DNA of 64,000 nt from Streptomyces sp. JB150 (lineage in GTDB: Bacteria; Actinomycetota; Actinomycetes; Streptomycetales; Streptomycetaceae), in contig NZ_CP049780.1 of NCBI RefSeq assembly GCF_011193355.1, positions 1,595,582 through 1,659,581 on the forward strand, written 5' to 3'. Both the position numbers and the translations under genes were made by a program. The notes under the pieces were generated by a model. It was not told the origin of the DNA. It did no database searches and saw nothing but the letters and a program-made list of their open reading frames with translations. Below, one piece after another: positions 1 through 64,000 of the stretch. Every line of letters starts with the position of its first letter. Positions within the stretch are counted from its first letter, which is position 1.

Positions 1-1
1 C

Positions 2-1102
2 GAGGACGCCCGTCCCCTCGTCACGGACGTGCCCGCCTCCCCCGGCTTCACGGACGCCCCCGCGGAGACCTCCTCGGCCGTGTTCGCGGACTTCGCGCCG
101 GCACTCGGCGAGGCCTTCGCCCGCGCGCGGGCGGGCGGCCGGGAGCTGTACGGCTTCGCCAACCACGAGCTGACCAGCAGCTACCTCGGTACGTCCACGG
201 GGCTGCGGCTGCGCCACGACCAGCCCAACGGGACGCTGGAGCTGAACGCCAAGTCCCCGGACCGCACCCGCTCCGCGTGGGCCGGGCGCTCCACCCGGGA
301 CTTCACGGACGTCGACCCGGCGGCGCTCGACGCGGAGCTGGCCGTACGCCTCGGCTGGGCCGAGCGCCGGATCGAGCTGCCCGCGGGCCGCTACGAGACG
401 CTGCTGCCGCCGACCGCGGTCGCCGACCTGCTGATCTACCAGATGTGGTCGGCGTCGGGCCGGGACGCCGCCGAGGGCCGGACGGTGTTCTCCCAGCCGG
501 GCGGCGGCACCCGGCTCGGCGAGAAGCTGAGCGAGCTGCCGCTCACCCTGCGCAGCGACCCGCACGAGCCGGGCCTGGAGGCCGCGCCGTTCGTGCTGGC
601 GCACTCCTCCGGCGGCGATTCCTCGGTGTTCGACAACGGGCTGCCGCTCACCGCCACCGAGTGGATCGCGCGGGGCGAGCTGAAGCACCTGATCACCAGC
701 CGGCACAGCGCGGAACTGACCGGGCTGCCGGTGTCGCCGGGCATCGACAACCTGATCCTGGACGGCGGCGACGACCGCTCCCTGGACGAGATGGTGGCGA
801 GCACCGAGCGCGGGCTGCTGCTGACCTGCCTGTGGTACATCCGCGAGGTCGACCCGGCGACGCTGCTGCTCACCGGCCTGACCCGGGACGGGGTGTACCT
901 GGTGGAGAACGGCGAGGTGACCGGCGAGGTGAACAACTTCCGGTTCAACGAGTCGCCGGTCGGCCTGCTCGGGCGGGCCACGGAGGCCGGGCGTACGGAG
1001 AAGACGCTGCCGAGGGAGTGGAGCGACTGGTTCACCCGGGCCGCCATGCCGCCGCTGCGGGTGCCCGACTTCAACATGAGCTCCGTCAGCCGGGGCGTCT
1101 GA
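2..1102 (+). CDS. TldD/PmbA (TldE-like) family protein, 3' part
   Basis: The reading frame is open from base 2, so the gene starts outside the window and the first in-window ATG (29) is probably internal. About 366 codons are visible. The protein resembles the C-terminal part of TldD/PmbA-family proteins, with a conserved stretch around GGDSSVFDNG and a C-terminal segment around VPDFNMSSVS. In this family TldD and TldE/PmbA act together as a peptidase that processes modified peptides and toxins; TldE lacks the zinc ligands. I see no HExxxH-type metal motif in the visible part, which fits a TldE-like subunit. The partner tldD would be expected just upstream. The family call is good; the exact substrate cannot be told. 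Confidence 0.85.
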   Translation, partial: EDARPLVTDVPASPGFTDAPAETSSAVFADFAPALGEAFARARAGGRELYGFANHELTSSYLGTSTGLRLRHDQPNGTLELNAKSPDRTRSAWAGRSTRDFTDVDPAALDAELAVRLGWAERRIELPAGRYETLLPPTAVADLLIYQMWSASGRDAAEGRTVFSQPGGGTRLGEKLSELPLTLRSDPHEPGLEAAPFVLAHSSGGDSSVFDNGLPLTATEWIARGELKHLITSRHSAELTGLPVSPGIDNLILDGGDDRSLDEMVASTERGLLLTCLWYIREVDPATLLLTGLTRDGVYLVENGEVTGEVNNFRFNESPVGLLGRATEAGRTEKTLPREWSDWFTRAAMPPLRVPDFNMSSVSRGV

Positions 1103-1130
1103 GCAGGCGGCCCCCTGGCTGTCGGTGGCC

Positions 1131-1145
1131 CCCCATAGACTGGGG
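1131..1145 (+). promoter_or_regulatory. Putative tyrS promoter -10 region
   Basis: TAGACT (1136-1141) fits the actinobacterial TAnnnT -10 pattern and lies at the centre of a small dyad, CCCCA-TAGAC-TGGGG. It would start a transcript about 30 nt before the tyrS GTG. No convincing -35 box is visible, and no T-box leader was seen. Confidence 0.4.
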
Positions 1146-1180
1146 CGAGCCCTTTTCACCGTTCAAGGAGACATACGACC

Positions 1181-2449
1181 GTGACGGACATCGTCGACGA
1201 GCTGAAGTGGCGCGGGCTGTTCGCCCAGTCCACTGACGAGGACGCTTTGCGCAAGGCGCTCGCGGACGGTCCCGTCACGTTCTATTGCGGTTTCGACCCG
1301 ACCGCGCCGTCCCTGCACGTGGGCCATCTGGTGCAGGTGCTCACCGTGCGCCGGCTCCAGCAGGCCGGGCACCGGCCGCTGGCGCTGGTGGGCGGCGCGA
1401 CGGGTCTGATCGGCGACCCGCGCCCGACCGCCGAGCGCACCCTGAACGACCCGGAGACGGTCGCCGGCTGGGTCGGCAAGCTCCGCGCCCAGATCGAGCC
1501 GTTCCTGTCCTTCGAGGGCGAGAACGCGGCCGTGATGGTCAACAACCTCGACTGGACCGCGGGCCTGTCCGCGATCGAGTTCCTGCGCGACATCGGCAAG
1601 CACTTCCGCGTCAACAAGATGCTGACGAAGGACTCGGTCGCCCGGCGGCTGGAGTCCTCCGAGGGCATCAGCTACACGGAGTTCAGCTACCAGATCCTCC
1701 AGGGCATGGACTTCCTCCAGCTCTACCGGCGCTACGGCTGCACGCTCCAGCAGGGCGGCAGCGACCAGTGGGGCAACCTCACGGCCGGTCTGGACCTGAT
1801 CCACAAGCTGGAGCCGGGCGCCGAGGTGCACGCGCTGGCGACCCCTCTGATGACGAAGGCGGACGGCACCAAGTTCGGCAAGACCGAGGGCGGCGCCGTC
1901 TGGCTCGACCCGGAGATGACCACGCCGTACGCGTTCTACCAGTTCTGGCTGAACGTGGACGACCGCGACATCTCCCGGTACATGCGGATCCTCTCCTTCA
2001 AGTCCCGCGAGGAGCTGGAGGAGCTGGAGCGGCAGACCGAGGAGCGGCCGCAGGCCCGGGCCGCGCAGCGCGCGCTCGCCGAGGAGCTGACCACGCTGGT
2101 GCACGGCGCCGACCAGACGGCCGCCGTGATCGCCGCGTCGAAGGCCCTCTTCGGCCAGGGTGAGCTGACCGACCTGGACGAGCGGACGCTGGCCGCGGCG
2201 CTGTCCGAGGTGCCGCACATCCGGGTCGCCGAGCTGGGTCCGGTCGTCGACCTGTTCGCCGAGGTCGGTCTGGTGGCCAGCAAGTCGGCCGCGCGGCGGA
2301 CCGTGAAGGAGGGCGGCGCCTACGTGAACAACGTGAAGGTCGCCTCGGAGGACGCCGTCCCGGCCGCCGAGGACCTGCTGCACGGGCGGTGGCTCGTGCT
2401 GCGGCGCGGCAAGAAGAACCTGGCCGCCGTGGAGGTCGCCCCGGCGTGA
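1181..2449 (+). CDS. tyrS: Tyrosyl-tRNA synthetase (TyrRS)
   Basis: This is a class I aminoacyl-tRNA synthetase charging tRNA-Tyr in the cytoplasm; 422 aa is the usual bacterial length. The HIGH-type motif is HVGH (residues 46-49), and the KMSKS-type loop is KFGKT (231-235), the form common in bacterial TyrRS. The tyrosine pocket segment QGGSDQWGN lies near 191-199. An S4-like RNA-binding domain occupies about 355-422. The GTG start is chosen because AAGGAGA lies 8-10 nt upstream. It is a single gene, separated from the upstream TldE-like gene by 78 bp, and converges on the glsB-like gene. The identification is firm. Confidence 0.97.
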
Positions 2450-2487
2450 GCACCGCCGCGCGGTGAATGCTCCGGCGTGAGCACCGC
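2441..2487. repeat. 16-bp direct repeat across the tyrS stop
   Basis: CCGGCGTGAGCACCGC occurs at 2441-2456, including the tyrS TGA, and again at 2472-2487. It looks like a short local duplication of the gene end. Confidence 0.7.
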
Positions 2488-2513
2488 AGGGGTGCGGGTG
2501 AGCTGCCGGCCGC

Positions 2514-2560
2514 GGCTTTCGTCGTGGCCTGTCGCGCAGTTGCCCGCGCCCCTGGGCGCG
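2514..2560. repeat. Dispersed Streptomyces intergenic element
   Basis: The stretch around GTCGCGCAGTTGCCCGCGCC resembles a short intergenic sequence that, from memory, recurs in very many Streptomyces genomes, usually as CGCAGTTCCCCGCGCCCCT and often near gene ends. Only one copy was noticed in this window. It ends in the hairpin listed separately. Confidence 0.5.
2545..2560. terminator. Bidirectional terminator hairpin, tyrS / glsB-like
   Basis: CGCGCCC (2545-2551) pairs perfectly with GGGCGCG (2554-2560). It lies between two convergent genes and has no U-tract, as is typical of Streptomyces. Confidence 0.55.
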
Positions 2561-2569
2561 CGCCTCTCG

Positions 2570-2848
2570 CTACACCCGGTGCCTGCGCTTGCCCAGCGTC
2601 GCCATGTACAGCATGTCGCCCACGGCCACGATGATGATGGCGGCCACGAGCTGGAAGGCGTGCCGGCTCCAGTCGATGCCGGGCGTCTCCTCCACACCGA
2701 AGCCCCGCGCTATGGCGTTGCCGGCGATCGCGCCGAGCATGCCGAAAATGGTGACCAGCCAGATGGGACTGTGCTGTTTGCCCGGAATGATCGCCTTCGC
2801 GATCAGGCCCAGCACCAATCCCACGATGATCGCCCACAACCAGCCCAT
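2570..2848 (-). CDS. GlsB/YeaQ/YmgE family stress-response membrane protein
   Basis: This small 92-aa integral membrane protein belongs to the transglycosylase-associated (GlsB/YeaQ/YmgE) family, found in many bacteria and associated with general stress. Three hydrophobic segments are visible at about 2-20, 29-48 and 66-83, with Gly-rich helix-packing motifs (GLVLGLIAK, GMLGAIAG). The ATG at 2848 is chosen because a strong GAGGAGG lies 5 nt upstream, although the frame stays open far upstream. It is transcribed divergently from the DUF3099 gene. The molecular function of the family is unknown. Confidence 0.9.
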   Translation of the reverse strand: MGWLWAIIVGLVLGLIAKAIIPGKQHSPIWLVTIFGMLGAIAGNAIARGFGVEETPGIDWSRHAFQLVAAIIIVAVGDMLYMATLGKRRHRV

Positions 2849-2935
2849 GGTTGCCTCCTCGTCCGGCTCGACGTGAGCAGTACGCCCAGTTTCGGCCCGT
2901 ACGCCGTACGGCGCATGTCGGGCGCGGCCGTACGC

Positions 2936-3040
2936 GTCACCGGCCGGGCCCTGCGCGTCACCGGCCGGGCCCTGCGCGGGACCGGTGGGGGCCTGCGCAT
3001 CACCGGCCGGGCCCTGCGCGGGACCGGTGGGGCCGTTCGC
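2936..3040. repeat. Five tandem 21-bp repeats in a divergent promoter region
   Basis: Five head-to-tail 21-bp units lie at 2936-2956, 2957-2977, 2978-2998, 2999-3019 and 3020-3040. Units 1 and 2 are identical and unit 4 differs in one base. Units 3 and 5 are a diverged type beginning GGGACCGGTGGGG. The array sits in the 330-bp gap between the glsB-like gene and the DUF3099 gene. A 21-bp period keeps frame, so it could also be a decayed coding repeat, but ribosome-binding sites place both neighbouring starts outside it. No other gene is seen in this gap. Confidence 0.85.
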
Positions 3041-3178
3041 GCAGGCGAGGGGGCGCCCCGGTCTCGTGGGCGGCGCGGGCGCGGCGTACCGTGGAGGTGT
3101 CCCGGCCGGTGTCCGACCGGTGCGGCGGACGTCGGGACGGGCCTGGGAGAGTCCGATGCGGGCGGATGGTGGAATGTG

Positions 3179-3544
3179 ATGCGGAAGCTGAGGGACGGCG
3201 GGAACGCCCAGGTGTTCCGGATCACCGGAGCCCGGCAGGGCCTCCAGGACGACGTCCGCGGGCGGCAGCGCCGGTACGTCATCTCGATGAGCGTCCGGAC
3301 GGTCTCGGTGATCCTGGCCGCGGTGCTCTGGAACGTGGAACGGCACGTCGCGATCGTGGCGCTGGTGCTCGGCGCGGTGCTGCCCTACATCGCCGTGGTG
3401 ATCGCGAACGCGGGGCGGGAGAACGCGCCGTCGCTGCCCTCCACGTTCGTGGCCGTGCCGCCGAGGACGATGATCGAGCCGCCCCGAGCGGAATCCCCGG
3501 GGGACGGCACGGCGAACGATCCGGGTCCGGAGGCACGGAACTGA
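3179..3544 (+). CDS. DUF3099 domain membrane protein
   Basis: This 121-aa protein has an N-terminal cytoplasmic part containing FRITGARQG, two adjacent hydrophobic segments (about 37-55 and 58-75), a short VIANAGRE motif and a Pro/Glu-rich tail. That architecture and the conserved RRYVISMSVRT segment are those of actinobacterial DUF3099 proteins, whose function is unknown. The ATG at 3179 is preceded in frame by GTG at 3176, and neither has a strong ribosome-binding site, so the start is uncertain. The long upstream open frame runs through the 21-bp repeat array and is judged non-coding. Confidence 0.8.
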   Translation: MRKLRDGGNAQVFRITGARQGLQDDVRGRQRRYVISMSVRTVSVILAAVLWNVERHVAIVALVLGAVLPYIAVVIANAGRENAPSLPSTFVAVPPRTMIEPPRAESPGDGTANDPGPEARN

Positions 3545-3566
3545 GCCTCGGGACGGGCCCCGTGCC

Positions 3567-3588
3567 AAGCTCAGGAAAAGCTCAGATC
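3567..3588. repeat. 11-bp direct repeat upstream of the 6C RNA
   Basis: AAGCTCAGGAA is followed directly by AAGCTCAGATC. The 11-bp period puts both units on one helix face, about 55-75 bp upstream of the predicted 6C RNA start. This is a candidate activator site; no matching regulator is known to me. Confidence 0.45.
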
Positions 3589-3627
3589 AATCTGTTGTTC
3601 CGGTGCCCGGCAACCGGTTACGCGTGA

Positions 3628-3633
3628 CATACT
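3628..3633 (+). promoter_or_regulatory. -10 box of the 6C RNA
   Basis: CATACT is one base from TATACT and places transcription start near 3640, immediately before the first stem of the small RNA. No good -35 match is visible. Confidence 0.45.
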
Positions 3634-3639
3634 GCGTAC

Positions 3640-3714
3640 GCGCTCCGCATCCCCCGTCGGAGCGATGGACCGACGCCGGGCAGCTCCCCCCGTGGCTGCT
3701 CGGCGTCGTTTTTT
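3640..3714 (+). ncRNA. 6C small RNA
   Basis: Two adjacent hairpins with C-rich loops end in a T-run. Stem 1 is CGCTCCG (3641-3647) with CGGAGCG (3658-3664), and its loop contains CCCCC. Stem 2 has 13 pairs including one G-U (3672-3684 with 3695-3707), and its loop contains CCCCCC. It is followed by TTTTTT (3709-3714). Two C-loop hairpins of about 70 nt define the actinobacterial 6C RNA family; the mycobacterial homologue is known as B11. Stem 2 plus the U-tract also serves as an intrinsic terminator, which is unusual in this genome. It lies between DUF3099 and the 73-aa protein gene, on the same strand. Confidence 0.85.
3672..3714 (+). terminator. Intrinsic terminator (3' hairpin of 6C RNA) with U-tract
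   Basis: A 13-bp stem, a 10-nt loop and six T residues form a canonical Rho-independent terminator. It would end the small RNA and also stop DUF3099 read-through before the next gene. Confidence 0.85.
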
Positions 3715-3736
3715 CTGTGCGGCTGTGAGACGAAGC

Positions 3737-3958
3737 GTGAGTGACGAGAACTCCCCCATCTGTTCCGCCAAGGGCTGCCGGGCCGCCGCCGTGTGGGTGC
3801 TGGCCTGGAACAACCCGAAGATCCATACGCCGGAGCGGCGCAAGACCTGGCTCGCGTGCGAGGAGCATCGCGAGCATCTGTCGCAGTTCCTGGGCGTCAG
3901 GGGGTTCCTCAAGGACGTCGTACCGCTGGCGGAGTGGGAACAGGAGCAGCCGGGCTGA
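3737..3958 (+). CDS. Conserved actinobacterial 73-aa protein, probably metal-binding
   Basis: The GTG start gives a 73-aa product beginning MSDENSPICSAKGCR. It has a CxxxxC pair near the N terminus and a CxxH within LACEEHREH, a pattern compatible with a zinc knuckle. Closely related short proteins occur throughout Streptomyces; some databases label them acetone carboxylase, which looks like a mis-transferred name. The frame is open upstream through the 6C RNA terminator, so the longer ATG (3665) is unlikely to be used. The function is unknown. Confidence 0.75.
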   Translation: MSDENSPICSAKGCRAAAVWVLAWNNPKIHTPERRKTWLACEEHREHLSQFLGVRGFLKDVVPLAEWEQEQPG

Positions 3959-3996
3959 CGCGCCGTTCCCGCCCCGCGGGCCGGCCGGGTGCTCCG

Positions 3997-4986
3997 CTAG
4001 CCGCCGATCGCGGACATCGGCCGGTCCGGCTGGACGAACGTGGGGTCGTCCAGGCCCGCGCCGGCCTTCTTGCCCCACATGGCCAGGCGCCAGATGCGGG
4101 CGATCTCCTCGTCGGGGGCGCCGGAGCGCAGCGCGGCCCTGAGGTCGGTCTCCTCGGTGGCGAAGAGGCAGGTGCGGACCTGGCCGTCGGCGGTGAGGCG
4201 GGTGCGGTCGCAGGCGGAGCAGAACGGGCGGGTCACGGAGGCGATGACCCCGACGCGGTGCGGTCCGCCGTCGACCAGCCAGCGCTCGGCCGGTGCCGAG
4301 CCGCGGGCCTCGTCGCCCTCGGCGGTCAGCTCGAAGCGGGTGCGCAGGGAGGCCAGGATGTCGCCTGCGGTGATCATGCCGTCGCGCTTCCAGCCGTGCT
4401 GGGCGTCCAGGGGCATCTGCTCGATGAACCGCAGTTCGTAGTCGTGCTCGACGGCCCAGGCCAGGAGGTCGGGGGCCTCGTCGTCGTTGAGGCCCGGCAT
4501 GAGGACCGAGTTGACCTTGACGGGGGTGAGGCCGGCCTCGCGGGCGGCGTGCAGGCCTTCGAGGACGTCCTTGTGGCGGTCGCGGCGGGTGAGGGCCTTG
4601 AAGACGTCGGGGCGCAGGGTGTCCAGCGAGACGTTGACCCGGTCCAGGCCGGCGGCCTTCAGGGCGGCGGCGGTGCGCCTCAGGCCGATGCCGTTGGTGG
4701 TCAGCGACATCTGGGGGCGCGGGGCGAGGGCGGCGACCCGCTCGACGATGCCGACGAGACCCGGGCGCAGCAGGGGCTCGCCACCGGTGAAGCGGACCTC
4801 CCTGATGCCGAGGGAGGTGACGGCGATGCCGATGAGGCGGACGATCTCGTCGTCCGTGAGCAGGTCCGGTTTGGCCAGCCACTGCAGGCCCTCCTCGGGC
4901 ATGCAGTAGGTGCAGCGCAGGTTGCACCGGTCGGTCAGCGAGACGCGCAGGTCGGTGGCCACCCGGCCGTAGGTGTCGATGAGCAC
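3997..4986 (-). CDS. moaA: GTP 3',8-cyclase MoaA (molybdenum cofactor)
   Basis: This radical-SAM enzyme converts GTP to 3',8-cyclo-GTP in the first step of molybdopterin synthesis. The 329-aa product shows the N-terminal cluster motif CNLRCTYC (C21, C25, C28), the SAM-binding FTGGEPLLR (66-74), a second cluster from C256, C259 and C273, and the MoaA C-terminal Gly-Gly. The GTG at 4986 is chosen for the GGAGGGGG ribosome-binding site 5-10 nt upstream. It is downstream of the symporter gene on the same strand but separated by a hairpin and its own promoter, so it is probably monocistronic. Confidence 0.97.
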   Translation of the reverse strand: MLIDTYGRVATDLRVSLTDRCNLRCTYCMPEEGLQWLAKPDLLTDDEIVRLIGIAVTSLGIREVRFTGGEPLLRPGLVGIVERVAALAPRPQMSLTTNGIGLRRTAAALKAAGLDRVNVSLDTLRPDVFKALTRRDRHKDVLEGLHAAREAGLTPVKVNSVLMPGLNDDEAPDLLAWAVEHDYELRFIEQMPLDAQHGWKRDGMITAGDILASLRTRFELTAEGDEARGSAPAERWLVDGGPHRVGVIASVTRPFCSACDRTRLTADGQVRTCLFATEETDLRAALRSGAPDEEIARIWRLAMWGKKAGAGLDDPTFVQPDRPMSAIGG

Positions 4987-5039
4987 GAGGCCCCCTCCCG
5001 TCGCGGATCGGTCGTCCCGGTCGTCTGTCCTCAGGTGCG

Positions 5040-5067
5040 AGCCTACGTGACCCCACTGACAGTGACA
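5040..5067 (-). promoter_or_regulatory. Putative moaA promoter
   Basis: On the minus strand, TGTCAC (complement of 5062-5067) and TAGGCT (complement of 5040-5045) are separated by 16 bp. This would give a moaA leader of about 50 nt. Confidence 0.45.
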
Positions 5068-5092
5068 CCAGCCCGATCCCACGACGTAAGAC

Positions 5093-5137
5093 GCGGCCGG
5101 GTCGTAGGTACCTACCAGGAACCCACGGCCCGGCCGC
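5093..5137 (-). terminator. Terminator hairpin after the symporter gene
   Basis: GCGGCCGGG (5093-5101) pairs with CCCGGCCGC (5129-5137). The loop contains a perfect 12-bp palindrome, GTAGGTACCTAC (5104-5115), which makes a nested cruciform-like structure. It separates the symporter transcript from moaA. Confidence 0.55.
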
Positions 5138-5150
5138 TCGGAGGATCGGC

Positions 5151-6770
5151 TCAGTGCGCTCCGGTGCCGGTCAGCGACCGCACCTCCAGTTCGGCGTACT
5201 TGCCCTTGTCGGGCTCCTCCTTGGACAGGACCGTGCCGAGCCAGCCCATCAGGAAGCCGAACGGGATGGAGATGATGCCGGGGTTCTTCAGCGGGAACCA
5301 GGCGAAGTCGACGTCGGGGAACATCGCCTTCGGGTCGCCGGAGACGACGGGCGAGAACAGCACCAGGCCGACGGCGACGATCAGACCCCCGTAGATCGAC
5401 CACAGGGCGCCCTGGGTGGTGAACCGCTTCCAGAACAGGCTGTAGAGGATCGTCGGCAGGTTGGCGGAGGCGGCGACCGCGAAGGCGAGGGCGACCAGGC
5501 CGGCGACGTTCAGGTCGCGGGCGAGGGCGCCCAGCAGGATGGAGACGGCGCCGATGCCGATGGTGGCGAGGCGGGCCGCCCGGACCTCCTCCTTCTCGGT
5601 GGCCTGCCCCTTCCGGATGACGTTCGCGTAGATGTCGTGGGCGAACGACGAGGACGAGGCGAGCGTCAGGCCCGCGACCACGGCGAGGATCGTCGCGAAG
5701 GCCACCGCCGAGATCGTGGCGAGCAGGATCGCGCCCCACGCGGAGTCGACGCCGCCCAGGTGCAGGGCGAGCAGCGGCGCGGCGGTGTTCCCGGACGGGT
5801 TGGACGCGATGATCTCCTCCTGGGAGATCAGCGCGGCGGCGCCGAAGCCGAGCGCGATGGTCATCAGGTAGAAGGCGCCGATGATGCCGATCGCCCAGTT
5901 CACCGACTTACGGGCGGCCTTGGCGTTGGGCACGGTGTAGAAGCGGATCAGGATGTGCGGCAGGCCGGCGGTGCCGAGGACCAGGGCGATGCCGAGGGAG
6001 ATGAAGTCCAGCTTGGAGGTGCCGGTGGCGCCGTACTGCAGGCCGGGCTCCAGGAAGGCGGCGCCCTTGCCGCTGTTCTCTGCGGCCTTGCCGAGCAGGT
6101 CGGAGATGTTGAAGTCGAACTTCAGCAGCACCAGGAAGGTGATCAGGACGGTGCCGCCGATGAGGAGCACGGCCTTGACCATCTGGACCCAGGTGGTGCC
6201 CTTCATGCCGCCGATGGAGACGTAGACGATCATCAGGACGCCGACCAGGGCGACGATGAGGATCTTGCCGGCGTCGGAGGTGATGCCGAGCAGCAGCGAG
6301 ACGAGGACGCCGGCGCCGGCCATCTGGGCCAGCAGGTAGAAGATCGACACGACGATCGTGGAGGTGCCGGCGGCGGTGCGCACCGGGCGCTGGCGCATGC
6401 GGTACGCGAGGACGTCGCCCATGGTGTAGCGGCCGGAGTTGCGCAGCGGCTCGGCGACCAGGAGCAGCGCGACCAGCCAGGCGACGAGGAAGCCGATGGA
6501 GTACAGGAAGCCGTCGTACCCGAAGAGGGCGATGGCGCCCGCGATGCCGAGGAAGGACGCGGCGGACATGTAGTCGCCGGAGACGGCGAGGCCGTTCTGG
6601 AAGGCGCTGAAGGAGCGTCCGCCCGCGTAGAAGTCGGCGGCGTCCTTCGTCTGGCGGCCGGCCCAGACGGTGATGAACAGGGTCGCGACCACGAAGACCG
6701 CGAACAGGGTGATGATCAGCGGCCGGTGCTCGCTGGCCTCGTTGGCCGCGAGGGTCATGGCGGGGCTCAT
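5151..6770 (-). CDS. Sodium:solute symporter (ActP/MctC-type monocarboxylate transporter)
   Basis: This 539-aa polytopic membrane protein of the SSS family has about 13 hydrophobic segments. Its N terminus (FYAGGRSFSAFQNGLAVSGDYMSAASFLG) matches the cation/acetate symporter branch (ActP, MctC), which imports acetate, pyruvate or propionate. The ATG at 6770 overlaps the stop of the DUF485 gene by 4 bp (ATGA), so the two are translationally coupled, the standard arrangement for this transporter class. A shorter branched-chain or other acid substrate cannot be excluded. Confidence 0.92.
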   Translation of the reverse strand: MSPAMTLAANEASEHRPLIITLFAVFVVATLFITVWAGRQTKDAADFYAGGRSFSAFQNGLAVSGDYMSAASFLGIAGAIALFGYDGFLYSIGFLVAWLVALLLVAEPLRNSGRYTMGDVLAYRMRQRPVRTAAGTSTIVVSIFYLLAQMAGAGVLVSLLLGITSDAGKILIVALVGVLMIVYVSIGGMKGTTWVQMVKAVLLIGGTVLITFLVLLKFDFNISDLLGKAAENSGKGAAFLEPGLQYGATGTSKLDFISLGIALVLGTAGLPHILIRFYTVPNAKAARKSVNWAIGIIGAFYLMTIALGFGAAALISQEEIIASNPSGNTAAPLLALHLGGVDSAWGAILLATISAVAFATILAVVAGLTLASSSSFAHDIYANVIRKGQATEKEEVRAARLATIGIGAVSILLGALARDLNVAGLVALAFAVAASANLPTILYSLFWKRFTTQGALWSIYGGLIVAVGLVLFSPVVSGDPKAMFPDVDFAWFPLKNPGIISIPFGFLMGWLGTVLSKEEPDKGKYAELEVRSLTGTGAH

Positions 6771-7123
6771 GCGCCGCCCTCCATCCGGGTCTTGATGGCC
6801 TCGGCCTTGGGGTCGAGCTTCGCGGCGGCGTGCCGCGCGTACCACCAGGCGATGAGGAACGTGGTGACGAACTGGGCGATACCGAAGACGAGGGCGACGT
6901 TGATGTTGCCGAACAGCCTGGTGCCCATGAAGCCGCCCGCGTAGTTGGAGAGCAGGACGTACAGCAGGTACCAGGCGATGAAGGCGACGGTCAGCGGAAA
7001 GGCGAAGGAGCGGTAGGAGCGGCGCAGTTCACCGAACTCGGCGCTCTCCTGCACCCGGGCGAACTCCTCGGTGGACGGGAGCCGGTGTTCGGTCTTCGAA
7101 GGGGGCGGTGAGTCGGTGGCCAC
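6767..7123 (-). CDS. DUF485 membrane protein, symporter partner
   Basis: This 118-aa protein has two transmembrane segments (about 43-65 and 78-100) and belongs to DUF485 (YjcH-like), which is almost always encoded just before ActP-type symporters. The GTG at 7123 is chosen for AGGAGAC 5 nt upstream; the upstream ATG (7153) lacks one. Its role is thought to be accessory to the transporter, though no biochemical function is established. Confidence 0.9.
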   Translation of the reverse strand: MATDSPPPSKTEHRLPSTEEFARVQESAEFGELRRSYRSFAFPLTVAFIAWYLLYVLLSNYAGGFMGTRLFGNINVALVFGIAQFVTTFLIAWWYARHAAAKLDPKAEAIKTRMEGGA

Positions 7124-7318
7124 GGAGTCTCCTCGCGGTGCGGGTGGTGACAAGGGTGATCGGGATCACGCGAACCGGGCGGCGATGGTAGTGGCCCCCG
7201 GCGTGATCCGACAGGGGGCTCGCCTCGTGCCCGGCCTCTTGTCCAACGTCACGGCGCCGTGGGGGAACCGGTTCAACCGCGATCGGCGTAAATCTGTGAA
7301 GTCATCGTGGTGACGGCA

Positions 7319-7346
7319 TTGCTGGTCAGCGAGTTGGCGATATAGC
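7319..7346 (+). promoter_or_regulatory. Putative subtilase-gene promoter
   Basis: TTGCTG (7319-7324) and TATAGC (7341-7346) are 16 bp apart and resemble the vegetative HrdB consensus. The predicted start leaves an 80-nt leader with GGAG at 7423. Confidence 0.5.
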
Positions 7347-7431
7347 GTCCCTCTGCACCATCGTCATGCACCTGCCCGAGCACCACCTTGTGTCTCGGGC
7401 CGGTTTCGTTTCCGGATGATGTGGAGACCCC

Positions 7432-8958
7432 ATGGCTCATCTGCGCTCCAGACGCCGACTCGCCCTCGCGGTGCCGGTCGTGCTGTCGCTGACCGCCTCG
7501 CTCGGCTTCCTGCCCGCGACCGCCTCGGCCGCGCCGGTCCAGGAGACCGCCACGGCGGCGGACGCGCCCGAGCTGGCCTACGTCGTGAACACCAAGGTGA
7601 ACAAGGGCACGATCGCCGCGGTGAAGAAGGCCGTGACCGCGGCCGGCGGCACCGTCGTCGCGACGTACGCGAAGATCGGTGTGATCGTCGCGCACTCGGC
7701 GAACCCCGACTTCGCCAAGGAGATACGCACCGTCCGCGGCGTGCAGTCGGCGGGTGCCACGCGCACCGCGCCGCTGACCCCCGCGGGCACCACGGACGTG
7801 GGCGGCGCCGACTTCCTGACGGCCGCGGAGGCCGCGAAGGTGACGGCGGCCTCGGCACAGACGCCGGGCAGCGAGCCGCTGGAGGCCGACCAGTGGGACC
7901 TGCGGGCGATCGGCGCGGACAAGGCCGCGCAGATCAACCCGGGCAGCAGGAGCGTCACGGTCGCCGTCATCGACACCGGTGTCGACGACACGCACCCGGA
8001 CCTCGCCCCGAACTTCTCCAAGTCGCAGTCCGCGAACTGCGCGGGCGGTGTCGCGGACACCAGCGAGGGCGCCTGGCGGCCGTACACCGAGGCGGACTAC
8101 CACGGCACCCACGTGGCCGGTGAGATCGCCGCGGCCCGCAACGGCGTCGGCGTGGCCGGTGTCGCGCCCGGCGTGAAGGTCTCCGGCATCCAGGTGACCG
8201 ACCCGAAGAACGGCCTGTTCTACGCGGAGAGCGTCGTCTGCGCCTTCGTGTTCGCCGCCGACCACGGCGTGGAGATCACGAACAACAGCTACTACGTCGA
8301 CCCGTGGCTGTACAACTGCATGGACGACCCCGACCAGCGGGCCATCGTCGACGCGGTCAACCGGGCCCAGCTGTACGCCCAGAAGAAGGGCACCCTGCAC
8401 CTGGCGTCCGCGGGCAACTCCAACCACGACCTCGACGCGGACGCGATCGTGGACGACTCCAGCCCGAACGACACCACGCCGGTCGAGCGCACCATCGACC
8501 CGCACGAGTGCTACGACGTGCCGACCCAGCTGCCGGGCGTCGTCACGGTCAGCGCGACGGGCGTGCACAACCTCAAGTCGTACTACTCGTCGTACGGCAA
8601 CGGTGTGGTGGACGTGGCCGCGCCGGGCGGCGACCGGCGGTACCAGCTGCCGGACACCCCGTCGAAGGACGGCCGCATCCTGTCCACGATGCCGAACAAC
8701 CAGTACGCCTTCCTGCAGGGCACCTCGATGGCCTCGCCGCACGCCGCGGGCGTGGCCGCGCTGCTGAAGTCGGAGCACCCGTGGGCGACTCCGGCGCAGC
8801 TGCAGGCGCTGCTGAAGGCGCAGGCGGACAACCCCGGCTGCCCCGAGTCCTACGACCAGGACGGCGACGGCGACCAGGACGCGGTGTGCGAGGGCGGCAA
8901 GCGCGTCAACGGGTTCTACGGCTTCGGCATCGTGAACGCGCTGGACGCGGTGAAGTAG
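7432..8958 (+). CDS. Secreted S8 family serine peptidase (subtilase)
   Basis: This 508-aa preproprotease has a signal peptide with an Arg-rich start, a hydrophobic core at about 10-28 and a TASA-AP cleavage site near residue 33. A propeptide follows to about 150. The catalytic triad is D181 (VIDTG), H224 (HGTHVAG) and S432 (GTSMASP); the oxyanion Asn is N329. The C terminus has a DxDxDG-type calcium-binding loop (475-483) between two cysteines. GGAG lies 5-8 nt before the ATG. It stands alone and ends in a strong hairpin. It is an exported degradative or processing protease of unknown specificity. Confidence 0.95.
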   Translation: MAHLRSRRRLALAVPVVLSLTASLGFLPATASAAPVQETATAADAPELAYVVNTKVNKGTIAAVKKAVTAAGGTVVATYAKIGVIVAHSANPDFAKEIRTVRGVQSAGATRTAPLTPAGTTDVGGADFLTAAEAAKVTAASAQTPGSEPLEADQWDLRAIGADKAAQINPGSRSVTVAVIDTGVDDTHPDLAPNFSKSQSANCAGGVADTSEGAWRPYTEADYHGTHVAGEIAAARNGVGVAGVAPGVKVSGIQVTDPKNGLFYAESVVCAFVFAADHGVEITNNSYYVDPWLYNCMDDPDQRAIVDAVNRAQLYAQKKGTLHLASAGNSNHDLDADAIVDDSSPNDTTPVERTIDPHECYDVPTQLPGVVTVSATGVHNLKSYYSSYGNGVVDVAAPGGDRRYQLPDTPSKDGRILSTMPNNQYAFLQGTSMASPHAAGVAALLKSEHPWATPAQLQALLKAQADNPGCPESYDQDGDGDQDAVCEGGKRVNGFYGFGIVNALDAVK

Positions 8959-8962
8959 CTTC

Positions 8963-9014
8963 CCTCGGGTCTCTCCTCGGGGTCTCTGCTCGGGGGTCTC
9001 TGCTCCGGGTCTCC
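8963..9014. repeat. Degenerate tandem repeat after the subtilase gene
   Basis: Four imperfect units of 12-14 bp built on CTCGGGTCTCT, varying mainly in the length of the G-run, lie between the stop codon and the terminator. This looks like a slippage-prone simple repeat. Confidence 0.6.
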
Positions 9015-9018
9015 TTCG

Positions 9019-9054
9019 ATGCCGGGCCGCGCGGTCTTCCGCGCGGCCCGGCAT
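9019..9054 (+). terminator. Perfect 16-bp stem terminator
   Basis: Positions 9019-9034 pair perfectly with 9039-9054 around a TCTT loop, with no U-tract. It ends the subtilase transcript. The ATG at 9019 is part of this stem, which argues against it as a start for the next gene. Confidence 0.8.
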
Positions 9055-9063
9055 AGTGCACGC

Positions 9064-10428
9064 ATGAGGAACATTGCTGACGCCTGGTCCGCGCTCGGCG
9101 GAGACCCGGCACTGGCCGGCCGGGTCACGGTGACGACCCGGCGCGGGGCGCTCGACGCCCGGCTCCCGGTGCGGGAGGCGGCGCGGGCCTGCGTGGCCGT
9201 GTGCGCGCTGGCCGCCGCCGAACTGGGCGCGCGGCGGGCCGGGCTCACGCGGGTGCCCGGCGTGCGGGTGGACGACGGGGCGGTGGCGACGGCGTTCACC
9301 AGCGAGCGGCACCTGCTGCTCGACGGGCGCGCGCCGGTCGACTTCGCGCCCCTGTCGCGGTTCTGGCGCACGGCGGACGGCTGGGTGCGCACCCACGCCA
9401 ACTTCCCCCACCACCGTGAGCGGTTGCTGTCCGCGCTCGGCGTCACGCAGGACGAGGTGGAGGCCGCGCTCGCCGAACGGTCCGCGCGGGAGGTCGAGGA
9501 GAGCGTCTACGCCGCCGGAGGCCTCGCCGTGGCCGTACGGACGCCCGGCGAGTGGGCCGGGCACCCGCAGGCGGCGGAGGTGGCGCGGCGCGCCCTGGTC
9601 GAGCGGGCGCGCCTGGACACGGCCCCCGCGCGGCGGCTCGCCCCGCCGGCCGGCACTCCCCTGCTGCCCGCGGCCGGGCTGCGGGTACTGGACCTGTCGC
9701 GGGTCGTCGCCGGGCCCGTGGCCACCCGCACCCTCGCCCTGCTCGGCGCGGACGTGCTCCGCGTGGACCCGCCCCACCTGCCCGAACTGCCCGACCAGCA
9801 CGCCGACACGGGCTTCGGCAAGCGCTCGGCGGTCCTCGACCTGCGCGCGGGACGGCGTGCCCTCGACGATCTGCTCGCCGCGGCGGACGTCGTCGTCACC
9901 GCCTACCGGCCGGGCGCGCTCGACCGGTTCGGGCTGTCCGCCGAGGCGCTGGCCGAACGGCGGCCGGGGCTGGTGGTGGCCCAGCTGTCGGCGTGGGGCG
10001 CGTACGGGCCGTGGCGGGAGCGGCGCGGCTTCGACAGCCTGGTCCAGGCCGCCACCGGGATCGCCGTCACCGAGGGCACACCGGAGCGCCCCGGCGTGCT
10101 GCCCGCGCAGGCCCTGGACCACGGCTCGGGCCATCTGCTCGCGGCGGCGGTGCTGCGCGCGCTGACGGAGCGGTCCTGCGACGGCGGCGGCCGGCTGGTC
10201 CGGGTGGCGCTGGTACGGACGGCGCGGTGGCTGACGGAGGAGGTGACGGCGGACACCGGAGCGGCCGGGGCTGCCTCCTACGACGGCCCGGGGCCCTGGC
10301 TGGCCGAGCGGGACAGCCCGCTGGGCCGGCTGCGCTACGCGCTGCCGCCGGTCGCCTTCGAGGGCGGGCCCGCCGACTGGGTCCGGCCGCCGGGGCGCTG
10401 GGGGACGGACGAAGCGCGCTGGGCGTGA
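9064..10428 (+). CDS. CaiB/BaiF (family III) CoA-transferase
   Basis: This 454-aa family III acyl-CoA:carboxylate CoA-transferase has two CaiB-like regions. The second, starting at about 215 (LRVLDLSRVVAGPVATRTLALLGADV), is the classical CoA-transferase segment, followed by KRSAVLDLRA and RPGALDRFGL motifs. The ATG at 9064 is preferred over 9019 because 9019 lies in the terminator hairpin. No ribosome-binding site is seen, but CATAGT (9052-9057) ends 6 nt before the ATG, as in leaderless mRNAs. The substrate is unknown. The copD-like gene follows 16 bp downstream. Confidence 0.85.
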   Translation: MRNIADAWSALGGDPALAGRVTVTTRRGALDARLPVREAARACVAVCALAAAELGARRAGLTRVPGVRVDDGAVATAFTSERHLLLDGRAPVDFAPLSRFWRTADGWVRTHANFPHHRERLLSALGVTQDEVEAALAERSAREVEESVYAAGGLAVAVRTPGEWAGHPQAAEVARRALVERARLDTAPARRLAPPAGTPLLPAAGLRVLDLSRVVAGPVATRTLALLGADVLRVDPPHLPELPDQHADTGFGKRSAVLDLRAGRRALDDLLAAADVVVTAYRPGALDRFGLSAEALAERRPGLVVAQLSAWGAYGPWRERRGFDSLVQAATGIAVTEGTPERPGVLPAQALDHGSGHLLAAAVLRALTERSCDGGGRLVRVALVRTARWLTEEVTADTGAAGAASYDGPGPWLAERDSPLGRLRYALPPVAFEGGPADWVRPPGRWGTDEARWA

Positions 10429-10444
10429 GACGGGAGAACGCGAG

Positions 10445-11458
10445 GTGACCTCGATACGACCGGCCTTCGAGGCCGCGGGGACGGAAGCCACCACCGCGCG
10501 GCGGCGCGACGGCCTCGGCCGGGCCGTCGCCGTGCTGGTCCTGGTGGCCCTGGGGGCGCTGATCCCGCTCCTCGGGCCGTCCGCCGCCCTGCACGGCACC
10601 GGAGAGTCCGCCGCGCCCGGCACCGGCGGCATCGCGCTGCTGCGGACCGTCCTGTTCGCGGCGCTGTGCGTGCCGCTGGGCGAGCTGTTCGTGCGGCGGC
10701 TCGCGCGGGCCGTGCCGGGCGCTCCCGCCGTACGGCCGCCCAGTGCGGCGGCGTGGGCGGCGGGCGCCGGGTTCGTGGCCGCGCTGGGGCTGGCCTCGGT
10801 GGTGGCGACCGGCAACCTGGTGCCGCGCGGCCCGGGCGACATCGACATCGGCGGACTGTACGCCACGCGGGACGGCACGCTCGCCCTGCTGGAGCTCAAC
10901 GCGTTCGCCGTGGCGGGCCTGTGCGCCCTGTCGCGCCGTCGGGGGACGCAGGTGTGGCCGCTGGCCGCGGTGGCGGTCGCGGAGGCGCTGCGCGCCCACC
11001 CGACGACCGAGCCGAGCCCGCTCGTCGGCTCCGCTCTGACGCTCGTTCACGTGGTGTGCGCGTCGCTGTGGGTGGGCGGTCTGCTGTACGCGCTGCGCAC
11101 CGTGCGGCTGTGGGGCGCGCAGCGGGCGGGCGCCGCGCTGCTGGGGCTCTACGCGCGCGTGGCGGCCGTTCTGCTCGCCGCGCTCACCGCGACGGGTCTG
11201 GTGAGCACGGTGCGCCGGATGCCGCCGGAGACCGTGCTGGAACAGCTGACGACGACGGCGTACGGCCGCACCCTGCTGGCCAAGGTGCTGCTCGTGGCCG
11301 TCGTCGCCGCGCTGGCGCTGTGGGCGCGGGTCCGGCTCGCCCGCGCCGCCGACCCGCTGACCGCGTGCGCGCCGGCCCGCGCGGAGGTGGCGGTGCTGGC
11401 GGTCGTGGTGGCGGTGTCGGGACTCCTCACGGCGGTGCCGGTGCCGATCCGCTGGTGA
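10445..11458 (+). CDS. CopD-family membrane protein
   Basis: This 337-aa membrane protein has about eight hydrophobic segments and a C-terminal CopD domain, recognisable by HVVCASLWVGGLLYAL near 200-215. CopD proteins are linked to copper uptake or resistance, often with CopC; no copC is adjacent. The GTG start is preceded by GGGAG 8 nt upstream and lies 16 bp after the CoA-transferase stop, so the two may be co-transcribed. Copper transport is inferred from the family only. Confidence 0.8.
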   Translation: MTSIRPAFEAAGTEATTARRRDGLGRAVAVLVLVALGALIPLLGPSAALHGTGESAAPGTGGIALLRTVLFAALCVPLGELFVRRLARAVPGAPAVRPPSAAAWAAGAGFVAALGLASVVATGNLVPRGPGDIDIGGLYATRDGTLALLELNAFAVAGLCALSRRRGTQVWPLAAVAVAEALRAHPTTEPSPLVGSALTLVHVVCASLWVGGLLYALRTVRLWGAQRAGAALLGLYARVAAVLLAALTATGLVSTVRRMPPETVLEQLTTTAYGRTLLAKVLLVAVVAALALWARVRLARAADPLTACAPARAEVAVLAVVVAVSGLLTAVPVPIRW

Positions 11459-11481
11459 CGGCCGGACGGTGACCTCACCTC

Positions 11482-11527
11482 GAGGCCGGCCGAGGGTGGG
11501 CGGCCCTCCCCCGGTCTCGGCGGCCTC
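11482..11527. terminator. Bidirectional terminator, copD-like / yhhN
   Basis: GAGGCCGGCCGAG (11482-11494) pairs with CTCGGCGGCCTC (11516-11527) with a single bulge. It lies between convergent genes and reaches the last base of the YhhN stop codon. Confidence 0.6.
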
Positions 11528-12194
11528 TACGGGACCGGACGGACCTCACCGCGCGGCGGCGCGGTCACCGGGTGCGCGTCGAGCTCCGTGAGGGTGCCGC
11601 GGACGAGCAGGGACTGCGCGGCGAGGTACGTGAGCATGATCCACAGGTCGGGTCGCGGCGGCTGCGGCCAATCGGCGACGCCGGTGGCGATGAGGGTGTC
11701 GGAGAGCACGAACAGCGCGCCCCCCACGCCGGCGGTGCGGCCGAACCGGGTCCCCGCGCGGTACGCCATCGCCGTCAGCAGCAGGCTGTAGCCCGCGACG
11801 GGCACACGCAGATCGGCGGGCAGGCCGGGCCAGAGGGCGGCGAGGGTCGCGGCGAGGACGACGCCGTACCCGGCGAGCAGGGCGCGGTGGCGGGCGCGGC
11901 GACGGCCGTACGCCCAAAAGAGCAGCAGGTAGCAGACGTGCCCGGCGGCGAACGAGGCCATGCCCGCGAGGAAGGCGGGCTCCGCGCCGGACAGCAGCAG
12001 GACGTCTCCGCCCCAGCCGCACAGCAGCGCCGCGACCAGCAGCCGGGGGGCGCCGTGGAGGGCCGCGTGCGCGGCCAGCAGGGGCATCAGGAGGGGCTTG
12101 GCGACCAGGTGGCCGGCGTCGAAACCGGCCGCGAGGCTGACGAGGTCGGCGAGGGCCGCGACGGCGAAAGCGGTGAGCAGGGCGCGGCGGAGTC

Positions 12195-12198
<4 letters not shown>
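11527..12198 (-). CDS. YhhN family membrane protein (lysoplasmalogenase-like)
   Basis: This 223-aa protein has 7-8 predicted transmembrane helices and belongs to the YhhN/TMEM86 family. Characterised members hydrolyse the vinyl-ether bond of lysoplasmalogens. Conserved family features are the acidic residues in the GWGGDVLLL and FVLSDTLIA helices. The ATG (12198) overlaps the stop of the fatty-acid hydroxylase gene by 4 bp, so the two proteins are coupled. Activity on vinyl-ether lipids is inferred from the family. Confidence 0.85.
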
Positions 12199-13145
<947 letters not shown>

Positions 13146-13151
13146 TCCTGC

Positions 13152-13180
13152 ACCGTAGGACCGCGGTACGGCGGGGTCCA
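13152..13180 (-). promoter_or_regulatory. Promoter for a leaderless hydroxylase-yhhN operon
   Basis: On the minus strand, TGGACC (13180-13175) and TACGGT (13157-13152) are separated by 17 bp, and the ATG begins 6 nt after the -10 box. This is the standard geometry of leaderless actinobacterial transcripts. Confidence 0.55.
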
Positions 13181-13187
13181 GACGTTG

Positions 13188-13213
13188 TTACCGATAAGTA
13201 TTACCAGCGGTAA
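13188..13213. promoter_or_regulatory. Inverted repeat TTACCG-N14-CGGTAA
   Basis: TTACCG (13188-13193) and CGGTAA (13208-13213) flank an AT-rich core, just upstream of the hydroxylase promoter and about 95 bp before the decayed NLR gene. It could be a TetR/PadR-type operator; no regulator gene is adjacent. Confidence 0.4.
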
Positions 13214-13306
13214 GCGCTTGTTTGTTGGCGATCTCCGCCAATGGCGCCACGCGCGCGTGCCTACGATTTCCTGCGCCGAGGGGGAACGGGGGCGGAGCCG
13301 GGGAGC

Positions 13307-15236
13307 ATGCAGGGGCTGGAGACGGTGCTGGTCCGGCTGGCCGCGACGGTGGCTTCGTCGCTGGTGAAACCGGTCGTGAAATCCATGGTGCAGCCGGGCA
13401 CGGGCGCGGGCCTGGTGGCGGACCCGGTACGGCCGCTGCCGAAGCCCGCGCCACCGGAGAAACTGGCCCGCGTGCTGTCCGCGCGGATCGCTCACGCCCA
13501 CGCGTGACTGCCGGAGCACGAGCGGCTGGCGGCCGTCGCGGCCGTCCAGGACGCCTTCGCGGCGGCGGCACCGCTCGACGCCGACCGGCTCTTCACCGCC
13601 GACCTGGACCCCGCGCGACTGGCGCGCGAGATCCGGCGGCCCGTGCCGGACCTCGCGGAACGGGAGATCGCCGCGGTCGAGGGCGTCGCCCTCTCGCGCG
13701 AGGAGCAGACCGCGCTGCTGCAGCGGCTGGCGTACTGGATGATCCGCAACGCCCAGGTCCAGGCCGAGCGGGACGAGGTCGTCGCCATGCTCGACGAGTG
13801 GCTGGCCGCGATGCCGCAGGTGCGCCGGCAGGGCGACGCCGAGCAGGTCTTCACGCATCTGCTGATCCCCAGCGGCCTGCGGCGGGAGCCGGTGCCCGGA
13901 TACGTGGACTTCGTGCACCGCACCTTCCAGGACCACCTCGGTGCCAAGGCGGCCGTGGAGTCACGGGATTTCGGGGTGCTGGCCCGCAACGCCCACGACG
14001 ACCAGTGGGACGACGTGGTGCGGATGGCGGTGGGGCACGCGCGCGTGGCGGAACGCGGGCGCCTGCTGCGGCAGTTGCTGCGCCGCGCGGACCGGGTCAA
14101 ACGGCACCGGGAGCGGCTGGTGCTGCTGGCGGCGGCCTGCCTGGAGCACGCGCCCGAACTGGACCCCGAGGTGCGCGCGGAGGTGGAACGGCGGACCGGC
14201 GAGCTGGTGCCGCCGAAAAGCGCGCGGCAGGCCGAGTCGCTGGCCAAGGCCGGGGAACTGGTGGTGGAACTGCTGCCGGGGCCGGACGGGCTGAGCGACG
14301 AGGAGGCCGCGGCCGTGATCCGCACGGCGCGGCTGGTCGGGGGTGACGCCGCGTTGCGGGTGATCGCCCGGTTCCGCGGCGACCAGCGTCCGCGCATCCG
14401 CGCGGAGTGGGGCTGGGCCTGGTCGTCGTTCGATGCGGCCGAGTACTTCGAGAAGGTGCTCCGCGGGCAGGTCCGGCCCGATCACACGGTGCTCTTCGAG
14501 ACCGCCGAACAGCTGGCGTACCGGCCCCGGCTGCCGGAACTGACGAGCGCCCAGGTGGCGGGCGACCACGGCATCCCGGAGGCCGTCCTGGAACACACCC
14601 GCTGACGTTCCTCCAGTCGTCGACAACCCCTCGCTCGCCGATCTGTCGCCCCTGCGCCGGCTGCCCCGCCTCGAGAGCCTCGGACTCCTCTCCTGCCGCA
14701 CCGTGCGCGACCTCGGCTCGACGGCCGGGCTGCCCGTGCGCAAGCTCTTTTCCTCAACCTGACGCCCGCGCGGCTGTCATTGGCACCGCTCGGCGACATG
14801 CCCGCCCTGCGGCACCTGGTGTTCGACTTCACGCCGGCGGAGAAGAGCCTGGCGGAGCTTCCCTTCGCGACGCGGCTCACCGGTCTCGGCTTCTTCCGCG
14901 CCGCCGCGGCCATGAAGCTGACGGGTCTGGAGGCGCTGCGCGAGCTGGAGTGGCTGACCGTCAACGAGGACCACCAGTGGCTCGACTTCCTGGCCGCCGG
15001 CGCGTTCGCGCCGCTGAGGACGCTTCAAGTCCTGGACGTCCGTTATGTCGACCTCGCCCGCATCGTGCCGCACCAGGACCTCGAATACCTGTATGTCGGC
15101 AAGGCGGACCGCGTGGGCAACGTCGCCGCCCTGGCCGAGCTGCCCCTGCTGCGAAAGGTGCACTTCTCCCGCTGCGGCAGCCTCGACGCCGCCCCCCCTC
15201 ATCGCCCTGGAACACCTCACCGTCTCCGTCGACTGA
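13307..15236 (+). pseudogene. Degenerate NACHT-LRR (NLR-like STAND NTPase) gene
   Basis: The frame starts at MQGLETVLVRL and reads as the N-terminal region of Streptomyces NACHT proteins until an in-frame TGA (13505-13507). The same frame continues (LPEHERLAAV) but jumps near 13628-13645 straight to the post-NACHT helical region (SREEQTALLQRLAYW, VDFVHRTFQDHL). The whole ATPase core with its Walker A and B motifs is absent. Leucine-rich repeats follow (NPSLADLSPLRRLPRLESL; LGDMPALRHLVFDF) but only by changing frame near 14602, 14616 and 14748-14751. A 7-C run (15192-15198) then shifts frame again before EHLTVSVD-stop at 15236. Intact relatives are much longer, about 900 aa or more by recollection. 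It is inactive as sequenced. Confidence 0.88.
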
Positions 15237-15330
15237 CCTTCGCGCACACGCGTACGACCCCCGAACGGGCAGGCCTGCCACGGCACCTGAGGGAGGGCGC
15301 TGTCAGTCCCGGGCCGTATCCTCGGTGACC

Positions 15331-16329
15331 ATGCTCGAAGACCACACGACCGCAGCGTCCTCCGCCACGACGTGGCCGGCCGCGTATCCGCACGGATACG
15401 CGGTCGTTGACGTGGAGACCACCGGCCTGGCCCGCGACGACCGGATAATCTCCGCGGCCGTCTACCGGCTGGACGCGCGCGGCGAGGTCGAGGACCACTG
15501 GTACACGCTGGTCAACCCGGAGCGCGACCCCGGCCCCGTGTGGATCCACGGTCTGACGAGCGAGGCCCTGGAGGGCGCGCCGCTCTTCGCGGACATCGCC
15601 GAGGAGTTCGCGACCCGCCTGGAGGGCCGGGTGCTGGTCGCGCACAACGCGGTCTTCGACTGGCAGATGATCGCCCGGGAGTACGCGCGGGCGCGGCGCG
15701 AGCCGCCGGTACGGCAGCGGCTGTGCACCATCGCGCTGTCCAAGGCGCTCGACCTGCCGCTGCCGAACCACAAGCTGGAGTCGCTGGCGGCGCACTTCGG
15801 CGTGGTCCAGCGGCGCGCGCACCACGCGCTGGACGACGCGCGGGTACTGGCCGAGGCGTTCCGGCCGAGCCTGCACGCCGCGGCCCGGGGCGGCCTGCGG
15901 CTGCCGCTGCACGAGTGCCGGCCGCTGACCGAGTGGACGGACCGGCCCGTGCCGCGCATCGGACAGCAGGCGGGCGGCCCGGGCGGCTACGGACACCGGG
16001 CGACCGGCTGGCGGCCCGCCAGGAAGCGGCCCGCGTGCCCGTACCCCAACCCCGGCCGGTACGAAGAGGGCAAAAGGCTCAAACAGGGCATGCGGGTGGC
16101 GTTCTCCGGCGACACCTCGGTGGAGCGGGAGCTGCTGGAGGACCGCGCGGTCGAGGCCGGCCTGCACGTGGCGACCAGCCTGTCCCGGCTGACCAGCCTG
16201 CTCGTCACCAACGACCCGGACTCGGGCACGTCGAAGGTGCTCAAGGCGCGGCAGTACGGCACACCCGTGGTCGACGAGGCCGCGTTCGGCCAGCTGCTGG
16301 CAGATGTGGAACCGGCCTCGGAGCAGTGA
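15331..16329 (+). CDS. DEDDh 3'-5' exonuclease with BRCT domain
   Basis: This 332-aa protein has an N-terminal DnaQ-like exonuclease domain (about 20-175) with VVDVETTG (D27, E29), HNAVFDW (D110) and HHALDDA (H164, D169). After a linker, a C-terminal BRCT domain lies at about 250-328 (RVAFSGDTSVERELLEDRAV, LVTNDPDSGTSKVLKA). It resembles the epsilon-like exonuclease/BRCT proteins of actinobacteria, probably acting in DNA repair. The ATG at 15331 or the in-frame GTG at 15325 may start it; TATCCT (15316-15321) suggests a very short or absent leader. Confidence 0.9.
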   Translation: MLEDHTTAASSATTWPAAYPHGYAVVDVETTGLARDDRIISAAVYRLDARGEVEDHWYTLVNPERDPGPVWIHGLTSEALEGAPLFADIAEEFATRLEGRVLVAHNAVFDWQMIAREYARARREPPVRQRLCTIALSKALDLPLPNHKLESLAAHFGVVQRRAHHALDDARVLAEAFRPSLHAAARGGLRLPLHECRPLTEWTDRPVPRIGQQAGGPGGYGHRATGWRPARKRPACPYPNPGRYEEGKRLKQGMRVAFSGDTSVERELLEDRAVEAGLHVATSLSRLTSLLVTNDPDSGTSKVLKARQYGTPVVDEAAFGQLLADVEPASEQ

Positions 16330-16408
16330 CCGTACGGACGGGTGATTGCCGCGCGACTCGCCCGTCGCCCACTCGCCCGCGCGGCGGGGACGGCTCACCC
16401 TGTGGCGC

Positions 16409-16642
16409 ATGGCGACTTGCGAAGTTTGCGGCAACAGCTACGGCATGACCTTCGAGGTGCACGCCCAGGGCGCGGTCCACGTCTTCGACTGCTTCTCCTG
16501 CGCGATCCACCGCATGGCCCCGATCTGCGAGCACTGCCGGGTGCAGATCATCGGGCAGGGCGTCGACGTCGAGGGCCACTGGTACTGCGGCGCCCACTGC
16601 GCCCGGGCGGAGGGGAAGGTGGGCATCGTCGACCACGTCTGA
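16409..16642 (+). CDS. Small Cys/His-rich zinc-knuckle protein
   Basis: This 77-aa protein is dominated by paired metal-binding motifs: CEVC near the N terminus, CFSC in the middle, CEHC, and a final YCGAHC. The spacing suggests two treble-clef or LIM-like zinc sites, similar to actinobacterial proteins sometimes annotated as prokaryotic metallothionein. It lies between the exonuclease and surf1 genes with 79 and 81 bp gaps. The ATG start matches the conserved N terminus (MATCEVCGN); no ribosome-binding site is clear. The function is unknown. Confidence 0.75.
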   Translation: MATCEVCGNSYGMTFEVHAQGAVHVFDCFSCAIHRMAPICEHCRVQIIGQGVDVEGHWYCGAHCARAEGKVGIVDHV

Positions 16643-16693
16643 GTCCGGACCCGACGGGCGATCCGCCCCACCCCGGTCCCCCCTGCCGACAGC

Positions 16694-16725
16694 ACCCCAC
16701 GACCCAAGATGTACCGTCGTGGGGT
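16694..16725. promoter_or_regulatory. 10-bp inverted repeat and leaderless promoter of surf1
   Basis: ACCCCACGAC (16694-16703) and GTCGTGGGGT (16716-16725) form a perfect dyad with a 12-bp spacer. Between and within the arms, TACCGT (16712-16717) is a -10 hexamer exactly 6 nt before the GTG at 16724. An operator covering the promoter and the start codon is plausible. Confidence 0.5.
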
Positions 16726-17521
16726 GTACCGCTTCCTGTTGTCCCGGCAGTGGGTGATCCTCACCCTTGTCGCCCTCGCGCTCATCCCGACGATGATCGA
16801 GCTGGGCTTCTGGCAGCTGCACCGGCACGAGCACAAGGTCGCGCTGAACCGGGTGATCGCGGACTCGCTGGCGTCGAAGCCGGTGCCGGCCGAGTCGCTG
16901 ACCGCGCCCGGAGCCGAGGTGAAGGACGCGGACCTGTACCGGCCGGTGACGGCGAAGGGCCGCTTCGACACCGGCCGCGAGGTCGTCGTACGCCGGCGCA
17001 CCAACGCGGACGACCAGGTCGGCTTCCACGTCCTCACCCCCTTCGTGCTCACCGACGGCAAGGTCCTGCTGGTCAACCGGGGGTGGATCCCCGCGGGTGA
17101 CCTCGGCGAGACCGCGTTCCCGAAGATCCCGGCGCCGCCGCGCGGCGAGATCACCGTCACCGGGCGGCTGATGGCCGACCAGACGACCGCCGAGAGCGGC
17201 ATCAAGAACGTCCAGGACCTGCCGGACCGCCAGATCATGCTGATCAACAGCGGGCTGGAGGCGAAGCGCCTCGGCGAGCAGGTCCTCGGCGGTTACGTCG
17301 AACTGACCGCGCCGCGCCCCCGCGGCGACCTCCCGCAGCTCCTCCCCGCCCCCGACCACGACGACATCGGCCCGCACCTGGCGTACGCCGTCCAGTGGTG
17401 GCTGTTCGCCGCCGCCGTCCCGGTCGGCTGGGTGGTCCTCGCCCGCCGCGAGGCCCGCGACCGGGCGCAGACGAGGGAACGGGACGACGAGACACCGGAG
17501 CCCGAGCCGGCCCCGGTGTAG
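16724..17521 (+). CDS. SURF1 family protein (cytochrome oxidase assembly)
   Basis: This 265-aa protein has one transmembrane helix at each end (about 9-27 and 221-240) and the extracytoplasmic SURF1 domain between them. Family motifs include GFWQLHRHEHK near 28-38, VLLVNRGWIP, and a C-terminal HLAYAVQWWLFA. SURF1 helps insert haem a into cytochrome c oxidase. The GTG at 16724 is favoured over the ATG at 16709 because it gives the typical MYRFLL start and lies 6 nt after a TAnnnT box. The C-terminal tail is rich in Glu and Pro. Confidence 0.9.
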   Translation: MYRFLLSRQWVILTLVALALIPTMIELGFWQLHRHEHKVALNRVIADSLASKPVPAESLTAPGAEVKDADLYRPVTAKGRFDTGREVVVRRRTNADDQVGFHVLTPFVLTDGKVLLVNRGWIPAGDLGETAFPKIPAPPRGEITVTGRLMADQTTAESGIKNVQDLPDRQIMLINSGLEAKRLGEQVLGGYVELTAPRPRGDLPQLLPAPDHDDIGPHLAYAVQWWLFAAAVPVGWVVLARREARDRAQTRERDDETPEPEPAPV

Positions 17522-17560
17522 CCGGGGGCGCAGGCCGGGCCGGGTGGAGCCGGAGCCGTG

Positions 17561-17615
17561 GTGCAGCCGGAGCGCGAGCCGGCCCCACGGTGCAGCCGGA
17601 GCGCGAGCCGGCCCC
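17561..17615. repeat. 26-bp direct repeat upstream of the GH15 gene
   Basis: The same 26-bp sequence, beginning GTGCAGCCGGAGCG, occurs at 17561-17586 and 17590-17615 with a 3-bp gap. It lies in the 173-bp spacer between surf1 and the GH15 gene. Confidence 0.7.
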
Positions 17616-17694
17616 GCGAAGCCCGAGCCGTCCGTTACGACCGGCGCCCGATCCCGCCCCGATTGGCCCCCGGTCCGCCGGGAACCCGCACTCC

Positions 17695-19482
17695 GTGCAT
17701 CCCCGTATCGAGGACTACGCGCTCATCGGCGACGAGCAGACGGCGGCGCTCGTCGGCCGGGACGGATCCGTCGACTGGCTCTGCCTGCCCCGCTTCGACT
17801 CGGGCGCCTGCTTCGCCAAGCTGCTCGGCGACGAGGAGAACGGCCACTGGAAGCTGGCCCCGAAAGGGGCCGAGGGTCCCTGCACCCGCCGCGCCTACCG
17901 CCCCGGCACACTGGTGCTGGACACCGAGTGGGAGACCCCGCAGGGCGCGGTGCGGGTCACCGACCTGATGCCGCAGCGCGACCGCGCCCCCGACCTCGTC
18001 CGCATCGTCGAGGGCCTGAGCGGCAGCGTCACCATGCACGGCGTACTGCGGCTGCGGTTCGACTACGGCTCGATCGTGCCGTGGGTGCGCCGCTCCGACG
18101 GCCACCGGGTGGCCGTCGCGGGCCCCGACTCGGCATGGCTGCGCAGCGAGCCCCCGGTCGACACCTGGGGCAAGGACTTCTCCACCCACTGCGAGTTCAC
18201 GGTCCGCGCGGGCGAGCGGGTCGCGTTCGTGCTCACCTGGCACCCCTCGCACGAACCGCGCCCGCCGCTGGTCGACCCGTACGAGGCGCTGGAGCACAGC
18301 GTCGCCGACTGGCAGGCCTGGTCGGCCCGGTGCCGCTACGAGGGCCCGTACCGCGACGAGGTGCTCCGCTCCCTGATCACCCTGAAGGCGCTCACCTACG
18401 CCCCGACCGGCGGCATCGTCGCCGCGCCCACCACCTCCCTGCCCGAGGAGATCGGCGGGGTACGCAACTGGGACTACCGCTACTGCTGGCTGCGCGACTC
18501 CACCCTCACCCTCGGCGCCCTGCTCGCGGCGGGCTACCGGGAGGAGGCCGAGGCGTGGCGCGAGTGGCTGCTGCGCGCGGTCGCGGGCGACCCGGCCGAC
18601 CTGCAGATCATGTACGGGCTGGCGGGCGAGCGGCGGCTGCCGGAGACCGAGCTGCCCTGGCTGCCGGGGTTCGCCGACTCCCGGCCGGTGCGGATCGGCA
18701 ACGCGGCCGTCAAGCAGGTGCAGCTGGACGTGTACGGCGAGGTGATGGACACCCTGTCGCTGGCCAGGAGCGCGGGCATGGAACTGCTGCCCCAGGCCTG
18801 GGACATCCAGCGGTCGATGGTGGACTTCCTGAGCCGGGCCTGGCGGGAGCCGGACGAGGGGCTGTGGGAGGTGCGCGGCGGGCGCCGGCACTTCGTCCAC
18901 TCCAAGGTGATGGTGTGGGTGGCGGCCGACCGCGCGGTGCGCGCCCTGGAGCGTTACCCGCAGCTCAGGGGCGACCGGGAGCGCTGGGAGGCGCTGCGTG
19001 ACGAGGTGCACCGCGAGGTGTGCGAGCGCGGCTACGACCCCGCGCGGAACACCTTCACCCAGTCCTACGGCTCACGGGAGCTGGACGCCGCGCTGCTGCT
19101 GATCCCGCGCGTCGGCTTCCTGCCCTCCGACGACCCGAGGGTGCTGGGCACCATCGACGCGGTCCGCAAGGAGCTGAGCCACGGCGGCCTCATGCGCCGC
19201 TACAGCGTCCTGCACACCACCGTCGACGGGCTGCCCGGCGACGAGGGCACCTTCCTGGTGTGCTCGTTCTGGCTGGCCGACGCCCTGCACCTGACGGGCC
19301 GTACGGAGGAGGCCCGCGAGCTGTTCGAGCACCTGGTGGGGCTCGTCAACGACGTGGGTCTGCTGGCGGAGGAGTACGACCCCTCGACCGGCCGCCAGCT
19401 CGGCAACTTCCCGCAGGCCTTCAGCCACATCGGACTGGTGAACACCGCCCTCGCCCTGTACGGGGGCGAGCGGGCAGGATAG
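17695..19482 (+). CDS. Glycoside hydrolase family 15 protein (glucoamylase/trehalase-like)
   Basis: This 595-aa protein has a beta-sandwich N-terminal region and a GH15 (alpha/alpha)6 barrel. The catalytic-acid region is EEIGGVRNWDYRYCWLRDS (251-269), and the second conserved active-site region is AEEYDPSTGRQLGNFPQAFSH near the C terminus. Actinobacterial homologues without a signal peptide include cytoplasmic trehalases and glucan hydrolases; no signal peptide is seen here. The GTG start gives the conserved IEDYALIGD N terminus. It is followed after 5 bp by the SDR gene, suggesting an operon. Confidence 0.9.
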   Translation: MHPRIEDYALIGDEQTAALVGRDGSVDWLCLPRFDSGACFAKLLGDEENGHWKLAPKGAEGPCTRRAYRPGTLVLDTEWETPQGAVRVTDLMPQRDRAPDLVRIVEGLSGSVTMHGVLRLRFDYGSIVPWVRRSDGHRVAVAGPDSAWLRSEPPVDTWGKDFSTHCEFTVRAGERVAFVLTWHPSHEPRPPLVDPYEALEHSVADWQAWSARCRYEGPYRDEVLRSLITLKALTYAPTGGIVAAPTTSLPEEIGGVRNWDYRYCWLRDSTLTLGALLAAGYREEAEAWREWLLRAVAGDPADLQIMYGLAGERRLPETELPWLPGFADSRPVRIGNAAVKQVQLDVYGEVMDTLSLARSAGMELLPQAWDIQRSMVDFLSRAWREPDEGLWEVRGGRRHFVHSKVMVWVAADRAVRALERYPQLRGDRERWEALRDEVHREVCERGYDPARNTFTQSYGSRELDAALLLIPRVGFLPSDDPRVLGTIDAVRKELSHGGLMRRYSVLHTTVDGLPGDEGTFLVCSFWLADALHLTGRTEEARELFEHLVGLVNDVGLLAEEYDPSTGRQLGNFPQAFSHIGLVNTALALYGGERAG

Positions 19483-19487
19483 AGCCC

Positions 19488-20243
19488 ATGGATCTTGGAC
19501 TGAAGGACCGGGTGTACGTCGTCACCGGAGGCACGCGCGGCCTCGGCAACGCCTCCGCGCGGGAAATGGTCGCCGACGGGGCGAAGGTGGTCATCACCGG
19601 ACGGGACGAGAAGACCGTCGCCGACGCGGCGGCCGCGCTGGGCCCGGACGCGGTCGGGGTGGCGGTGGACAACGCCGACCCGCAGGCGCCCGAACGGGTG
19701 ATCGCCGCCGCGCGGGAGCGGTTCGGGCGGTTCGACGGCGTCCTCGTCAGCGTCGGCGGACCGCCCGCCGGGTTCGTCGCCGACACCACCGACGAGCAGT
19801 GGCGGACGGCGTTCGAGTCGGTGTTCCTGGGCGCGGTGCGGCTGGCCCGCGCGGCGGCCGCGGAGCTGGACGAGGGCGGCGTCATCGGGTTCGTGCTGTC
19901 GGGGTCCGTCTACGAGCCGATCGCCGGGCTGACCGTCTCCAACGGCCTGCGGCCCGGGCTCGCGGGCTTCGCCAAGTCCCTCTCGGACGAGCTGGGCCCG
20001 CGCGGCATCCGGGTGATCGGGGTGCTGCCGGGGCGCATCGACACCGACCGGGTGCGCGAGCTGGACGCCCTGTCCGCGGATCCGGAGGCGACGCGCGCGG
20101 CGTCCGAGTCGCAGATCCCGCTGCGCCGGTACGGCACGCCGCAGGAGTTCGGGCGGACGGCGGCGTTCCTGCTGTCCCCGGCCGCGTCCTATCTGACCGG
20201 TGTCATGGTGCCGGTGGACGGCGGGGCCCGGCACGGCTTCTGA
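19488..20243 (+). CDS. Atypical short-chain dehydrogenase/reductase (SDR)
   Basis: This 251-aa Rossmann-fold protein has TGGTRGLG (13-20) for NAD(P) binding. The usual catalytic YxxxK is replaced: the aligned positions are S151 and R155 in TVSNGLRPG, although the upstream Ser (LSGS, 138-140) is kept. This matches an SDR subgroup that looks like beta-ketoacyl-ACP reductases but lacks the catalytic tetrad, so its chemistry is uncertain. The ATG lies 5 bp after the GH15 stop. Confidence 0.88.
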   Translation: MDLGLKDRVYVVTGGTRGLGNASAREMVADGAKVVITGRDEKTVADAAAALGPDAVGVAVDNADPQAPERVIAAARERFGRFDGVLVSVGGPPAGFVADTTDEQWRTAFESVFLGAVRLARAAAAELDEGGVIGFVLSGSVYEPIAGLTVSNGLRPGLAGFAKSLSDELGPRGIRVIGVLPGRIDTDRVRELDALSADPEATRAASESQIPLRRYGTPQEFGRTAAFLLSPAASYLTGVMVPVDGGARHGF

Positions 20244-20276
20244 GCCGCACGGCTGCCGAGCCGCCTGCCGGGCCGG

Positions 20277-20855
20277 TCAGCTGACGCGCTCCGCGTGGTG
20301 CCTGGCGCCGCGCAGGCGGACCTCCGCGGGCAGCGCGGCCAGGCCCGCCGACTCGCGGGCGTGGGCCAAGGGCCGGTCGGTGAGGTCCCGCAGGGCGGTG
20401 CCCGGGTCGGTGTCCGGTTCCAGCAGCAGCCGTACGCGGGCCTTCGGGGCGGTGCGGCGGCCGGTGAGCCGGACGTGGGCGCGGGCGACGCCGTCCAGCC
20501 CGGCCGTCTCCGTCTCCAAGGCGTCCTCCAGGGCCCGGCCCCGCAGGTGCGCTCCCTCGCCGTCGCCGGTGTCGACCAGGACCTCGGTCAGCCGATGGCG
20601 GCGCAGCACGGCGGCCAGCCACCACAGGGCGAGCAGGAGGAGCACGGCGAGGACGGCGATGACGACGGGCCACCACCAGCCGGGGCCCCGCCAGCGGGTG
20701 CGTTCGCCCGCGCTGAGCAGCACGTCGTCGCGGCCCTGGTGGATCCACCAGGAGGGTGCCGGCGCGCCGAGGCCGACGGCGAGGACGGAGCCCCCCAGCA
20801 CGAGGAGGACGAGCCCCAGGAGGCCGAGCAGGACGCGGTTGACGGTCGTGGCCAC
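20277..20855 (-). CDS. amaP: Alkaline shock response membrane anchor protein AmaP
   Basis: This protein of about 192 aa has two N-terminal transmembrane segments (about 8-28 and 55-80) and a C-terminal cytoplasmic domain in which VRLTGRRTAPKARVRLLLEPD resembles the Asp23-like fold. AmaP anchors Asp23 to the membrane in Staphylococcus. It is the last gene of a five-gene minus-strand cluster. Two GTG starts compete: 20864 (4-bp overlap with the upstream stop) and 20855 (AAAGGG 8 nt upstream); I prefer 20855. Confidence 0.8.
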   Translation of the reverse strand: MATTVNRVLLGLLGLVLLVLGGSVLAVGLGAPAPSWWIHQGRDDVLLSAGERTRWRGPGWWWPVVIAVLAVLLLLALWWLAAVLRRHRLTEVLVDTGDGEGAHLRGRALEDALETETAGLDGVARAHVRLTGRRTAPKARVRLLLEPDTDPGTALRDLTDRPLAHARESAGLAALPAEVRLRGARHHAERVS

Positions 20856-20860
20856 GCTTC

Positions 20861-21487
20861 TCACCCTTTCCGTCCGGGCCGCCGGACGCGCACGGACAGG
20901 GTGGGCGGCCGGGCCAGGCCCAGGGACGTGACCGCCTCGCCGAGCACGGCGTCCAGATCGGCGCGGACGTCGTCCAGTTCGCGGAAGTGGGACACCGCGC
21001 GGACGTCGGCTTTCCGGCGGCGCACGCGTACCCGGGCCGACTGCACACCCGACACGTCCATGGCCCGGTCGCGCAGCATGGCCGCGGCGGCCGGCCGGTC
21101 CAGCACGGCGCGCACGTCGGGGTGGGTGCGCCGCATCGGCAGCAGGGAGCGCAGGCCGGGCGTGAGGGCGAGGAGGAGCAGCCAGAGACCGAGGGCCGCG
21201 GCGACGGCGGCGCCGGTGAGGACCCAGACGTCGTCCAGGGGCCGTTCGGCGAGCTGCCCGGCGAGCGCGCGGCGCCAGCGCATGCCCGGCCGGCCCGCGC
21301 GGACGGCGGCGATGTCGTAGAGGAAGAGGCCCACGAGGGCGAGCAGCAGCACGGCGGCGATGCCGGCGGGGACGCGGCGCGCGGACCAGAACCGGCGGGC
21401 GGTGCCCGGCGTGGTCGCGTCCGGAGCGTCCTTCTCCAGGACCGGCACCGGCCGGGTGGTGCCCGGGGAGCCGTGGGGTTCGCTCAT
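20861..21487 (-). CDS. DUF6286 domain protein of the Asp23 cluster
   Basis: This 208-aa protein has two transmembrane helices (about 40-62 and 90-112) and a C-terminal soluble domain with DVSGVQSARVRVRRRKADVRA. It matches the DUF6286 proteins that accompany Asp23 and AmaP genes in actinobacteria. It resembles AmaP in layout and may be a paralogous anchor. It overlaps the upstream Asp23 stop by 4 bp. The function is unknown beyond the envelope-stress context. Confidence 0.8.
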   Translation of the reverse strand: MSEPHGSPGTTRPVPVLEKDAPDATTPGTARRFWSARRVPAGIAAVLLLALVGLFLYDIAAVRAGRPGMRWRRALAGQLAERPLDDVWVLTGAAVAAALGLWLLLLALTPGLRSLLPMRRTHPDVRAVLDRPAAAAMLRDRAMDVSGVQSARVRVRRRKADVRAVSHFRELDDVRADLDAVLGEAVTSLGLARPPTLSVRVRRPGRKG

Positions 21488-21861
21488 CGCGTCCTCCCCT
21501 GTGCCGTGGCGGACGCCGGCGGGTACAGCCGCTCCACCTGGACGGCGACCTCCGGCACGTCGAATCCCACCAGCGCGCCCACCCGCTCCCTGACGTGCCG
21601 GCGTACGGCCCGGCAGCGGGCGCCGACGTCGGCGGGATAGCCGAGTTCGAGGTGGACGCGGACGCGGGCGGTGTCGTGACGGACGACCACGGTCGCGTGC
21701 GGCGGCGTGGCCTCCGCGGGCAGCTCGCCCGCCGCCTCACGGGCCGCCTGGGAGGCGATCTTGGCGACGACCCGGTCGGCGATCCGGGTCGCGCCGCGCT
21801 CGCCCGGCGGCACGGCTGTCGGGGGACGCGAGATTCCGGCCCCCTCGCTCACCCCGGTCAC
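21484..21861 (-). CDS. Asp23/Gls24 family envelope stress protein (second copy)
   Basis: This 125-aa protein has the Asp23 pattern: an N-terminal RIADRVVAKIASQAAREA helix, a beta-rich middle (ATVVVRHDTARVRVHLELGY) and a C-terminal region (VRERVGALVGFDVPEVAVQVERL). It overlaps both neighbours by 4 bp. Asp23 proteins form membrane-associated assemblies under envelope or alkaline stress. This copy is shorter and more divergent than the one at 22058-22546, suggesting hetero-assembly. Confidence 0.85.
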   Translation of the reverse strand: MTGVSEGAGISRPPTAVPPGERGATRIADRVVAKIASQAAREAAGELPAEATPPHATVVVRHDTARVRVHLELGYPADVGARCRAVRRHVRERVGALVGFDVPEVAVQVERLYPPASATAQGRTR

Positions 21862-22043
21862 CGCCGCCGGTCGTCACGCGGACGGAACAGGTCGCCGAGG
21901 TCCATGTCCCCCTCCAGGAACCGGCCGACGACGAACCCGACGGCACCCAGGGCCGCCACCAGCAGGAACGCGCCGAATCCGCCGAAATATCCGGCGAAGC
22001 CCAGCGCCATACCGGCGATCAAGCCGACCACGGCCATGCTCAT
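21858..22043 (-). CDS. Small DUF2273-like membrane protein
   Basis: This 61-aa protein is almost entirely two hydrophobic Gly-rich helices (about 3-22 and 24-42) followed by a charged tail ending RPRDDRRR. Small proteins of this kind (DUF2273-like) typically sit inside Asp23/AmaP operons. AGGAG lies 7 nt before the ATG; the stop overlaps the next start by 4 bp. It is probably part of the membrane anchor complex. Confidence 0.75.
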   Translation of the reverse strand: MSMAVVGLIAGMALGFAGYFGGFGAFLLVAALGAVGFVVGRFLEGDMDLGDLFRPRDDRRR

Positions 22044-22057
22044 GCTGCGCTCCTATG

Positions 22058-22546
22058 TCACTGGATCCGGGGCTCCGGCTGTTCCTCGTCCTCCTCGTCC
22101 GGGAGCTTGACGTCGCTGACGGCGATGTTGACCTCGACCACCTCGAGGCCAGTCATCCGCTCCACGGCGCCGATGACGTTCTCCCGCACGTCGCGGGCGA
22201 CGTCGGCGATCGCGAAGCCGTACTCGACGACGATCTCCAGGTCGAGCGCGGTCTGCTTCTCGCCGACCTCGGCCTTCACGCCGCGGGTCACCGACTTCGC
22301 GCCGCCGGGCACCCGGTCGCGGACGGCGCCGAAGGTGCGGCTGAGGCCGCTGCCCATGGCGTGCACACCCTCGACGTCCCGGGCGGCGAGCCCGGCGATC
22401 TTCTCCACCACGCCGTCGGCGATGGTGGTGCGCCCCCGGGAGCCGGGGTCGCCGCCGCCGCGCTGGGTGGCCTTGCGGGTCTGCACCGGCGAGTCGGTGC
22501 CGCCCTCGGAGGTCTGCGTCCGGTTCCGGTCGGTCATGTCGGTCAT
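22058..22546 (-). CDS. Asp23/Gls24 family envelope stress protein (first copy)
   Basis: This 162-aa protein has a disordered Thr/Gly-rich N terminus (1-40), then the Asp23 domain: RTTIADGVVEKIAGLAARDVEGVHAMG, TALDLEIVVEYGFAIADVA and GLEVVEVNIAVSDV, ending in an acidic tail. It heads the minus-strand cluster of five genes. The first ATG (22546) is used, with GAGAGGG upstream; a second ATG three codons later is also possible. Confidence 0.9.
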   Translation of the reverse strand: MTDMTDRNRTQTSEGGTDSPVQTRKATQRGGGDPGSRGRTTIADGVVEKIAGLAARDVEGVHAMGSGLSRTFGAVRDRVPGGAKSVTRGVKAEVGEKQTALDLEIVVEYGFAIADVARDVRENVIGAVERMTGLEVVEVNIAVSDVKLPDEEDEEQPEPRIQ

Positions 22547-22633
22547 CGCCGTACGTCCCTCTCGGTCGTCGTTCTTCGACCACCGTAAGCCGGGTTGCTC
22601 GGTCGCGCGCTGTGGATGGGGCACGCTGGAGCA

Positions 22634-23353
22634 ATGACGGAGCGTTGGACGCGGGCAGTACGCGAACAGTTGGGTCTCGGCAGGATCCTGCCTCTGGGTG
22701 ACGCGCGCGATGGTGCGTGGATCACGGAGGACGCGGCACGGGCGGTGCTGCGGGGCGCCGTGGACGGGGTGACGGGTGTCCGGCTGGGCGACCTGCGGAT
22801 CGGCCTGGCCGACCCGGAGCACACCTACGATCCGGCCGTACCGGCCCCGCCGAGCGCGCTGCCGCCGGGGCCACTGCGGGTCACGGCGGAGCTGGCGGCC
22901 GTGGCGGCGCTGCCGCTGCCGGAGTCCGCGGCGCGGGTACGGCTCGCGCTCGCGGAGGTCTCGGCGCGGCGGCTGGGGCTGCGGGTCGCGGAGGTGGACC
23001 TGCGGGTGACGGACCTGCTGGACGAGGATCCGGGCCCGGCCGCGGTACGGCCGCCCGAGCCGCCGGCCGCGCCCGAGCCCGACCCGGGCGACGCGGCGCG
23101 CGTGGCGTCCGTGGCGCTCTCCGTGCCCGGCGTCGCCCGCCTGACCGGCGCGCTGGGCGGCATGGGCCGCGGCGTGCACGTCGAGCGGCCACGGGACGGC
23201 GACGACGCCCTGGCGCGCCGGCACGTCTGGCTGGAACTGGCCGTCCTCGCGGATCACCGTGCCGTGGAGGTGGCCCGCGAGGTCCGCGCCCGCGTGGGCG
23301 AGGCCCTGCCGGACCACCCGACGGTGGCGGTCCTGGTCACGTCGGCGGGCTGA
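22634..23353 (+). CDS. Asp23-associated actinobacterial protein (nucleopolyhedrovirus P10-like name)
   Basis: This 239-aa protein is transcribed divergently from the Asp23 cluster, 87 bp away. It has two similar halves separated by a Pro/Glu-rich linker (about 138-155). Each half has a VPGV-type segment followed by a beta-rich region with a REVRARVGEALP-like helix, resembling diverged Asp23 domains. Streptomyces homologues carry the uninformative name nucleopolyhedrovirus P10 family. It is probably part of the same envelope system. The ATG at 22634 fits the conserved MTERWTRAVREQLG start. Confidence 0.7.
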   Translation: MTERWTRAVREQLGLGRILPLGDARDGAWITEDAARAVLRGAVDGVTGVRLGDLRIGLADPEHTYDPAVPAPPSALPPGPLRVTAELAAVAALPLPESAARVRLALAEVSARRLGLRVAEVDLRVTDLLDEDPGPAAVRPPEPPAAPEPDPGDAARVASVALSVPGVARLTGALGGMGRGVHVERPRDGDDALARRHVWLELAVLADHRAVEVAREVRARVGEALPDHPTVAVLVTSAG

Positions 23354-23512
23354 GCGACACAGCCACCCGCCACGCCCGCGCACCCGGCCGCCCGCCGTGC
23401 CGCGGCGACCGCCGCGCGGTGTGCGCACTCCTCCGAACGGGCGAATCGCGGGCGAAGCCGCTGGGCAGTGACCGCACCCCTGGCTCCGGGCGGACTGGGG
23501 CAGCGCTGCCCG

Positions 23513-23944
23513 TCAGCGCTCCGGCTGTGCGTGGGACGGACCTGCCTGCGGCGCCGCCTCCGCTGCCGCTGCCGTGGCGTCGTAGGCGGCTCGGGCCTGG
23601 GCGATCGCGCCGCGGTGCCGCTCCGCCCACTCCACGAAGCCGGTCAGGTGGGAGTACAGCTCTCGCGCCATGGCAGTGAGGCTGTACTCGACCTTCGGCG
23701 GCACGGTGGGATGAACGGTCCGTGTCAGCAGACCGTCGCGTTCGAGCCTGCGCAGGTTCAAGGTGAGCATCCGTCGGCTGATGCCTTCGATGGAGCGTTC
23801 CAGCTCAGTGAACCTGATGGGGCCACGGGCGGCGGCGACCAGGATGCTGATGCTCCACTTGCCCGCCACATGGTCGATGACCTCGACGAGTGGACACGCC
23901 TCGGCGGTGACCTCCTCGGACACATGCGTGTGACTGCGGGACAT
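23513..23944 (-). CDS. HxlR family winged-helix transcriptional regulator
   Basis: This 143-aa protein has the HxlR/MarR-like fold: ACPLVEVIDHVAGKWSISIL with the conserved early Cys (C17), a recognition region RFTELERSIEGISRRMLTLNLRRLERDGLL (43-72) and a wing PPKVEYSLT. It has a strong ribosome-binding site (AAGGAGG) 8 nt before the ATG. It is divergent from an MFS exporter gene with a good dyad between them, so it probably represses the exporter and itself. A Cys-based redox or electrophile sensor is possible. The C-terminal tail is Ala-rich. Confidence 0.92.
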   Translation of the reverse strand: MSRSHTHVSEEVTAEACPLVEVIDHVAGKWSISILVAAARGPIRFTELERSIEGISRRMLTLNLRRLERDGLLTRTVHPTVPPKVEYSLTAMARELYSHLTGFVEWAERHRGAIAQARAAYDATAAAAEAAPQAGPSHAQPER

Positions 23945-23973
23945 AAAAGTGCCTCCTTACCCGAACGGCCAGG

Positions 23974-23997
23974 GTTACAGAAGATGGCCGCTGTAAC
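23974..23997. promoter_or_regulatory. Candidate HxlR operator
   Basis: GTTACAG (23974-23980) and CTGTAAC (23991-23997) form a perfect 7-bp dyad with a 10-bp spacer, centred between the divergent HxlR and MFS genes. GTTAC/GTAAC dyads are typical for this regulator family. Confidence 0.65.
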
Positions 23998-24002
23998 AAA
24001 TA

Positions 24003-24026
24003 GTGCGCCAAAGGGTGCGCCAAAGG
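24003..24026. repeat. 12-bp perfect tandem duplication before the MFS gene
   Basis: GTGCGCCAAAGG occurs twice in direct succession (24003-24014, 24015-24026). The second copy supplies the first bases of the AGGAGG ribosome-binding site (24024-24029), so copy number changes the promoter-to-start distance. Confidence 0.8.
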
Positions 24027-24036
24027 AGGTTCGACC

Positions 24037-25511
24037 ATGCCCCTGCCTGCCACAAGGGCGAGTGCGTCACCGTGGCTGACCGTCGTCCTGCTCTGTGTCG
24101 GCCAGATGATGATCGTCTTGGACCAGAACATCGTGAACGTGGCGCTGCCCGCTGTGCAGAGTGGTCTCGGGCTCTCCTCCGAGAACCTCGTCTGGGTGGT
24201 CAACGCCTACGTCATCCCGTTCGGCGGGCTCCTGCTGCTGGCCGGACGGCTCGGTGACCTCATCGGGCGGAAGGCCGTGTTCCTCACGGGGATCGCGCTT
24301 TTCGGCGCCTCCTCCGTGCTGTGCGGCATCGCGACCGGCGAGACGTCGCTGATTGCGTCCCGCTTCCTTCAGGGGATCGGTGGAGCGGAGCGATCGCCTC
24401 CGCCTGCATCCTCGGCATGGTCGCGACCGCGTTCTCCGATCGCCGGAAGCAGGCCCAGGCCATCGCCGCCTACAGTTTCGCCTCCGCGGGCGGCGGCGCG
24501 GTCGGACCACTGCTCGGCGGCGTCCTCACCGAGCTGCTCGGCTGGCACTGGATCTTCTTCATCAACGCACCGATCGGTGCCACCCTCATCCTCGTCGGCC
24601 TGCGAGCGCTGCCCGCAGACCGGGGCGAGGGCATGGGCAAGGGCACCGACTTCCTGGGTGCCGCGCTGGTCACCAGCGGAACGATGCTCTTGGTGTACGC
24701 CGTCGTGGACGCTGAGCGGGTCGGCTGGGGAGCAGCCCGGACCCTCCTGCTCGGCCCCCTGGCCCTCCTGCTGCTGATCGGGTTCGTCGTCCGCCAGGCC
24801 ACAGCCGCCGAGCCGCTGCTGCCGCTGGGGCTTCTCCGCTCGAGGAGCCTGGCCGCGGCCAACATCGTCCAGTTCCTGATGATCGCCGGCATGTTCGGCC
24901 TGTTGTTCTTCGGCATGCTCTACCTGCAGCGCGTGCTGACGTACAGCGCGCTGCAGGCCGGTATCGGCTTCGTGCCCATCGCCGTGGTGATCGCCGTGGT
25001 GTCCCTCGGCCTCTCGACCCGGCTCATCACCCGGTACGGCCACCGCGCGATGCTCCTGCTGGGGCTCGCCCTCATCACCGGGGCGTTCGTCATGCTGTCG
25101 TTCGCCCGCCTCGACGGCGTCTATCTGGTGGACTTCCTCCCGGCCGGCCTCCTCATGGGGCTCGGCTTCGGCCTCGCCGCGCCGGCCATCATGGGGCTCG
25201 GCATGACCGCCGTTTCGCCGGCCGACTCCGGCATCGCCTCCGGACTGTTCAACACCACTCAGCAGATCGGGGGCGCCATCGGCCTGGCCGTGCTGAGCGC
25301 CCTCGTCGGCGCGCGCACGAACAGCCTCGTCGCCGCGGGGAAGTCCGGGGCGCAATCGCTGGTCGGCGGATACCACGCGGCCTTCCTGGCCTCCGCCGCA
25401 TTCACACTGACCGCCTTGGTCATTGGCCTCGGCCTGCTCAAGGCCACGCCGTCCGCAGGCGGGAAGCGACCGACCATGGAGTCTTCCGGACAGGGCGCCG
25501 CGGTCTCCTGA
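24037..25511 (+). pseudogene. Frameshifted MFS drug-efflux transporter (DHA2-like)
   Basis: Read as two frames, this encodes a 14-helix DHA2-type proton antiporter of about 490 aa. The first frame starts at 24037 and includes the typical DQNIVNVALPAVQ and GRLGDLIGRK motifs. At 24383-24392 the 5-bp sequence GAGCG is duplicated in tandem. Removing one copy joins LQGIGGA directly to IASACILGMV and restores one frame to the TGA at 25511. As sequenced, translation gives about 115 native residues followed by out-of-frame sequence to 24777. It has an intact ribosome-binding site and a neighbouring HxlR regulator, so inactivation looks recent or reversible. Confidence 0.9.
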
Positions 25512-25543
25512 CCGGCCGAGGTCGCGGTCGCCCGCGCGACGCA

Positions 25544-25573
25544 GCCGCCCACGCGGGGTCCCCTGCGGGCGGC
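25544..25573. terminator. Bidirectional terminator, MFS / enoyl-CoA hydratase
   Basis: GCCGCCC (25544-25550) pairs with GGGCGGC (25567-25573), extended by an inner CGC/GCG stem, between convergent genes. Confidence 0.5.
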
Positions 25574-25587
25574 ACGCGTGGCGGGTT

Positions 25588-26391
25588 TCAGTCGCCGAGG
25601 CCGGCCAGGTCGCGCAGGCGGCGGGCCTGGGCCTGGCGTTCGGCGGTGCGCTGTTCCTCGTAGGTGCGGTCCTGGGCGCCGCGCAGCAGGGCCTTGGTCT
25701 CGATGACGGCGTCGCGCGGCGCGGCCAGCAGCGCGGTGGCCAGGTCACCGACGGCGGCGTCGAGCTGGTCGCCGGGTACGGCGATGTTCGCCAGCCCGGT
25801 GGCCACGGCCTCGTCGGCGTGGACGAACCGCCCGGTGGCGCAGATCTCCAGCGCGCGGGCGTATCCGACGAGCCCCACCAGCGGATGGGTGCCGGTGAGG
25901 TCGGGCACCAGCCCGAGGCTGGTCTCGCGCATCGCGAACTGCACGTCGTCGGCGACAACGCGCAGGTCGCACGCGAGGGCGAGTTGGAACCCGGCGCCGA
26001 TGGCATGCCCCTGGACGGCGGCGATGGACACGAGGTCACTCCGTCGCCACCAGGTGAAGGCCTCCTGGTACTCGGCGATGGTGGCGTCCAGCTCGGCGTC
26101 CGAGCCGCGCGCCAGGTCGAGGAACGACGGCTCGCCGTCGAAGCCCTCGGGCGTGAACGCCTGCCGGTCGAGCCCGGCCGAGAACGACTTGCCCTCGGCG
26201 CGCAGCACGACCACGCGGACGGTGCCCGGCAGCAGCCGGCCGGCCTCGGCCAGCGCCCGCCACAGAACGGGGCTCTGCGCGTTGCGCTTGGCCGGGTTGG
26301 TCAGCGTCACCGTGGCGATCGCGTCGTCGACGGTGAGCCGTACGCCGTCCTTGTCGAGTACCGGATCGATTACCGGGTCGAGCGAAGCCAT
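25588..26391 (-). CDS. Enoyl-CoA hydratase/isomerase family protein
   Basis: This 267-aa crotonase-fold protein has an oxyanion-hole segment (GKSFSAGLD) and the AVQGHAIGAGFQLALACD motif. The second canonical acidic residue region (RETSLGLVPDLTGTHPL) has an Asp in the usual catalytic neighbourhood. It is likely to act on an enoyl-CoA in fatty-acid or related degradation. The ATG at 26391 is chosen for GGAGG 6 nt upstream; the longer ATG (26445) lacks one. It is upstream and on the same strand as nothing obviously related, and follows gbn. Confidence 0.88.
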   Translation of the reverse strand: MASLDPVIDPVLDKDGVRLTVDDAIATVTLTNPAKRNAQSPVLWRALAEAGRLLPGTVRVVVLRAEGKSFSAGLDRQAFTPEGFDGEPSFLDLARGSDAELDATIAEYQEAFTWWRRSDLVSIAAVQGHAIGAGFQLALACDLRVVADDVQFAMRETSLGLVPDLTGTHPLVGLVGYARALEICATGRFVHADEAVATGLANIAVPGDQLDAAVGDLATALLAAPRDAVIETKALLRGAQDRTYEEQRTAERQAQARRLRDLAGLGD

Positions 26392-26528
26392 GGGGCGCCT
26401 CCGATGGGTGCGGTCATCGTGAGTGCCGTGCCATGCGGCGGGCACTCCTAAGTGACTGCACAGTAACCACCCGGCCGGTCAACTCGACGACCGGGTGGCC
26501 GCCATCGAGGGCGCGGGGCCGCCCGGGA

Positions 26529-26750
26529 TCAGGCCGACTGGGCCTTCTTGCCCCGGGTCGCCCCGCCACGCCCACGGAGCGTGACGCCCGATTCGCTCAG
26601 CATGCGGTGCACAAAGCCATACGAGCGGCCGGTCTCCTCGGCCAACGCCCGGATGCTCGCACCGGCGTCGTACTTCTTCTTCAGGTCTGCCGCGAGCTTG
26701 TCGCGCGCGGCGCCGGTCACCCGGCTGCCCTTCTTCAGAGTCTCGGCCAC
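26529..26750 (-). CDS. gbn: Small HTH nucleoid-associated protein Gbn
   Basis: This 73-aa basic protein has a central helix-turn-helix (SIRALAEETGRSYGFVHRML, about 38-57) flanked by Lys/Arg-rich ends. Length and sequence match what I recall of Gbn (SCO1839), a Streptomyces nucleoid-associated protein that binds GATC sites and affects sporulation and antibiotic production. The GTG at 26750 is chosen for GAGGAGG 5 nt upstream; the upstream ATGs are ignored. The enoyl-CoA hydratase gene next door is also its neighbour in S. coelicolor as I remember. The 376-bp upstream gap holds several GATC sites and a terminator. Confidence 0.88.
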   Translation of the reverse strand: MAETLKKGSRVTGAARDKLAADLKKKYDAGASIRALAEETGRSYGFVHRMLSESGVTLRGRGGATRGKKAQSA

Positions 26751-26951
26751 CCGTGCCTCCTCATGGGAAGTGCGCTCTGGTCTCCTCATGATCACCCCTC
26801 CGGGGCTTCATGGCCACCCATTCGGCAAGGTCTGTGGATGAGGGTTGTGACGACAGGAGTGCGTCCCCACAAGCGGAATCCATGATTCGACCCACCGGGT
26901 CGCATACGTCCGAACGGGTTGTTCCGTGAAGTGGCAGGTCAGAGACGCAGC

Positions 26952-26986
26952 GCGGCCGACCCCTTGTCGACAAAGGGATCGGCCGC
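26952..26986 (-). terminator. Long hairpin terminator after the ABC-F gene
   Basis: A nearly perfect 35-bp palindrome (GCGGCCGACCCC ... GGGATCGGCCGC) is centred on GTCGAC. It lies downstream of the ABC-F gene and upstream of gbn. A GATC site (26977) is inside one arm. Confidence 0.7.
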
Positions 26987-27037
26987 GAAATCGGTGTACG
27001 ACACACTCTGGGATGAGGCAATCTCACACAGATGATG

Positions 27038-27087
27038 GATCACGGCTGGGCCGAATGATCCATACTCCGTGGATCACCTCTTCGATC
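27038..27087. promoter_or_regulatory. Cluster of four GATC sites, two forming a perfect dyad
   Basis: GATC occurs at 27038, 27057, 27072 and 27084, four times in 50 bp; further copies lie at 26790 and 26977. Two of them form the perfect inverted repeat TGATCCA-N7-TGGATCA (27056-27076). Gbn is reported to bind GATC, so autoregulation or local nucleoid binding is plausible, but that is inference. Confidence 0.5.
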
Positions 27088-27126
27088 ACGCCGGAGTGAC
27101 GCGGAAACGGCGCCGGGGTGACGCGG

Positions 27127-28725
<1,599 letters not shown>

Positions 28726-28817
28726 GGACAGACTCCAGGGCGGATGGTGGGCGGGACGGGGGGCTCGAAGACGTTCCCGCCGTCTAATGCGCGAGGAGAA
28801 TGGCCATGGGCCCCAGT

Positions 28818-29915
28818 CTAACGGGGTGGTGCAACCACTTTTTCTGCGTTCGGGTGTTCGGTACGGCCGCCGTACGGGCCCGGCGCGCGGTCGTTGCCGA
28901 GGGGGCGGCGGTCCGGGGCGATCCGGCCCAGGTCGTCCACGGCGACGAGCTGGGCGGTCCAGGCGGCGGACGGGCCGCAGGGCTGGGCGAGCAGCAGCGC
29001 CCGGCCGTGACCGACGGCACGTTCGGGCGCGAAGGCGCAGCCCGGGCGGGCGGGCAGCACCCAGCGCAGATCGCCGTCGGCGAGGCGGTACGCCGTGACG
29101 CGGCGCGGTGTGACGACCGCGAGCATGCCCCGGCCCAGGAGGCGCAGCACGCCGGTGCCGCCCCGCGCGCGGAGCCAGCCCGCGGCGGCCGGGAGGGCGC
29201 GGTGCCAGCGCACGCGGTGGCCGTCGGTGGCCGTGACCAGCCCGTCGTCCCAGAGCGTGATCGCCTCCCCGCGCGCGGGGAGCACCGCGAGGGGGCGCCT
29301 GCCCTCCCGGGCGTGCCGCCAGCGGAGCGCCCCGGTGCGGGGGTCCCGGGCCTCCACGGCGGCCCGGTCGATACGGGGTTCGGCCGCACCTGTGCCCGCC
29401 ACGCGCGCGTGGACGGTGAGCCGGTCCCCGTAGGGGGCGGGCCGGACCTGATGGGCGCCGGCCAGGAGGGGTGCGGCGAGGGCAAGGGCGAGGGCGGCGG
29501 TCAGCAGCCGCCGGGCGGGCAGAAGCCGGGAGGCGCGGCCGGTGAGAGGGGGCGGGAGCAGGGGGTGGGCGGGGAGGGTGTGGGCCGCCGGGAGCGGGTG
29601 CGGGGCATGGGGTGCGGCGGTGGCGGCGCCGGGTGCGGCAGCGGGGGGAGACGGGACCGGCGGTCGGAGGGTGAGGCGGGGCGGGAGCACGCGCGGGAAG
29701 CGGAGGGCCACGAGGGTGTGCGGCGCCCGCCGGGCCGGGAGGGCGGGCAGAGCGCGCAGGAGCGCGGACCGGAGCAGGCCGGCGAGCCGGAGGACCGGAG
29801 GTGTCCGCAGTGGGCCGGGGGCGGCGACCGCCGGGAGGTGGACCGGGGGGTGCGGCGCCGAGGGGGTGTCGGGGTCGGCGGGCGGTTCGGCCGCCTGGTG
29901 CGGGAGGACGGCCAC
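28818..29915 (-). CDS. Membrane-anchored protein with partial beta-propeller-like domain
   Basis: This 365-aa protein begins with about 125 residues of Pro/Ala/Arg-rich low-complexity sequence, then one hydrophobic helix (about 134-154), then an extracytoplasmic domain. That domain contains propeller-type strands (VEARDPRTGALRWRHA, AITLWDDGLVTATDG, VTAYRLADGDLRWVLPA), like PQQ-type repeats but too few for a full propeller. Two cysteines in that domain may form a disulfide. I cannot name a family. The start is uncertain because the N terminus is low complexity. It faces no obvious functional partner. Confidence 0.6.
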   Translation of the reverse strand: MAVLPHQAAEPPADPDTPSAPHPPVHLPAVAAPGPLRTPPVLRLAGLLRSALLRALPALPARRAPHTLVALRFPRVLPPRLTLRPPVPSPPAAAPGAATAAPHAPHPLPAAHTLPAHPLLPPPLTGRASRLLPARRLLTAALALALAAPLLAGAHQVRPAPYGDRLTVHARVAGTGAAEPRIDRAAVEARDPRTGALRWRHAREGRRPLAVLPARGEAITLWDDGLVTATDGHRVRWHRALPAAAGWLRARGGTGVLRLLGRGMLAVVTPRRVTAYRLADGDLRWVLPARPGCAFAPERAVGHGRALLLAQPCGPSAAWTAQLVAVDDLGRIAPDRRPLGNDRAPGPYGGRTEHPNAEKVVAPPR

Positions 29916-30181
29916 GGCGTTTTCCTTCGGCCCTGGAGAAGCCCGTGACGTCCTCGGGGCCTGGGGAGGCCGTCTCCGGCGACCCGCCGGCCGCGGATCA
30001 GGCGCCGAGCGTAGCCACGCGGGGGCCGCCGGGCGAAAGGCGCGGGGCGGGACACGCGGGCGGGCGGGGCAGCGTCGCTCGTTCGGCCGCGTCGTCCGGC
30101 CGGCCGGGGTTCGGGGCCGGGCCGTTGTCAGTGGCGGCTGCGAGACTGATGTGCGTGGTCGAGCACAAGGGAGTGATCGAT

Positions 30182-30595
30182 ATGGCAGGCACGGGGAACG
30201 GACGCCCGAGCATCTTCCCGACGCTGCTGTACGCGGACGCCAAGGCGGCGATCCGGCAGCTCACGGAGGCCCTCGGATTCACCGAGCTGTCGGTGTACGA
30301 GGGCGAGGACGGCGCGGTGCTGCACGCCGAGCTGGTGCAGGGCAACGGCGCGGTGATGGTCGGTTCCAAGGGCCGCGGCGGCGTCTTCGACTCGGCGATG
30401 AAGAACGCCGGCCCGGCCGGGGTGTACGTCGTGGTGGACGACGTGGACGCACACCACCGCCGGGCCGTGGACCACGGCGTGGAGATCGTGATGCCTCCGA
30501 CGGACCAGGACTACGGCTCCCGCGACTACATGGCCCGGGACCTGGAGGGCAACATCTGGTCCTTCGGCACCTACGCCCCGCAGATACCGGCCTGA
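30182..30595 (+). CDS. VOC family (glyoxalase/bleomycin resistance-like) protein
   Basis: This 137-aa single VOC module has paired beta-alpha-beta-beta-beta units, with FPTLLYADAKAAIRQLTEALGF and VYVVVDDVDAHHRRAVDHGVEI as the diagnostic segments and a terminal RDLEGNIWSFGTY. It is most like the PhnB/YaeR-type glyoxalase-related proteins. The likely metal-binding acidic residue E62 lies in AELVQGNGA. The ATG has GGGAG 8 nt upstream. TTGTCA (30126-30131) could be its -35 box. The substrate is unknown. Confidence 0.85.
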   Translation: MAGTGNGRPSIFPTLLYADAKAAIRQLTEALGFTELSVYEGEDGAVLHAELVQGNGAVMVGSKGRGGVFDSAMKNAGPAGVYVVVDDVDAHHRRAVDHGVEIVMPPTDQDYGSRDYMARDLEGNIWSFGTYAPQIPA

Positions 30596-30638
30596 GCGAC
30601 CGCCCCGGCCACCGCCCGGGCCGGTCCCGGCCACCGTC

Positions 30639-31991
30639 TCAGCTGCCCCCGGTGTGCACCTGGAAGGCCGCCCGCCGCACCGCCTTGGCCAGGGCCGGGT
30701 CGGGGTGGGCGGCGGCCAGGGCGACCAGCACCTGCACGGTGCGGGGGTGGCCGACGGCGCGCACCTCGTCGAGCAGCGCGGGCACGGTGGGCTGTACGGC
30801 GGACTCCAGATGCCGGACGAGCAGGGGGGCCTCGCCGTGGTCGGCGAGCGCGGCGGCCGTGTCGACCCACAGCCAGGTGGCCTCCTCGCGGGTCAGCACC
30901 TCGTGGGCGTCCTCGGGGTCCTTGCCCTCGTGCTCGGCGAGCCACAGCAGCGCGTAGGGGCGCAGCGTCGGCTCGTCCAGTACGGCCCGTACGTCGGGCT
31001 CGGCGGGGGCGCCGACCACGCGCAGCGCCTCGAAGGCGAGGCCGCGCAGCAGGGCGTCGTCGCCGCGGGCGGCGTCCAGCAGCTCGGTGACGGCGCTGCC
31101 CACCGGCCGGGCGGCGAGCCAGGCGCGGTACTCGGCGCGGGCAGCGTTGGGCCGCAGCTGGGCGCAGCCGCGCAGCATGTCCTCGGCGGCGGCCTCGATG
31201 TTCCCGGCGGGGCTCTGCGCGGCGACGCAGATCTGCTCCAGCTTCACCCACACCGCCCAGCTGCCCAGCGGGGTGAGGGTGGCCTGCCCGTCGCCGCAGG
31301 TGAGGGCGCCGACGGAGGCGAGGGCGTGCAGGGCCCAGTCGAGCAGCGGGGCGAGTTCGGCGTCGGCGGGGGCGGCGGGTTCCGTGACGCCGGGGGCGGG
31401 CGCGGGGCCGGCGGGTTCGCGCTGCGGGCCGTAGGGGACCTCGCAGCGCGCGGTGCGCAGTTCCCGAACCCGCTGCTGGAGCAGGTCGAGCAGTTGCTCG
31501 ACGGGGACGGGTCCGGCGGACAGCTGGAGGAAGGAGAGCACCTGCGGCATGGCCGAGACGACCTCGGCGACGGCGGCGGGCTCATGGTCGGCGGGCTCCG
31601 GATAGGCGAGCGACCAGGCGTCGAACAGGGCGACCCAGCCGCGCAGCACGGCGGTGTCGTCGCGGTCCCAGGCGCGCAGCCGCCAGCCGGAGCGGGCGCT
31701 GTCGCCGTGCACCTCGACGAGGCCGGCCAGCCGGGCCGTGTCCCAGTCGGCACGGACCTGGGCGGGTGTGAGGCCCAGCTCGGCGGCCGCGCGTTCGGCG
31801 GTCGCGTCGGCGAGGGTGGCCTTTCCGTCGGAGCTGCCGACGGATCCGCCGGGGCGCAGGGCGGTGTCGGCCCAGCGGGCCACGCGGGCGGCGCCGGCCA
31901 GCCTGGAGCGTGCCATTCCGGCCAGTTCGGAGGGGGCCGGGGTGCCCTCCGGAGGGCGCGGTGCGGGGCGGCGCGCGGGCCGCTGGTTCAT
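30639..31991 (-). CDS. Conserved Streptomyces protein of unknown function (HEAT-like C terminus)
   Basis: This protein of about 450 aa is not one I can assign to a named family; similar sequences occur throughout Streptomyces. The N terminus is Arg/Pro-rich, followed by an ATLADATAERAAAELGLTPAQV segment and an all-alpha body. The last 170 residues contain repeated helical pairs (ALLRGLAFEALRVVG, TVPALLDEVRAVGHPRTVQVLVALAAAHPDPALAKAVRRAAF) that resemble HEAT/ARM repeats. The ATG at 31991 is a conservative start; a GTG at 32066 with GGAAGA 9 nt upstream is an alternative. No neighbour suggests a role. Confidence 0.7.
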   Translation of the reverse strand: MNQRPARRPAPRPPEGTPAPSELAGMARSRLAGAARVARWADTALRPGGSVGSSDGKATLADATAERAAAELGLTPAQVRADWDTARLAGLVEVHGDSARSGWRLRAWDRDDTAVLRGWVALFDAWSLAYPEPADHEPAAVAEVVSAMPQVLSFLQLSAGPVPVEQLLDLLQQRVRELRTARCEVPYGPQREPAGPAPAPGVTEPAAPADAELAPLLDWALHALASVGALTCGDGQATLTPLGSWAVWVKLEQICVAAQSPAGNIEAAAEDMLRGCAQLRPNAARAEYRAWLAARPVGSAVTELLDAARGDDALLRGLAFEALRVVGAPAEPDVRAVLDEPTLRPYALLWLAEHEGKDPEDAHEVLTREEATWLWVDTAAALADHGEAPLLVRHLESAVQPTVPALLDEVRAVGHPRTVQVLVALAAAHPDPALAKAVRRAAFQVHTGGS

Positions 31992-32295
31992 CGCTCGGGG
32001 GGCGGCGGCCAGGGGTCGTGGGCGGACGAGTCGAAGCCTGGAGTCGCGCGGGATACGGGACGTCACGGGTGCAGTCTTCCGGTTGACGGTCCGAAAACCC
32101 AAACGGAATGTCACGCGGGGCTACGGGACTGGCCAAGGGGCTGGGGCCTGCAGGGGCGGAAGGCCGTGAACCGGACAGTGGTACGGCGTTAAACGGAATC
32201 TCCGCGACCGGATGACGAAGGGGGCGTTTCAGACAGATGGCCGAAGAGTGTCGGGCAGGTGGCCGGGGCCGCGCGACGGTCCCGCGGCGGCGGTC
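31992..32295. other. Intergenic region, no gene recognised
   Basis: This 300-bp gap between two minus-strand genes holds AT-richer patches. The 9-mer AAACGGAAT occurs twice (near 32100 and 32190). I see no convincing RNA gene, terminator or promoter consensus in it, apart from the alternative upstream starts of the preceding gene. Confidence 0.5.
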
Positions 32296-33423
32296 TCACA
32301 TCAGGGGGGTGAGGAAGCGGCGGAGGGCTTCCTCGTAGGCCGTGGGGTCGGCGTTCCACATGGCGCCGTGCGGGGCGCGCGGGACCGTCTGGAGGGTGAC
32401 CAGGCCGGGGCGGCGCGCGGCGAACCGCCGGGAGAACTCCCAGGGGGCCACCGCGTCGTCCGGGCCGTGGAAGATCAGCACCGGGATCGTGAGGCCGTCG
32501 GCCCGCGCGGCGTCGCCGGCGCGGTCGCCGAGCAGGCCGGTGCGCCCCTGGGCGGCGCGCACCGCGAGCGGCAGGAGGGCGCCCGGGGTGCGGCGCGCTG
32601 AGGCCAGGGCGCGCAGGGTGGACTCCCAGTGCAGCACCGGGGAGTCCAGGACGAGCCCGGCGATCCGGTCGCGGACGGCGGAGTGGGCGGCGGCGCGCAG
32701 GGCCATGGTGGCGCCGGTGGACCAGCCGTGCAGGACGACGCGTGCGGCGCCGTAGCGGGTGGCGTAGCGGATCGCGGCGTCCAGGTCGCGCCACTCGCTC
32801 TCGCCGAGGTGGCTCAGGCCGTCGGCGGGCCGGGGCGCGCCGAGGTCGCCGCGGTAGGCGACGTCGAGGACCGGGAAGCGATGGCGGTGCAGGAACTCCA
32901 TGACGTTCATGGGGTGTTCCCGGGTGGCGCCGAGGCCGTGCACGGTGATGACCCAGGTGTCCCGGTCGCCGGGCACGAACCAGGCGGGCAGGCCTCCCAG
33001 CTCGCCGGGGATGTCCACGTCGGCGTGGTCGAGGCCGAGGGCGGAGTGCGGGTCGCCGACGTACGCGTTCGGGGTCAGCCAGACCTTGTCGCCGGGCTCC
33101 AGGGTGCCGTGGGTGACGCGGTGCAGCCGTCGTACGACGGTGTCGGCGGGGTGCGGGGTGGCGTCCAGGAGGGGGCCGACGACCGCGTGCGTCCCGTCGC
33201 CGGCCAGGCCGTAGGTGCCGGGGCGCAGGGAGGCGAGGTGGCGGGTGAGGGTGATCTGCCCGGCGGCCGTGCCGTGCACGGTGAGCCGGGGTTCGGTGGG
33301 CAGCGGGCGGCCCGGCGGCGCCTTGAGCGCGGCGTCGCTGGCGAACCGGCCGGCGGCCACCGCGGCGGCACCGGCGACTGTCAGGGCGGTGACGGCAGCG
33401 GCCGTCGCTTTGACAGGGCGCAC
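32296..33423 (-). CDS. Alpha/beta hydrolase, membrane-anchored or exported
   Basis: This 375-aa protein has an N-terminal hydrophobic segment (about 6-25, AVTALTVAGAAAVAAG) that looks like an uncleaved signal anchor. The hydrolase domain (about 150-375) has the nucleophile elbow GWSTG (S235), an acidic residue in FHGPDDAVAPWE and a histidine in RAPHGAMW. The intermediate domain (40-145) is unassigned. It resembles actinobacterial serine peptidase or esterase-like hydrolases. The GTG at 33423 is chosen from the hydrophobic start; no ribosome-binding site is clear. Confidence 0.82.
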   Translation of the reverse strand: MRPVKATAAAVTALTVAGAAAVAAGRFASDAALKAPPGRPLPTEPRLTVHGTAAGQITLTRHLASLRPGTYGLAGDGTHAVVGPLLDATPHPADTVVRRLHRVTHGTLEPGDKVWLTPNAYVGDPHSALGLDHADVDIPGELGGLPAWFVPGDRDTWVITVHGLGATREHPMNVMEFLHRHRFPVLDVAYRGDLGAPRPADGLSHLGESEWRDLDAAIRYATRYGAARVVLHGWSTGATMALRAAAHSAVRDRIAGLVLDSPVLHWESTLRALASARRTPGALLPLAVRAAQGRTGLLGDRAGDAARADGLTIPVLIFHGPDDAVAPWEFSRRFAARRPGLVTLQTVPRAPHGAMWNADPTAYEEALRRFLTPLM

Positions 33424-33591
33424 GGGTCCAGTGTCCGGGCGCGGAGGGCGCAGGGCCAGTGGGCGGCGGGTTCCGGGTGACGGGCGTGGCCGTTCCACCG
33501 CCGGGAGCGCCCGGCCGGCTCGCGCTGTCACGCGGCGGCCGCGGCCGTGCCGTACCCGCAGCCGTGCCGACGCCACGCCGTACCTGCGCGC

Positions 33592-33676
33592 CCGCCGCCA
33601 CGCCCCACCCGCCGTCACGCCCCACCCGCCGCCACGCCCCACCCGCCGCCACGCCCCACCCGCCGTCACGCCCCAC
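33592..33676. repeat. Five tandem 17-bp repeats
   Basis: Five consecutive 17-bp units (CCGCCGCCACGCCCCAC, with C/T variation at one position) fill most of the gap between the hydrolase and aldolase genes. The 17-bp period breaks reading frame, so it is non-coding. It is a likely VNTR locus. Confidence 0.85.
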
Positions 33677-33693
33677 CCGCCGTGGCGCCGGTG

Positions 33694-34449
33694 TCAGCTC
33701 CGCTGTCCGTAGCCCCTCAGTCGTTGCGCGACCTCGTCGAGCCGGCCTTCCGACAGCAGGGTCGGGGTCAGGCCCGCCACGGAGGAGGCGGTGAGCCAGA
33801 GACGGCACATCCACTCCAGCTGGGCGGTGCGGTCGTAGGCCTGGTCGAGGGTGGCGCCGTAGGTGATCGTGCCGTGGTTCTGGAGGAGGCAGCCGGAGCG
33901 GCCGTCGAGGGCGCGGAGCATGTTCTCGGCCAGCTCCTCGGTGCCGTAGGTGGCATACGGGGCGACGCGGACGGGTCCCCCGAGCGCGGCGGCCATGTAG
34001 TGGATCAGGGGCAGCTCGGCAACGAGGGTGGAGACGGCCGTCGCGTGGACCGCGTGGGTGTGGACGACGGCGCGGGCGTCGGTGTGGCGGTAGACGGCGA
34101 GGTGCATGGGCAGTTCGCTGGTCGGGACGAGGGTGCCGCGGACCTGCCGGCCGTCGAGGTCGACGGCGGTGAGGTCGGCGGGTGTCAGCCGGTCGTAGGG
34201 CACGCCCGACGGTGTGACCAGGACGATGTCCCCGGTCCGTACGGACACGTTGCCGGAGGTGCCGACGACCAGCCCGTCGGCGACGGTCCGCCGGGCCGTC
34301 GCGACCAGCACGTCCCAGGCGCGGGCCTCCTCCTCGCCCGCGCCGCTCCCCCGCGGCCGCGCCCCCTCCCGCACGCCCTCGGTCGCGCCCTCCGGTGCGC
34401 CCTCGTGGCCGCCTCGTCCGTCCCGCCGGTCCTCTCGCTGCTCAGCCAT
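33694..34449 (-). CDS. Class II aldolase/adducin family protein
   Basis: This 251-aa protein has a disordered acidic/Gly-rich N terminus (1-42) followed by a class II aldolase domain. Conserved features are TSGNVSVR (64-71), TPSGVPYDRL, the catalytic Glu in PTSELPMH (E112) and zinc ligands HTH (H130, H132), with a further LLQNHG motif. It is related to L-fuculose-phosphate aldolase and methylthioribulose-phosphate dehydratase, but the substrate is not determined by context. AGGA lies 7 nt before the ATG. Confidence 0.88.
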   Translation of the reverse strand: MAEQREDRRDGRGGHEGAPEGATEGVREGARPRGSGAGEEEARAWDVLVATARRTVADGLVVGTSGNVSVRTGDIVLVTPSGVPYDRLTPADLTAVDLDGRQVRGTLVPTSELPMHLAVYRHTDARAVVHTHAVHATAVSTLVAELPLIHYMAAALGGPVRVAPYATYGTEELAENMLRALDGRSGCLLQNHGTITYGATLDQAYDRTAQLEWMCRLWLTASSVAGLTPTLLSEGRLDEVAQRLRGYGQRS

Positions 34450-34695
34450 GGCGCGATCCTGCCAGGCGGAGGCGGGGCGGGCGCCCGGCCGGGGCACGGC
34501 AGGCCGAAAGCCGACGGTGGCAGCGGCAGCGACAGTGGACAAGGAGAAGAGGAAGGCGGCGACCTGCGGGTGACAAGAATCTCTTCGGCGGGCCCGCGGA
34601 CCGGCCGAGGGGATCCGCGAAAGGGCTCCCCTCAGGGGCGCCGGCCGCCCGGCGGCCGTGCGGCGCAAGGCCTCGGGGGCCCAGGGGAGCTGATC

Positions 34696-34722
34696 GTTCC
34701 GCCGACGAATCGACGGCGGAAC
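34696..34722. terminator. 9-bp perfect hairpin upstream of the pit promoter
   Basis: GTTCCGCCG (34696-34704) pairs with CGGCGGAAC (34714-34722). It sits in the 380-bp gap before the phosphate transporter. It could insulate the promoter from upstream transcription or act as an operator. Apart from this and the PHO box I see nothing else in the gap. Confidence 0.4.
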
Positions 34723-34760
34723 CACGGTCCCCCTTCAGTGACACCGTGACGCCCTTCCCA

Positions 34761-34793
34761 GTTCACCTTTCGTTCACCTGGGTTACCTACGTT
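34761..34793 (+). promoter_or_regulatory. PHO box (PhoP-binding direct repeats)
   Basis: Three 11-bp units are present: GTTCACCTTTC (34761-34771), GTTCACCTGGG (34772-34782) and a weaker TTACCTACGTT (34783-34793). GTTCACC-type 11-bp repeats are the Streptomyces PhoP recognition sequence. A TACGTT -10-like hexamer overlaps the third unit, so the first two units cover the -35 region, the position expected for PhoP control. Confidence 0.85.
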
Positions 34794-34829
34794 CGACCAG
34801 CCAACGACCTCGAACGATTGCCTGGGTAA

Positions 34830-36089
34830 ATGGAAGGCATCTCGCTGATCCTCGCGATTGTGGTGATAACCGCTCTCGCGTTCGATTTCACGAACGGTTT
34901 CCACGACACCGCCAACGCGATGGCCACCACCATCTCGACCGGTGCGCTCAAGCCGAAGATCGCGGTGGCCATGTCCGCCGTCCTCAACCTCGTCGGCGCC
35001 TTCCTCTCGGTGGAAGTCGCCAACACCATCTCCAAGGGCCTGGTCGACGAGAGCGGCATTCGTCCCGAGGTCATCTTCGCGGCACTGGTCGGCGCCATCC
35101 TGTGGAACCTGCTGACCTGGCTGGTGGGACTCCCGTCCTCCTCCTCGCACGCCCTGATGGGCGGCCTCATCGGCGCCACCGTCGCCTCGGCGGGCTTCGG
35201 CGCCGTCCACGGCGACGTCCTCGTCACCAAGGTGCTCATCCCCGCGATCGCCGCCCCGCTGGTGGCCGGCATCGCCGCGATGATCGCGACGCGGCTGACC
35301 TACACGCTCGGCAAGAAGGCCGACGGCCAGGCCTCCGCCAAGGGCTACCGGGCCGGGCAGATCGCCTCCGCGGGCCTGGTCTCCCTCGCCCACGGCACCA
35401 ACGACGCCCAGAAGACCATGGGCATCATCACCCTCGCCCTGGTCGCCGGCGGCACCCTCGCCCCCGACTCCGACCCGCCCATGTGGGTCATCCTCTCCGC
35501 GGGCATCGCCATCGCCCTCGGCACCTACCTCGGCGGCTGGCGCATCATCCGCACCATGGGCAAGGGCCTCACCGACCTCCAGCCGCAGCAGGGCTTCGCC
35601 GCGCAGACCAGCGCCGCGACGGTCATCCTGGCCTCCTCCCACCTCGGCTTCTCCCTCTCCACCACGCACTCGGTCTCCGGTGCGGTGATGGGCGCCGGTC
35701 TCGGCCGCAAGGGCGGTGTGGTCCGCTGGTCCACCGCGACCCGCATGTTCGTCGCCTGGGGTCTGACCCTGCCGGCCGCCGCGCTGGTCGGCGCGCTCGC
35801 CGAGTGGGTGACGAACTTCGGTGACTGGGGCACCGCGCTCGTCGCCGTCTTCCTGGTGACCTCCAGCTTCGCCATCTGGAAGATCTCCCGGCGCGAGATC
35901 GTCGACCACACCAACGTCAACGACGTGGACGACACCGACGAGGCGGAGTCGCCCGGCGTGGTCACCACCGCCATGGCCGCCGTGACCCCGCCGCCCACCG
36001 CGGCCGTGGCCGAGGAGCTGGCCGCCACCATCCCGGCCCCCGCCGGGGCCACCGACCCGGACCCGAAGCCCACCCAGGCCGCGGTCTGA
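34830..36089 (+). CDS. pit: Low-affinity inorganic phosphate transporter (Pit family)
   Basis: This 419-aa PiT-family membrane transporter carries both family signatures, FDFTNGFHDTANAMAT (18-33) and SLAHGTNDAQKTMG, each in one half of the inverted-repeat fold. About ten hydrophobic helices are visible, with a cytoplasmic Ala/Pro-rich C-terminal tail of about 60 residues. It imports metal-phosphate by proton symport. Streptomyces coelicolor has two such genes (pitH1, pitH2), and this one looks like the locus next to the cobalamin genes. A PHO box precedes it; a small membrane protein gene follows after 35 bp. Confidence 0.93.
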   Translation: MEGISLILAIVVITALAFDFTNGFHDTANAMATTISTGALKPKIAVAMSAVLNLVGAFLSVEVANTISKGLVDESGIRPEVIFAALVGAILWNLLTWLVGLPSSSSHALMGGLIGATVASAGFGAVHGDVLVTKVLIPAIAAPLVAGIAAMIATRLTYTLGKKADGQASAKGYRAGQIASAGLVSLAHGTNDAQKTMGIITLALVAGGTLAPDSDPPMWVILSAGIAIALGTYLGGWRIIRTMGKGLTDLQPQQGFAAQTSAATVILASSHLGFSLSTTHSVSGAVMGAGLGRKGGVVRWSTATRMFVAWGLTLPAAALVGALAEWVTNFGDWGTALVAVFLVTSSFAIWKISRREIVDHTNVNDVDDTDEAESPGVVTTAMAAVTPPPTAAVAEELAATIPAPAGATDPDPKPTQAAV

Positions 36090-36124
36090 GCCCCGCGCAC
36101 CCAGGTACGTAAGGAATCAGCAGC

Positions 36125-36346
36125 ATGAAGATCGACTGGGCGGCCCTCGGTTCCGTCTTCGGCGTGAGCCTCGTGGTCACCGTGGCCCTCGTGGCCCTCT
36201 TCACCCTCGGCATCACCGGCCTCTCCCGCCGCGAGCGGGCGGCGGAGCGGGGCGGCACGGCCGCCCTCGCGGTCACCGGCGCGTACGCGTGCTTCGCGGC
36301 GTGCGCGGCGGCGGTGGCGTACGGGATCTACCTGATCGTGGCCTGA
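36125..36346 (+). CDS. Small two-helix membrane protein downstream of pit
   Basis: This 73-aa protein has two hydrophobic helices (about 9-31 and 46-70) joined by a charged loop (SRRERAAERGG). AAGGAA lies about 10 nt upstream of the ATG. It is probably co-transcribed with the Pit transporter and under the same PHO box. It might be a transporter accessory; no characterised homologue comes to mind. Confidence 0.8.
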   Translation: MKIDWAALGSVFGVSLVVTVALVALFTLGITGLSRRERAAERGGTAALAVTGAYACFAACAAAVAYGIYLIVA

Positions 36347-36456
36347 GCCGCCGCGCTCCCGCACACGGCGACACGTACGGCAGCACCAACACGGCACGGC
36401 GACGGGCGGTGCGGGGACGAGGTTCCCCGCACCGCCCATCGCCGTTTCCGGCCCGG

Positions 36457-36944
36457 TCACCCGTCCCCGTCACCCGTCCCTGTTTCCGGTCCCGTCAGGG
36501 GCAGGGCGAGTCCGTGACCGCTCCCGCGTCGCGGAGGATGCGCGGGTTCCTCCGGGGTGTACGAGGTCCAGCGGCGGCACAGGGTGTCGTGCCAGGTACC
36601 GGGGTCCAGGGGGATGGCCGGCCGGGAGTCGGCCTGGTGGACGGTGAGGCGGTCGGCCGTCAGCCGGAGGTCCTCCGGTTCGGCGGTGAAGGGGGTGAAG
36701 TAGGGCTCCTTCGTGTCCCCGGACCGCCACAGGGTGAGTCCGTTGTCGCCCAGGGCCCGGGTCAGCAGGGTTCCGTCGTCCGCCAGCGTCCCCAGCCACA
36801 CGGGTCCGGCCGGCTCGACGGCCGGTGCCGGGCGCTCGCCGGTGTCCACATCCCAGCGCTGGAGCAGTCGTCCAGTTCGGTGACGACCGTGCGTCCTCGT
36901 GGAGCGAACACCATCGCCCCCGCGTCCCCCGCAACCGGCTTCAC
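36457..36944 (-). pseudogene. Fragment of a WD40-repeat protein, frameshifted
   Basis: The minus strand encodes the C-terminal end of a WD40 propeller. One frame gives GAMVFAPRGRTVVTELDD; the continuation LLQRWDVDTGERPAPAVE is in another frame. Adding one base near 36871 joins them into a normal WD40 blade. The rest (TLLTRALGDNGLTLWRSG, then WHDTLCRRWTSYTPEE) matches the conserved C terminus of large nSTAND-WD40 proteins. No start or N-terminal effector part is present. It is a decayed remnant, not a functional gene. Confidence 0.75.
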
Positions 36945-37024
36945 GGAAGGCCACCCGCACGGGGAGGAGCCTGGGGCGGGGACCGGTCATGTGGGGTTCT
37001 GCACACTCCCCCCTCGCAGGTCAA

Positions 37025-37180
37025 CGGCAAGTTGACGGCTGTTCCGGCCCCGTGGTGGACTGCCGGAGCCATGTACGGCGGCAGGAGAGGAAGCCCGGTG
37101 CGAATCCGGCGCGGTCCCGCCACTGTGACCGGGGAGGAACGGCCCCGGGAGCCAGGAACTCTCACCGCCGGTCTCGTCGA
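37025..37180 (+). ncRNA. Cobalamin (AdoCbl) riboswitch
   Basis: The core consensus is plain: GAGAGGAAGCCCGGTGCGAA, then TCCGGCGCGGTCCCGCCACTG (37086-37125 overall) and a distal GGAGCCAGGAACTC (B12-box-like, about 37148-37161). It lies on the same strand and 100 bp upstream of cobD, the first gene of the corrin cluster. A further short hairpin (CAGGG/CCCTG, about 37182-37200) follows and may be the expression platform. Vitamin B12 coenzyme should repress the downstream operon. Outer boundaries are approximate. Confidence 0.92.
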
Positions 37181-37282
37181 ACCAGGGCGTGGACACCCTG
37201 AGTGAGGACATAACGCGATGCTCGGCTGCCGATCGAGGAACTCCAGAAGGCTCCTGCCCGTCCCCGCGGCCGGCTGAGTCCC

Positions 37283-38224
37283 ATGCGTGCCGATCGCGTC
37301 CACGCGTACGGCGCCGCCGCCGGTCTTCTCGGTGATCTGCTCCTCGGCGATCCGCGCCGCGGGCATCCGGTCGCCGCGTTCGGGCGGGCCGCGGCCGCCG
37401 TCGAGCGTGTCCTGTACCGGGACGACCGGGGCCGGGGCGCCCTGCACACCGCGGTGTGCGCCGGTGGCGCCCTCGCCGTCGGGGCTCTGGCCGCCCGTGC
37501 CGTACGGTCCTCCCCCGCCGCCTCCGTCGCGCTGACCTCCGTCGCCACCTGGGCCGTCGTCGGCGGGACGTCGCTCGCGCGCGAGGCCACCGCGATCGGG
37601 CGGGCGCTGGAGGCGGGCGATGTCGAGGCCGCCCGCGCCCGGCTGCCGCATCTGTGCGGGCGCGATCCGCAGGCGCTGGACGCCGACGGCATCGCCCGCG
37701 CGGTCGTCGAGTCGGTCGCCGAGAACACCTCCGACGCCGTCGTGGGCGCCCTGGTGTGGGGTGCCGTCGCGGGCGTGCCCGGACTGCTCGGGTTCCGGGC
37801 CGTCAACACCCTGGACGCCATGGTCGGTCACAAGTCGCCCCGCTACCGGCGCTACGGCTGGGCCTCCGCCCGCCTCGACGACGTCGCCGGGTGGCCGGGG
37901 GCGCGGCTGACCGCCGTGCTCGCCGCGCTGTCGGGTGACGATCCGCGCGGTGCCGTACGCGCGTGGCGGGCCGACGCCCATCGGCATCCGAGCCCCAACG
38001 CCGGGCCCGTGGAGGCCTCGTTCGCGGGGGCGCTCGGGGTGCGGCTGGGCGGCACGTTGTCGTACGGGGGGCGCGTGGAGCACCGGCCGGTGCTGAACGG
38101 ACAGGGGCGCGCCGTCCAGGTCACCGACATCCGGCGGGCCGTACGGCTCTCCCGGCGGGTGAGCTGGCTGGCGCTCGGCGTGTGCGCGGGCGCACGCCTC
38201 ATCGGGAAGGGGCGTAAGCGATGA
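37283..38224 (+). CDS. cobD: Adenosylcobinamide-phosphate synthase (CobD/CbiB)
   Basis: This 313-aa integral membrane protein attaches the aminopropanol (phosphate) arm to adenosylcobyric acid. Family motifs include the N-terminal LLGDPRRGHPVAAFG, VVESVAENTSDAVVGALVWG (141-160), AVNTLDAMVGHKSPRYRRYGWASARLDDV and the C-terminal HPSPNAGPVEASFAGAL. It is the first gene after the riboswitch. The stop overlaps the cobQ start by 4 bp (ATGA). Confidence 0.95.
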   Translation: MRADRVHAYGAAAGLLGDLLLGDPRRGHPVAAFGRAAAAVERVLYRDDRGRGALHTAVCAGGALAVGALAARAVRSSPAASVALTSVATWAVVGGTSLAREATAIGRALEAGDVEAARARLPHLCGRDPQALDADGIARAVVESVAENTSDAVVGALVWGAVAGVPGLLGFRAVNTLDAMVGHKSPRYRRYGWASARLDDVAGWPGARLTAVLAALSGDDPRGAVRAWRADAHRHPSPNAGPVEASFAGALGVRLGGTLSYGGRVEHRPVLNGQGRAVQVTDIRRAVRLSRRVSWLALGVCAGARLIGKGRKR

Positions 38225-39725
38225 ACGGCGGTCTCCTCGTCGCCGGTACCACCTCCGACGCCGGCAAGAGCGTCGTCACGGCCGGGATCTGCCGGTGGCT
38301 GGTGCGGCAGGGGGTCAAGGTCGCGCCGTTCAAGGCGCAGAACATGTCCCTCAACTCCTTCGTCACGCGCGAGGGAGCCGAGATCGGCCGGGCGCAGGCC
38401 ATGCAGGCGCAGGCCTGCCGGGTCGAGCCGACCGCGCTGATGAACCCCGTGCTGCTCAAGCCCGGTGGCGAGCAGAGCAGCCAGGTGGTGCTGCTGGGCA
38501 AGCCGGTGGGCGAGCTGAGCGCGCGCGGCTATCACGGCGGGCGGCAGCAGCAGCTGCTCGGCACGGTGCTGGACTGTCTCGCCGAACTGCGGGGCACGTA
38601 TGACGCGGTGATCTGTGAGGGGGCCGGTTCGCCCGCCGAGATCAATCTGCGGCGGACCGACATCGTCAACATGGGCATCGCGCGGGGTGCCGGGCTGCCC
38701 GTGCTCGTCGTCGGCGACATCGACCGGGGCGGTGTGTTCGCCTCCTTCTTCGGGACCGTCGCCCTGCTGTCGCGCGAGGACCAGGAGCTGGTCGCCGGGT
38801 TCCTCGTCAACAAGTTCCGCGGGGACGTCTCCCTGCTGGAGCCCGGCCTGGACATGCTCCACGGCCTGACCGGGCGGCGGACGTACGGCGTGCTGCCGTT
38901 CCGGCACGGCCTGGGCATCGACGAGGAGGACGGACTGCGCGTCTCGCTGCGCGGCACCGTGCGCGAGTCGAACACCGCGCCGCCGGTCGGCGAGGACGTG
39001 CTGCGGGTCGCCGTGTGCGCGATCCCGCTCATGTCCAACTTCACCGACGTGGACGCGCTCGCCGCCGAACCCGGTGTCGTGGTGCGGTTCGTGGACCGGC
39101 CCGAGGAACTGGCGGACGCGGACCTGGTGGTCGTGCCGGGCACGCGCGGCACCGTGCGCGCCCTGGAGTGGCTGCGCGAGCGCGGGCTGGCGGACGCGCT
39201 GCTGCGCAGAGCGGCCGAGCACCGGCCCGTCCTCGGCATCTGCGGCGGCTTCCAGCTGCTCGGCGAGCACATCGAGGACGACGTCGAGAGCCGCCGCGGC
39301 CACGTCGACGGGCTCGGGATCCTGCCCGTGCGGGTGCGGTTCGCCCGCGAGAAGACCCTCACCCGGCCGAGCGGGGAAGCCCTCGGCGAGCGGGTGGCGG
39401 GCTACGAGATCCACCACGGCGTCGCTGAGATCCTCGGCGGCGAACCCTTCCTGGACGGCTGCCGGGTCGGCCAGACCTGGGGCACCCACTGGCACGGCTC
39501 CCTGGAGTCGGACGGCTTCCGCCGCGCCTTCCTGCGCGAGGTGGCCGCCGCCGCGGGCCGCCGCTTCGTGCCGGCCCCGGACACCTCCTTCGCCGCGCTG
39601 CGCGAGGAACAGCTCGACCGGCTCGGCGACCTGATCGAACAGCACGCGGACACGGACGCGCTGTGGCGGCTCATCGAGTCCGGTGCGCCGCAAGGACTGC
39701 CCTTCATCCCCCCGGGAGCGCCCGC

Positions 39726-39729
<4 letters not shown>
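38221..39729 (+). CDS. cobQ: Cobyric acid synthase (CobQ/CbiP)
   Basis: This 502-aa glutamine-dependent amidotransferase amidates four carboxylates of adenosyl-cobyrinic acid a,c-diamide. The N-terminal P-loop-like GTTSDAGKSVVTAG (8-21) and KPGGEQSSQ segments mark the synthetase domain. The C-terminal class I GATase domain has the catalytic Cys in CGGFQLLG and a late His in GTHWHGSLE. It is coupled to cobD and cobN by 4-bp overlaps. Confidence 0.97.
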
Positions 39730-43384
<3,655 letters not shown>

Positions 43385-43388
<4 letters not shown>

Positions 43389-45373
43389 CCACCCCCTTTC
43401 CTTTCACGGCCGTGGTCGGCCAGGACGATCTGCGGCTCGCGCTGCTGCTGAACGCCGTGTCCCCGGCGGTCGGCGGTGTGCTGGTGCGCGGCGAGAAGGG
43501 CACCGCGAAGAGCACGGCCGTCCGTGCCCTGTCGGCGCTGCTGCCCGAGGTCGCCGTCGTGCCCGGGTGCCGGTTCTCCTGTGACCCGGCCGCCCCGGAC
43601 CCCGGCTGCCCGGACGGGCCGCACGAGCCCGGCGCGGGTACGGCGCGTCCCGCGCGGATGGTCGAACTCCCCGTCGGCGCCTCCGAGGACCGGCTCGTTG
43701 GCGCCCTCGACATCGAGCGGGCGCTCGCGGAGGGCGTGAAGGCGTTCGAGCCGGGCCTGCTCGCCGACGCGCACCGGGGGATCCTGTACGTCGACGAGGT
43801 CAACCTGCTCCACGACCACCTGGTCGACCTGCTGCTGGACGCGGCGGCGATGGGCGCGTCGTACGTGGAGCGCGAGGGCGTGTCCGTGCGGCACGCGGCG
43901 CGCTTCCTGCTCGTCGGCACGATGAACCCGGAGGAGGGCGAGCTGCGTCCGCAGCTGCTCGACCGGTTCGGGCTGACCGTGGAGGTCGCCGCCTCGCGGG
44001 AGCCGGAGCAGCGGGTGGAGGTCGTGCGCCGGCGGCTCGCCTACGAGGACGACCCGGCCGCCTTCGCCGCGCGCTGGGCCGACGAGGAGGCCGCCGTACG
44101 GCAGCGGATCGTCGCGGCGCGTCGGCTGCTGCCGCAGGTGCGGCTCGGCGACGGGGCGCTGCGGCAGATCGCGGCGACCTGCGCGGCGTTCGAGGTGGAC
44201 GGGATGCGCGCCGACATCGTGATGGCGCGCACGGCGACGGCGCTGGCCGCGTGGGCGGGCCGCACGGACGTGCTCGCCGAGGACGTGCGGCAGGCGGCGC
44301 TGCTGGCGCTGCCGCACCGGCGCCGGCGCAATCCCTTCGACGCGCCGGGCCTCGACGAGGACAAGCTGGACCAGACCCTGGAGGAGTTCTCCGGGGAGGA
44401 CGACGAGGATCCCGATCCGGGTCCGGACGGTCCCGGCGGGGGCGGTGGGGAGCCCGCTCCCGACAGCGGCCCGCAGGGCGGTGACACCGCCGCGCGCCCC
44501 GAGGCCGGGGAGGGCGGCGAGCCGCAGCCGTCGGGCGCGGGTGAGCAGTCCGCCGCGCGGGCGGCCGAGCCGTTCCGGACGCGCGTGCTGAGCGTGCCCG
44601 GCATCGGCGAGGGCGCGGCCGGGCGGCGCTCGCGGGCACGGACCGAGCACGGGCGCACGACCGGCGCGCGGCGCCCCCAGGGTGCGCTGACCAAGCTTCA
44701 CCTGGCGGCGACCGTGCGGGCGGCTGCCCCGCATCAGCGGGCGCGCGGCCGGTCGGGGCCGGGCCTGGTGGTCCGCCGGGACGATCTGCGGCAGGCGACC
44801 CGTGAGGGGCGTGAGGGCAACCTCGTGCTGTTCGTGGTCGACGCCTCCGGCTCGATGGCCGCCCGGCAGCGGATGAGCGCCGTGAAGGGTGCCGTGCTGT
44901 CGCTGCTGCTGGACGCCTACCAGCGGCGGGACAAGGTGGGTCTGGTGACGTTCCGCGGCACGTCCGCCGAGGTCGCGCTGCCGCCCACGTCGTCGGTGGA
45001 CGCCGCCGCCGCGCGGCTGGAGTCGCTGCCGACGGGCGGCCGTACGCCGCTCGCGGCGGGGCTGCTGAAGGCGCACGACGTGCTGCGCGTGGAGCGGCTG
45101 CGGGACGCCGCGCGCCGGCCGCTGGTCGTGGTGGTGACGGACGGGCGGGCGACGGGCGGACCGGAGCCGGTGGCGCTGGCCGGGCGGGCCGCGCGGCTGT
45201 TCGCGGCCGAGGGCGTGGCGTCGGTGGTCGTGGACTGCGAGTCGGGGCCGGTGCGGCTGGGGCTCGCGGGGCAGCTCGCCGCCGAGCTGGGCGGTACGGC
45301 GGTGACGCTGGACGAGCTGCGCGCGGACAGCATCGCCGGGCTGGTGAAGGACGTGACGAGGAGGGCCGCGTAA
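43385..45373 (+). CDS. Fused ChlI/ChlD-type chelatase ATPase (VWA) subunit
   Basis: This 662-aa protein combines an AAA+ motor and a VWA domain. The AAA+ part (1-340) has Walker [10 protein letters not shown] and a Walker B-like ILYVDEVN. After an acidic, Gly/Pro-rich linker (about 335-400), the VWA domain carries the MIDAS motif VVDASGSM, then TFRGTSAEV and VTDGRATGG. It probably replaces CobS plus CobT as the motor for CobN, as inferred from the adjacent, GTGA-overlapping position. Relatives are also called magnesium chelatase subunit D. Confidence 0.93.
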
Positions 45374-45972
45374 TGCCGCAGGGACAGCCGAGTGTCATTC
45401 CCGACGACGGTCTGACGACCCGTCAGCGGCGCAACCGGCCGCTGGTGGTCGTGCACACCGGGGTCGGCAAGGGCAAGTCGACGGCCGCCTTCGGGCTGGC
45501 GCTGCGCGCCTGGAACCAGGGGTGGCCGATCGGGGTGTTCCAGTTCGTCAAGTCGGCGAAGTGGAAGGTCGGCGAGGAGCGGGCGCTGCGCGTGCTCGGC
45601 GACTCCGGCGAGGGCGGGACCGTCGCCTGGCACAAGATGGGCGAGGGCTGGTCCTGGGTGCAGCGCGACGCGCAGATGGACAACGAGGAGAAGGCCCGCG
45701 AGGGCTGGGAGCAGGTCAAGCGGGACCTGGCGAACGAGACATACAGGCTGTACGTGCTCGACGAGTTCGCGTACCCGATGCACTGGGGCTGGGTGGACAC
45801 CGACGAGGTCGTGCAGGTGCTGCGGGACCGCCCCGGCACCCAGCACGTCGTCATCACCGGGCGCAACGCCCCGCAGGAGCTGGTCGACTTCGCCGATCTC
45901 GTGACCGACATGTCCAAGGTGAAGCACCCCATGGACGTCGGGCAGAAGGGGCAGAGGGGCATCGAGTGGTGA
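45373..45972 (+). CDS. cobO: Cob(I)yrinic acid a,c-diamide adenosyltransferase (CobO/BtuR type)
   Basis: This 199-aa P-loop protein transfers the 5'-deoxyadenosyl group of ATP to Co(I). The Walker A is GVGKGKSTAAFG (31-42), with the family signature GEGWSWVQRD and the DEFAYPMHWGWV stretch. The ATG shares one base with the preceding TAA (TAATG), so translation is coupled. It acts after CobB and cobalt insertion and before CobQ. Confidence 0.97.
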   Translation: MPQGQPSVIPDDGLTTRQRRNRPLVVVHTGVGKGKSTAAFGLALRAWNQGWPIGVFQFVKSAKWKVGEERALRVLGDSGEGGTVAWHKMGEGWSWVQRDAQMDNEEKAREGWEQVKRDLANETYRLYVLDEFAYPMHWGWVDTDEVVQVLRDRPGTQHVVITGRNAPQELVDFADLVTDMSKVKHPMDVGQKGQRGIEW

Positions 45973-47324
45973 ACCCCTCCTCGTCCGTCCCCCGGCTGGT
46001 GGTCGCCGCGCCCTCGTCGGGGAGCGGCAAGACCACCGTCGCCACGGGGCTGATGGCCGCGTTCGCCGCGCGGGGGCTCGCCGTGTCCCCGCACAAGGTC
46101 GGGCCGGACTACATCGACCCCGGCTACCACGCGCTCGCGACCGGGCGGGTGGGGCGCAACCTCGACGCGTACCTGTGCGGTCCTGAGCTGATCGGGCCGC
46201 TGTTCGCGCACGGCGCGCGCGGCTGCGACCTCGCGGTCGTCGAGGGCGTGATGGGGCTGTACGACGGGGCGGCCGGGGAGGGCGAGCTGGCGTCCACCGC
46301 GCAGGTGGCGAAGCTGCTGCGGGCGCCGGTGGTGCTGGTGGTGGACGCCTCGTCGCAGTCGCGGTCGGTGGCCGCGCTGGTGCACGGCTTCGCGTCCTGG
46401 GATCCCGAGGTGCGGATCGGGGGCGTGATCCTCAACAAGGTCGGCTCGAACCGGCACGAGGCGCTGCTGCGGGAGGCGCTGGACGCGTCCGGGGTGCCCG
46501 TGCTGGGGGTGCTGCGGCGGGCGCCGCAGGTGGACACGCCGTCGCGGCACCTGGGTCTGGTGCCGGTCGCCGAGCGGCGTACGGCCGCGGTGGAGGCCGT
46601 GGCGGCGATGGCCGCGCAGGTCGAGGCGGGGTGCGATCTTCAGGCGCTGGCGGGGCTGGCGCGCAGTGCGGGCGCGTTGTCGTGCGAGGAGTGGGAACCG
46701 CCGGTGATCCCCGGCCGGACCCGCCCCGTGGTCGCGGTCGCCGGCGGTGCGGCGTTCACGTTCTCCTACGCCGAGCACGCCGAGCTGCTGAGCGCCGCCG
46801 GGGCCGAGGTGGTGCCGTTCGACCCGCTGCGGGACGAGGCGCTGCCGGAGGGCACGGCGGGGCTGGTGATCGGCGGCGGGTTCCCCGAGGTGTACGCCGG
46901 TGAGCTGGCCGCCAACGAGCCGCTGCGCGAGGCGGTCGGCGCGCTGGCGCGCTCGGGCGCGCCGGTGGCCGCCGAGTGCGCGGGGCTGCTGTATCTGTGC
47001 CGGGAGCTGGACGGGCAGCCGATGTGCGGGGTGCTGGACGCCTCCGCGCGGATGAGCGAGCGGCTGACGCTGGGCTACCGGGACGCGGTGGCCGTCGGCG
47101 ACAGTGTGCTGGCGGCGGCCGGGACCAGGATGCGGGGGCACGAGTTCCACCGCACGGTCGTCGAGCCCGGCGCGGGGGCCGCCCCGGCGTGGGGGGTGCG
47201 GGCGCCCGTGCGGCGCGTCGAAGGTTTCGTACAGCGCGGTGTGCACGCGAGTTATCTGCACACGCACTGGGCGTCCGAGCCCGGTGTCGCCCGTCGGTTC
47301 GTGGAGAGGTGCCGGACGTCATGA
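45969..47324 (+). CDS. cobB: Cobyrinate a,c-diamide synthase (CobB/CbiA)
   Basis: This 451-aa glutamine amidotransferase amidates the a and c side chains. The N-terminal P-loop APSSGSGKTTVATG is near 12-25, followed by KVGPDYIDPGYH and EGVMGLYDG. The C-terminal GATase domain contains GGGFPEVYAGELAAN and the catalytic Cys in AAECAGLLYL. The GTG start overlaps the cobO stop by 4 bp. Hydrogenobyrinate or cobyrinate could be the substrate depending on when cobalt enters. Confidence 0.96.
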   Translation: MNPSSSVPRLVVAAPSSGSGKTTVATGLMAAFAARGLAVSPHKVGPDYIDPGYHALATGRVGRNLDAYLCGPELIGPLFAHGARGCDLAVVEGVMGLYDGAAGEGELASTAQVAKLLRAPVVLVVDASSQSRSVAALVHGFASWDPEVRIGGVILNKVGSNRHEALLREALDASGVPVLGVLRRAPQVDTPSRHLGLVPVAERRTAAVEAVAAMAAQVEAGCDLQALAGLARSAGALSCEEWEPPVIPGRTRPVVAVAGGAAFTFSYAEHAELLSAAGAEVVPFDPLRDEALPEGTAGLVIGGGFPEVYAGELAANEPLREAVGALARSGAPVAAECAGLLYLCRELDGQPMCGVLDASARMSERLTLGYRDAVAVGDSVLAAAGTRMRGHEFHRTVVEPGAGAAPAWGVRAPVRRVEGFVQRGVHASYLHTHWASEPGVARRFVERCRTS

Positions 47325-48052
47325 GCAGCAGGCTGGTCGGGGTCGGGGTCGGTCCGGGCGACCCGGAGCTGGTGACCGTGAAGGGCGTGAACGCGCTGCG
47401 CGCCGCCGAGGTCGTGGTGGTGCCCGTGATGGACACCGGCGAGCGCGGGCGCGCGGAGGCGACCGTGCTGCACTACGTGCCCGAGGACAAGGTCGTCCGG
47501 GTGGTGTTCGCGCTGAACGAGCGGACCGACCGGGGGCGGCGCGAGGCGGCCTGGGACGCGGCCGGCGAGCGGGTCGCGGAACTGCTGCGGGCGCGGGGCG
47601 CGGTGGCGTTCGCGACCATCGGGGACCCGAACGTGTACTCGACGTTCACGTATCTCGCGCAGACCGTGGCCGCGCTGGTGCCGGGCACGGTGGTCGAGAC
47701 GGTGCCCGGGATCACCGCCATGCAGGACCTCGCGGCGCGCTCGGGTGCCGTGCTGACGGAGGGCACCGAGCCGCTGACGCTGGTGCCGGTGACGGCGGGC
47801 GCGGCCGTGCTGAAGGACGCGCTGAACGGGCCGGGGACGGTCGTGGCGTACAAGTTCGGGCGGCAGGCCGCCGAGGTCGCCGAGGCGCTGCGCGAGAGCG
47901 GGCGGCTCCAGGGCGCCGTGTGGGGGTCGGCGCTGGGGCTGCCGGAGGAGTCGATCCGGCCGGCCGCCGAGCTGGACGGGGCGCCGCTGCCGTATCTGTC
48001 GACGCTGATCGCGCCCGCGCCGCGGGACGGCGGACGGGGCGGGAAACTGTGA
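47321..48052 (+). CDS. cobI: Precorrin-2 C20-methyltransferase (CobI/CbiL)
   Basis: This 243-aa SAM-dependent methyltransferase of the tetrapyrrole methylase family methylates C-20 of (cobalt-)precorrin-2. The N-terminal GVGVGPGDPELVTVKG motif, TIGDPNVYSTF and the central VPGITAMQDLAAR are diagnostic. It overlaps the cobB stop by 4 bp and is the last gene of the first cob block; the oppositely oriented ZIP gene follows after 20 bp. Confidence 0.96.
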   Translation: MSSRLVGVGVGPGDPELVTVKGVNALRAAEVVVVPVMDTGERGRAEATVLHYVPEDKVVRVVFALNERTDRGRREAAWDAAGERVAELLRARGAVAFATIGDPNVYSTFTYLAQTVAALVPGTVVETVPGITAMQDLAARSGAVLTEGTEPLTLVPVTAGAAVLKDALNGPGTVVAYKFGRQAAEVAEALRESGRLQGAVWGSALGLPEESIRPAAELDGAPLPYLSTLIAPAPRDGGRGGKL

Positions 48053-48072
48053 GCCGCCGGCCGGGCGGGCCG

Positions 48073-48801
48073 TCACTCGGCGATGCCGACCACCAGCCAG
48101 ATGAACGCGGCGCCCGCGACCGTGCACAGCAGGGTCGAGCGGGCCGGGTGCTCGTGGTGGGCCTCGGGCAGGATCTCGGCCGCCGCGAGATACAGCAGCG
48201 CGCCGCCGAAGAACCCGAGATAGCCGCCGAGCAGCGGTTCGGGCAGGCTGAACAGCAGCGTGGAGGCGGCTCCGGCGACGGGGGCGACGGCGTCCGCGAC
48301 CAGCATCGCGACGGCGCGGCGGCGGGCGTTGCCGTAGACGGTCGCGAGCGTGAAGGTGTTGAAGCCGTCCGCGAAGTCGTGGGCGATGACGGCGAGCGCG
48401 ACGGCGACGCCCATGCCGTGGCCGACCTGGAAGGCGGCGCCGATGGCGACGCCGTCCATCGCGCTGTGGCCGACCATCGCGGCGGCGGCGGTCAGACCGA
48501 CCTCGGGGGTCCGCCCATCGTGTTCCTCCGCGCCGTGCGCGGCCTGCCGGGCGGCCAGCAGACGTTCCACCAGATGGGCTACGAGGAAACCGGCCACGAA
48601 GAGCAGCAGGGCCGCCGGGACGCCGTGCACCTCGGTGCCCGCCGCGGTCAGCGCCTCCGGCAGCAGGTCGAGGCCGACGACGCCCAGCATCAGGCCGCCG
48701 GCCAGGCCCAGCACCAGGTGGCGGCGGTCGGTCACACGCTGCGCCGTCCAGCCGCCGGCCAGCGTCATCAGGAACGCGCCGAGCGCGACGAGCACCGCCA
48801 T
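48073..48801 (-). CDS. ZIP family metal transporter
   Basis: This 242-aa membrane protein has about eight hydrophobic helices. Helix IV carries HSAMDGVAIG and helix V HDFADGFNTF, the ZIP metal-binding residues, with a His-containing loop (HGAEEHDGR). It sits on the minus strand between two cob blocks, convergent with cobI and divergent from cobM. It could supply zinc, iron or cobalt; cobalt is attractive from the context but unproven. Confidence 0.88.
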   Translation of the reverse strand: MAVLVALGAFLMTLAGGWTAQRVTDRRHLVLGLAGGLMLGVVGLDLLPEALTAAGTEVHGVPAALLLFVAGFLVAHLVERLLAARQAAHGAEEHDGRTPEVGLTAAAAMVGHSAMDGVAIGAAFQVGHGMGVAVALAVIAHDFADGFNTFTLATVYGNARRRAVAMLVADAVAPVAGAASTLLFSLPEPLLGGYLGFFGGALLYLAAAEILPEAHHEHPARSTLLCTVAGAAFIWLVVGIAE

Positions 48802-48880
48802 GTGCCCTTGCTACCGGATCGGCGGCGGGTCGCGCACGTACGACCCGGCCCGCGGTGAACCCGCGTCGCCCGCACCCGTT

Positions 48881-48951
48881 CGACACGTCCTGCGACACCC
48901 CCGCGACACCTTGCGCGACAGCTCCCGCGACAACTGCCACGACAACTCCTG
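48881..48951. repeat. Six-unit 12-bp periodic repeat upstream of cobM
   Basis: Six consecutive units begin with CGACA and are 11-12 bp long (48881, 48893, 48904, 48916, 48928, 48940). They lie in the 169-bp divergent promoter region between the ZIP gene and cobM. They might be regulator-binding direct repeats or a decayed coding repeat. Confidence 0.7.
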
Positions 48952-48970
48952 TACGAGAGGAACCGACCCC

Positions 48971-49789
48971 ATGGCCGACACCCCCGCCGGCAAGGTGACC
49001 TTCGTCGGTGCCGGCCCCGGCGCCGCCGACCTGCTGACGTTCCGCGCCGCGCGCGCGATCGCCGAGGCCGACATCGTGATCTGGGCGGCGAGCCTGGTCC
49101 AGGCGGAGGTGCTGGAGCACGCCCGGAAGGACGCGGAGGTCCTGGACTCGGCGACGATGTCGCTGGAGGACGTGGTCGCCGTCTACCGGCGGGCGCACGC
49201 CGAGGGGCTGAGGGTGGCCCGCATCCACTCCGGCGACCCCGCCCTGTGGGGCGGCACCCAGGAGCAGCTGGACCGCTGCCACGAGATCGGCATCGCCACG
49301 GAGATCGTGCCGGGCGTGTCGTCGTTCTCCGCGGTGGCCGCGCTGGCGCAGCGGGAGCTGACCATCCCGGAGGTGGCGCAGTCGGTGGTGCTGACCCGGC
49401 TGGGCGGCGGCAAGACGCCGATGCCGCCCGGCGAGGAGGTCCGCGAGTTCGCCAGGCACGGCACCACCATGGCCATCTTCCTGTCGGCGGCGCGCAGCGG
49501 GCAGCTGGTGCGGGAGCTGCTGGAGGGCGGCTATCCGACGACGACGCCGGTGGTCGTGGCGTACCAGGCGACGTGGCCGGAGGAGCTGGTCGTGAAGTGC
49601 ACGATCGGCACGCTGGAGGAGACGGTCAAGGAGCACAAGCTGTGGAAGCACACGCTGTTCCTGGTCGGCCCGGCCCTCGACGCGCACGGCACCCGCTCGC
49701 ACCTGTACCACCCGGGGCACTTCCACGGGTACCGCAAGGCCGACCCGGAGGCCCGCAAGGCGCTGCGCGCGCGGGGTGCCCAGCAGTGA
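48971..49789 (+). CDS. cobM: Precorrin-4 C11-methyltransferase (CobM/CbiF)
   Basis: This 272-aa tetrapyrrole methylase acts at C-11. The GAGPGAADLLT motif is at residues 14-24; RIHSGDPALWGG and EIVPGVSSFSAVAA follow. The C terminus has an unusual His-rich stretch (LYHPGHFHGYR). The ATG has AGGA about 10 nt upstream. It begins the second cob block and overlaps cobL by 4 bp. Confidence 0.96.
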   Translation: MADTPAGKVTFVGAGPGAADLLTFRAARAIAEADIVIWAASLVQAEVLEHARKDAEVLDSATMSLEDVVAVYRRAHAEGLRVARIHSGDPALWGGTQEQLDRCHEIGIATEIVPGVSSFSAVAALAQRELTIPEVAQSVVLTRLGGGKTPMPPGEEVREFARHGTTMAIFLSAARSGQLVRELLEGGYPTTTPVVVAYQATWPEELVVKCTIGTLEETVKEHKLWKHTLFLVGPALDAHGTRSHLYHPGHFHGYRKADPEARKALRARGAQQ

Positions 49790-51024
49790 TCACCGTGGTC
49801 GGCACGGGCACCGGGGCGCCCGCGCCGCGGGAGGCGGTGGCCGGGGCGGAGCTGGTCGTCGGCGGGCGGCGCCACCTGGACGCCGTACGGCTGCCGGAGG
49901 GCGCCGAGCGGATCGTGCTCGGGCCGCTGGCGCCCGCGCTGGACGCCATGGAGCCGTACGTCGAGAAGGACCGGCCCGTGGTGGTGCTGGCCTCGGGCGA
50001 TCCCGGGTTCTTCGGGATCGTGCGGGCGCTGGTCGAGCGGTTCGGGCCCGAGCGGCTGGACGTGCGGGCCGGGGTGTCCTCGGTGGCCGCCGCGTTCGCG
50101 CGGGTGGGACTGCCGTGGGAGGACGCGGTGGTGGTCAGCGCGCACGGGCGGGAGCCGCGCACGGCGGTGAACGTGTGCCGGGCGCACCCGAAGGTGGCGG
50201 TGCTGACCGGGCCGGGAGCCGGGCCCGCCGAGCTGGGCGCGGCGCTGCGGGACACCGGGCGGGTACTGGTCGTCGCGTCCGCGCTGGGCGATCCGGAGCG
50301 GGAGCGGGTGGAGCGGGTGACGCCCGCCGAGGCGGCGGCCCGGGACTGGGGTACGGCGGTCAGTGTCGTGCTGTCCCTCGATCCGAGGCGGGCGCTGGGC
50401 GCGGTGCGCACGGTGGCCGGTCCGGCCGTACGGCCCGCCGGATGGGCGCTTCAGGAGGACGCGTTCGCCCACCGCGACTCGATGATCACCAAGTTCGAGG
50501 TGCGGGCGCTGGCCCTGGCCCGGTTGGGCCCCCGCCTCGGCGACCTGGTGTGGGACGTGGGCGCGGGCTCCGGCTCGGTGGCCGTGGAGTGCGCGCGGCT
50601 GGGCGCGGCGGTGGTCGCCGTGGAGAAGGCGGCGGACGGGGTGGAGCGGATCCGCGCCAACGCCGCCGCGCACGGTGTGGACGTGCGGGTGGTGCACGGG
50701 GCGGCGCCGGACGCGCTGTCCGGTCTCGACGACGACCCGGACGCGGTGTTCGTCGGCGGCGGGGGGCGTGAACTGCCCGCCGTCGTCACCGCGTGCGCGC
50801 GGCGCGCGCGGCGCACGGTGGTCGTCGCCATGGCCGCGCTGGACCGGGTGCCGGCCGCGCGGGAGGCCCTGACGAGCGCCGGGTTCTCCTGCGACGGGGT
50901 GCTGCTCCAGTCGTCCCGGCTCGCGCCGCTGCCCGGGGACGTGACCCGGCTCGCGGCGACCAATCCGGTTTTTCTGCTGTGGGGTGTCAGAAACCCCGTG
51001 ATCGAAGAGGGAGTTGCCCAGTGA
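49786..51024 (+). CDS. cobL: Precorrin-6Y C5,15-methyltransferase, bifunctional CbiE-CbiT (CobL)
   Basis: This 412-aa fusion has an N-terminal CbiE tetrapyrrole methylase domain (1-195, LASGDPGFFGI) and a C-terminal CbiT class I methyltransferase domain (about 215-412) with motif I WDVGAGSGSVAVECARLG. Together they methylate C-5 and C-15 and decarboxylate the C-12 side chain. The GTG overlaps the cobM stop by 4 bp. Confidence 0.96.
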   Translation: MITVVGTGTGAPAPREAVAGAELVVGGRRHLDAVRLPEGAERIVLGPLAPALDAMEPYVEKDRPVVVLASGDPGFFGIVRALVERFGPERLDVRAGVSSVAAAFARVGLPWEDAVVVSAHGREPRTAVNVCRAHPKVAVLTGPGAGPAELGAALRDTGRVLVVASALGDPERERVERVTPAEAAARDWGTAVSVVLSLDPRRALGAVRTVAGPAVRPAGWALQEDAFAHRDSMITKFEVRALALARLGPRLGDLVWDVGAGSGSVAVECARLGAAVVAVEKAADGVERIRANAAAHGVDVRVVHGAAPDALSGLDDDPDAVFVGGGGRELPAVVTACARRARRTVVVAMAALDRVPAAREALTSAGFSCDGVLLQSSRLAPLPGDVTRLAATNPVFLLWGVRNPVIEEGVAQ

Positions 51025-52712
51025 TCGGCCTCATTTCCGCCACCGCGGCGGGAGCGGCGGCGCGGGACCGGCTGGCCGCGGCGTGGCCGGACCGTACGCG
51101 CGTGTACGACGGACCCGTCAAGGACGCCGTGCGGCGGGCGTTCGCCGAGTGCGAGCAGCTGGTGTGCTTCCTCGCTACGGGTGCGGTCGTCCGGCTGCTC
51201 GCGCCGCTGCTGGACGACAAGGCGTCCGACCCGGGTGTGGTGTGCGTCGACGAGGGCGGGCGGTACGCCGTGTCGCTGGTCGGCGGGCACGGCGGCGGCG
51301 CCAACGAGCTGGCCCGCGCGGTCGGTTCGGTGCTGGGCGCGGAGCCGGTGGTGACGACGGCGACCGACGCCGTCGGCATCGCGGGCCTCGACACGCTCGG
51401 GCTGCCCGTGGAGGGCGAGGTCGCGGCGGTGTCGCGGGCGCTGCTCGACGGGGAGCCGGTGGCGCTGCGCACGGAGGTGGCGTGGCCGCTGCCGCCGCTG
51501 CCGGTCGCCGAGGACGGGCCGTACGCGGTCCGGGTGACGGACCGGCTGGTCGAGCCCGCCGCGCGGGAGGCCGTGCTGCGTCCGCCGACCCTCGTCGTCG
51601 GGGTGGGCGCCTCGAAGGGCGCGCCCGTCGAGGAGGTGCTGGGGCTGGTCGAGGAGGCGCTGCGGGACGCGGGGCTGTCCGCGCGCAGTGTCGCGGAGCT
51701 GGCCACCGTGGACGCCAAGGCGGAGGAGCCCGGCATCGTCGGCGCCGCCGCCCGGCTGGGCGTGCCGCTGGTGACGTACCCCGCCGAGGAACTGGCCGCG
51801 GTGGAGGTTCCCAACCCGTCCGACGCGCCGCTGGCCGCCGTGGGCACGCCGTCAGTGGCGGAGGCGGCGGCGCTGGTGCGCGGCGGTGAACTCCTCGTCC
51901 CCAAGCGCAAGTCGGCGGCCAGCCCGGCGATGGCGACCTGCGCGGTCGTCCGGCGGCCCGGGCGCGGGCGGCTCGCGGTGGTCGGGCTCGGGCCGGGCGC
52001 CCGCGACCTGCTCACGCCCCGCGCGAAGGCCGAGCTGGAGCGGGCGTCGGTGCTGGTCGGACTGGACCAGTACGTCGACCAGATCCGCGACCTGCTGCGG
52101 CCCGGCACCCGAATTCTGGAGTCCGGGCTGGGCGCGGAGGAGGAGCGGGCGCGCACGGCGGTCGCCGAGGCCCGCAAGGGGCAGGCGGTCGCGCTGATCG
52201 GCAGCGGGGACGCGGGCGTGTACGCGATGGCCTCCCCCGCTCTCGCCGAGGCGTCCGACGACATCGACGTGGTCGGGGTGCCGGGCGTGACCGCGGCGCT
52301 CGCGGCGGCGGCGATCCTGGGCGCGCCGCTCGGCCACGACCACGTCTCGATCAGCCTGTCCGACCTGCACACGCCGTGGGAGGTCATCGAGCGGCGGGTG
52401 CGGGCGGCGGCCGCGGCGGACATCGTCGTGACCTTCTACAACCCGCGCTCGCGCGGCCGTGACTGGCAGCTGCCGAAGGCGCTCGCGATCCTCGCCGAGC
52501 ACCGGGACCCGGCCACGCCGGTCGGTGTCGTGCGCAACGCGTCGCGGGCCGACGAGTCCAGCCGGCTCACCACGCTGGCGGAGCTGGACCCCGCGACGGT
52601 CGACATGATGACGGTCGTGACGGTGGGCAACACCGCCACCCGCGCGATCGCGGGCCGCATGGTGACGCCGCGCGGCTACCGCTGGCAGGCATCGCAGGAG
52701 GACCCGAAGTGA
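51021..52712 (+). CDS. cobJ: CbiG-CobJ fusion: cobalt-precorrin-5A hydrolase / precorrin-3B C17-methyltransferase
   Basis: This 563-aa two-domain protein begins with residues 1 to about 310 resembling CbiG (FLATGAVVRLLAPLL, SLVGGHGGGANELA, VGVGASKGAPVEEV), the anaerobic-pathway ring-opening enzyme. Residues 318-563 are a CobJ/CbiH methylase (VVGLGPGARDLLTPRA, LIGSGDAGVYAMASPA, VTFYNPRSRGRDWQ). Such fusions occur in actinobacteria. The ring-contraction monooxygenase CobG is not in this window, which together with the CbiG domain hints at a mixed route. The GTG overlaps cobL by 4 bp. Confidence 0.95.
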   Translation: MIGLISATAAGAAARDRLAAAWPDRTRVYDGPVKDAVRRAFAECEQLVCFLATGAVVRLLAPLLDDKASDPGVVCVDEGGRYAVSLVGGHGGGANELARAVGSVLGAEPVVTTATDAVGIAGLDTLGLPVEGEVAAVSRALLDGEPVALRTEVAWPLPPLPVAEDGPYAVRVTDRLVEPAAREAVLRPPTLVVGVGASKGAPVEEVLGLVEEALRDAGLSARSVAELATVDAKAEEPGIVGAAARLGVPLVTYPAEELAAVEVPNPSDAPLAAVGTPSVAEAAALVRGGELLVPKRKSAASPAMATCAVVRRPGRGRLAVVGLGPGARDLLTPRAKAELERASVLVGLDQYVDQIRDLLRPGTRILESGLGAEEERARTAVAEARKGQAVALIGSGDAGVYAMASPALAEASDDIDVVGVPGVTAALAAAAILGAPLGHDHVSISLSDLHTPWEVIERRVRAAAAADIVVTFYNPRSRGRDWQLPKALAILAEHRDPATPVGVVRNASRADESSRLTTLAELDPATVDMMTVVTVGNTATRAIAGRMVTPRGYRWQASQEDPK

Positions 52713-53299
52713 ACCGCGTCGTCCACCCCATCGAGCGGGAGTCCTTCCGGCGGCTGCGCGCCCGCCTGGACACCTCGCACTTCCCGCCGCTGACCCGCGC
52801 GGTGGTGGAGCGGGTCATCCACTCCGCCGCCGACCTCGACTACGCCGACGACCTGGTCATGGACGAGGCCGCGCTGGAGAAGGCGTACGCCGCGCTGCAC
52901 GCCGGGGCGCCCGTCGTCGTGGACGTCGAGATGGTCGCCGCCGGCATCACCCGGCGGGAGACGGTCTGCCGGCTGAAGGACGCGAAGGCCGGTCCGGGCC
53001 TCACCCGTTCCGCGCACGCCGTGCGGCTGGCCTACGAGCAGGTCGGGCCGGGCGCGCTGTGGGTGATCGGCTGCGCGCCGACCGCCCTGGAGGAACTGCT
53101 CACGCTGGACGCCGATCCGGCGCTCGTCATCGGTCTGCCGGTCGGTTTCGTCGGCGCGGCCGAGTCCAAGGCCGCGTTGCGCGAGAGCGGGCTGCCCGCC
53201 GTGAGCAACGTGTCCGAGAAGGGCGGGTCTGCGGTCGCCGCCGCCGCGCTCAACGCCCTGCTGTACCACCCGACTTCGTACTCCGAGGAGACATCGTGA
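52709..53299 (+). CDS. cobH: Precorrin-8X methylmutase (CobH/CbiC)
   Basis: This 196-aa enzyme migrates a methyl group from C-11 to C-12, giving hydrogenobyrinate or cobyrinate. The catalytic His lies in RVIHSAAD (H38). Conserved GLTRSAHAVRLA and GLPVGFVGAAESKAAL follow. The GTG overlaps the cobJ stop by 4 bp and the stop overlaps cbiX by 4 bp. Confidence 0.96.
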   Translation: MNRVVHPIERESFRRLRARLDTSHFPPLTRAVVERVIHSAADLDYADDLVMDEAALEKAYAALHAGAPVVVDVEMVAAGITRRETVCRLKDAKAGPGLTRSAHAVRLAYEQVGPGALWVIGCAPTALEELLTLDADPALVIGLPVGFVGAAESKAALRESGLPAVSNVSEKGGSAVAAAALNALLYHPTSYSEETS

Positions 53300-54243
53300 C
53301 CACCCCGCCGCCCGCCCTGCTCATCGCCGGCCACGGCACCCGGGACGACGCCGGAGCCGAGGCGTTCCGCGACTTCGTCCGGGAGCTGGGGCGCCGCAAC
53401 CCGGACCTGCCCGTCGCGGGCGGCTTCATCGAGCTGTCCCCGCCGCCGCTCGGCGAGGCCGTGACCGAGCTGGTGGAGCGGGGCGTGCGCCGGTTCGCGG
53501 CGGTGCCGCTGATGCTGGTGTCCGCCGGGCACGCCAAGGGTGACATCCCGGCCGCGCTGGCCCGCGAGAAGGAGCGCCACCCCGGCATCTCGTACACGTA
53601 CGGCCGTCCGCTCGGCCCGCACCCGGCGCTGCTGTCCGTGCTGGAGCGGCGGCTGGACGAGGCGCTGGGCGGCACGGCCCGCACCCCCGAGGACCGCGCG
53701 GACGTCACCGTGCTGCTGGTCGGGCGCGGTTCGACGGACCCCGACGCCAACGCCGAGGTGCACAAGGCGGCGCGGCTGCTGTGGGAGGGGCGCGGGTACG
53801 CCGGGGTGGAGACGGCGTTCGTGTCGCTGGCCGCGCCGGACGTGCCGAGCGGGCTGGACCGGTGCGCGAAGCTGGGCGCGAAGCGGATCGTCGTGCTGCC
53901 GTACTTCCTGTTCACCGGCATCCTGCCGGACCGGGTGCGGCAGCAGACCGAGGGCTGGGCGGCGGCGCACCCGGAGATCGAGGTGCGCTCGGCCGACGTC
54001 ATCGGGCCGGAGCCGGAGCTGCTGGACCTGGTGATGGAGCGGTACCAGGAGGCCCTGAAGGGCGACCTGCGGATGAACTGCGACTCGTGCGTGTACCGGA
54101 TCGCGCTGCCCGGCTTCGAGGACAAGGTGGGCATGCCCCAGCAGCCGCACTACCACCCCGACGACGACGGCCACCACCACGGGCACGGCCACGGACACGG
54201 GCATCACCATCACGGGGGGCACGCACACACCCATGCGCACTGA
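53296..54243 (+). CDS. cbiX: Sirohydrochlorin cobaltochelatase-like protein (CbiX) with His-rich tail
   Basis: This 315-aa protein has two CbiX-type halves: AGHGTRDDAGAEAF (H13) with SAGHAKGDIP in the first, and LLVGRGSTDPDANAE with LPYFLFTGILPDRV in the second. The active-site His of the first half is kept; the second begins GRGS instead. A CxxC (NCDSC) follows. The last 20 or so residues are almost entirely His and Gly, a likely metal-binding or storage tail. GAGGAG precedes the GTG. The tail-coding region overlaps cobC by 11 bp. Confidence 0.93.
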   Translation: MTTPPPALLIAGHGTRDDAGAEAFRDFVRELGRRNPDLPVAGGFIELSPPPLGEAVTELVERGVRRFAAVPLMLVSAGHAKGDIPAALAREKERHPGISYTYGRPLGPHPALLSVLERRLDEALGGTARTPEDRADVTVLLVGRGSTDPDANAEVHKAARLLWEGRGYAGVETAFVSLAAPDVPSGLDRCAKLGAKRIVVLPYFLFTGILPDRVRQQTEGWAAAHPEIEVRSADVIGPEPELLDLVMERYQEALKGDLRMNCDSCVYRIALPGFEDKVGMPQQPHYHPDDDGHHHGHGHGHGHHHHGGHAHTHAH

Positions 54244-55291
54244 CGACGGGCACGATCTGCGTCATCACGGTGACGCGGAGGTCCGCGACGACGGCTCCGC
54301 CCTCACCGACCTGGCGGTGAACGTACGGTCCGGCACTCCCCCGGCGTGGCTGCGGGAGGTGATCGCCGGCTCGCTCGACGGGCTCGCCGCCTACCCCGAC
54401 GGGCGGGCCGCGCGGGCGGCCGTCGCCGCGCGGCACGGGCTGCCGGCGGAGCGGGTGCTGCTGACGGCGGGTGCGGCGGAGGCGTTCGTGCTGCTGGCGC
54501 GCGCGCTGAAGGTGCGCCGGCCGGTGGTCGTGCACCCGCAGTTCACCGAGCCGGAGGCGGCGCTGCGGGACGCGGGCCACACGGTGGACCGGGTGCTGCT
54601 GCGCGAGGAGGACGGGTTCCGGCTGGATCCGGGGCTCGTCCCGGAGGACGCCGACCTCGTGGTGATCGGCAACCCGACCAACCCGACGTCGGTGCTGCAC
54701 CCGGCCGCCGCGATCGCCACGCTGGCCCGTCCCGGGCGGACGCTCGTCGTGGACGAGGCGTTCATGGACGCGGTGCCCGGCGAGCGGGAGGCGCTGGCCG
54801 GGCGGACGGACGTGCCCGGCCTGGTGGTCCTGCGCAGTCTGACGAAGACGTGGGGGCTGGCGGGGCTGCGGATCGGGTACGTGCTCGCCGCGCCGGAGAC
54901 CGTCGCCGAGCTGGAGCGGGCGCAGCCGTTGTGGCCGGTGTCCACGCCCGCGCTGGCGGCGGCCGAGGCGTGTGTGGCGCCGCGGGCGCTGGCGGAGGCG
55001 GCGCACGCGGCGCACCGGATCGCGGCGGACCGGGCGTATCTGGTGGCCGGGCTGGGCTCGTTCGAGGAGGCCGGGGTGCGGGTGGTGTCCCCCGCGGAGG
55101 GGCCTTTCGTGCTGGTCCGCCTGCCCGGAGCAGCGGCCGTACGGCACCGGCTGCGGGAGCTGGGCTTCGCGCTGCGGCGCGGGGACACGTTCCCGGGGCT
55201 GGGTGAGGAGTGGCTGCGGGTCGCGGTGCGGGACCGGGGGACGGTGGACCGGTTGCTGGGGGCGCTGCGGGTGGCGCTGGGCGGGGGCTGA
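54233..55291 (+). CDS. cobC: Threonine-phosphate decarboxylase-like aminotransferase (CobC, Rv2231c type)
   Basis: This 352-aa PLP-dependent fold-type I protein has GNPTNPTSVLHPA, the DEAFMDAVPGE segment and the PLP lysine region SLTKTWGLAGLRIGY (Lys near 206). Members next to cob genes make aminopropanol phosphate for the nucleotide loop. The ATG at 54233 lies inside the 3' end of cbiX. It is the last gene of the cluster; a hairpin follows 80 bp downstream. Confidence 0.9.
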   Translation: MRTDDGHDLRHHGDAEVRDDGSALTDLAVNVRSGTPPAWLREVIAGSLDGLAAYPDGRAARAAVAARHGLPAERVLLTAGAAEAFVLLARALKVRRPVVVHPQFTEPEAALRDAGHTVDRVLLREEDGFRLDPGLVPEDADLVVIGNPTNPTSVLHPAAAIATLARPGRTLVVDEAFMDAVPGEREALAGRTDVPGLVVLRSLTKTWGLAGLRIGYVLAAPETVAELERAQPLWPVSTPALAAAEACVAPRALAEAAHAAHRIAADRAYLVAGLGSFEEAGVRVVSPAEGPFVLVRLPGAAAVRHRLRELGFALRRGDTFPGLGEEWLRVAVRDRGTVDRLLGALRVALGGG

Positions 55292-55370
55292 ACCGGGGGC
55301 CGGGCGGGGGTCTCCCCGCCCCCGCCGTGTCGGGTGCCGCGCCAGACGCCGTGTCAGAGGGGCACCCATG

Positions 55371-55393
55371 CTGTTCTGCCGGCGGCAGAACAG
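55371..55393. terminator. 10-bp perfect hairpin between cobC and the hydrolase gene
   Basis: CTGTTCTGCC (55371-55380) pairs with GGCAGAACAG (55384-55393) around GGC. It may terminate the cob transcript. It also lies just upstream of the next promoter and could be an operator. Confidence 0.55.
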
Positions 55394-55432
55394 CGGCCCG
55401 ACCGGGCTCGACGATCACTACAGTCCGGTCTC

Positions 55433-56170
55433 ATGAGGGCGATGGCAACGCGTACGGTCGCATACCCGGCCGACGGTCTGACGATGATCGGGCACCTCGC
55501 GCTCCCGGCCGGTGCCGGCCGCCGGCCCGCGGTGCTGCTCGGACCGGAGGGCATGGGGCTCAGCGACGTCGAGCGTCGCCGGGCCGATGCGCTCGCCGAG
55601 CTGGGCCACGTGGCGCTGGCCTTCGACCTCCACGGCGGGCGCTACCTGAGCGACCCCGAGGAGATGCTGGCCCGTTGCCTGCCGCTGCTCGCCGATCCCG
55701 ACCGGATGCGGCACATCGGCCACGCGGCACTCGACGTGGTGCGCGCCGAGCCCCGGACCGACCCCGACCGGATCGCCGCCATCGGCTACGGCACCGGGGG
55801 CGCCATCGCGCTCGAACTCGGGCGAGCCGGCGTCGACCTGCGCGCGATCGGGACCGTCAACGCCACCACCACGGGCCGGCCGGGCGAGGCGGCGCGCATC
55901 CGCTGCCCGGTGTGGGCCGGGGTCGGATCGGAGGACCCGATCATGCCGCCCGCGCAACGGGAGGCGTTCGCCGCCGAGATGCAGGCCGCGGGCGTCGACT
56001 GGCGCCTCGCGGTCTACGGCGGCGCCCTGCACGGCTTCCACCACCCGACGGTCGACCACCCCGTGGTCCCCGGTGTCGGCTACCACCCACAGCAGGCGCG
56101 GCGCGCCTGGCGCGATGTCGTCGCCCTGCTCGCCGACTGCCTGCCCGTGACGGAGGACCCGGGGACCTGA
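55433..56170 (+). CDS. Dienelactone hydrolase-like protein lacking the usual nucleophile
   Basis: This 245-aa alpha/beta-hydrolase of the dienelactone hydrolase family shows an acidic residue (GVGSEDPIMPP) and a histidine (ALHGFHHP) at the expected places. The nucleophile elbow, IGYCFGG in the family, reads IGYGTGG here, with Gly (G120) in place of Cys or Ser. It may therefore be a non-hydrolytic or mechanistically different member. TACAGT (55419-55424) lies 8 nt before the ATG, suggesting a near-leaderless transcript. It stands between the cob cluster and the remnant below. Confidence 0.82.
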   Translation: MRAMATRTVAYPADGLTMIGHLALPAGAGRRPAVLLGPEGMGLSDVERRRADALAELGHVALAFDLHGGRYLSDPEEMLARCLPLLADPDRMRHIGHAALDVVRAEPRTDPDRIAAIGYGTGGAIALELGRAGVDLRAIGTVNATTTGRPGEAARIRCPVWAGVGSEDPIMPPAQREAFAAEMQAAGVDWRLAVYGGALHGFHHPTVDHPVVPGVGYHPQQARRAWRDVVALLADCLPVTEDPGT

Positions 56171-56236
56171 CCCGGACGGCCAGGCTCCCTCCCCGGCCCC
56201 CTGTCGGCCTGCCCAACCTCGTCCTCGATCCCCGTC

Positions 56237-56383
56237 TCAGCCGCGGCGGCGGGCCCGTGCCGCCACCGCCGCTCCCGCCGCCGGCAGGGCGACCGCCCCG
56301 GCCGCGAGGTACGGCGTCGTCGCGCTGCTACCGGTCTCGGCGAGATCCGCCCCGGCCGGGGTCTCAGCCGACGACGCGGCCGT
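56237..56383 (-). pseudogene. Orphan LAETG sorting signal of a lost sortase substrate
   Basis: A minus-strand frame with no start encodes about 48 residues: SAETPAGAD, then LAETG (codons 56344-56330), a hydrophobic Ala-rich segment and RARRRG at the end. LAxTG-helix-Arg is the class E sortase signal of Streptomyces surface proteins. The whole N-terminal body is missing, and the frame is closed by a stop inside the amidohydrolase gene. In S. coelicolor I recall a predicted LAETG protein (SCO1860) at the equivalent place. This is best read as its remnant. Confidence 0.75.
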
Positions 56384-57455
56384 TCAGCACCACGCGGCGC
56401 GGCGCCGTCAGCACGCGTACGTCCGCGCGCGGGTCCTCCTCGTAGACGACCAGGTCGGCGGGGGCGCCCTCGTCCAGGCCGGGGCGGCCGAGCCAGGCGC
56501 GGGCCGCCCAGGTGGCGGCGGAGATCGCCTCCACCGCCGGGATGCCGGCCGTGACCAGCTCGGCGATCTCGGCGCCCGCGAGGCCGTGCGGGAGGGAGCC
56601 GCCGGCGTCGGTGCCGACGAAGACGGGGATGCCGGCGTCGTGGGCGGAGCGGACGGTGTCGTAGCGGCGGGCGTGCAGGCGGCGCATGTGGTCGGCCCAG
56701 CGGGGGAACTTGGCCTCGCCGCCCTCGGCGAGCCGGGGGAAGGTGGCGATGTTGACGAGGGTGGGGACGATCGCGACGCCCCGCTCGGCGAAGAGCGGGA
56801 TCAGGTCCTCGGTGAGGCCCGTCGCGTGCTCGATGCAGTCGATGCCCGCCTCGACCAGGTCGCGCAGCGAGTCCTCCGCGAAGCAGTGCGCCGTCACGCG
56901 GGCGCCCAGGCGGTGGGCCTCGGCGATGGCCGCCTCGGCCGCCTCGCGGGGCCAGCACGCCGACAGGTCGCCGAGGTCGCGGTCGATCCAGTCGCCGACC
57001 AGCTTGACCCAGCCGTCGCCGCGCCGGGCCTCCTGGGCGACGTAGGCGACGAGGTCGTCCGGTTCGATCTCCCAGGCGTAGTTGCGGATGTAGCGGCGGG
57101 TGCGGGCGATGTGCCGCCCGGCGCGGATGATCTTCGGGAGGTCGTCGCGGTCGTCGACCCAGCGGGTGTCGGAGGGCGAGCCGGCGTCGCGGATGAGCAG
57201 GGTGCCCGCGTCCCGGTCGGTCAGCGCCTGCCGCTCGGCGACCTCCCGCGGGACCGCGCCGTGCGCGTCGAGACCCACGTGGCAGTGGGCGTCGACCAGA
57301 CCGGGCAGCGCCCAGCCGGTCACCGTGCGCACCTCGCGGGCGCCGGCGGGACGGTCGTAGGTGATCCGCCCGCCGACCACCCACAGTTCGTCGCGGACGT
57401 CGTCGGGTGAGACGAGCACCCGCCCCTTCACGTGCAGCACCGCTCCATCGCTCAT
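56364..57455 (-). CDS. Amidohydrolase family protein
   Basis: This 363-aa metal-dependent hydrolase has a TIM-barrel amidohydrolase core. The visible ligands are HxH in LVDAHCHVG (about 57-59), a possible carbamylated Lys region (WVKLVGDW), H in VTAHCFAED, H in DCIEHATG and D in VFVGTDAGG. It belongs to the imidazolonepropionase/prolidase-like group; the substrate is unknown. TAGGGT lies 7 nt before the ATG with no ribosome-binding site, so the mRNA is probably leaderless. The gene end overlaps the LAETG remnant. Confidence 0.88.
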   Translation of the reverse strand: MSDGAVLHVKGRVLVSPDDVRDELWVVGGRITYDRPAGAREVRTVTGWALPGLVDAHCHVGLDAHGAVPREVAERQALTDRDAGTLLIRDAGSPSDTRWVDDRDDLPKIIRAGRHIARTRRYIRNYAWEIEPDDLVAYVAQEARRGDGWVKLVGDWIDRDLGDLSACWPREAAEAAIAEAHRLGARVTAHCFAEDSLRDLVEAGIDCIEHATGLTEDLIPLFAERGVAIVPTLVNIATFPRLAEGGEAKFPRWADHMRRLHARRYDTVRSAHDAGIPVFVGTDAGGSLPHGLAGAEIAELVTAGIPAVEAISAATWAARAWLGRPGLDEGAPADLVVYEEDPRADVRVLTAPRRVVLNGRVVG

Positions 57456-57476
57456 GCACCGCACCCTAGTGAGCCG

Positions 57477-58268
57477 CTATTCGCTCTTGCCCACCTGGTC
57501 CGAGATCTCCTCCTCGACGTCCGCCATCGCCGGGTCGAGCAGGCGGGACAGGAAGTGGCGGGTGCGTTCGTGGGCGGGGCGGGTGATGACCTGCTCGGGC
57601 TCGCCGTCCTCGACGATGACGCCGCCGTCCATGAAGACGACCCGGTCGGCGACCTCGCGGGCGAAGGTCATCTCGTGGGTCACGACCATCATCGTCATGC
57701 CCTCCTGGGCGAGCATCCGCATCACCGCGAGGACGTCGCCGACCAGCTCCGGGTCGAGCGCGGAGGTCGGCTCGTCGAACAGCATCACCTCGGGGCCCAT
57801 GGCGAGGGCGCGGGCGATGGCGACGCGCTGCTGCTGGCCGCCGGAGAGGGAGGACGGGTAGGCGTCCGCCTTCTCCGCGAGGCCGACGCGGGCCAGGTTC
57901 TCGGCGGCGACGCGGGCGGCCTCCGCCTTGTCCCGCTTGAGCACCCGGCGCTGCGGCAGCGTCAGGTTCTCGGTCACCGTGAGGTGCGGGAAGAGGTTGA
58001 ACTGCTGGAAGACCATGCCGATGCGGCGGCGTACGGCGTCGATGTCGACGTCCGGGTCGGTGACCTCCGTGCCGCCGACGAACACCTGGCCCTTGGTGGG
58101 CTCCTCCAGCAGGTTCACGCACCGCAGCAGCGTGGACTTGCCGGAGCCGGACGGGCCGATGACGCAGACGACCTCGCCCTGGCCGATCTCCAGGTCGATG
58201 CCGCGCAGCACCCGGTTGTCGCCGAAGGACTTGTGCAGGCCGTGGATCTCGATCTCGGGGCGGCTCAT
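57477..58268 (-). CDS. Polar amino acid ABC transporter ATP-binding protein
   Basis: This 263-aa ABC ATPase of the GlnQ/GluA type has Walker [10 protein letters not shown] (38-46), Q-loop FQQFNLF, signature LSGGQQQR and Walker [15 protein letters not shown]. The C terminus ends in an acidic stretch. It overlaps the permease stop by 4 bp and completes the three-gene transport operon on the minus strand. Confidence 0.95.
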
Positions 58269-59116
58269 TTGACAGCCTCCTGGGCCTTCGCCTCCATACG
58301 GCGTACGACGAAGCCGAGCGGGATCGTGACCAGCAGGTAGCACAGGCCGGCGACGAGGATCGGCGTGGAGTTGGCGGTCTGGCTGGCCAGGTCGCGGCCG
58401 AACTTGGACAGCTCCCGCTCCTCCAGGGTGACCCCGAGGAACAGCACCAGCGAGGAGTCCTTGAAGAGCAGGACCAGTTCGTTGGTGAGCGGCGGCAGGA
58501 TGACCCGGAGGGACTGCGGCAGGATGATCGAGATCATCGCCCGCGCGTGGGAGAAGCCCAGCGAGCGGGCGGCCTCCATCTGGCCCTTGGGGATGGCCTG
58601 GATGCCCGCGCGGAAGGTCTCCGCCATGTAGGCGGCGGCGACCAGGCCGAGCGCGAGGGCCACCTTGCCGTAGGTGCCGCCGACGATCTCCGTGCCGGGG
58701 AAGGCCAGCGGGACGGCCACCCCGATGAAGATGAAGATCAGCAGGGCGGGCAGGCCGCGGAAGATCTCGATGTAGACGCCGGCGAGCCAGCGGTACGGGC
58801 CGACGGAGGACAGCCGCATCAGCGCGATGACCATGCCCAGCACCAGGCCCACGGCGAAGCCGGAGACGGTGTAGAGCACGGTGTTCTTCAGGGCCAGCGT
58901 GATGACCTCGGGGAACATCTGCTCCGCGAGGTCGGCTTGCGCGAACTGGTTGGCCAGCCGGTCCCAGTCGGCCGTGACCGCGAAGGCGATCACGGCCGCG
59001 ACGAAGACGGCGTACTGGACGCCGCGCGAGAGGCTGCGCTTCTGCCGCCGCGTCAGGCCCTTCTTCTTCGGCTGGTTCGGCTGGAGTGCGGTGTCCGGGG
59101 TGTCCGGGTTCGTCAT
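58265..59116 (-). CDS. Polar amino acid ABC transporter permease
   Basis: This 283-aa HisMQ-type permease has a cytoplasmic N terminus and about six helices, with the EAA-type loop [23 protein letters not shown]. It is translationally coupled to both neighbours by 4-bp overlaps. A single permease gene suggests a homodimeric channel. Confidence 0.95.
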
Positions 59117-59958
59117 GAGGCGGACGGGGAGGCGGCGGACGCGTCGTACGGACCGATCCACTGCTCGTACAGCTTCTTGTACGTCCCGTCGGCCTTGGCG
59201 TCCGCGATGGCCTTGTTGATGGCCTCGCGCAGCTTGTCGTTGCCCTTCTTCACCGTGAAGCCGTACTGCTCGCCGGTGTGGAGCTGCTCGGCGACCTGGA
59301 AGGCGTCGGCGTTGGCCTTGTCCTTCAGCCAGCCCTGGACCACCGGGTAGTCGATGACGACCGCCTCGACCTGGCCGGTGCGCAGGCCGTTGAGGACGGC
59401 GTCGGAGGACTCGAAGGAGACCGGGTCGAGGCCCTTGCTCTTGGCGTAGTCCTCGCCGGTGGTCTGCGCCTGGGCGCCGACCTTCTCGCCCTTGAGGTCC
59501 GCGAAGGAGGAGATGCCGCTCTTCTTGTCGGCGAGGACGGCCTGGGTGGCCTCGAAGTACGGGTCCGAGAAGTCGACGTTCTTCTTGCGTTCCTCGGTGA
59601 TGGTCATGCCGGCGGCGGCCAGGTCGCACTCGCCGGAGTTGAGGAAGGCACCGGTCTTGAAGTTCTCGAACGGGGTGTCGAGGATCTGCTGCTTCACGCC
59701 CAGGTCGTCGGCGACCAGGTCGATCAGCGCGACGTCGAAGCCCTGCACCTTGCCGTCGATCTCCGACTGGAAGGGCGGGTACGGCAGGTGGGTGCAGGTG
59801 GTGAGCTGCCCGGCCTTGACCAGCTCGACACCGCCGGCGGCGGTCTTCTCGCCGCCGGCGCCGTTGTCGCTGGAGGTGCAGCCGGCTACGAGGACCAGCC
59901 CGGCCGTCGCGGTGGCGGCGACCAGGAGACGGGCCCGGCGCCCGAGGACGGTGTTCAC
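59113..59958 (-). CDS. Substrate-binding lipoprotein of a polar amino acid ABC transporter
   Basis: This 281-aa family 3 solute-binding protein has a lipobox LVAGC (C27) after a hydrophobic signal. Typical features include [27 protein letters not shown] and the [20 protein letters not shown] motif, as in glutamate, glutamine or polar amino acid binders. TAGGAGGT precedes the GTG by 5-6 nt. It is the first gene of the operon and has a strong promoter. Confidence 0.94.
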
Positions 59959-59989
59959 GGGGGACCTCCTAAGGGAACAGTGAGTTCCG

Positions 59990-60017
59990 ATTATAAGGAA
60001 ATGTTTGGGTCACTCAA
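59990..60017 (-). promoter_or_regulatory. Near-consensus vegetative promoter of the amino acid ABC operon
   Basis: On the minus strand, TTGAGT (60017-60012) and a perfect TATAAT (59995-59990) are separated by 16 bp in an AT-rich patch. The leader is about 25-30 nt and contains the strong ribosome-binding site. The rest of the 59959-60315 gap holds a second promoter-like TACCCT (60273-60278) for the next gene and nothing else I recognise. Confidence 0.75.
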
Positions 60018-60315
60018 ATAGAACTGATGCCAGTGGGGCGGTTCGGCCTAAGAAGTCGCGCCACGACGGGTGCCGGCAAGACGGGTGCCGGCAAGGGGTG
60101 TCTCGTCGATCAGGCCGGATCAGCGAGCGGCGTCCGGTGCCGTGCGTCGCCAGGCGGAGGAGGGAGTCGAGGCGATGGGGGTGCCCCGTGATCGCCGAGA
60201 CACCTCCAGGGCTGCGCGCCCCCGCCGGCCGCGGCGCGGCGGGGGCCGGGCGGGCGGCCGGCGCGGCCCCGCTACCCTCGACGTCGTCCGCCCCGTGAGC
60301 GAAGAGAGCACCGCA

Positions 60316-61416
60316 GTGACCCACCCCTTCCTCGACCTGCCCCCGCTGACCGCCGCGCGTTTCGCCGCGATCGAGGACCGGGTCGCCCGGCTGCTGGACA
60401 CCCGGCAGGACGTCGTGATCATGCAGGGCGAGGCGCTGCTGCCGCTGGAGGGGGCCATCCGGGGCACCGCCGGGCCGGGCACGGTCGCCCTGAACGTGAT
60501 CACCGGGCCGTACGGGCAGACCTTCGGGGACTGGCTGCGGGACTGCGGGGCGACGGTGTACGACCTCGCCGTGCCGTTCCACACGGCGGTGACCGCCGGG
60601 CAGATCCGGGAGGCGTTCGCCGAGCACCCGGAGATCGACTTCGTCTCGCTGGTGCACGCGGAGGCGGCGACCGGCAACACCAACCCGGTCGCGGAGATCG
60701 GCGAGGTGGTCCGCGCGCACGGCGCGCTGTTCTACCTGGACGCCGTCGCGTCCGTCGGCGCGGAGCCGGTGCTGCCGGACGCCTGGGGCGTGGACCTGTG
60801 CGTGATCGGGGCGCAGAAGGCGATGGGCGGCCCGGCGGGCGTGTCGGCGGTGTCGGTGAGCGAGCGGGCGTGGGCCCGGATGGCGGCCAACCCGCACGCG
60901 CCGCGCCGCTCCTACCTCTCCCTCCTCGACTGGAAGGAGCGCTGGGTCGACGGCGGCCGCAAGGCGCTGCTGCACGCGCCGGCGCAGCTGGAGATGCTGG
61001 CGCTGGAGGCGTGCGTCGAGCGGATCGAGGCGGAGGGCCTGGAGACGGTCATGGCCCGGCACCGCCGTGCCGCGGCGGCGACCCGCGCGGGCGCGGTGGC
61101 GCTCGGCGGGGGTCTGGAGCCGTACGTCCACGACCCGGCTGAGGCGGCGCCGGTGGCGACGACGCTGCGCGCCCCGGCGGGCGTGCCGGCCTCCGACCTG
61201 GTCGCCCGCGCCCTGGCGAGCGACCCGGCGCTGCCCCTGGCCGCGGGCGGCGGCGCGCTGGCCAAGGAGATGATCCGGGTCAACCACTACGGCCCCGACG
61301 CGACCCCGGGCACCGTCCAGGCCGCCCTCGCGGCCCTGGGCGCCGCGCTGGCCGAGCAGGGTGCGGCGGTCGACCTGGAGTCGGCCCGCCGCGCCGCGGA
61401 GACCGCCTGGAACTGA
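60316..61416 (+). CDS. Class V aminotransferase (alanine-glyoxylate/serine-pyruvate type)
   Basis: This 366-aa PLP enzyme of fold type I, class V, has the PLP lysine in VIGAQKAMGGPAG (K168), a conserved aspartate in FYLDAVASVGAEP (D142) and a C-terminal RVNHYGPDATP. It is related to alanine-glyoxylate and serine-pyruvate aminotransferases; the substrate pair is not determined. The GTG at 60316 has GAGAG about 8 nt upstream; an in-frame GTG at 60295 is possible. It is divergent from the amino acid transporter. Confidence 0.88.
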   Translation: MTHPFLDLPPLTAARFAAIEDRVARLLDTRQDVVIMQGEALLPLEGAIRGTAGPGTVALNVITGPYGQTFGDWLRDCGATVYDLAVPFHTAVTAGQIREAFAEHPEIDFVSLVHAEAATGNTNPVAEIGEVVRAHGALFYLDAVASVGAEPVLPDAWGVDLCVIGAQKAMGGPAGVSAVSVSERAWARMAANPHAPRRSYLSLLDWKERWVDGGRKALLHAPAQLEMLALEACVERIEAEGLETVMARHRRAAAATRAGAVALGGGLEPYVHDPAEAAPVATTLRAPAGVPASDLVARALASDPALPLAAGGGALAKEMIRVNHYGPDATPGTVQAALAALGAALAEQGAAVDLESARRAAETAWN

Positions 61417-61427
61417 CGACCGCGCGG

Positions 61428-61456
61428 GCACACCGGCCAACCGTTGGCCGGTGTGC
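61428..61456 (+). terminator. 13-bp perfect stem terminator after the aminotransferase
   Basis: GCACACCGGCCAA (61428-61440) pairs perfectly with TTGGCCGGTGTGC (61444-61456) around a CCG loop, 12 bp after the stop. Confidence 0.8.
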
Positions 61457-61796
61457 GGGACCGATTCCGGTCTGCGCCGGGTTCTCATTCGCGTACTGCA
61501 TTGCCCTGCTTGCCCGTGAATGAATTCAGCACCCTTTACGACTCTTTATGTAAAACAATTCAGCGGCAGCTTCCCGTGTTCTTCTGCCCCGTTTCGCCGA
61601 CCCTAAACGCGAAGATTTTGCGAACGTCGATCGAGTAATTCGGGCGGATCTCACAGGGGTGACATGGCTGTGATGCGTTACACAACGCGTCCGATTTGTG
61701 GTGGATTCTTCGGGCAAATCTGCATCATTCGTCTCGCATGCGCCCGCGTGATAACACAGATGGCCTGGACACCCAACCCCTGACGGCCATGCAATT

Positions 61797-61820
61797 TCGA
61801 ATTCCGCTCGCTAAATTCGA
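61797..61820. promoter_or_regulatory. Inverted repeat over the ectA -10 box
   Basis: TCGAATT (61797-61803) and AATTCGA (61814-61820) form a perfect dyad with a 10-bp spacer. The -10-like TAAATT (61812-61817) lies within it, ending 8 nt before the ectA ATG, so the transcript would be nearly leaderless. The surrounding 370-bp leader (61457-61825) is clearly less GC-rich than the genome and holds no credible gene. A second small dyad, GCGTT/AACGC (about 61674-61687), is further upstream. Confidence 0.55.
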
Positions 61821-61825
61821 TCCGC

Positions 61826-62368
61826 ATGACTGCCGCACCAGCAGACACACCGACAGAGACATCAGCAGACCTGTTCATCGACCGCCCGTCGGTGGCGGAC
61901 GGAGCCGCTTTGTGGCGGCTCGCCAAGGAATCCGGAACCCTCGACCTGAACTCCTCCTACAGCTATCTGCTGTGGTGCCGGGACTTCGCCGAGACCTCCG
62001 CGGTGGCGCGCGACGGCGACGGGGAAGCCGTCGGGTTCGTCACCGGGTACCTGCGGCCCGACCGTCCGCGGACCCTGCTCGTGTGGCAGGTGGCCGTCGA
62101 CCCCCGCCACCGCAGCCGCGGCATCGCGGCCCGGCTGCTCGACGCGCTGGCCGCCCGGGTCGCGGCCGGCCCGGAGGTGATCTGCGTGGAGACCACGATC
62201 ACCCCGGACAACACCGCCTCGGAACGCCTGTTCACCTCGTTCGCCGCCCGGCACGGCGCCCGGGTCGAGCGGGAGGTCCTGTTCGACACCCCGCTGTTCC
62301 CGGACGGCCCGCACGACCCCGAAGTCCTCTACCGCATCGGCCCGTTGACCCCCCACCTCTCGCACTGA
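61826..62368 (+). CDS. ectA: L-2,4-diaminobutyrate acetyltransferase (EctA)
   Basis: This 180-aa GNAT-fold enzyme acetylates L-2,4-diaminobutyrate in ectoine synthesis. The acetyl-CoA motif is VDPRHRSRGIAARLLDAL, with VETTITPDNTASERLF downstream as in EctA proteins. It is the first gene of the ectoine operon, giving osmotic and heat protection. ectB follows after 13 bp. No ribosome-binding site is seen before the ATG, consistent with the leaderless promoter. Confidence 0.95.
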   Translation: MTAAPADTPTETSADLFIDRPSVADGAALWRLAKESGTLDLNSSYSYLLWCRDFAETSAVARDGDGEAVGFVTGYLRPDRPRTLLVWQVAVDPRHRSRGIAARLLDALAARVAAGPEVICVETTITPDNTASERLFTSFAARHGARVEREVLFDTPLFPDGPHDPEVLYRIGPLTPHLSH

Positions 62369-62381
62369 GGAGCGATTCGCC

Positions 62382-63653
62382 GTGACCATCACCCAGCCCG
62401 ACCTGAGCGTCTTCGAGACCGTGGAGTCCGAGGTGCGCAGCTACTGCCGCGGCTGGCCCACCGTCTTCGACCGGGCACACGGCAGCCGTATGTACGACGA
62501 GGACGGCCACGAGTACCTCGACTTCTTCGCCGGGGCCGGTTCGCTCAACTACGGCCACAACAACCCCGTGCTGAAACGCGCGCTGCTCGACTACCTGGAG
62601 CGGGACGGCGTCACCCACGGCCTCGACATGTCGACCACCGCCAAACGCCGCTTCCTGCAGACCTTCCAGGACCTGGTGCTGCGCCCGCGCGACCTGCCGT
62701 ACAAGGTCATGTTCCCGGGCCCGACGGGCACCAACGCCGTGGAGTCCGCGCTGAAGCTGGCGCGGAAGGTGAAGGGGCGCGAGGCGATCGTGTCGTTCAC
62801 CAACGCCTTCCACGGCATGTCGCTGGGCTCGCTCGCCGTGACCGGCAACGCCTTCAAGCGGGCCGGCGCCGGTATCCCGCTGGTGCACGGCACGCCGATG
62901 CCCTTCGACAACTACTTCGACGGCACGGTGCCCGACTTCCTGTGGTTCGAACGGCTGCTGGAGGACCAGGGCTCGGGGCTGAACAAGCCGGCCGCCGTGA
63001 TCGTCGAGACGGTGCAGGGCGAGGGCGGCATCAACGTGGCGCGCGCGGAGTGGCTGCGGGCGCTCGCCGAGCTGTGCGCGCGCCAGGACATGCTGCTCAT
63101 CGTCGACGACATCCAGATGGGGTGCGGCCGCACCGGCGCCTTCTTCTCCTTCGAGGAGGCGGGCATCACCCCGGACATCGTCACCGTCTCCAAGTCCATC
63201 AGCGGCTACGGCCTGCCGATGTCGCTGACCTTGTTCAAGCCGGAGCTGGACATCTGGGAGCCGGGCGAGCACAACGGCACCTTCCGCGGCAACAACCCCG
63301 CCTTCGTCACGGCCAGCGCCGCGCTGGAGACGTACTGGACCGACGGCTCCGCCATGGAGAAGCAGACCCGGGCGCGCGGCGAGCAGGTCGAGCAGGCGCT
63401 GATCGCCGTCACCGAGGAGAACCTGGCCGACGTCAGGGAGTACCGGGGCCGCGGCCTGGTGTGGGGCCTGGAGTTCCACGACAAGGGCCGGGCCGAGCGG
63501 GTCGCGCGCCGCGCCTTCGAACTGGGGCTGCTGATCGAGACCTCCGGCCCGGAGAGCGAGGTCGTCAAGCTGCTGCCCGCCCTGACCATCACCCCGGACG
63601 AGCTGGACGAGGGCCTGACGACGCTGGCCCGCGCCGTCCGCGAGACCCGCTGA
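62382..63653 (+). CDS. ectB: Diaminobutyrate-2-oxoglutarate transaminase (EctB)
   Basis: This 423-aa class III aminotransferase converts L-aspartate semialdehyde to L-2,4-diaminobutyrate. The PLP lysine is K271 (VSKSISGYGLP), the cofactor aspartate is D242 or D243 (IVDDIQMGCGRTG), and VMFPGPTGTNAVE contacts the phosphate. The GTG start has GAGGAG about 9 nt upstream. Confidence 0.97.
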   Translation: MTITQPDLSVFETVESEVRSYCRGWPTVFDRAHGSRMYDEDGHEYLDFFAGAGSLNYGHNNPVLKRALLDYLERDGVTHGLDMSTTAKRRFLQTFQDLVLRPRDLPYKVMFPGPTGTNAVESALKLARKVKGREAIVSFTNAFHGMSLGSLAVTGNAFKRAGAGIPLVHGTPMPFDNYFDGTVPDFLWFERLLEDQGSGLNKPAAVIVETVQGEGGINVARAEWLRALAELCARQDMLLIVDDIQMGCGRTGAFFSFEEAGITPDIVTVSKSISGYGLPMSLTLFKPELDIWEPGEHNGTFRGNNPAFVTASAALETYWTDGSAMEKQTRARGEQVEQALIAVTEENLADVREYRGRGLVWGLEFHDKGRAERVARRAFELGLLIETSGPESEVVKLLPALTITPDELDEGLTTLARAVRETR

Positions 63654-63674
63654 TCCCATGAATCCCTGGGTCCT

Positions 63675-63694
63675 GGGCCCTCAGTCCTGAGCCC
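63675..63694 (+). repeat. Hairpin and CCTGAG repeats in the ectB-ectC gap
   Basis: GGGC-CTCAG (from 63675) pairs with CTGAG-CCC (to 63694) with a small bulge. TCCTGAG recurs three times up to about 63705. It may modulate ectC expression or protect the upstream mRNA. Confidence 0.4.
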
Positions 63695-63783
63695 TGAGTC
63701 CTGAGCTTCGGCCGGCCCCGTCGGCCCGCCGGCTCACCGGACCCCCGTACGCCCGACCGCTATCCAGGAGGTATCGCTCCACC

Positions 63784-64000
63784 GTGATCGTCCGTTCGTT
63801 CAAGGAGATCGAAGGCACCGACCGGCACGTGAAGGCCGCGTCCGGGACGTGGGAGAGCAAACGCATCGTCCTCGCCCGGGAGAGGGTCGGCTTCTCGCTG
63901 CACGAGACGGTCCTCTACGCCGGCACGGAGACGTCGATGTGGTACGCCAACCACATCGAGGCCGTGGTCTGCGTCGAGGGCGAGGCCGAGCTGACCGACC
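63784..64000 (+). CDS. ectC: L-ectoine synthase (EctC), 5' part
   Basis: The frame begins with GTG at 63784 ([12 protein letters not shown]) and runs off the window after about 72 codons. The sequence shows the cupin-fold EctC start, including [30 protein letters not shown] with the metal-binding Glu region. It cyclises N-gamma-acetyl-diaminobutyrate to ectoine. AGGAGG lies 11-17 nt upstream, rather far from the start. Confidence 0.94.

What the first reader, a model, noticed from the sequence alone, without database searches (positions are those of the whole stretch)
13307..15236. NLR-like NACHT-LRR gene that has lost its entire ATPase core
Seen: the N-terminal NACHT-protein segment and the post-NACHT/LRR segments are present, but the P-loop ATPase between them is missing at about 13630. 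There is also an in-frame TGA (13505) and frame changes near 14602, 14616, 14750 and in a 7-C run (15192). Known: bacterial NACHT/NLR-like STAND proteins are immune-type genes subject to rapid gain and loss. Inference: this is a decayed defence-type gene whose internal deletion removed the switch domain first. An alternative is that the clustered single-base changes are partly assembly errors.
Basis: partly seen in the sequence, partly recalled or inferred. Interest (0 to 1): 0.72.

Follow-up and report, generated by a model that had tools for sequence, protein, structure and literature searches.

The report
Freshly broken bacterial NLR immune gene
A Streptomyces-like chromosome carries a recently broken copy of a bacterial NLR-type (NACHT plus leucine-rich repeat) sensor gene whose ATP-driven switch has been cut out; intact copies sit at the same place in many related species while a close sister lacks the gene, so this is an ordinary but well-caught step in the decay of a likely defence gene.

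Summary
Window 13307-15236 is one former gene, homologous along its length to ~1,030-aa NNH1-NACHT-LRR proteins. At about 13656-13662 an in-frame ~1.1-kb stretch is missing (residues ~114-490 of the S. resistomycificus orthologue): the last third of NNH1, the whole NACHT P-loop domain and ~75 residues beyond. An in-frame TGA (13505) and at least three frame breaks in the LRR half are added. The nearest genes on both sides are uninterrupted, so general assembly error is unlikely. Many Streptomyces carry an intact gene at the same place, upstream of a DEDDh exonuclease gene. Among 139 relatives' stretches: 20 full-length, 4 remnants, 101 absent, 14 undetermined; the nearest sister lacks the gene. 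dN/dS of the remaining segments is like that of intact genes, so breakage is recent. Short direct matches at the deletion ends in some relatives hint at a short-repeat deletion. 'Switch lost first' is untestable. Verdict: young pseudogene of a known kind at a locus of patchy presence. Side lead: two singleton open-frame proteins elsewhere also lack NACHT by internal deletion.

The parts
13307..13504 (+). N-terminal part of the former gene (start ATG 13307), homologous to the beginning of NNH1-NACHT-LRR proteins
   Evidence: tblastn of intact relatives; coding-interval scan
13505..13507 (+). in-frame TGA stop inside the N-terminal domain
   Evidence: sequence; the relatives shown have a residue here
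13508..13655 (+). rest of the retained NNH1 part
   Evidence: Pfam NNH1 E 4e-10
13656..13662 (+). deletion junction; about 1.1 kb (residues ~114-490 of the L045 orthologue, including the NACHT domain) is missing; short direct match between the two deletion ends in some relatives
13658..14602 (+). post-NACHT region, open frame (listed in a protein database as a 320-aa protein, P0001, from 13643)
   Evidence: 50-74% identity (best segment) in the 59 loci
14602..14757 (+). first LRR part, out of the original frame (switches at ~14602-14616 and ~14715-14757)
14757..15196 (+). main LRR part, back in the original frame
   Evidence: LRR_14 E 0.0096, below Pfam cut-off
15192..15198 (+). 7-C run with the last frame switch
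15199..15236 (+). last residues of the former gene and its stop, in a different frame
12195..13145 (-). intact divergent neighbour used as a syntenic marker; called sterol-desaturase-like here by my own reading of its translation (recalled), NCBIfam gives only a weak OlsE match below cut-off
15331..16329 (+). intact downstream neighbour, DEDDh family exonuclease (NF004719, 480.7 bits, cut-off 389); syntenic marker

Best explanation
This is a young pseudogene. The lineage carried a working NNH1-NACHT-LRR gene (a bacterial NLR, probably a single-gene sensor-switch-effector protein) between a sterol-desaturase-like gene and a DEDDh exonuclease gene. Recently a ~1.1-kb in-frame deletion, possibly by recombination or slippage between short direct repeats, took out the end of NNH1 and the whole NACHT switch; a nonsense codon and several frame breaks also accumulated, in unknown order. 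Without the nucleotide-driven switch, and with the frame broken, the locus should not make the sensor. Shown: homology, deletion, stop, frame breaks, full-length orthologues in place, absence in the sister. Inferred: short-repeat mechanism, defence role, loss of all function.
For: Full-length orthologues with NNH1, NACHT (L045 E 2.7e-25) and LRR matches; P-loop in 56 of 59 relatives' frames; the missing length is a multiple of three against all seven relatives and 38 of the 54 copies that could be measured out of 79 tried (the 54 include some genomes twice); TGA and frame switches; nearest coding intervals on both sides uninterrupted; 40 of 59 named-collection loci have the sterol-desaturase-like neighbour and 47 of 59 at least one of six markers in the stretch; sister G017 matches window 13101-13259 at 93% and 15297-15400 at 92% with only 44 nt between; dN/dS of the three remaining segments (0.32, 0.39, 0.40) lies within the range of 12 intact genes; 6, 7 and 9 nt same-register match at both breakpoints in L043, L078 and L057.
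Against: No reads were available, so single one-base breaks (notably the 7-C run) may be errors. A 320-aa open frame (13643-14605) survives and is listed as a protein (P0001), so some product cannot be excluded. dN/dS gives no clear sign of lost constraint: within range, just above the eight nearest intact copies (0.35 against 0.13-0.34). 16 of 54 copies give a length that is not a multiple of three; in all 16 the left alignment ends at 13649 or earlier, so the measure is rough. Matches of 5-6 nt also occur away from the junction in some rows (e.g. L056), and no control was run for the short-repeat idea.
Confidence: 0.9

Rival explanations
1. The in-frame deletion created a shortened, still-made protein without ATPase (or the surviving 320-aa post-NACHT frame is a new gene), kept because it does something, for instance interfering with full-length paralogues.
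For: Deletion is in frame; the frame 13643-14605 is open; two open-frame proteins from other species also lack NACHT by internal deletion: P0065 (residues 1-98 joined to 655-1033) and P0071 (about the first 75 residues joined to 703-1037); the genome keeps two NACHT paralogues with open frames.
Against: TGA at 13505 and at least three frame breaks; P0065 and P0071 are singletons (1 member sequence, 1 contig each), and at E <= 1e-100 P0065 matched 1 of 392 genomes, in a 1,074-aa frame (only up to 4 candidates per genome were scored); the post-NACHT segment is no more constrained than in intact genes.
Confidence: 0.05
2. Mainly an assembly or sequencing artefact: the real gene is intact.
For: Two of the frame breaks lie at short homopolymers (T run near 14750, 7-C run 15192-15198).
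Against: A ~1.1-kb deletion and a nonsense codon are not typical errors; nearest flanking coding intervals uninterrupted; single-contig genome, 98.8% complete; broken copies at this locus also occur in other genomes.
Confidence: 0.03
3. Not loss of an old resident but a recently acquired copy that broke on or after arrival (this is compatible with the pseudogene verdict and differs only in history).
For: Sister G017 has no gene at the site; presence is patchy on the exonuclease tree: 25 changes, at least 13 forced by well-supported branches, and such counts cannot tell gain from loss.
Against: Same place and orientation in many species; distances of the NACHT gene and of its neighbours correlate (Mantel r 0.55, 58 rows, and 0.54, 36 rows; 0 of 999 permutations as high; some genomes are in these sets twice, which helps the correlation).
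Confidence: 0.15

Closest known systems
NNH1-NACHT-LRR proteins of Streptomyces (S. resistomycificus L045, S. tailanensis L038, Streptomyces sp. G44 L039)
   Same: Homologous along the length; L045 has the same neighbours on both sides, L038 the same neighbours except that no sterol-desaturase-like match was found, L039 had none of the six markers in its stretch
   Different: They have a full open frame with a P-loop (GPAGSGKS or GAAGSGKS); the window copy lacks residues ~114-490 and is frame-broken
Bacterial NACHT antiphage proteins (bNACHT; e.g. bNACHT25, PMC12169576, start of abstract and passages seen)
   Same: Tripartite plan: N-terminal effector, central NACHT module, C-terminal sensor; bacterial NACHT proteins with LRRs are called bona fide bacterial NLRs there
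   Different: bNACHT25 has a nuclease effector and an NCH1 domain; on the orthologues L045 and L039 PADLOC gives only a weak P-loop match (mad8, E 0.0019 and 0.0006) and NCBIfam nothing near a cut-off (antiphage_EruA 18.9 bits against 1000 on L045); antiphage activity of this Streptomyces group is untested
P0065 (S. yangpuensis, 482 aa) and P0071 (Streptomyces sp. NPDC048445, 408 aa)
   Same: Internal deletion joining a stub of NNH1 to the post-NACHT/LRR half, NACHT gone
   Different: Open frame as listed; different right breakpoints (655 and 703 against 491); genomic place not checked

Membership tests
NACHT-family STAND proteins with LRRs (bacterial NLR) | NACHT NTPase domain with Walker A (P-loop) | tested here: not met
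   No NACHT match in any of the five window pieces scanned; the deletion spans it. The intact orthologues L038, L039, L045 do meet it
NACHT-family STAND proteins with LRRs (bacterial NLR) | N-terminal NNH1 domain | tested here: met
   Partial: Pfam NNH1 40.5 bits over cut-off 27 for profile positions 73-126 of 177; the last third is deleted
NACHT-family STAND proteins with LRRs (bacterial NLR) | C-terminal leucine-rich repeats | tested here: inconclusive
   Window pieces score below Pfam cut-offs (LRR_4 E 0.017, LRR_14 E 0.0096) but align to the LRR half of relatives that pass LRR_4
NACHT-family STAND proteins with LRRs (bacterial NLR) | Antiphage activity | not testable with these tools
   No experiment possible; weak PADLOC matches only
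Pseudogene | Interrupted frame relative to intact orthologues | tested here: met
   TGA 13505, in-frame deletion at ~13656, at least three frame breaks
Pseudogene | Loss of purifying selection | tested here: inconclusive
   dN/dS within the range of intact genes in all three segments, slightly above the eight nearest in the post-NACHT segment; if a pseudogene, a recent one
Pseudogene | Absence of a functional product | not testable with these tools
   No expression data

The most novel reading that the evidence does not exclude
In this NLR family the ATPase is repeatedly excised by in-frame deletion with the left end in NNH1 (residues ~75-114), leaving NNH1-stub plus sensor proteins that are made for a time and act as decoys or dampeners of full-length paralogues; the window copy is one such form, now decayed further.
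Probability: 0.04. Interest if true: 0.6.

Novelty: new member of a known kind. Interest (0 to 1): 0.22.

Why it matters
It shows a bacterial NLR gene caught between working and gone, at a fixed chromosomal place where full-length, broken and absent alleles coexist in one genus. That makes a natural series for asking what it costs to keep an NLR and whether loss follows phage pressure. By itself it is an ordinary pseudogene. The faster amino-acid change of the LRR half in intact copies fits a sensor in an arms race and is the more useful lead.

Tried and rejected
Rejected or not supported: (1) general assembly error (broken copies elsewhere). (2) A conserved family of ATPase-less derivatives: a search whose length limits exclude full-length relatives gave 71 proteins, the window's own P0001 included (7,997 candidates scored of more); by mapping to intact references they are mainly C-terminal, N-terminal or NACHT-bearing fragments, many on short contigs; only P0065, P0071 and, partly, P0059 look like internal deletions, each a singleton; P0065 found no like form in 392 genomes at E <= 1e-100, with at most 4 candidates scored per genome. 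(3) 'ATPase lost first': of six other broken copies at this locus (L095, L096, L171, L242, L251, L277) what survives differs; L095 and L096 keep a piece around the P-loop, so no order follows. L058 is also frame-broken, but none of the markers lies in its stretch. (4) Selection for the 320-aa remnant: no extra constraint.

Led nowhere or flawed: my exonuclease and small-protein queries were translated in a wrong frame (positions usable, identities not); corrected. In one search hits to residues 1-67 of the L045 frame were intergenic; references were trimmed. The right-hand anchoring failed and its lengths are not used; one search replaces it. One search (DNA search of 392 genomes) gave many weak matches. 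Literature searches: going by the listed titles and abstract starts, none is about decay of Streptomyces NACHT-LRR genes; the library is open-licence papers only, and the 2023 Cell paper on bacterial NLRs (recalled) is not held. Among the 20 full-length survey copies, L263 lies on the far side of the sterol-desaturase-like gene, and L212 and L216 show one stop codon in the aligned stretch. Sixteen or so survey stretches were cut short by contig ends. I did not check whether other closely spaced coding intervals elsewhere in the window are broken genes.

Full report
What is there. The window is part of a 7.32-Mb single-contig genome (G000, 98.8% complete), unnamed; 56 of the 59 best-matching named loci are titled Streptomyces, so I take it to be Streptomyces. 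Between 13307 and 15236 lies one former gene on the + strand. Its first part (13307-13655) carries an in-frame TGA at 13505; the second (13656-14602) is open; the third (14602-15236) changes frame at about 14602-14616, between 14715 and 14757, and at 15190-15196. Pfam finds NNH1 in the second frame (E 4e-10) and only sub-threshold LRR matches in the rest.

What is missing. The 15 intact reference relatives are 989-1,039 aa from the conserved start. In the S. resistomycificus copy (L045) NNH1 is at 9-164, NACHT at 254-414 and LRR matches at 812-879 and 965-1007. From the DNA alignments, the window's left homology to L045 ends at about residue 114 and its right homology begins at residue 491, so the last third of NNH1, the linker, the whole NACHT domain and ~75 residues after it are gone (1,131 nt against L045). 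Of 79 relatives' copies tried, 54 could be measured on both sides (some genomes appear twice): the missing length is 1,014-1,179 nt and a multiple of three in 38 of 54, including all seven; in the other 16 the left alignment ends at 13649 or earlier. At the junction (13656-13662) some relatives show the same letters at both ends in the same register: 6 nt in L043, 7 nt in L078, 9 nt in L057, 4-6 nt in several more, nothing notable in many; runs of 5-6 nt also occur away from the junction in some rows. This fits a deletion between short direct repeats but was not tested against chance.

Is it real? In a codon-usage scan of the window the four nearest coding intervals on the left (from 9112) and five on the right (to 20240) are uninterrupted, while this gene falls into three. 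A 1.1-kb deletion plus a nonsense codon is not an error pattern of homopolymers; single breaks may still be errors, and no reads were available.

Orthologues at the same place. Of 59 loci from the named genome collection, 56 have a P-loop motif in the open frame that holds the match; 40 of 59 have the sterol-desaturase-like gene and 47 of 59 at least one of six neighbour markers in the fetched stretch. The DEDDh exonuclease was found in 142 of 150 sampled genomes of the genus, the window's own included. I fetched the stretch upstream of it for 139 of the other 141 (two left out at contig edges). Result: 20 full-length copies (L212 and L216 with one stop codon in the alignment; L263 on the far side of the sterol-desaturase-like gene), 4 remnants, and 115 without a hit, of which 14 lacked any upstream marker and are undetermined, leaving 101 absent. 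Among the 48 stretches with exonuclease identity of at least 85% to the window there is no full copy: 42 absent, 1 remnant, 5 undetermined. Several named relatives at 86-89% exonuclease identity (L040, L042, L044, L045, L052, L057, L078) do have intact copies. So intact, broken and absent alleles coexist among near relatives.

The sister. On a 156-row exonuclease tree (FastTree; 35 full, 6 remnant including the window, 101 absent, 14 undetermined) the window pairs with G017 (support 99); presence against absence changes 25 times, at least 13 forced by well-supported branches, and the six remnants need six separate changes, as many as shuffled labels would. G017 matches the window at 13101-13259 (93%) and 15297-15400 (92%) with only 44 nt between, so it lacks the whole gene. 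The tree cannot tell gain from loss. The correlation of NACHT-gene and neighbour distances (Mantel r 0.55 with 58 rows, 0.54 with 36 rows; 0 of 999 permutations as high; some genomes are in twice) and the fixed place favour old residence with repeated loss, but transfer together with the flanks is not excluded. A review-type analysis of bacterial conflict systems names gene loss and strong presence/absence differences between close relatives as hallmarks (PMC7159879, passages seen).

Age. With 12 intact relatives for comparison, the terminal-branch dN/dS of the window copy is 0.32 (N-terminal), 0.39 (post-NACHT) and 0.40 (LRR), inside the range of the intact copies in each segment (0.16-0.45, 0.18-0.41, 0.36-0.84), and third-position G+C is 0.91-0.94. 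In an earlier set, against the eight nearest copies, the post-NACHT value was the highest of nine (0.35 against 0.13-0.34). The gene was therefore under near-normal constraint for most of its separate history and broke recently. For the same reason the lesions cannot be ordered, so the claim that the switch went first is untested.

Other broken copies. L251 (G005) keeps only residues 487-570 with two stops between its neighbours; L242 keeps residues 1-192; L277 keeps 788-1036; L171 keeps 98-174; L096 and L095 keep a part around the P-loop, with deletions after it. No common order is visible.

How it would have worked. Bacterial NACHT proteins are described as a C-terminal sensor, a central NACHT module for oligomerisation and signal transduction, and an N-terminal effector, and those with LRRs as bona fide bacterial NLRs (PMC12169576; start of abstract and passages seen). 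By analogy the intact orthologue would sense a phage or damage cue with its LRRs, oligomerise through NACHT, and act through NNH1, whose action is unknown. In all 12 intact copies compared the LRR segment has the highest dN/dS of the three (0.36-0.84 against 0.16-0.45), as expected of a sensor. Defence activity of this group is not tested; PADLOC and NCBIfam give only weak matches and the six solved-structure matches are LRR-only (internalins and YopM fusions). The genome keeps two other NACHT genes with open frames and P-loops (51% and 33% identical in the shared region), so it has not lost this kind of protein.

Verdict. A young pseudogene of a known kind, with orthologues in place, at a locus of patchy presence. 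The only unusual angle is that two open-frame singletons from other species (P0065, P0071) also lost NACHT by internal deletion with the left end in NNH1; that is worth a survey, not a claim.

Noticed in passing
proteins P0065 (S. yangpuensis) and P0071 (Streptomyces sp. NPDC048445): Open-frame NNH1-stub plus LRR-half proteins without NACHT, apparently by internal deletion in the same family; singletons.
   Followed up: partly
13146-13306: The spacer between the sterol-desaturase-like gene and the broken gene is conserved in many relatives, also in ones without the NACHT gene (93% in the sister over 13101-13259), suggesting a promoter or operator of the divergent gene.
   Followed up: no
intact orthologues (12 of L038-L078), LRR segment aligned to window 14759-15187: LRR half shows about twice the dN/dS of the rest of the gene in intact copies.
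   Followed up: partly
L242 5961-7367 (-), genome G075: At the same locus an open frame of 468 aa has a near-complete NNH1 (profile 2-175 of 177) followed by ~275 aa without Pfam match; possibly a fusion or an overlapping non-coding frame.
   Followed up: partly
L263 (genome G058): Full-length NACHT homologue (52%) on the far side of the sterol-desaturase-like gene instead of between it and the exonuclease.
   Followed up: no
L135 5042-8362 (-) and L136 5365-8697 (-), window's own genome: Two NACHT paralogues with open frames and P-loops (GVAGSGKT, GEAGSGKT); the first lies beside a ClpC-like frame (my reading of the translation, not searched).
   Followed up: partly
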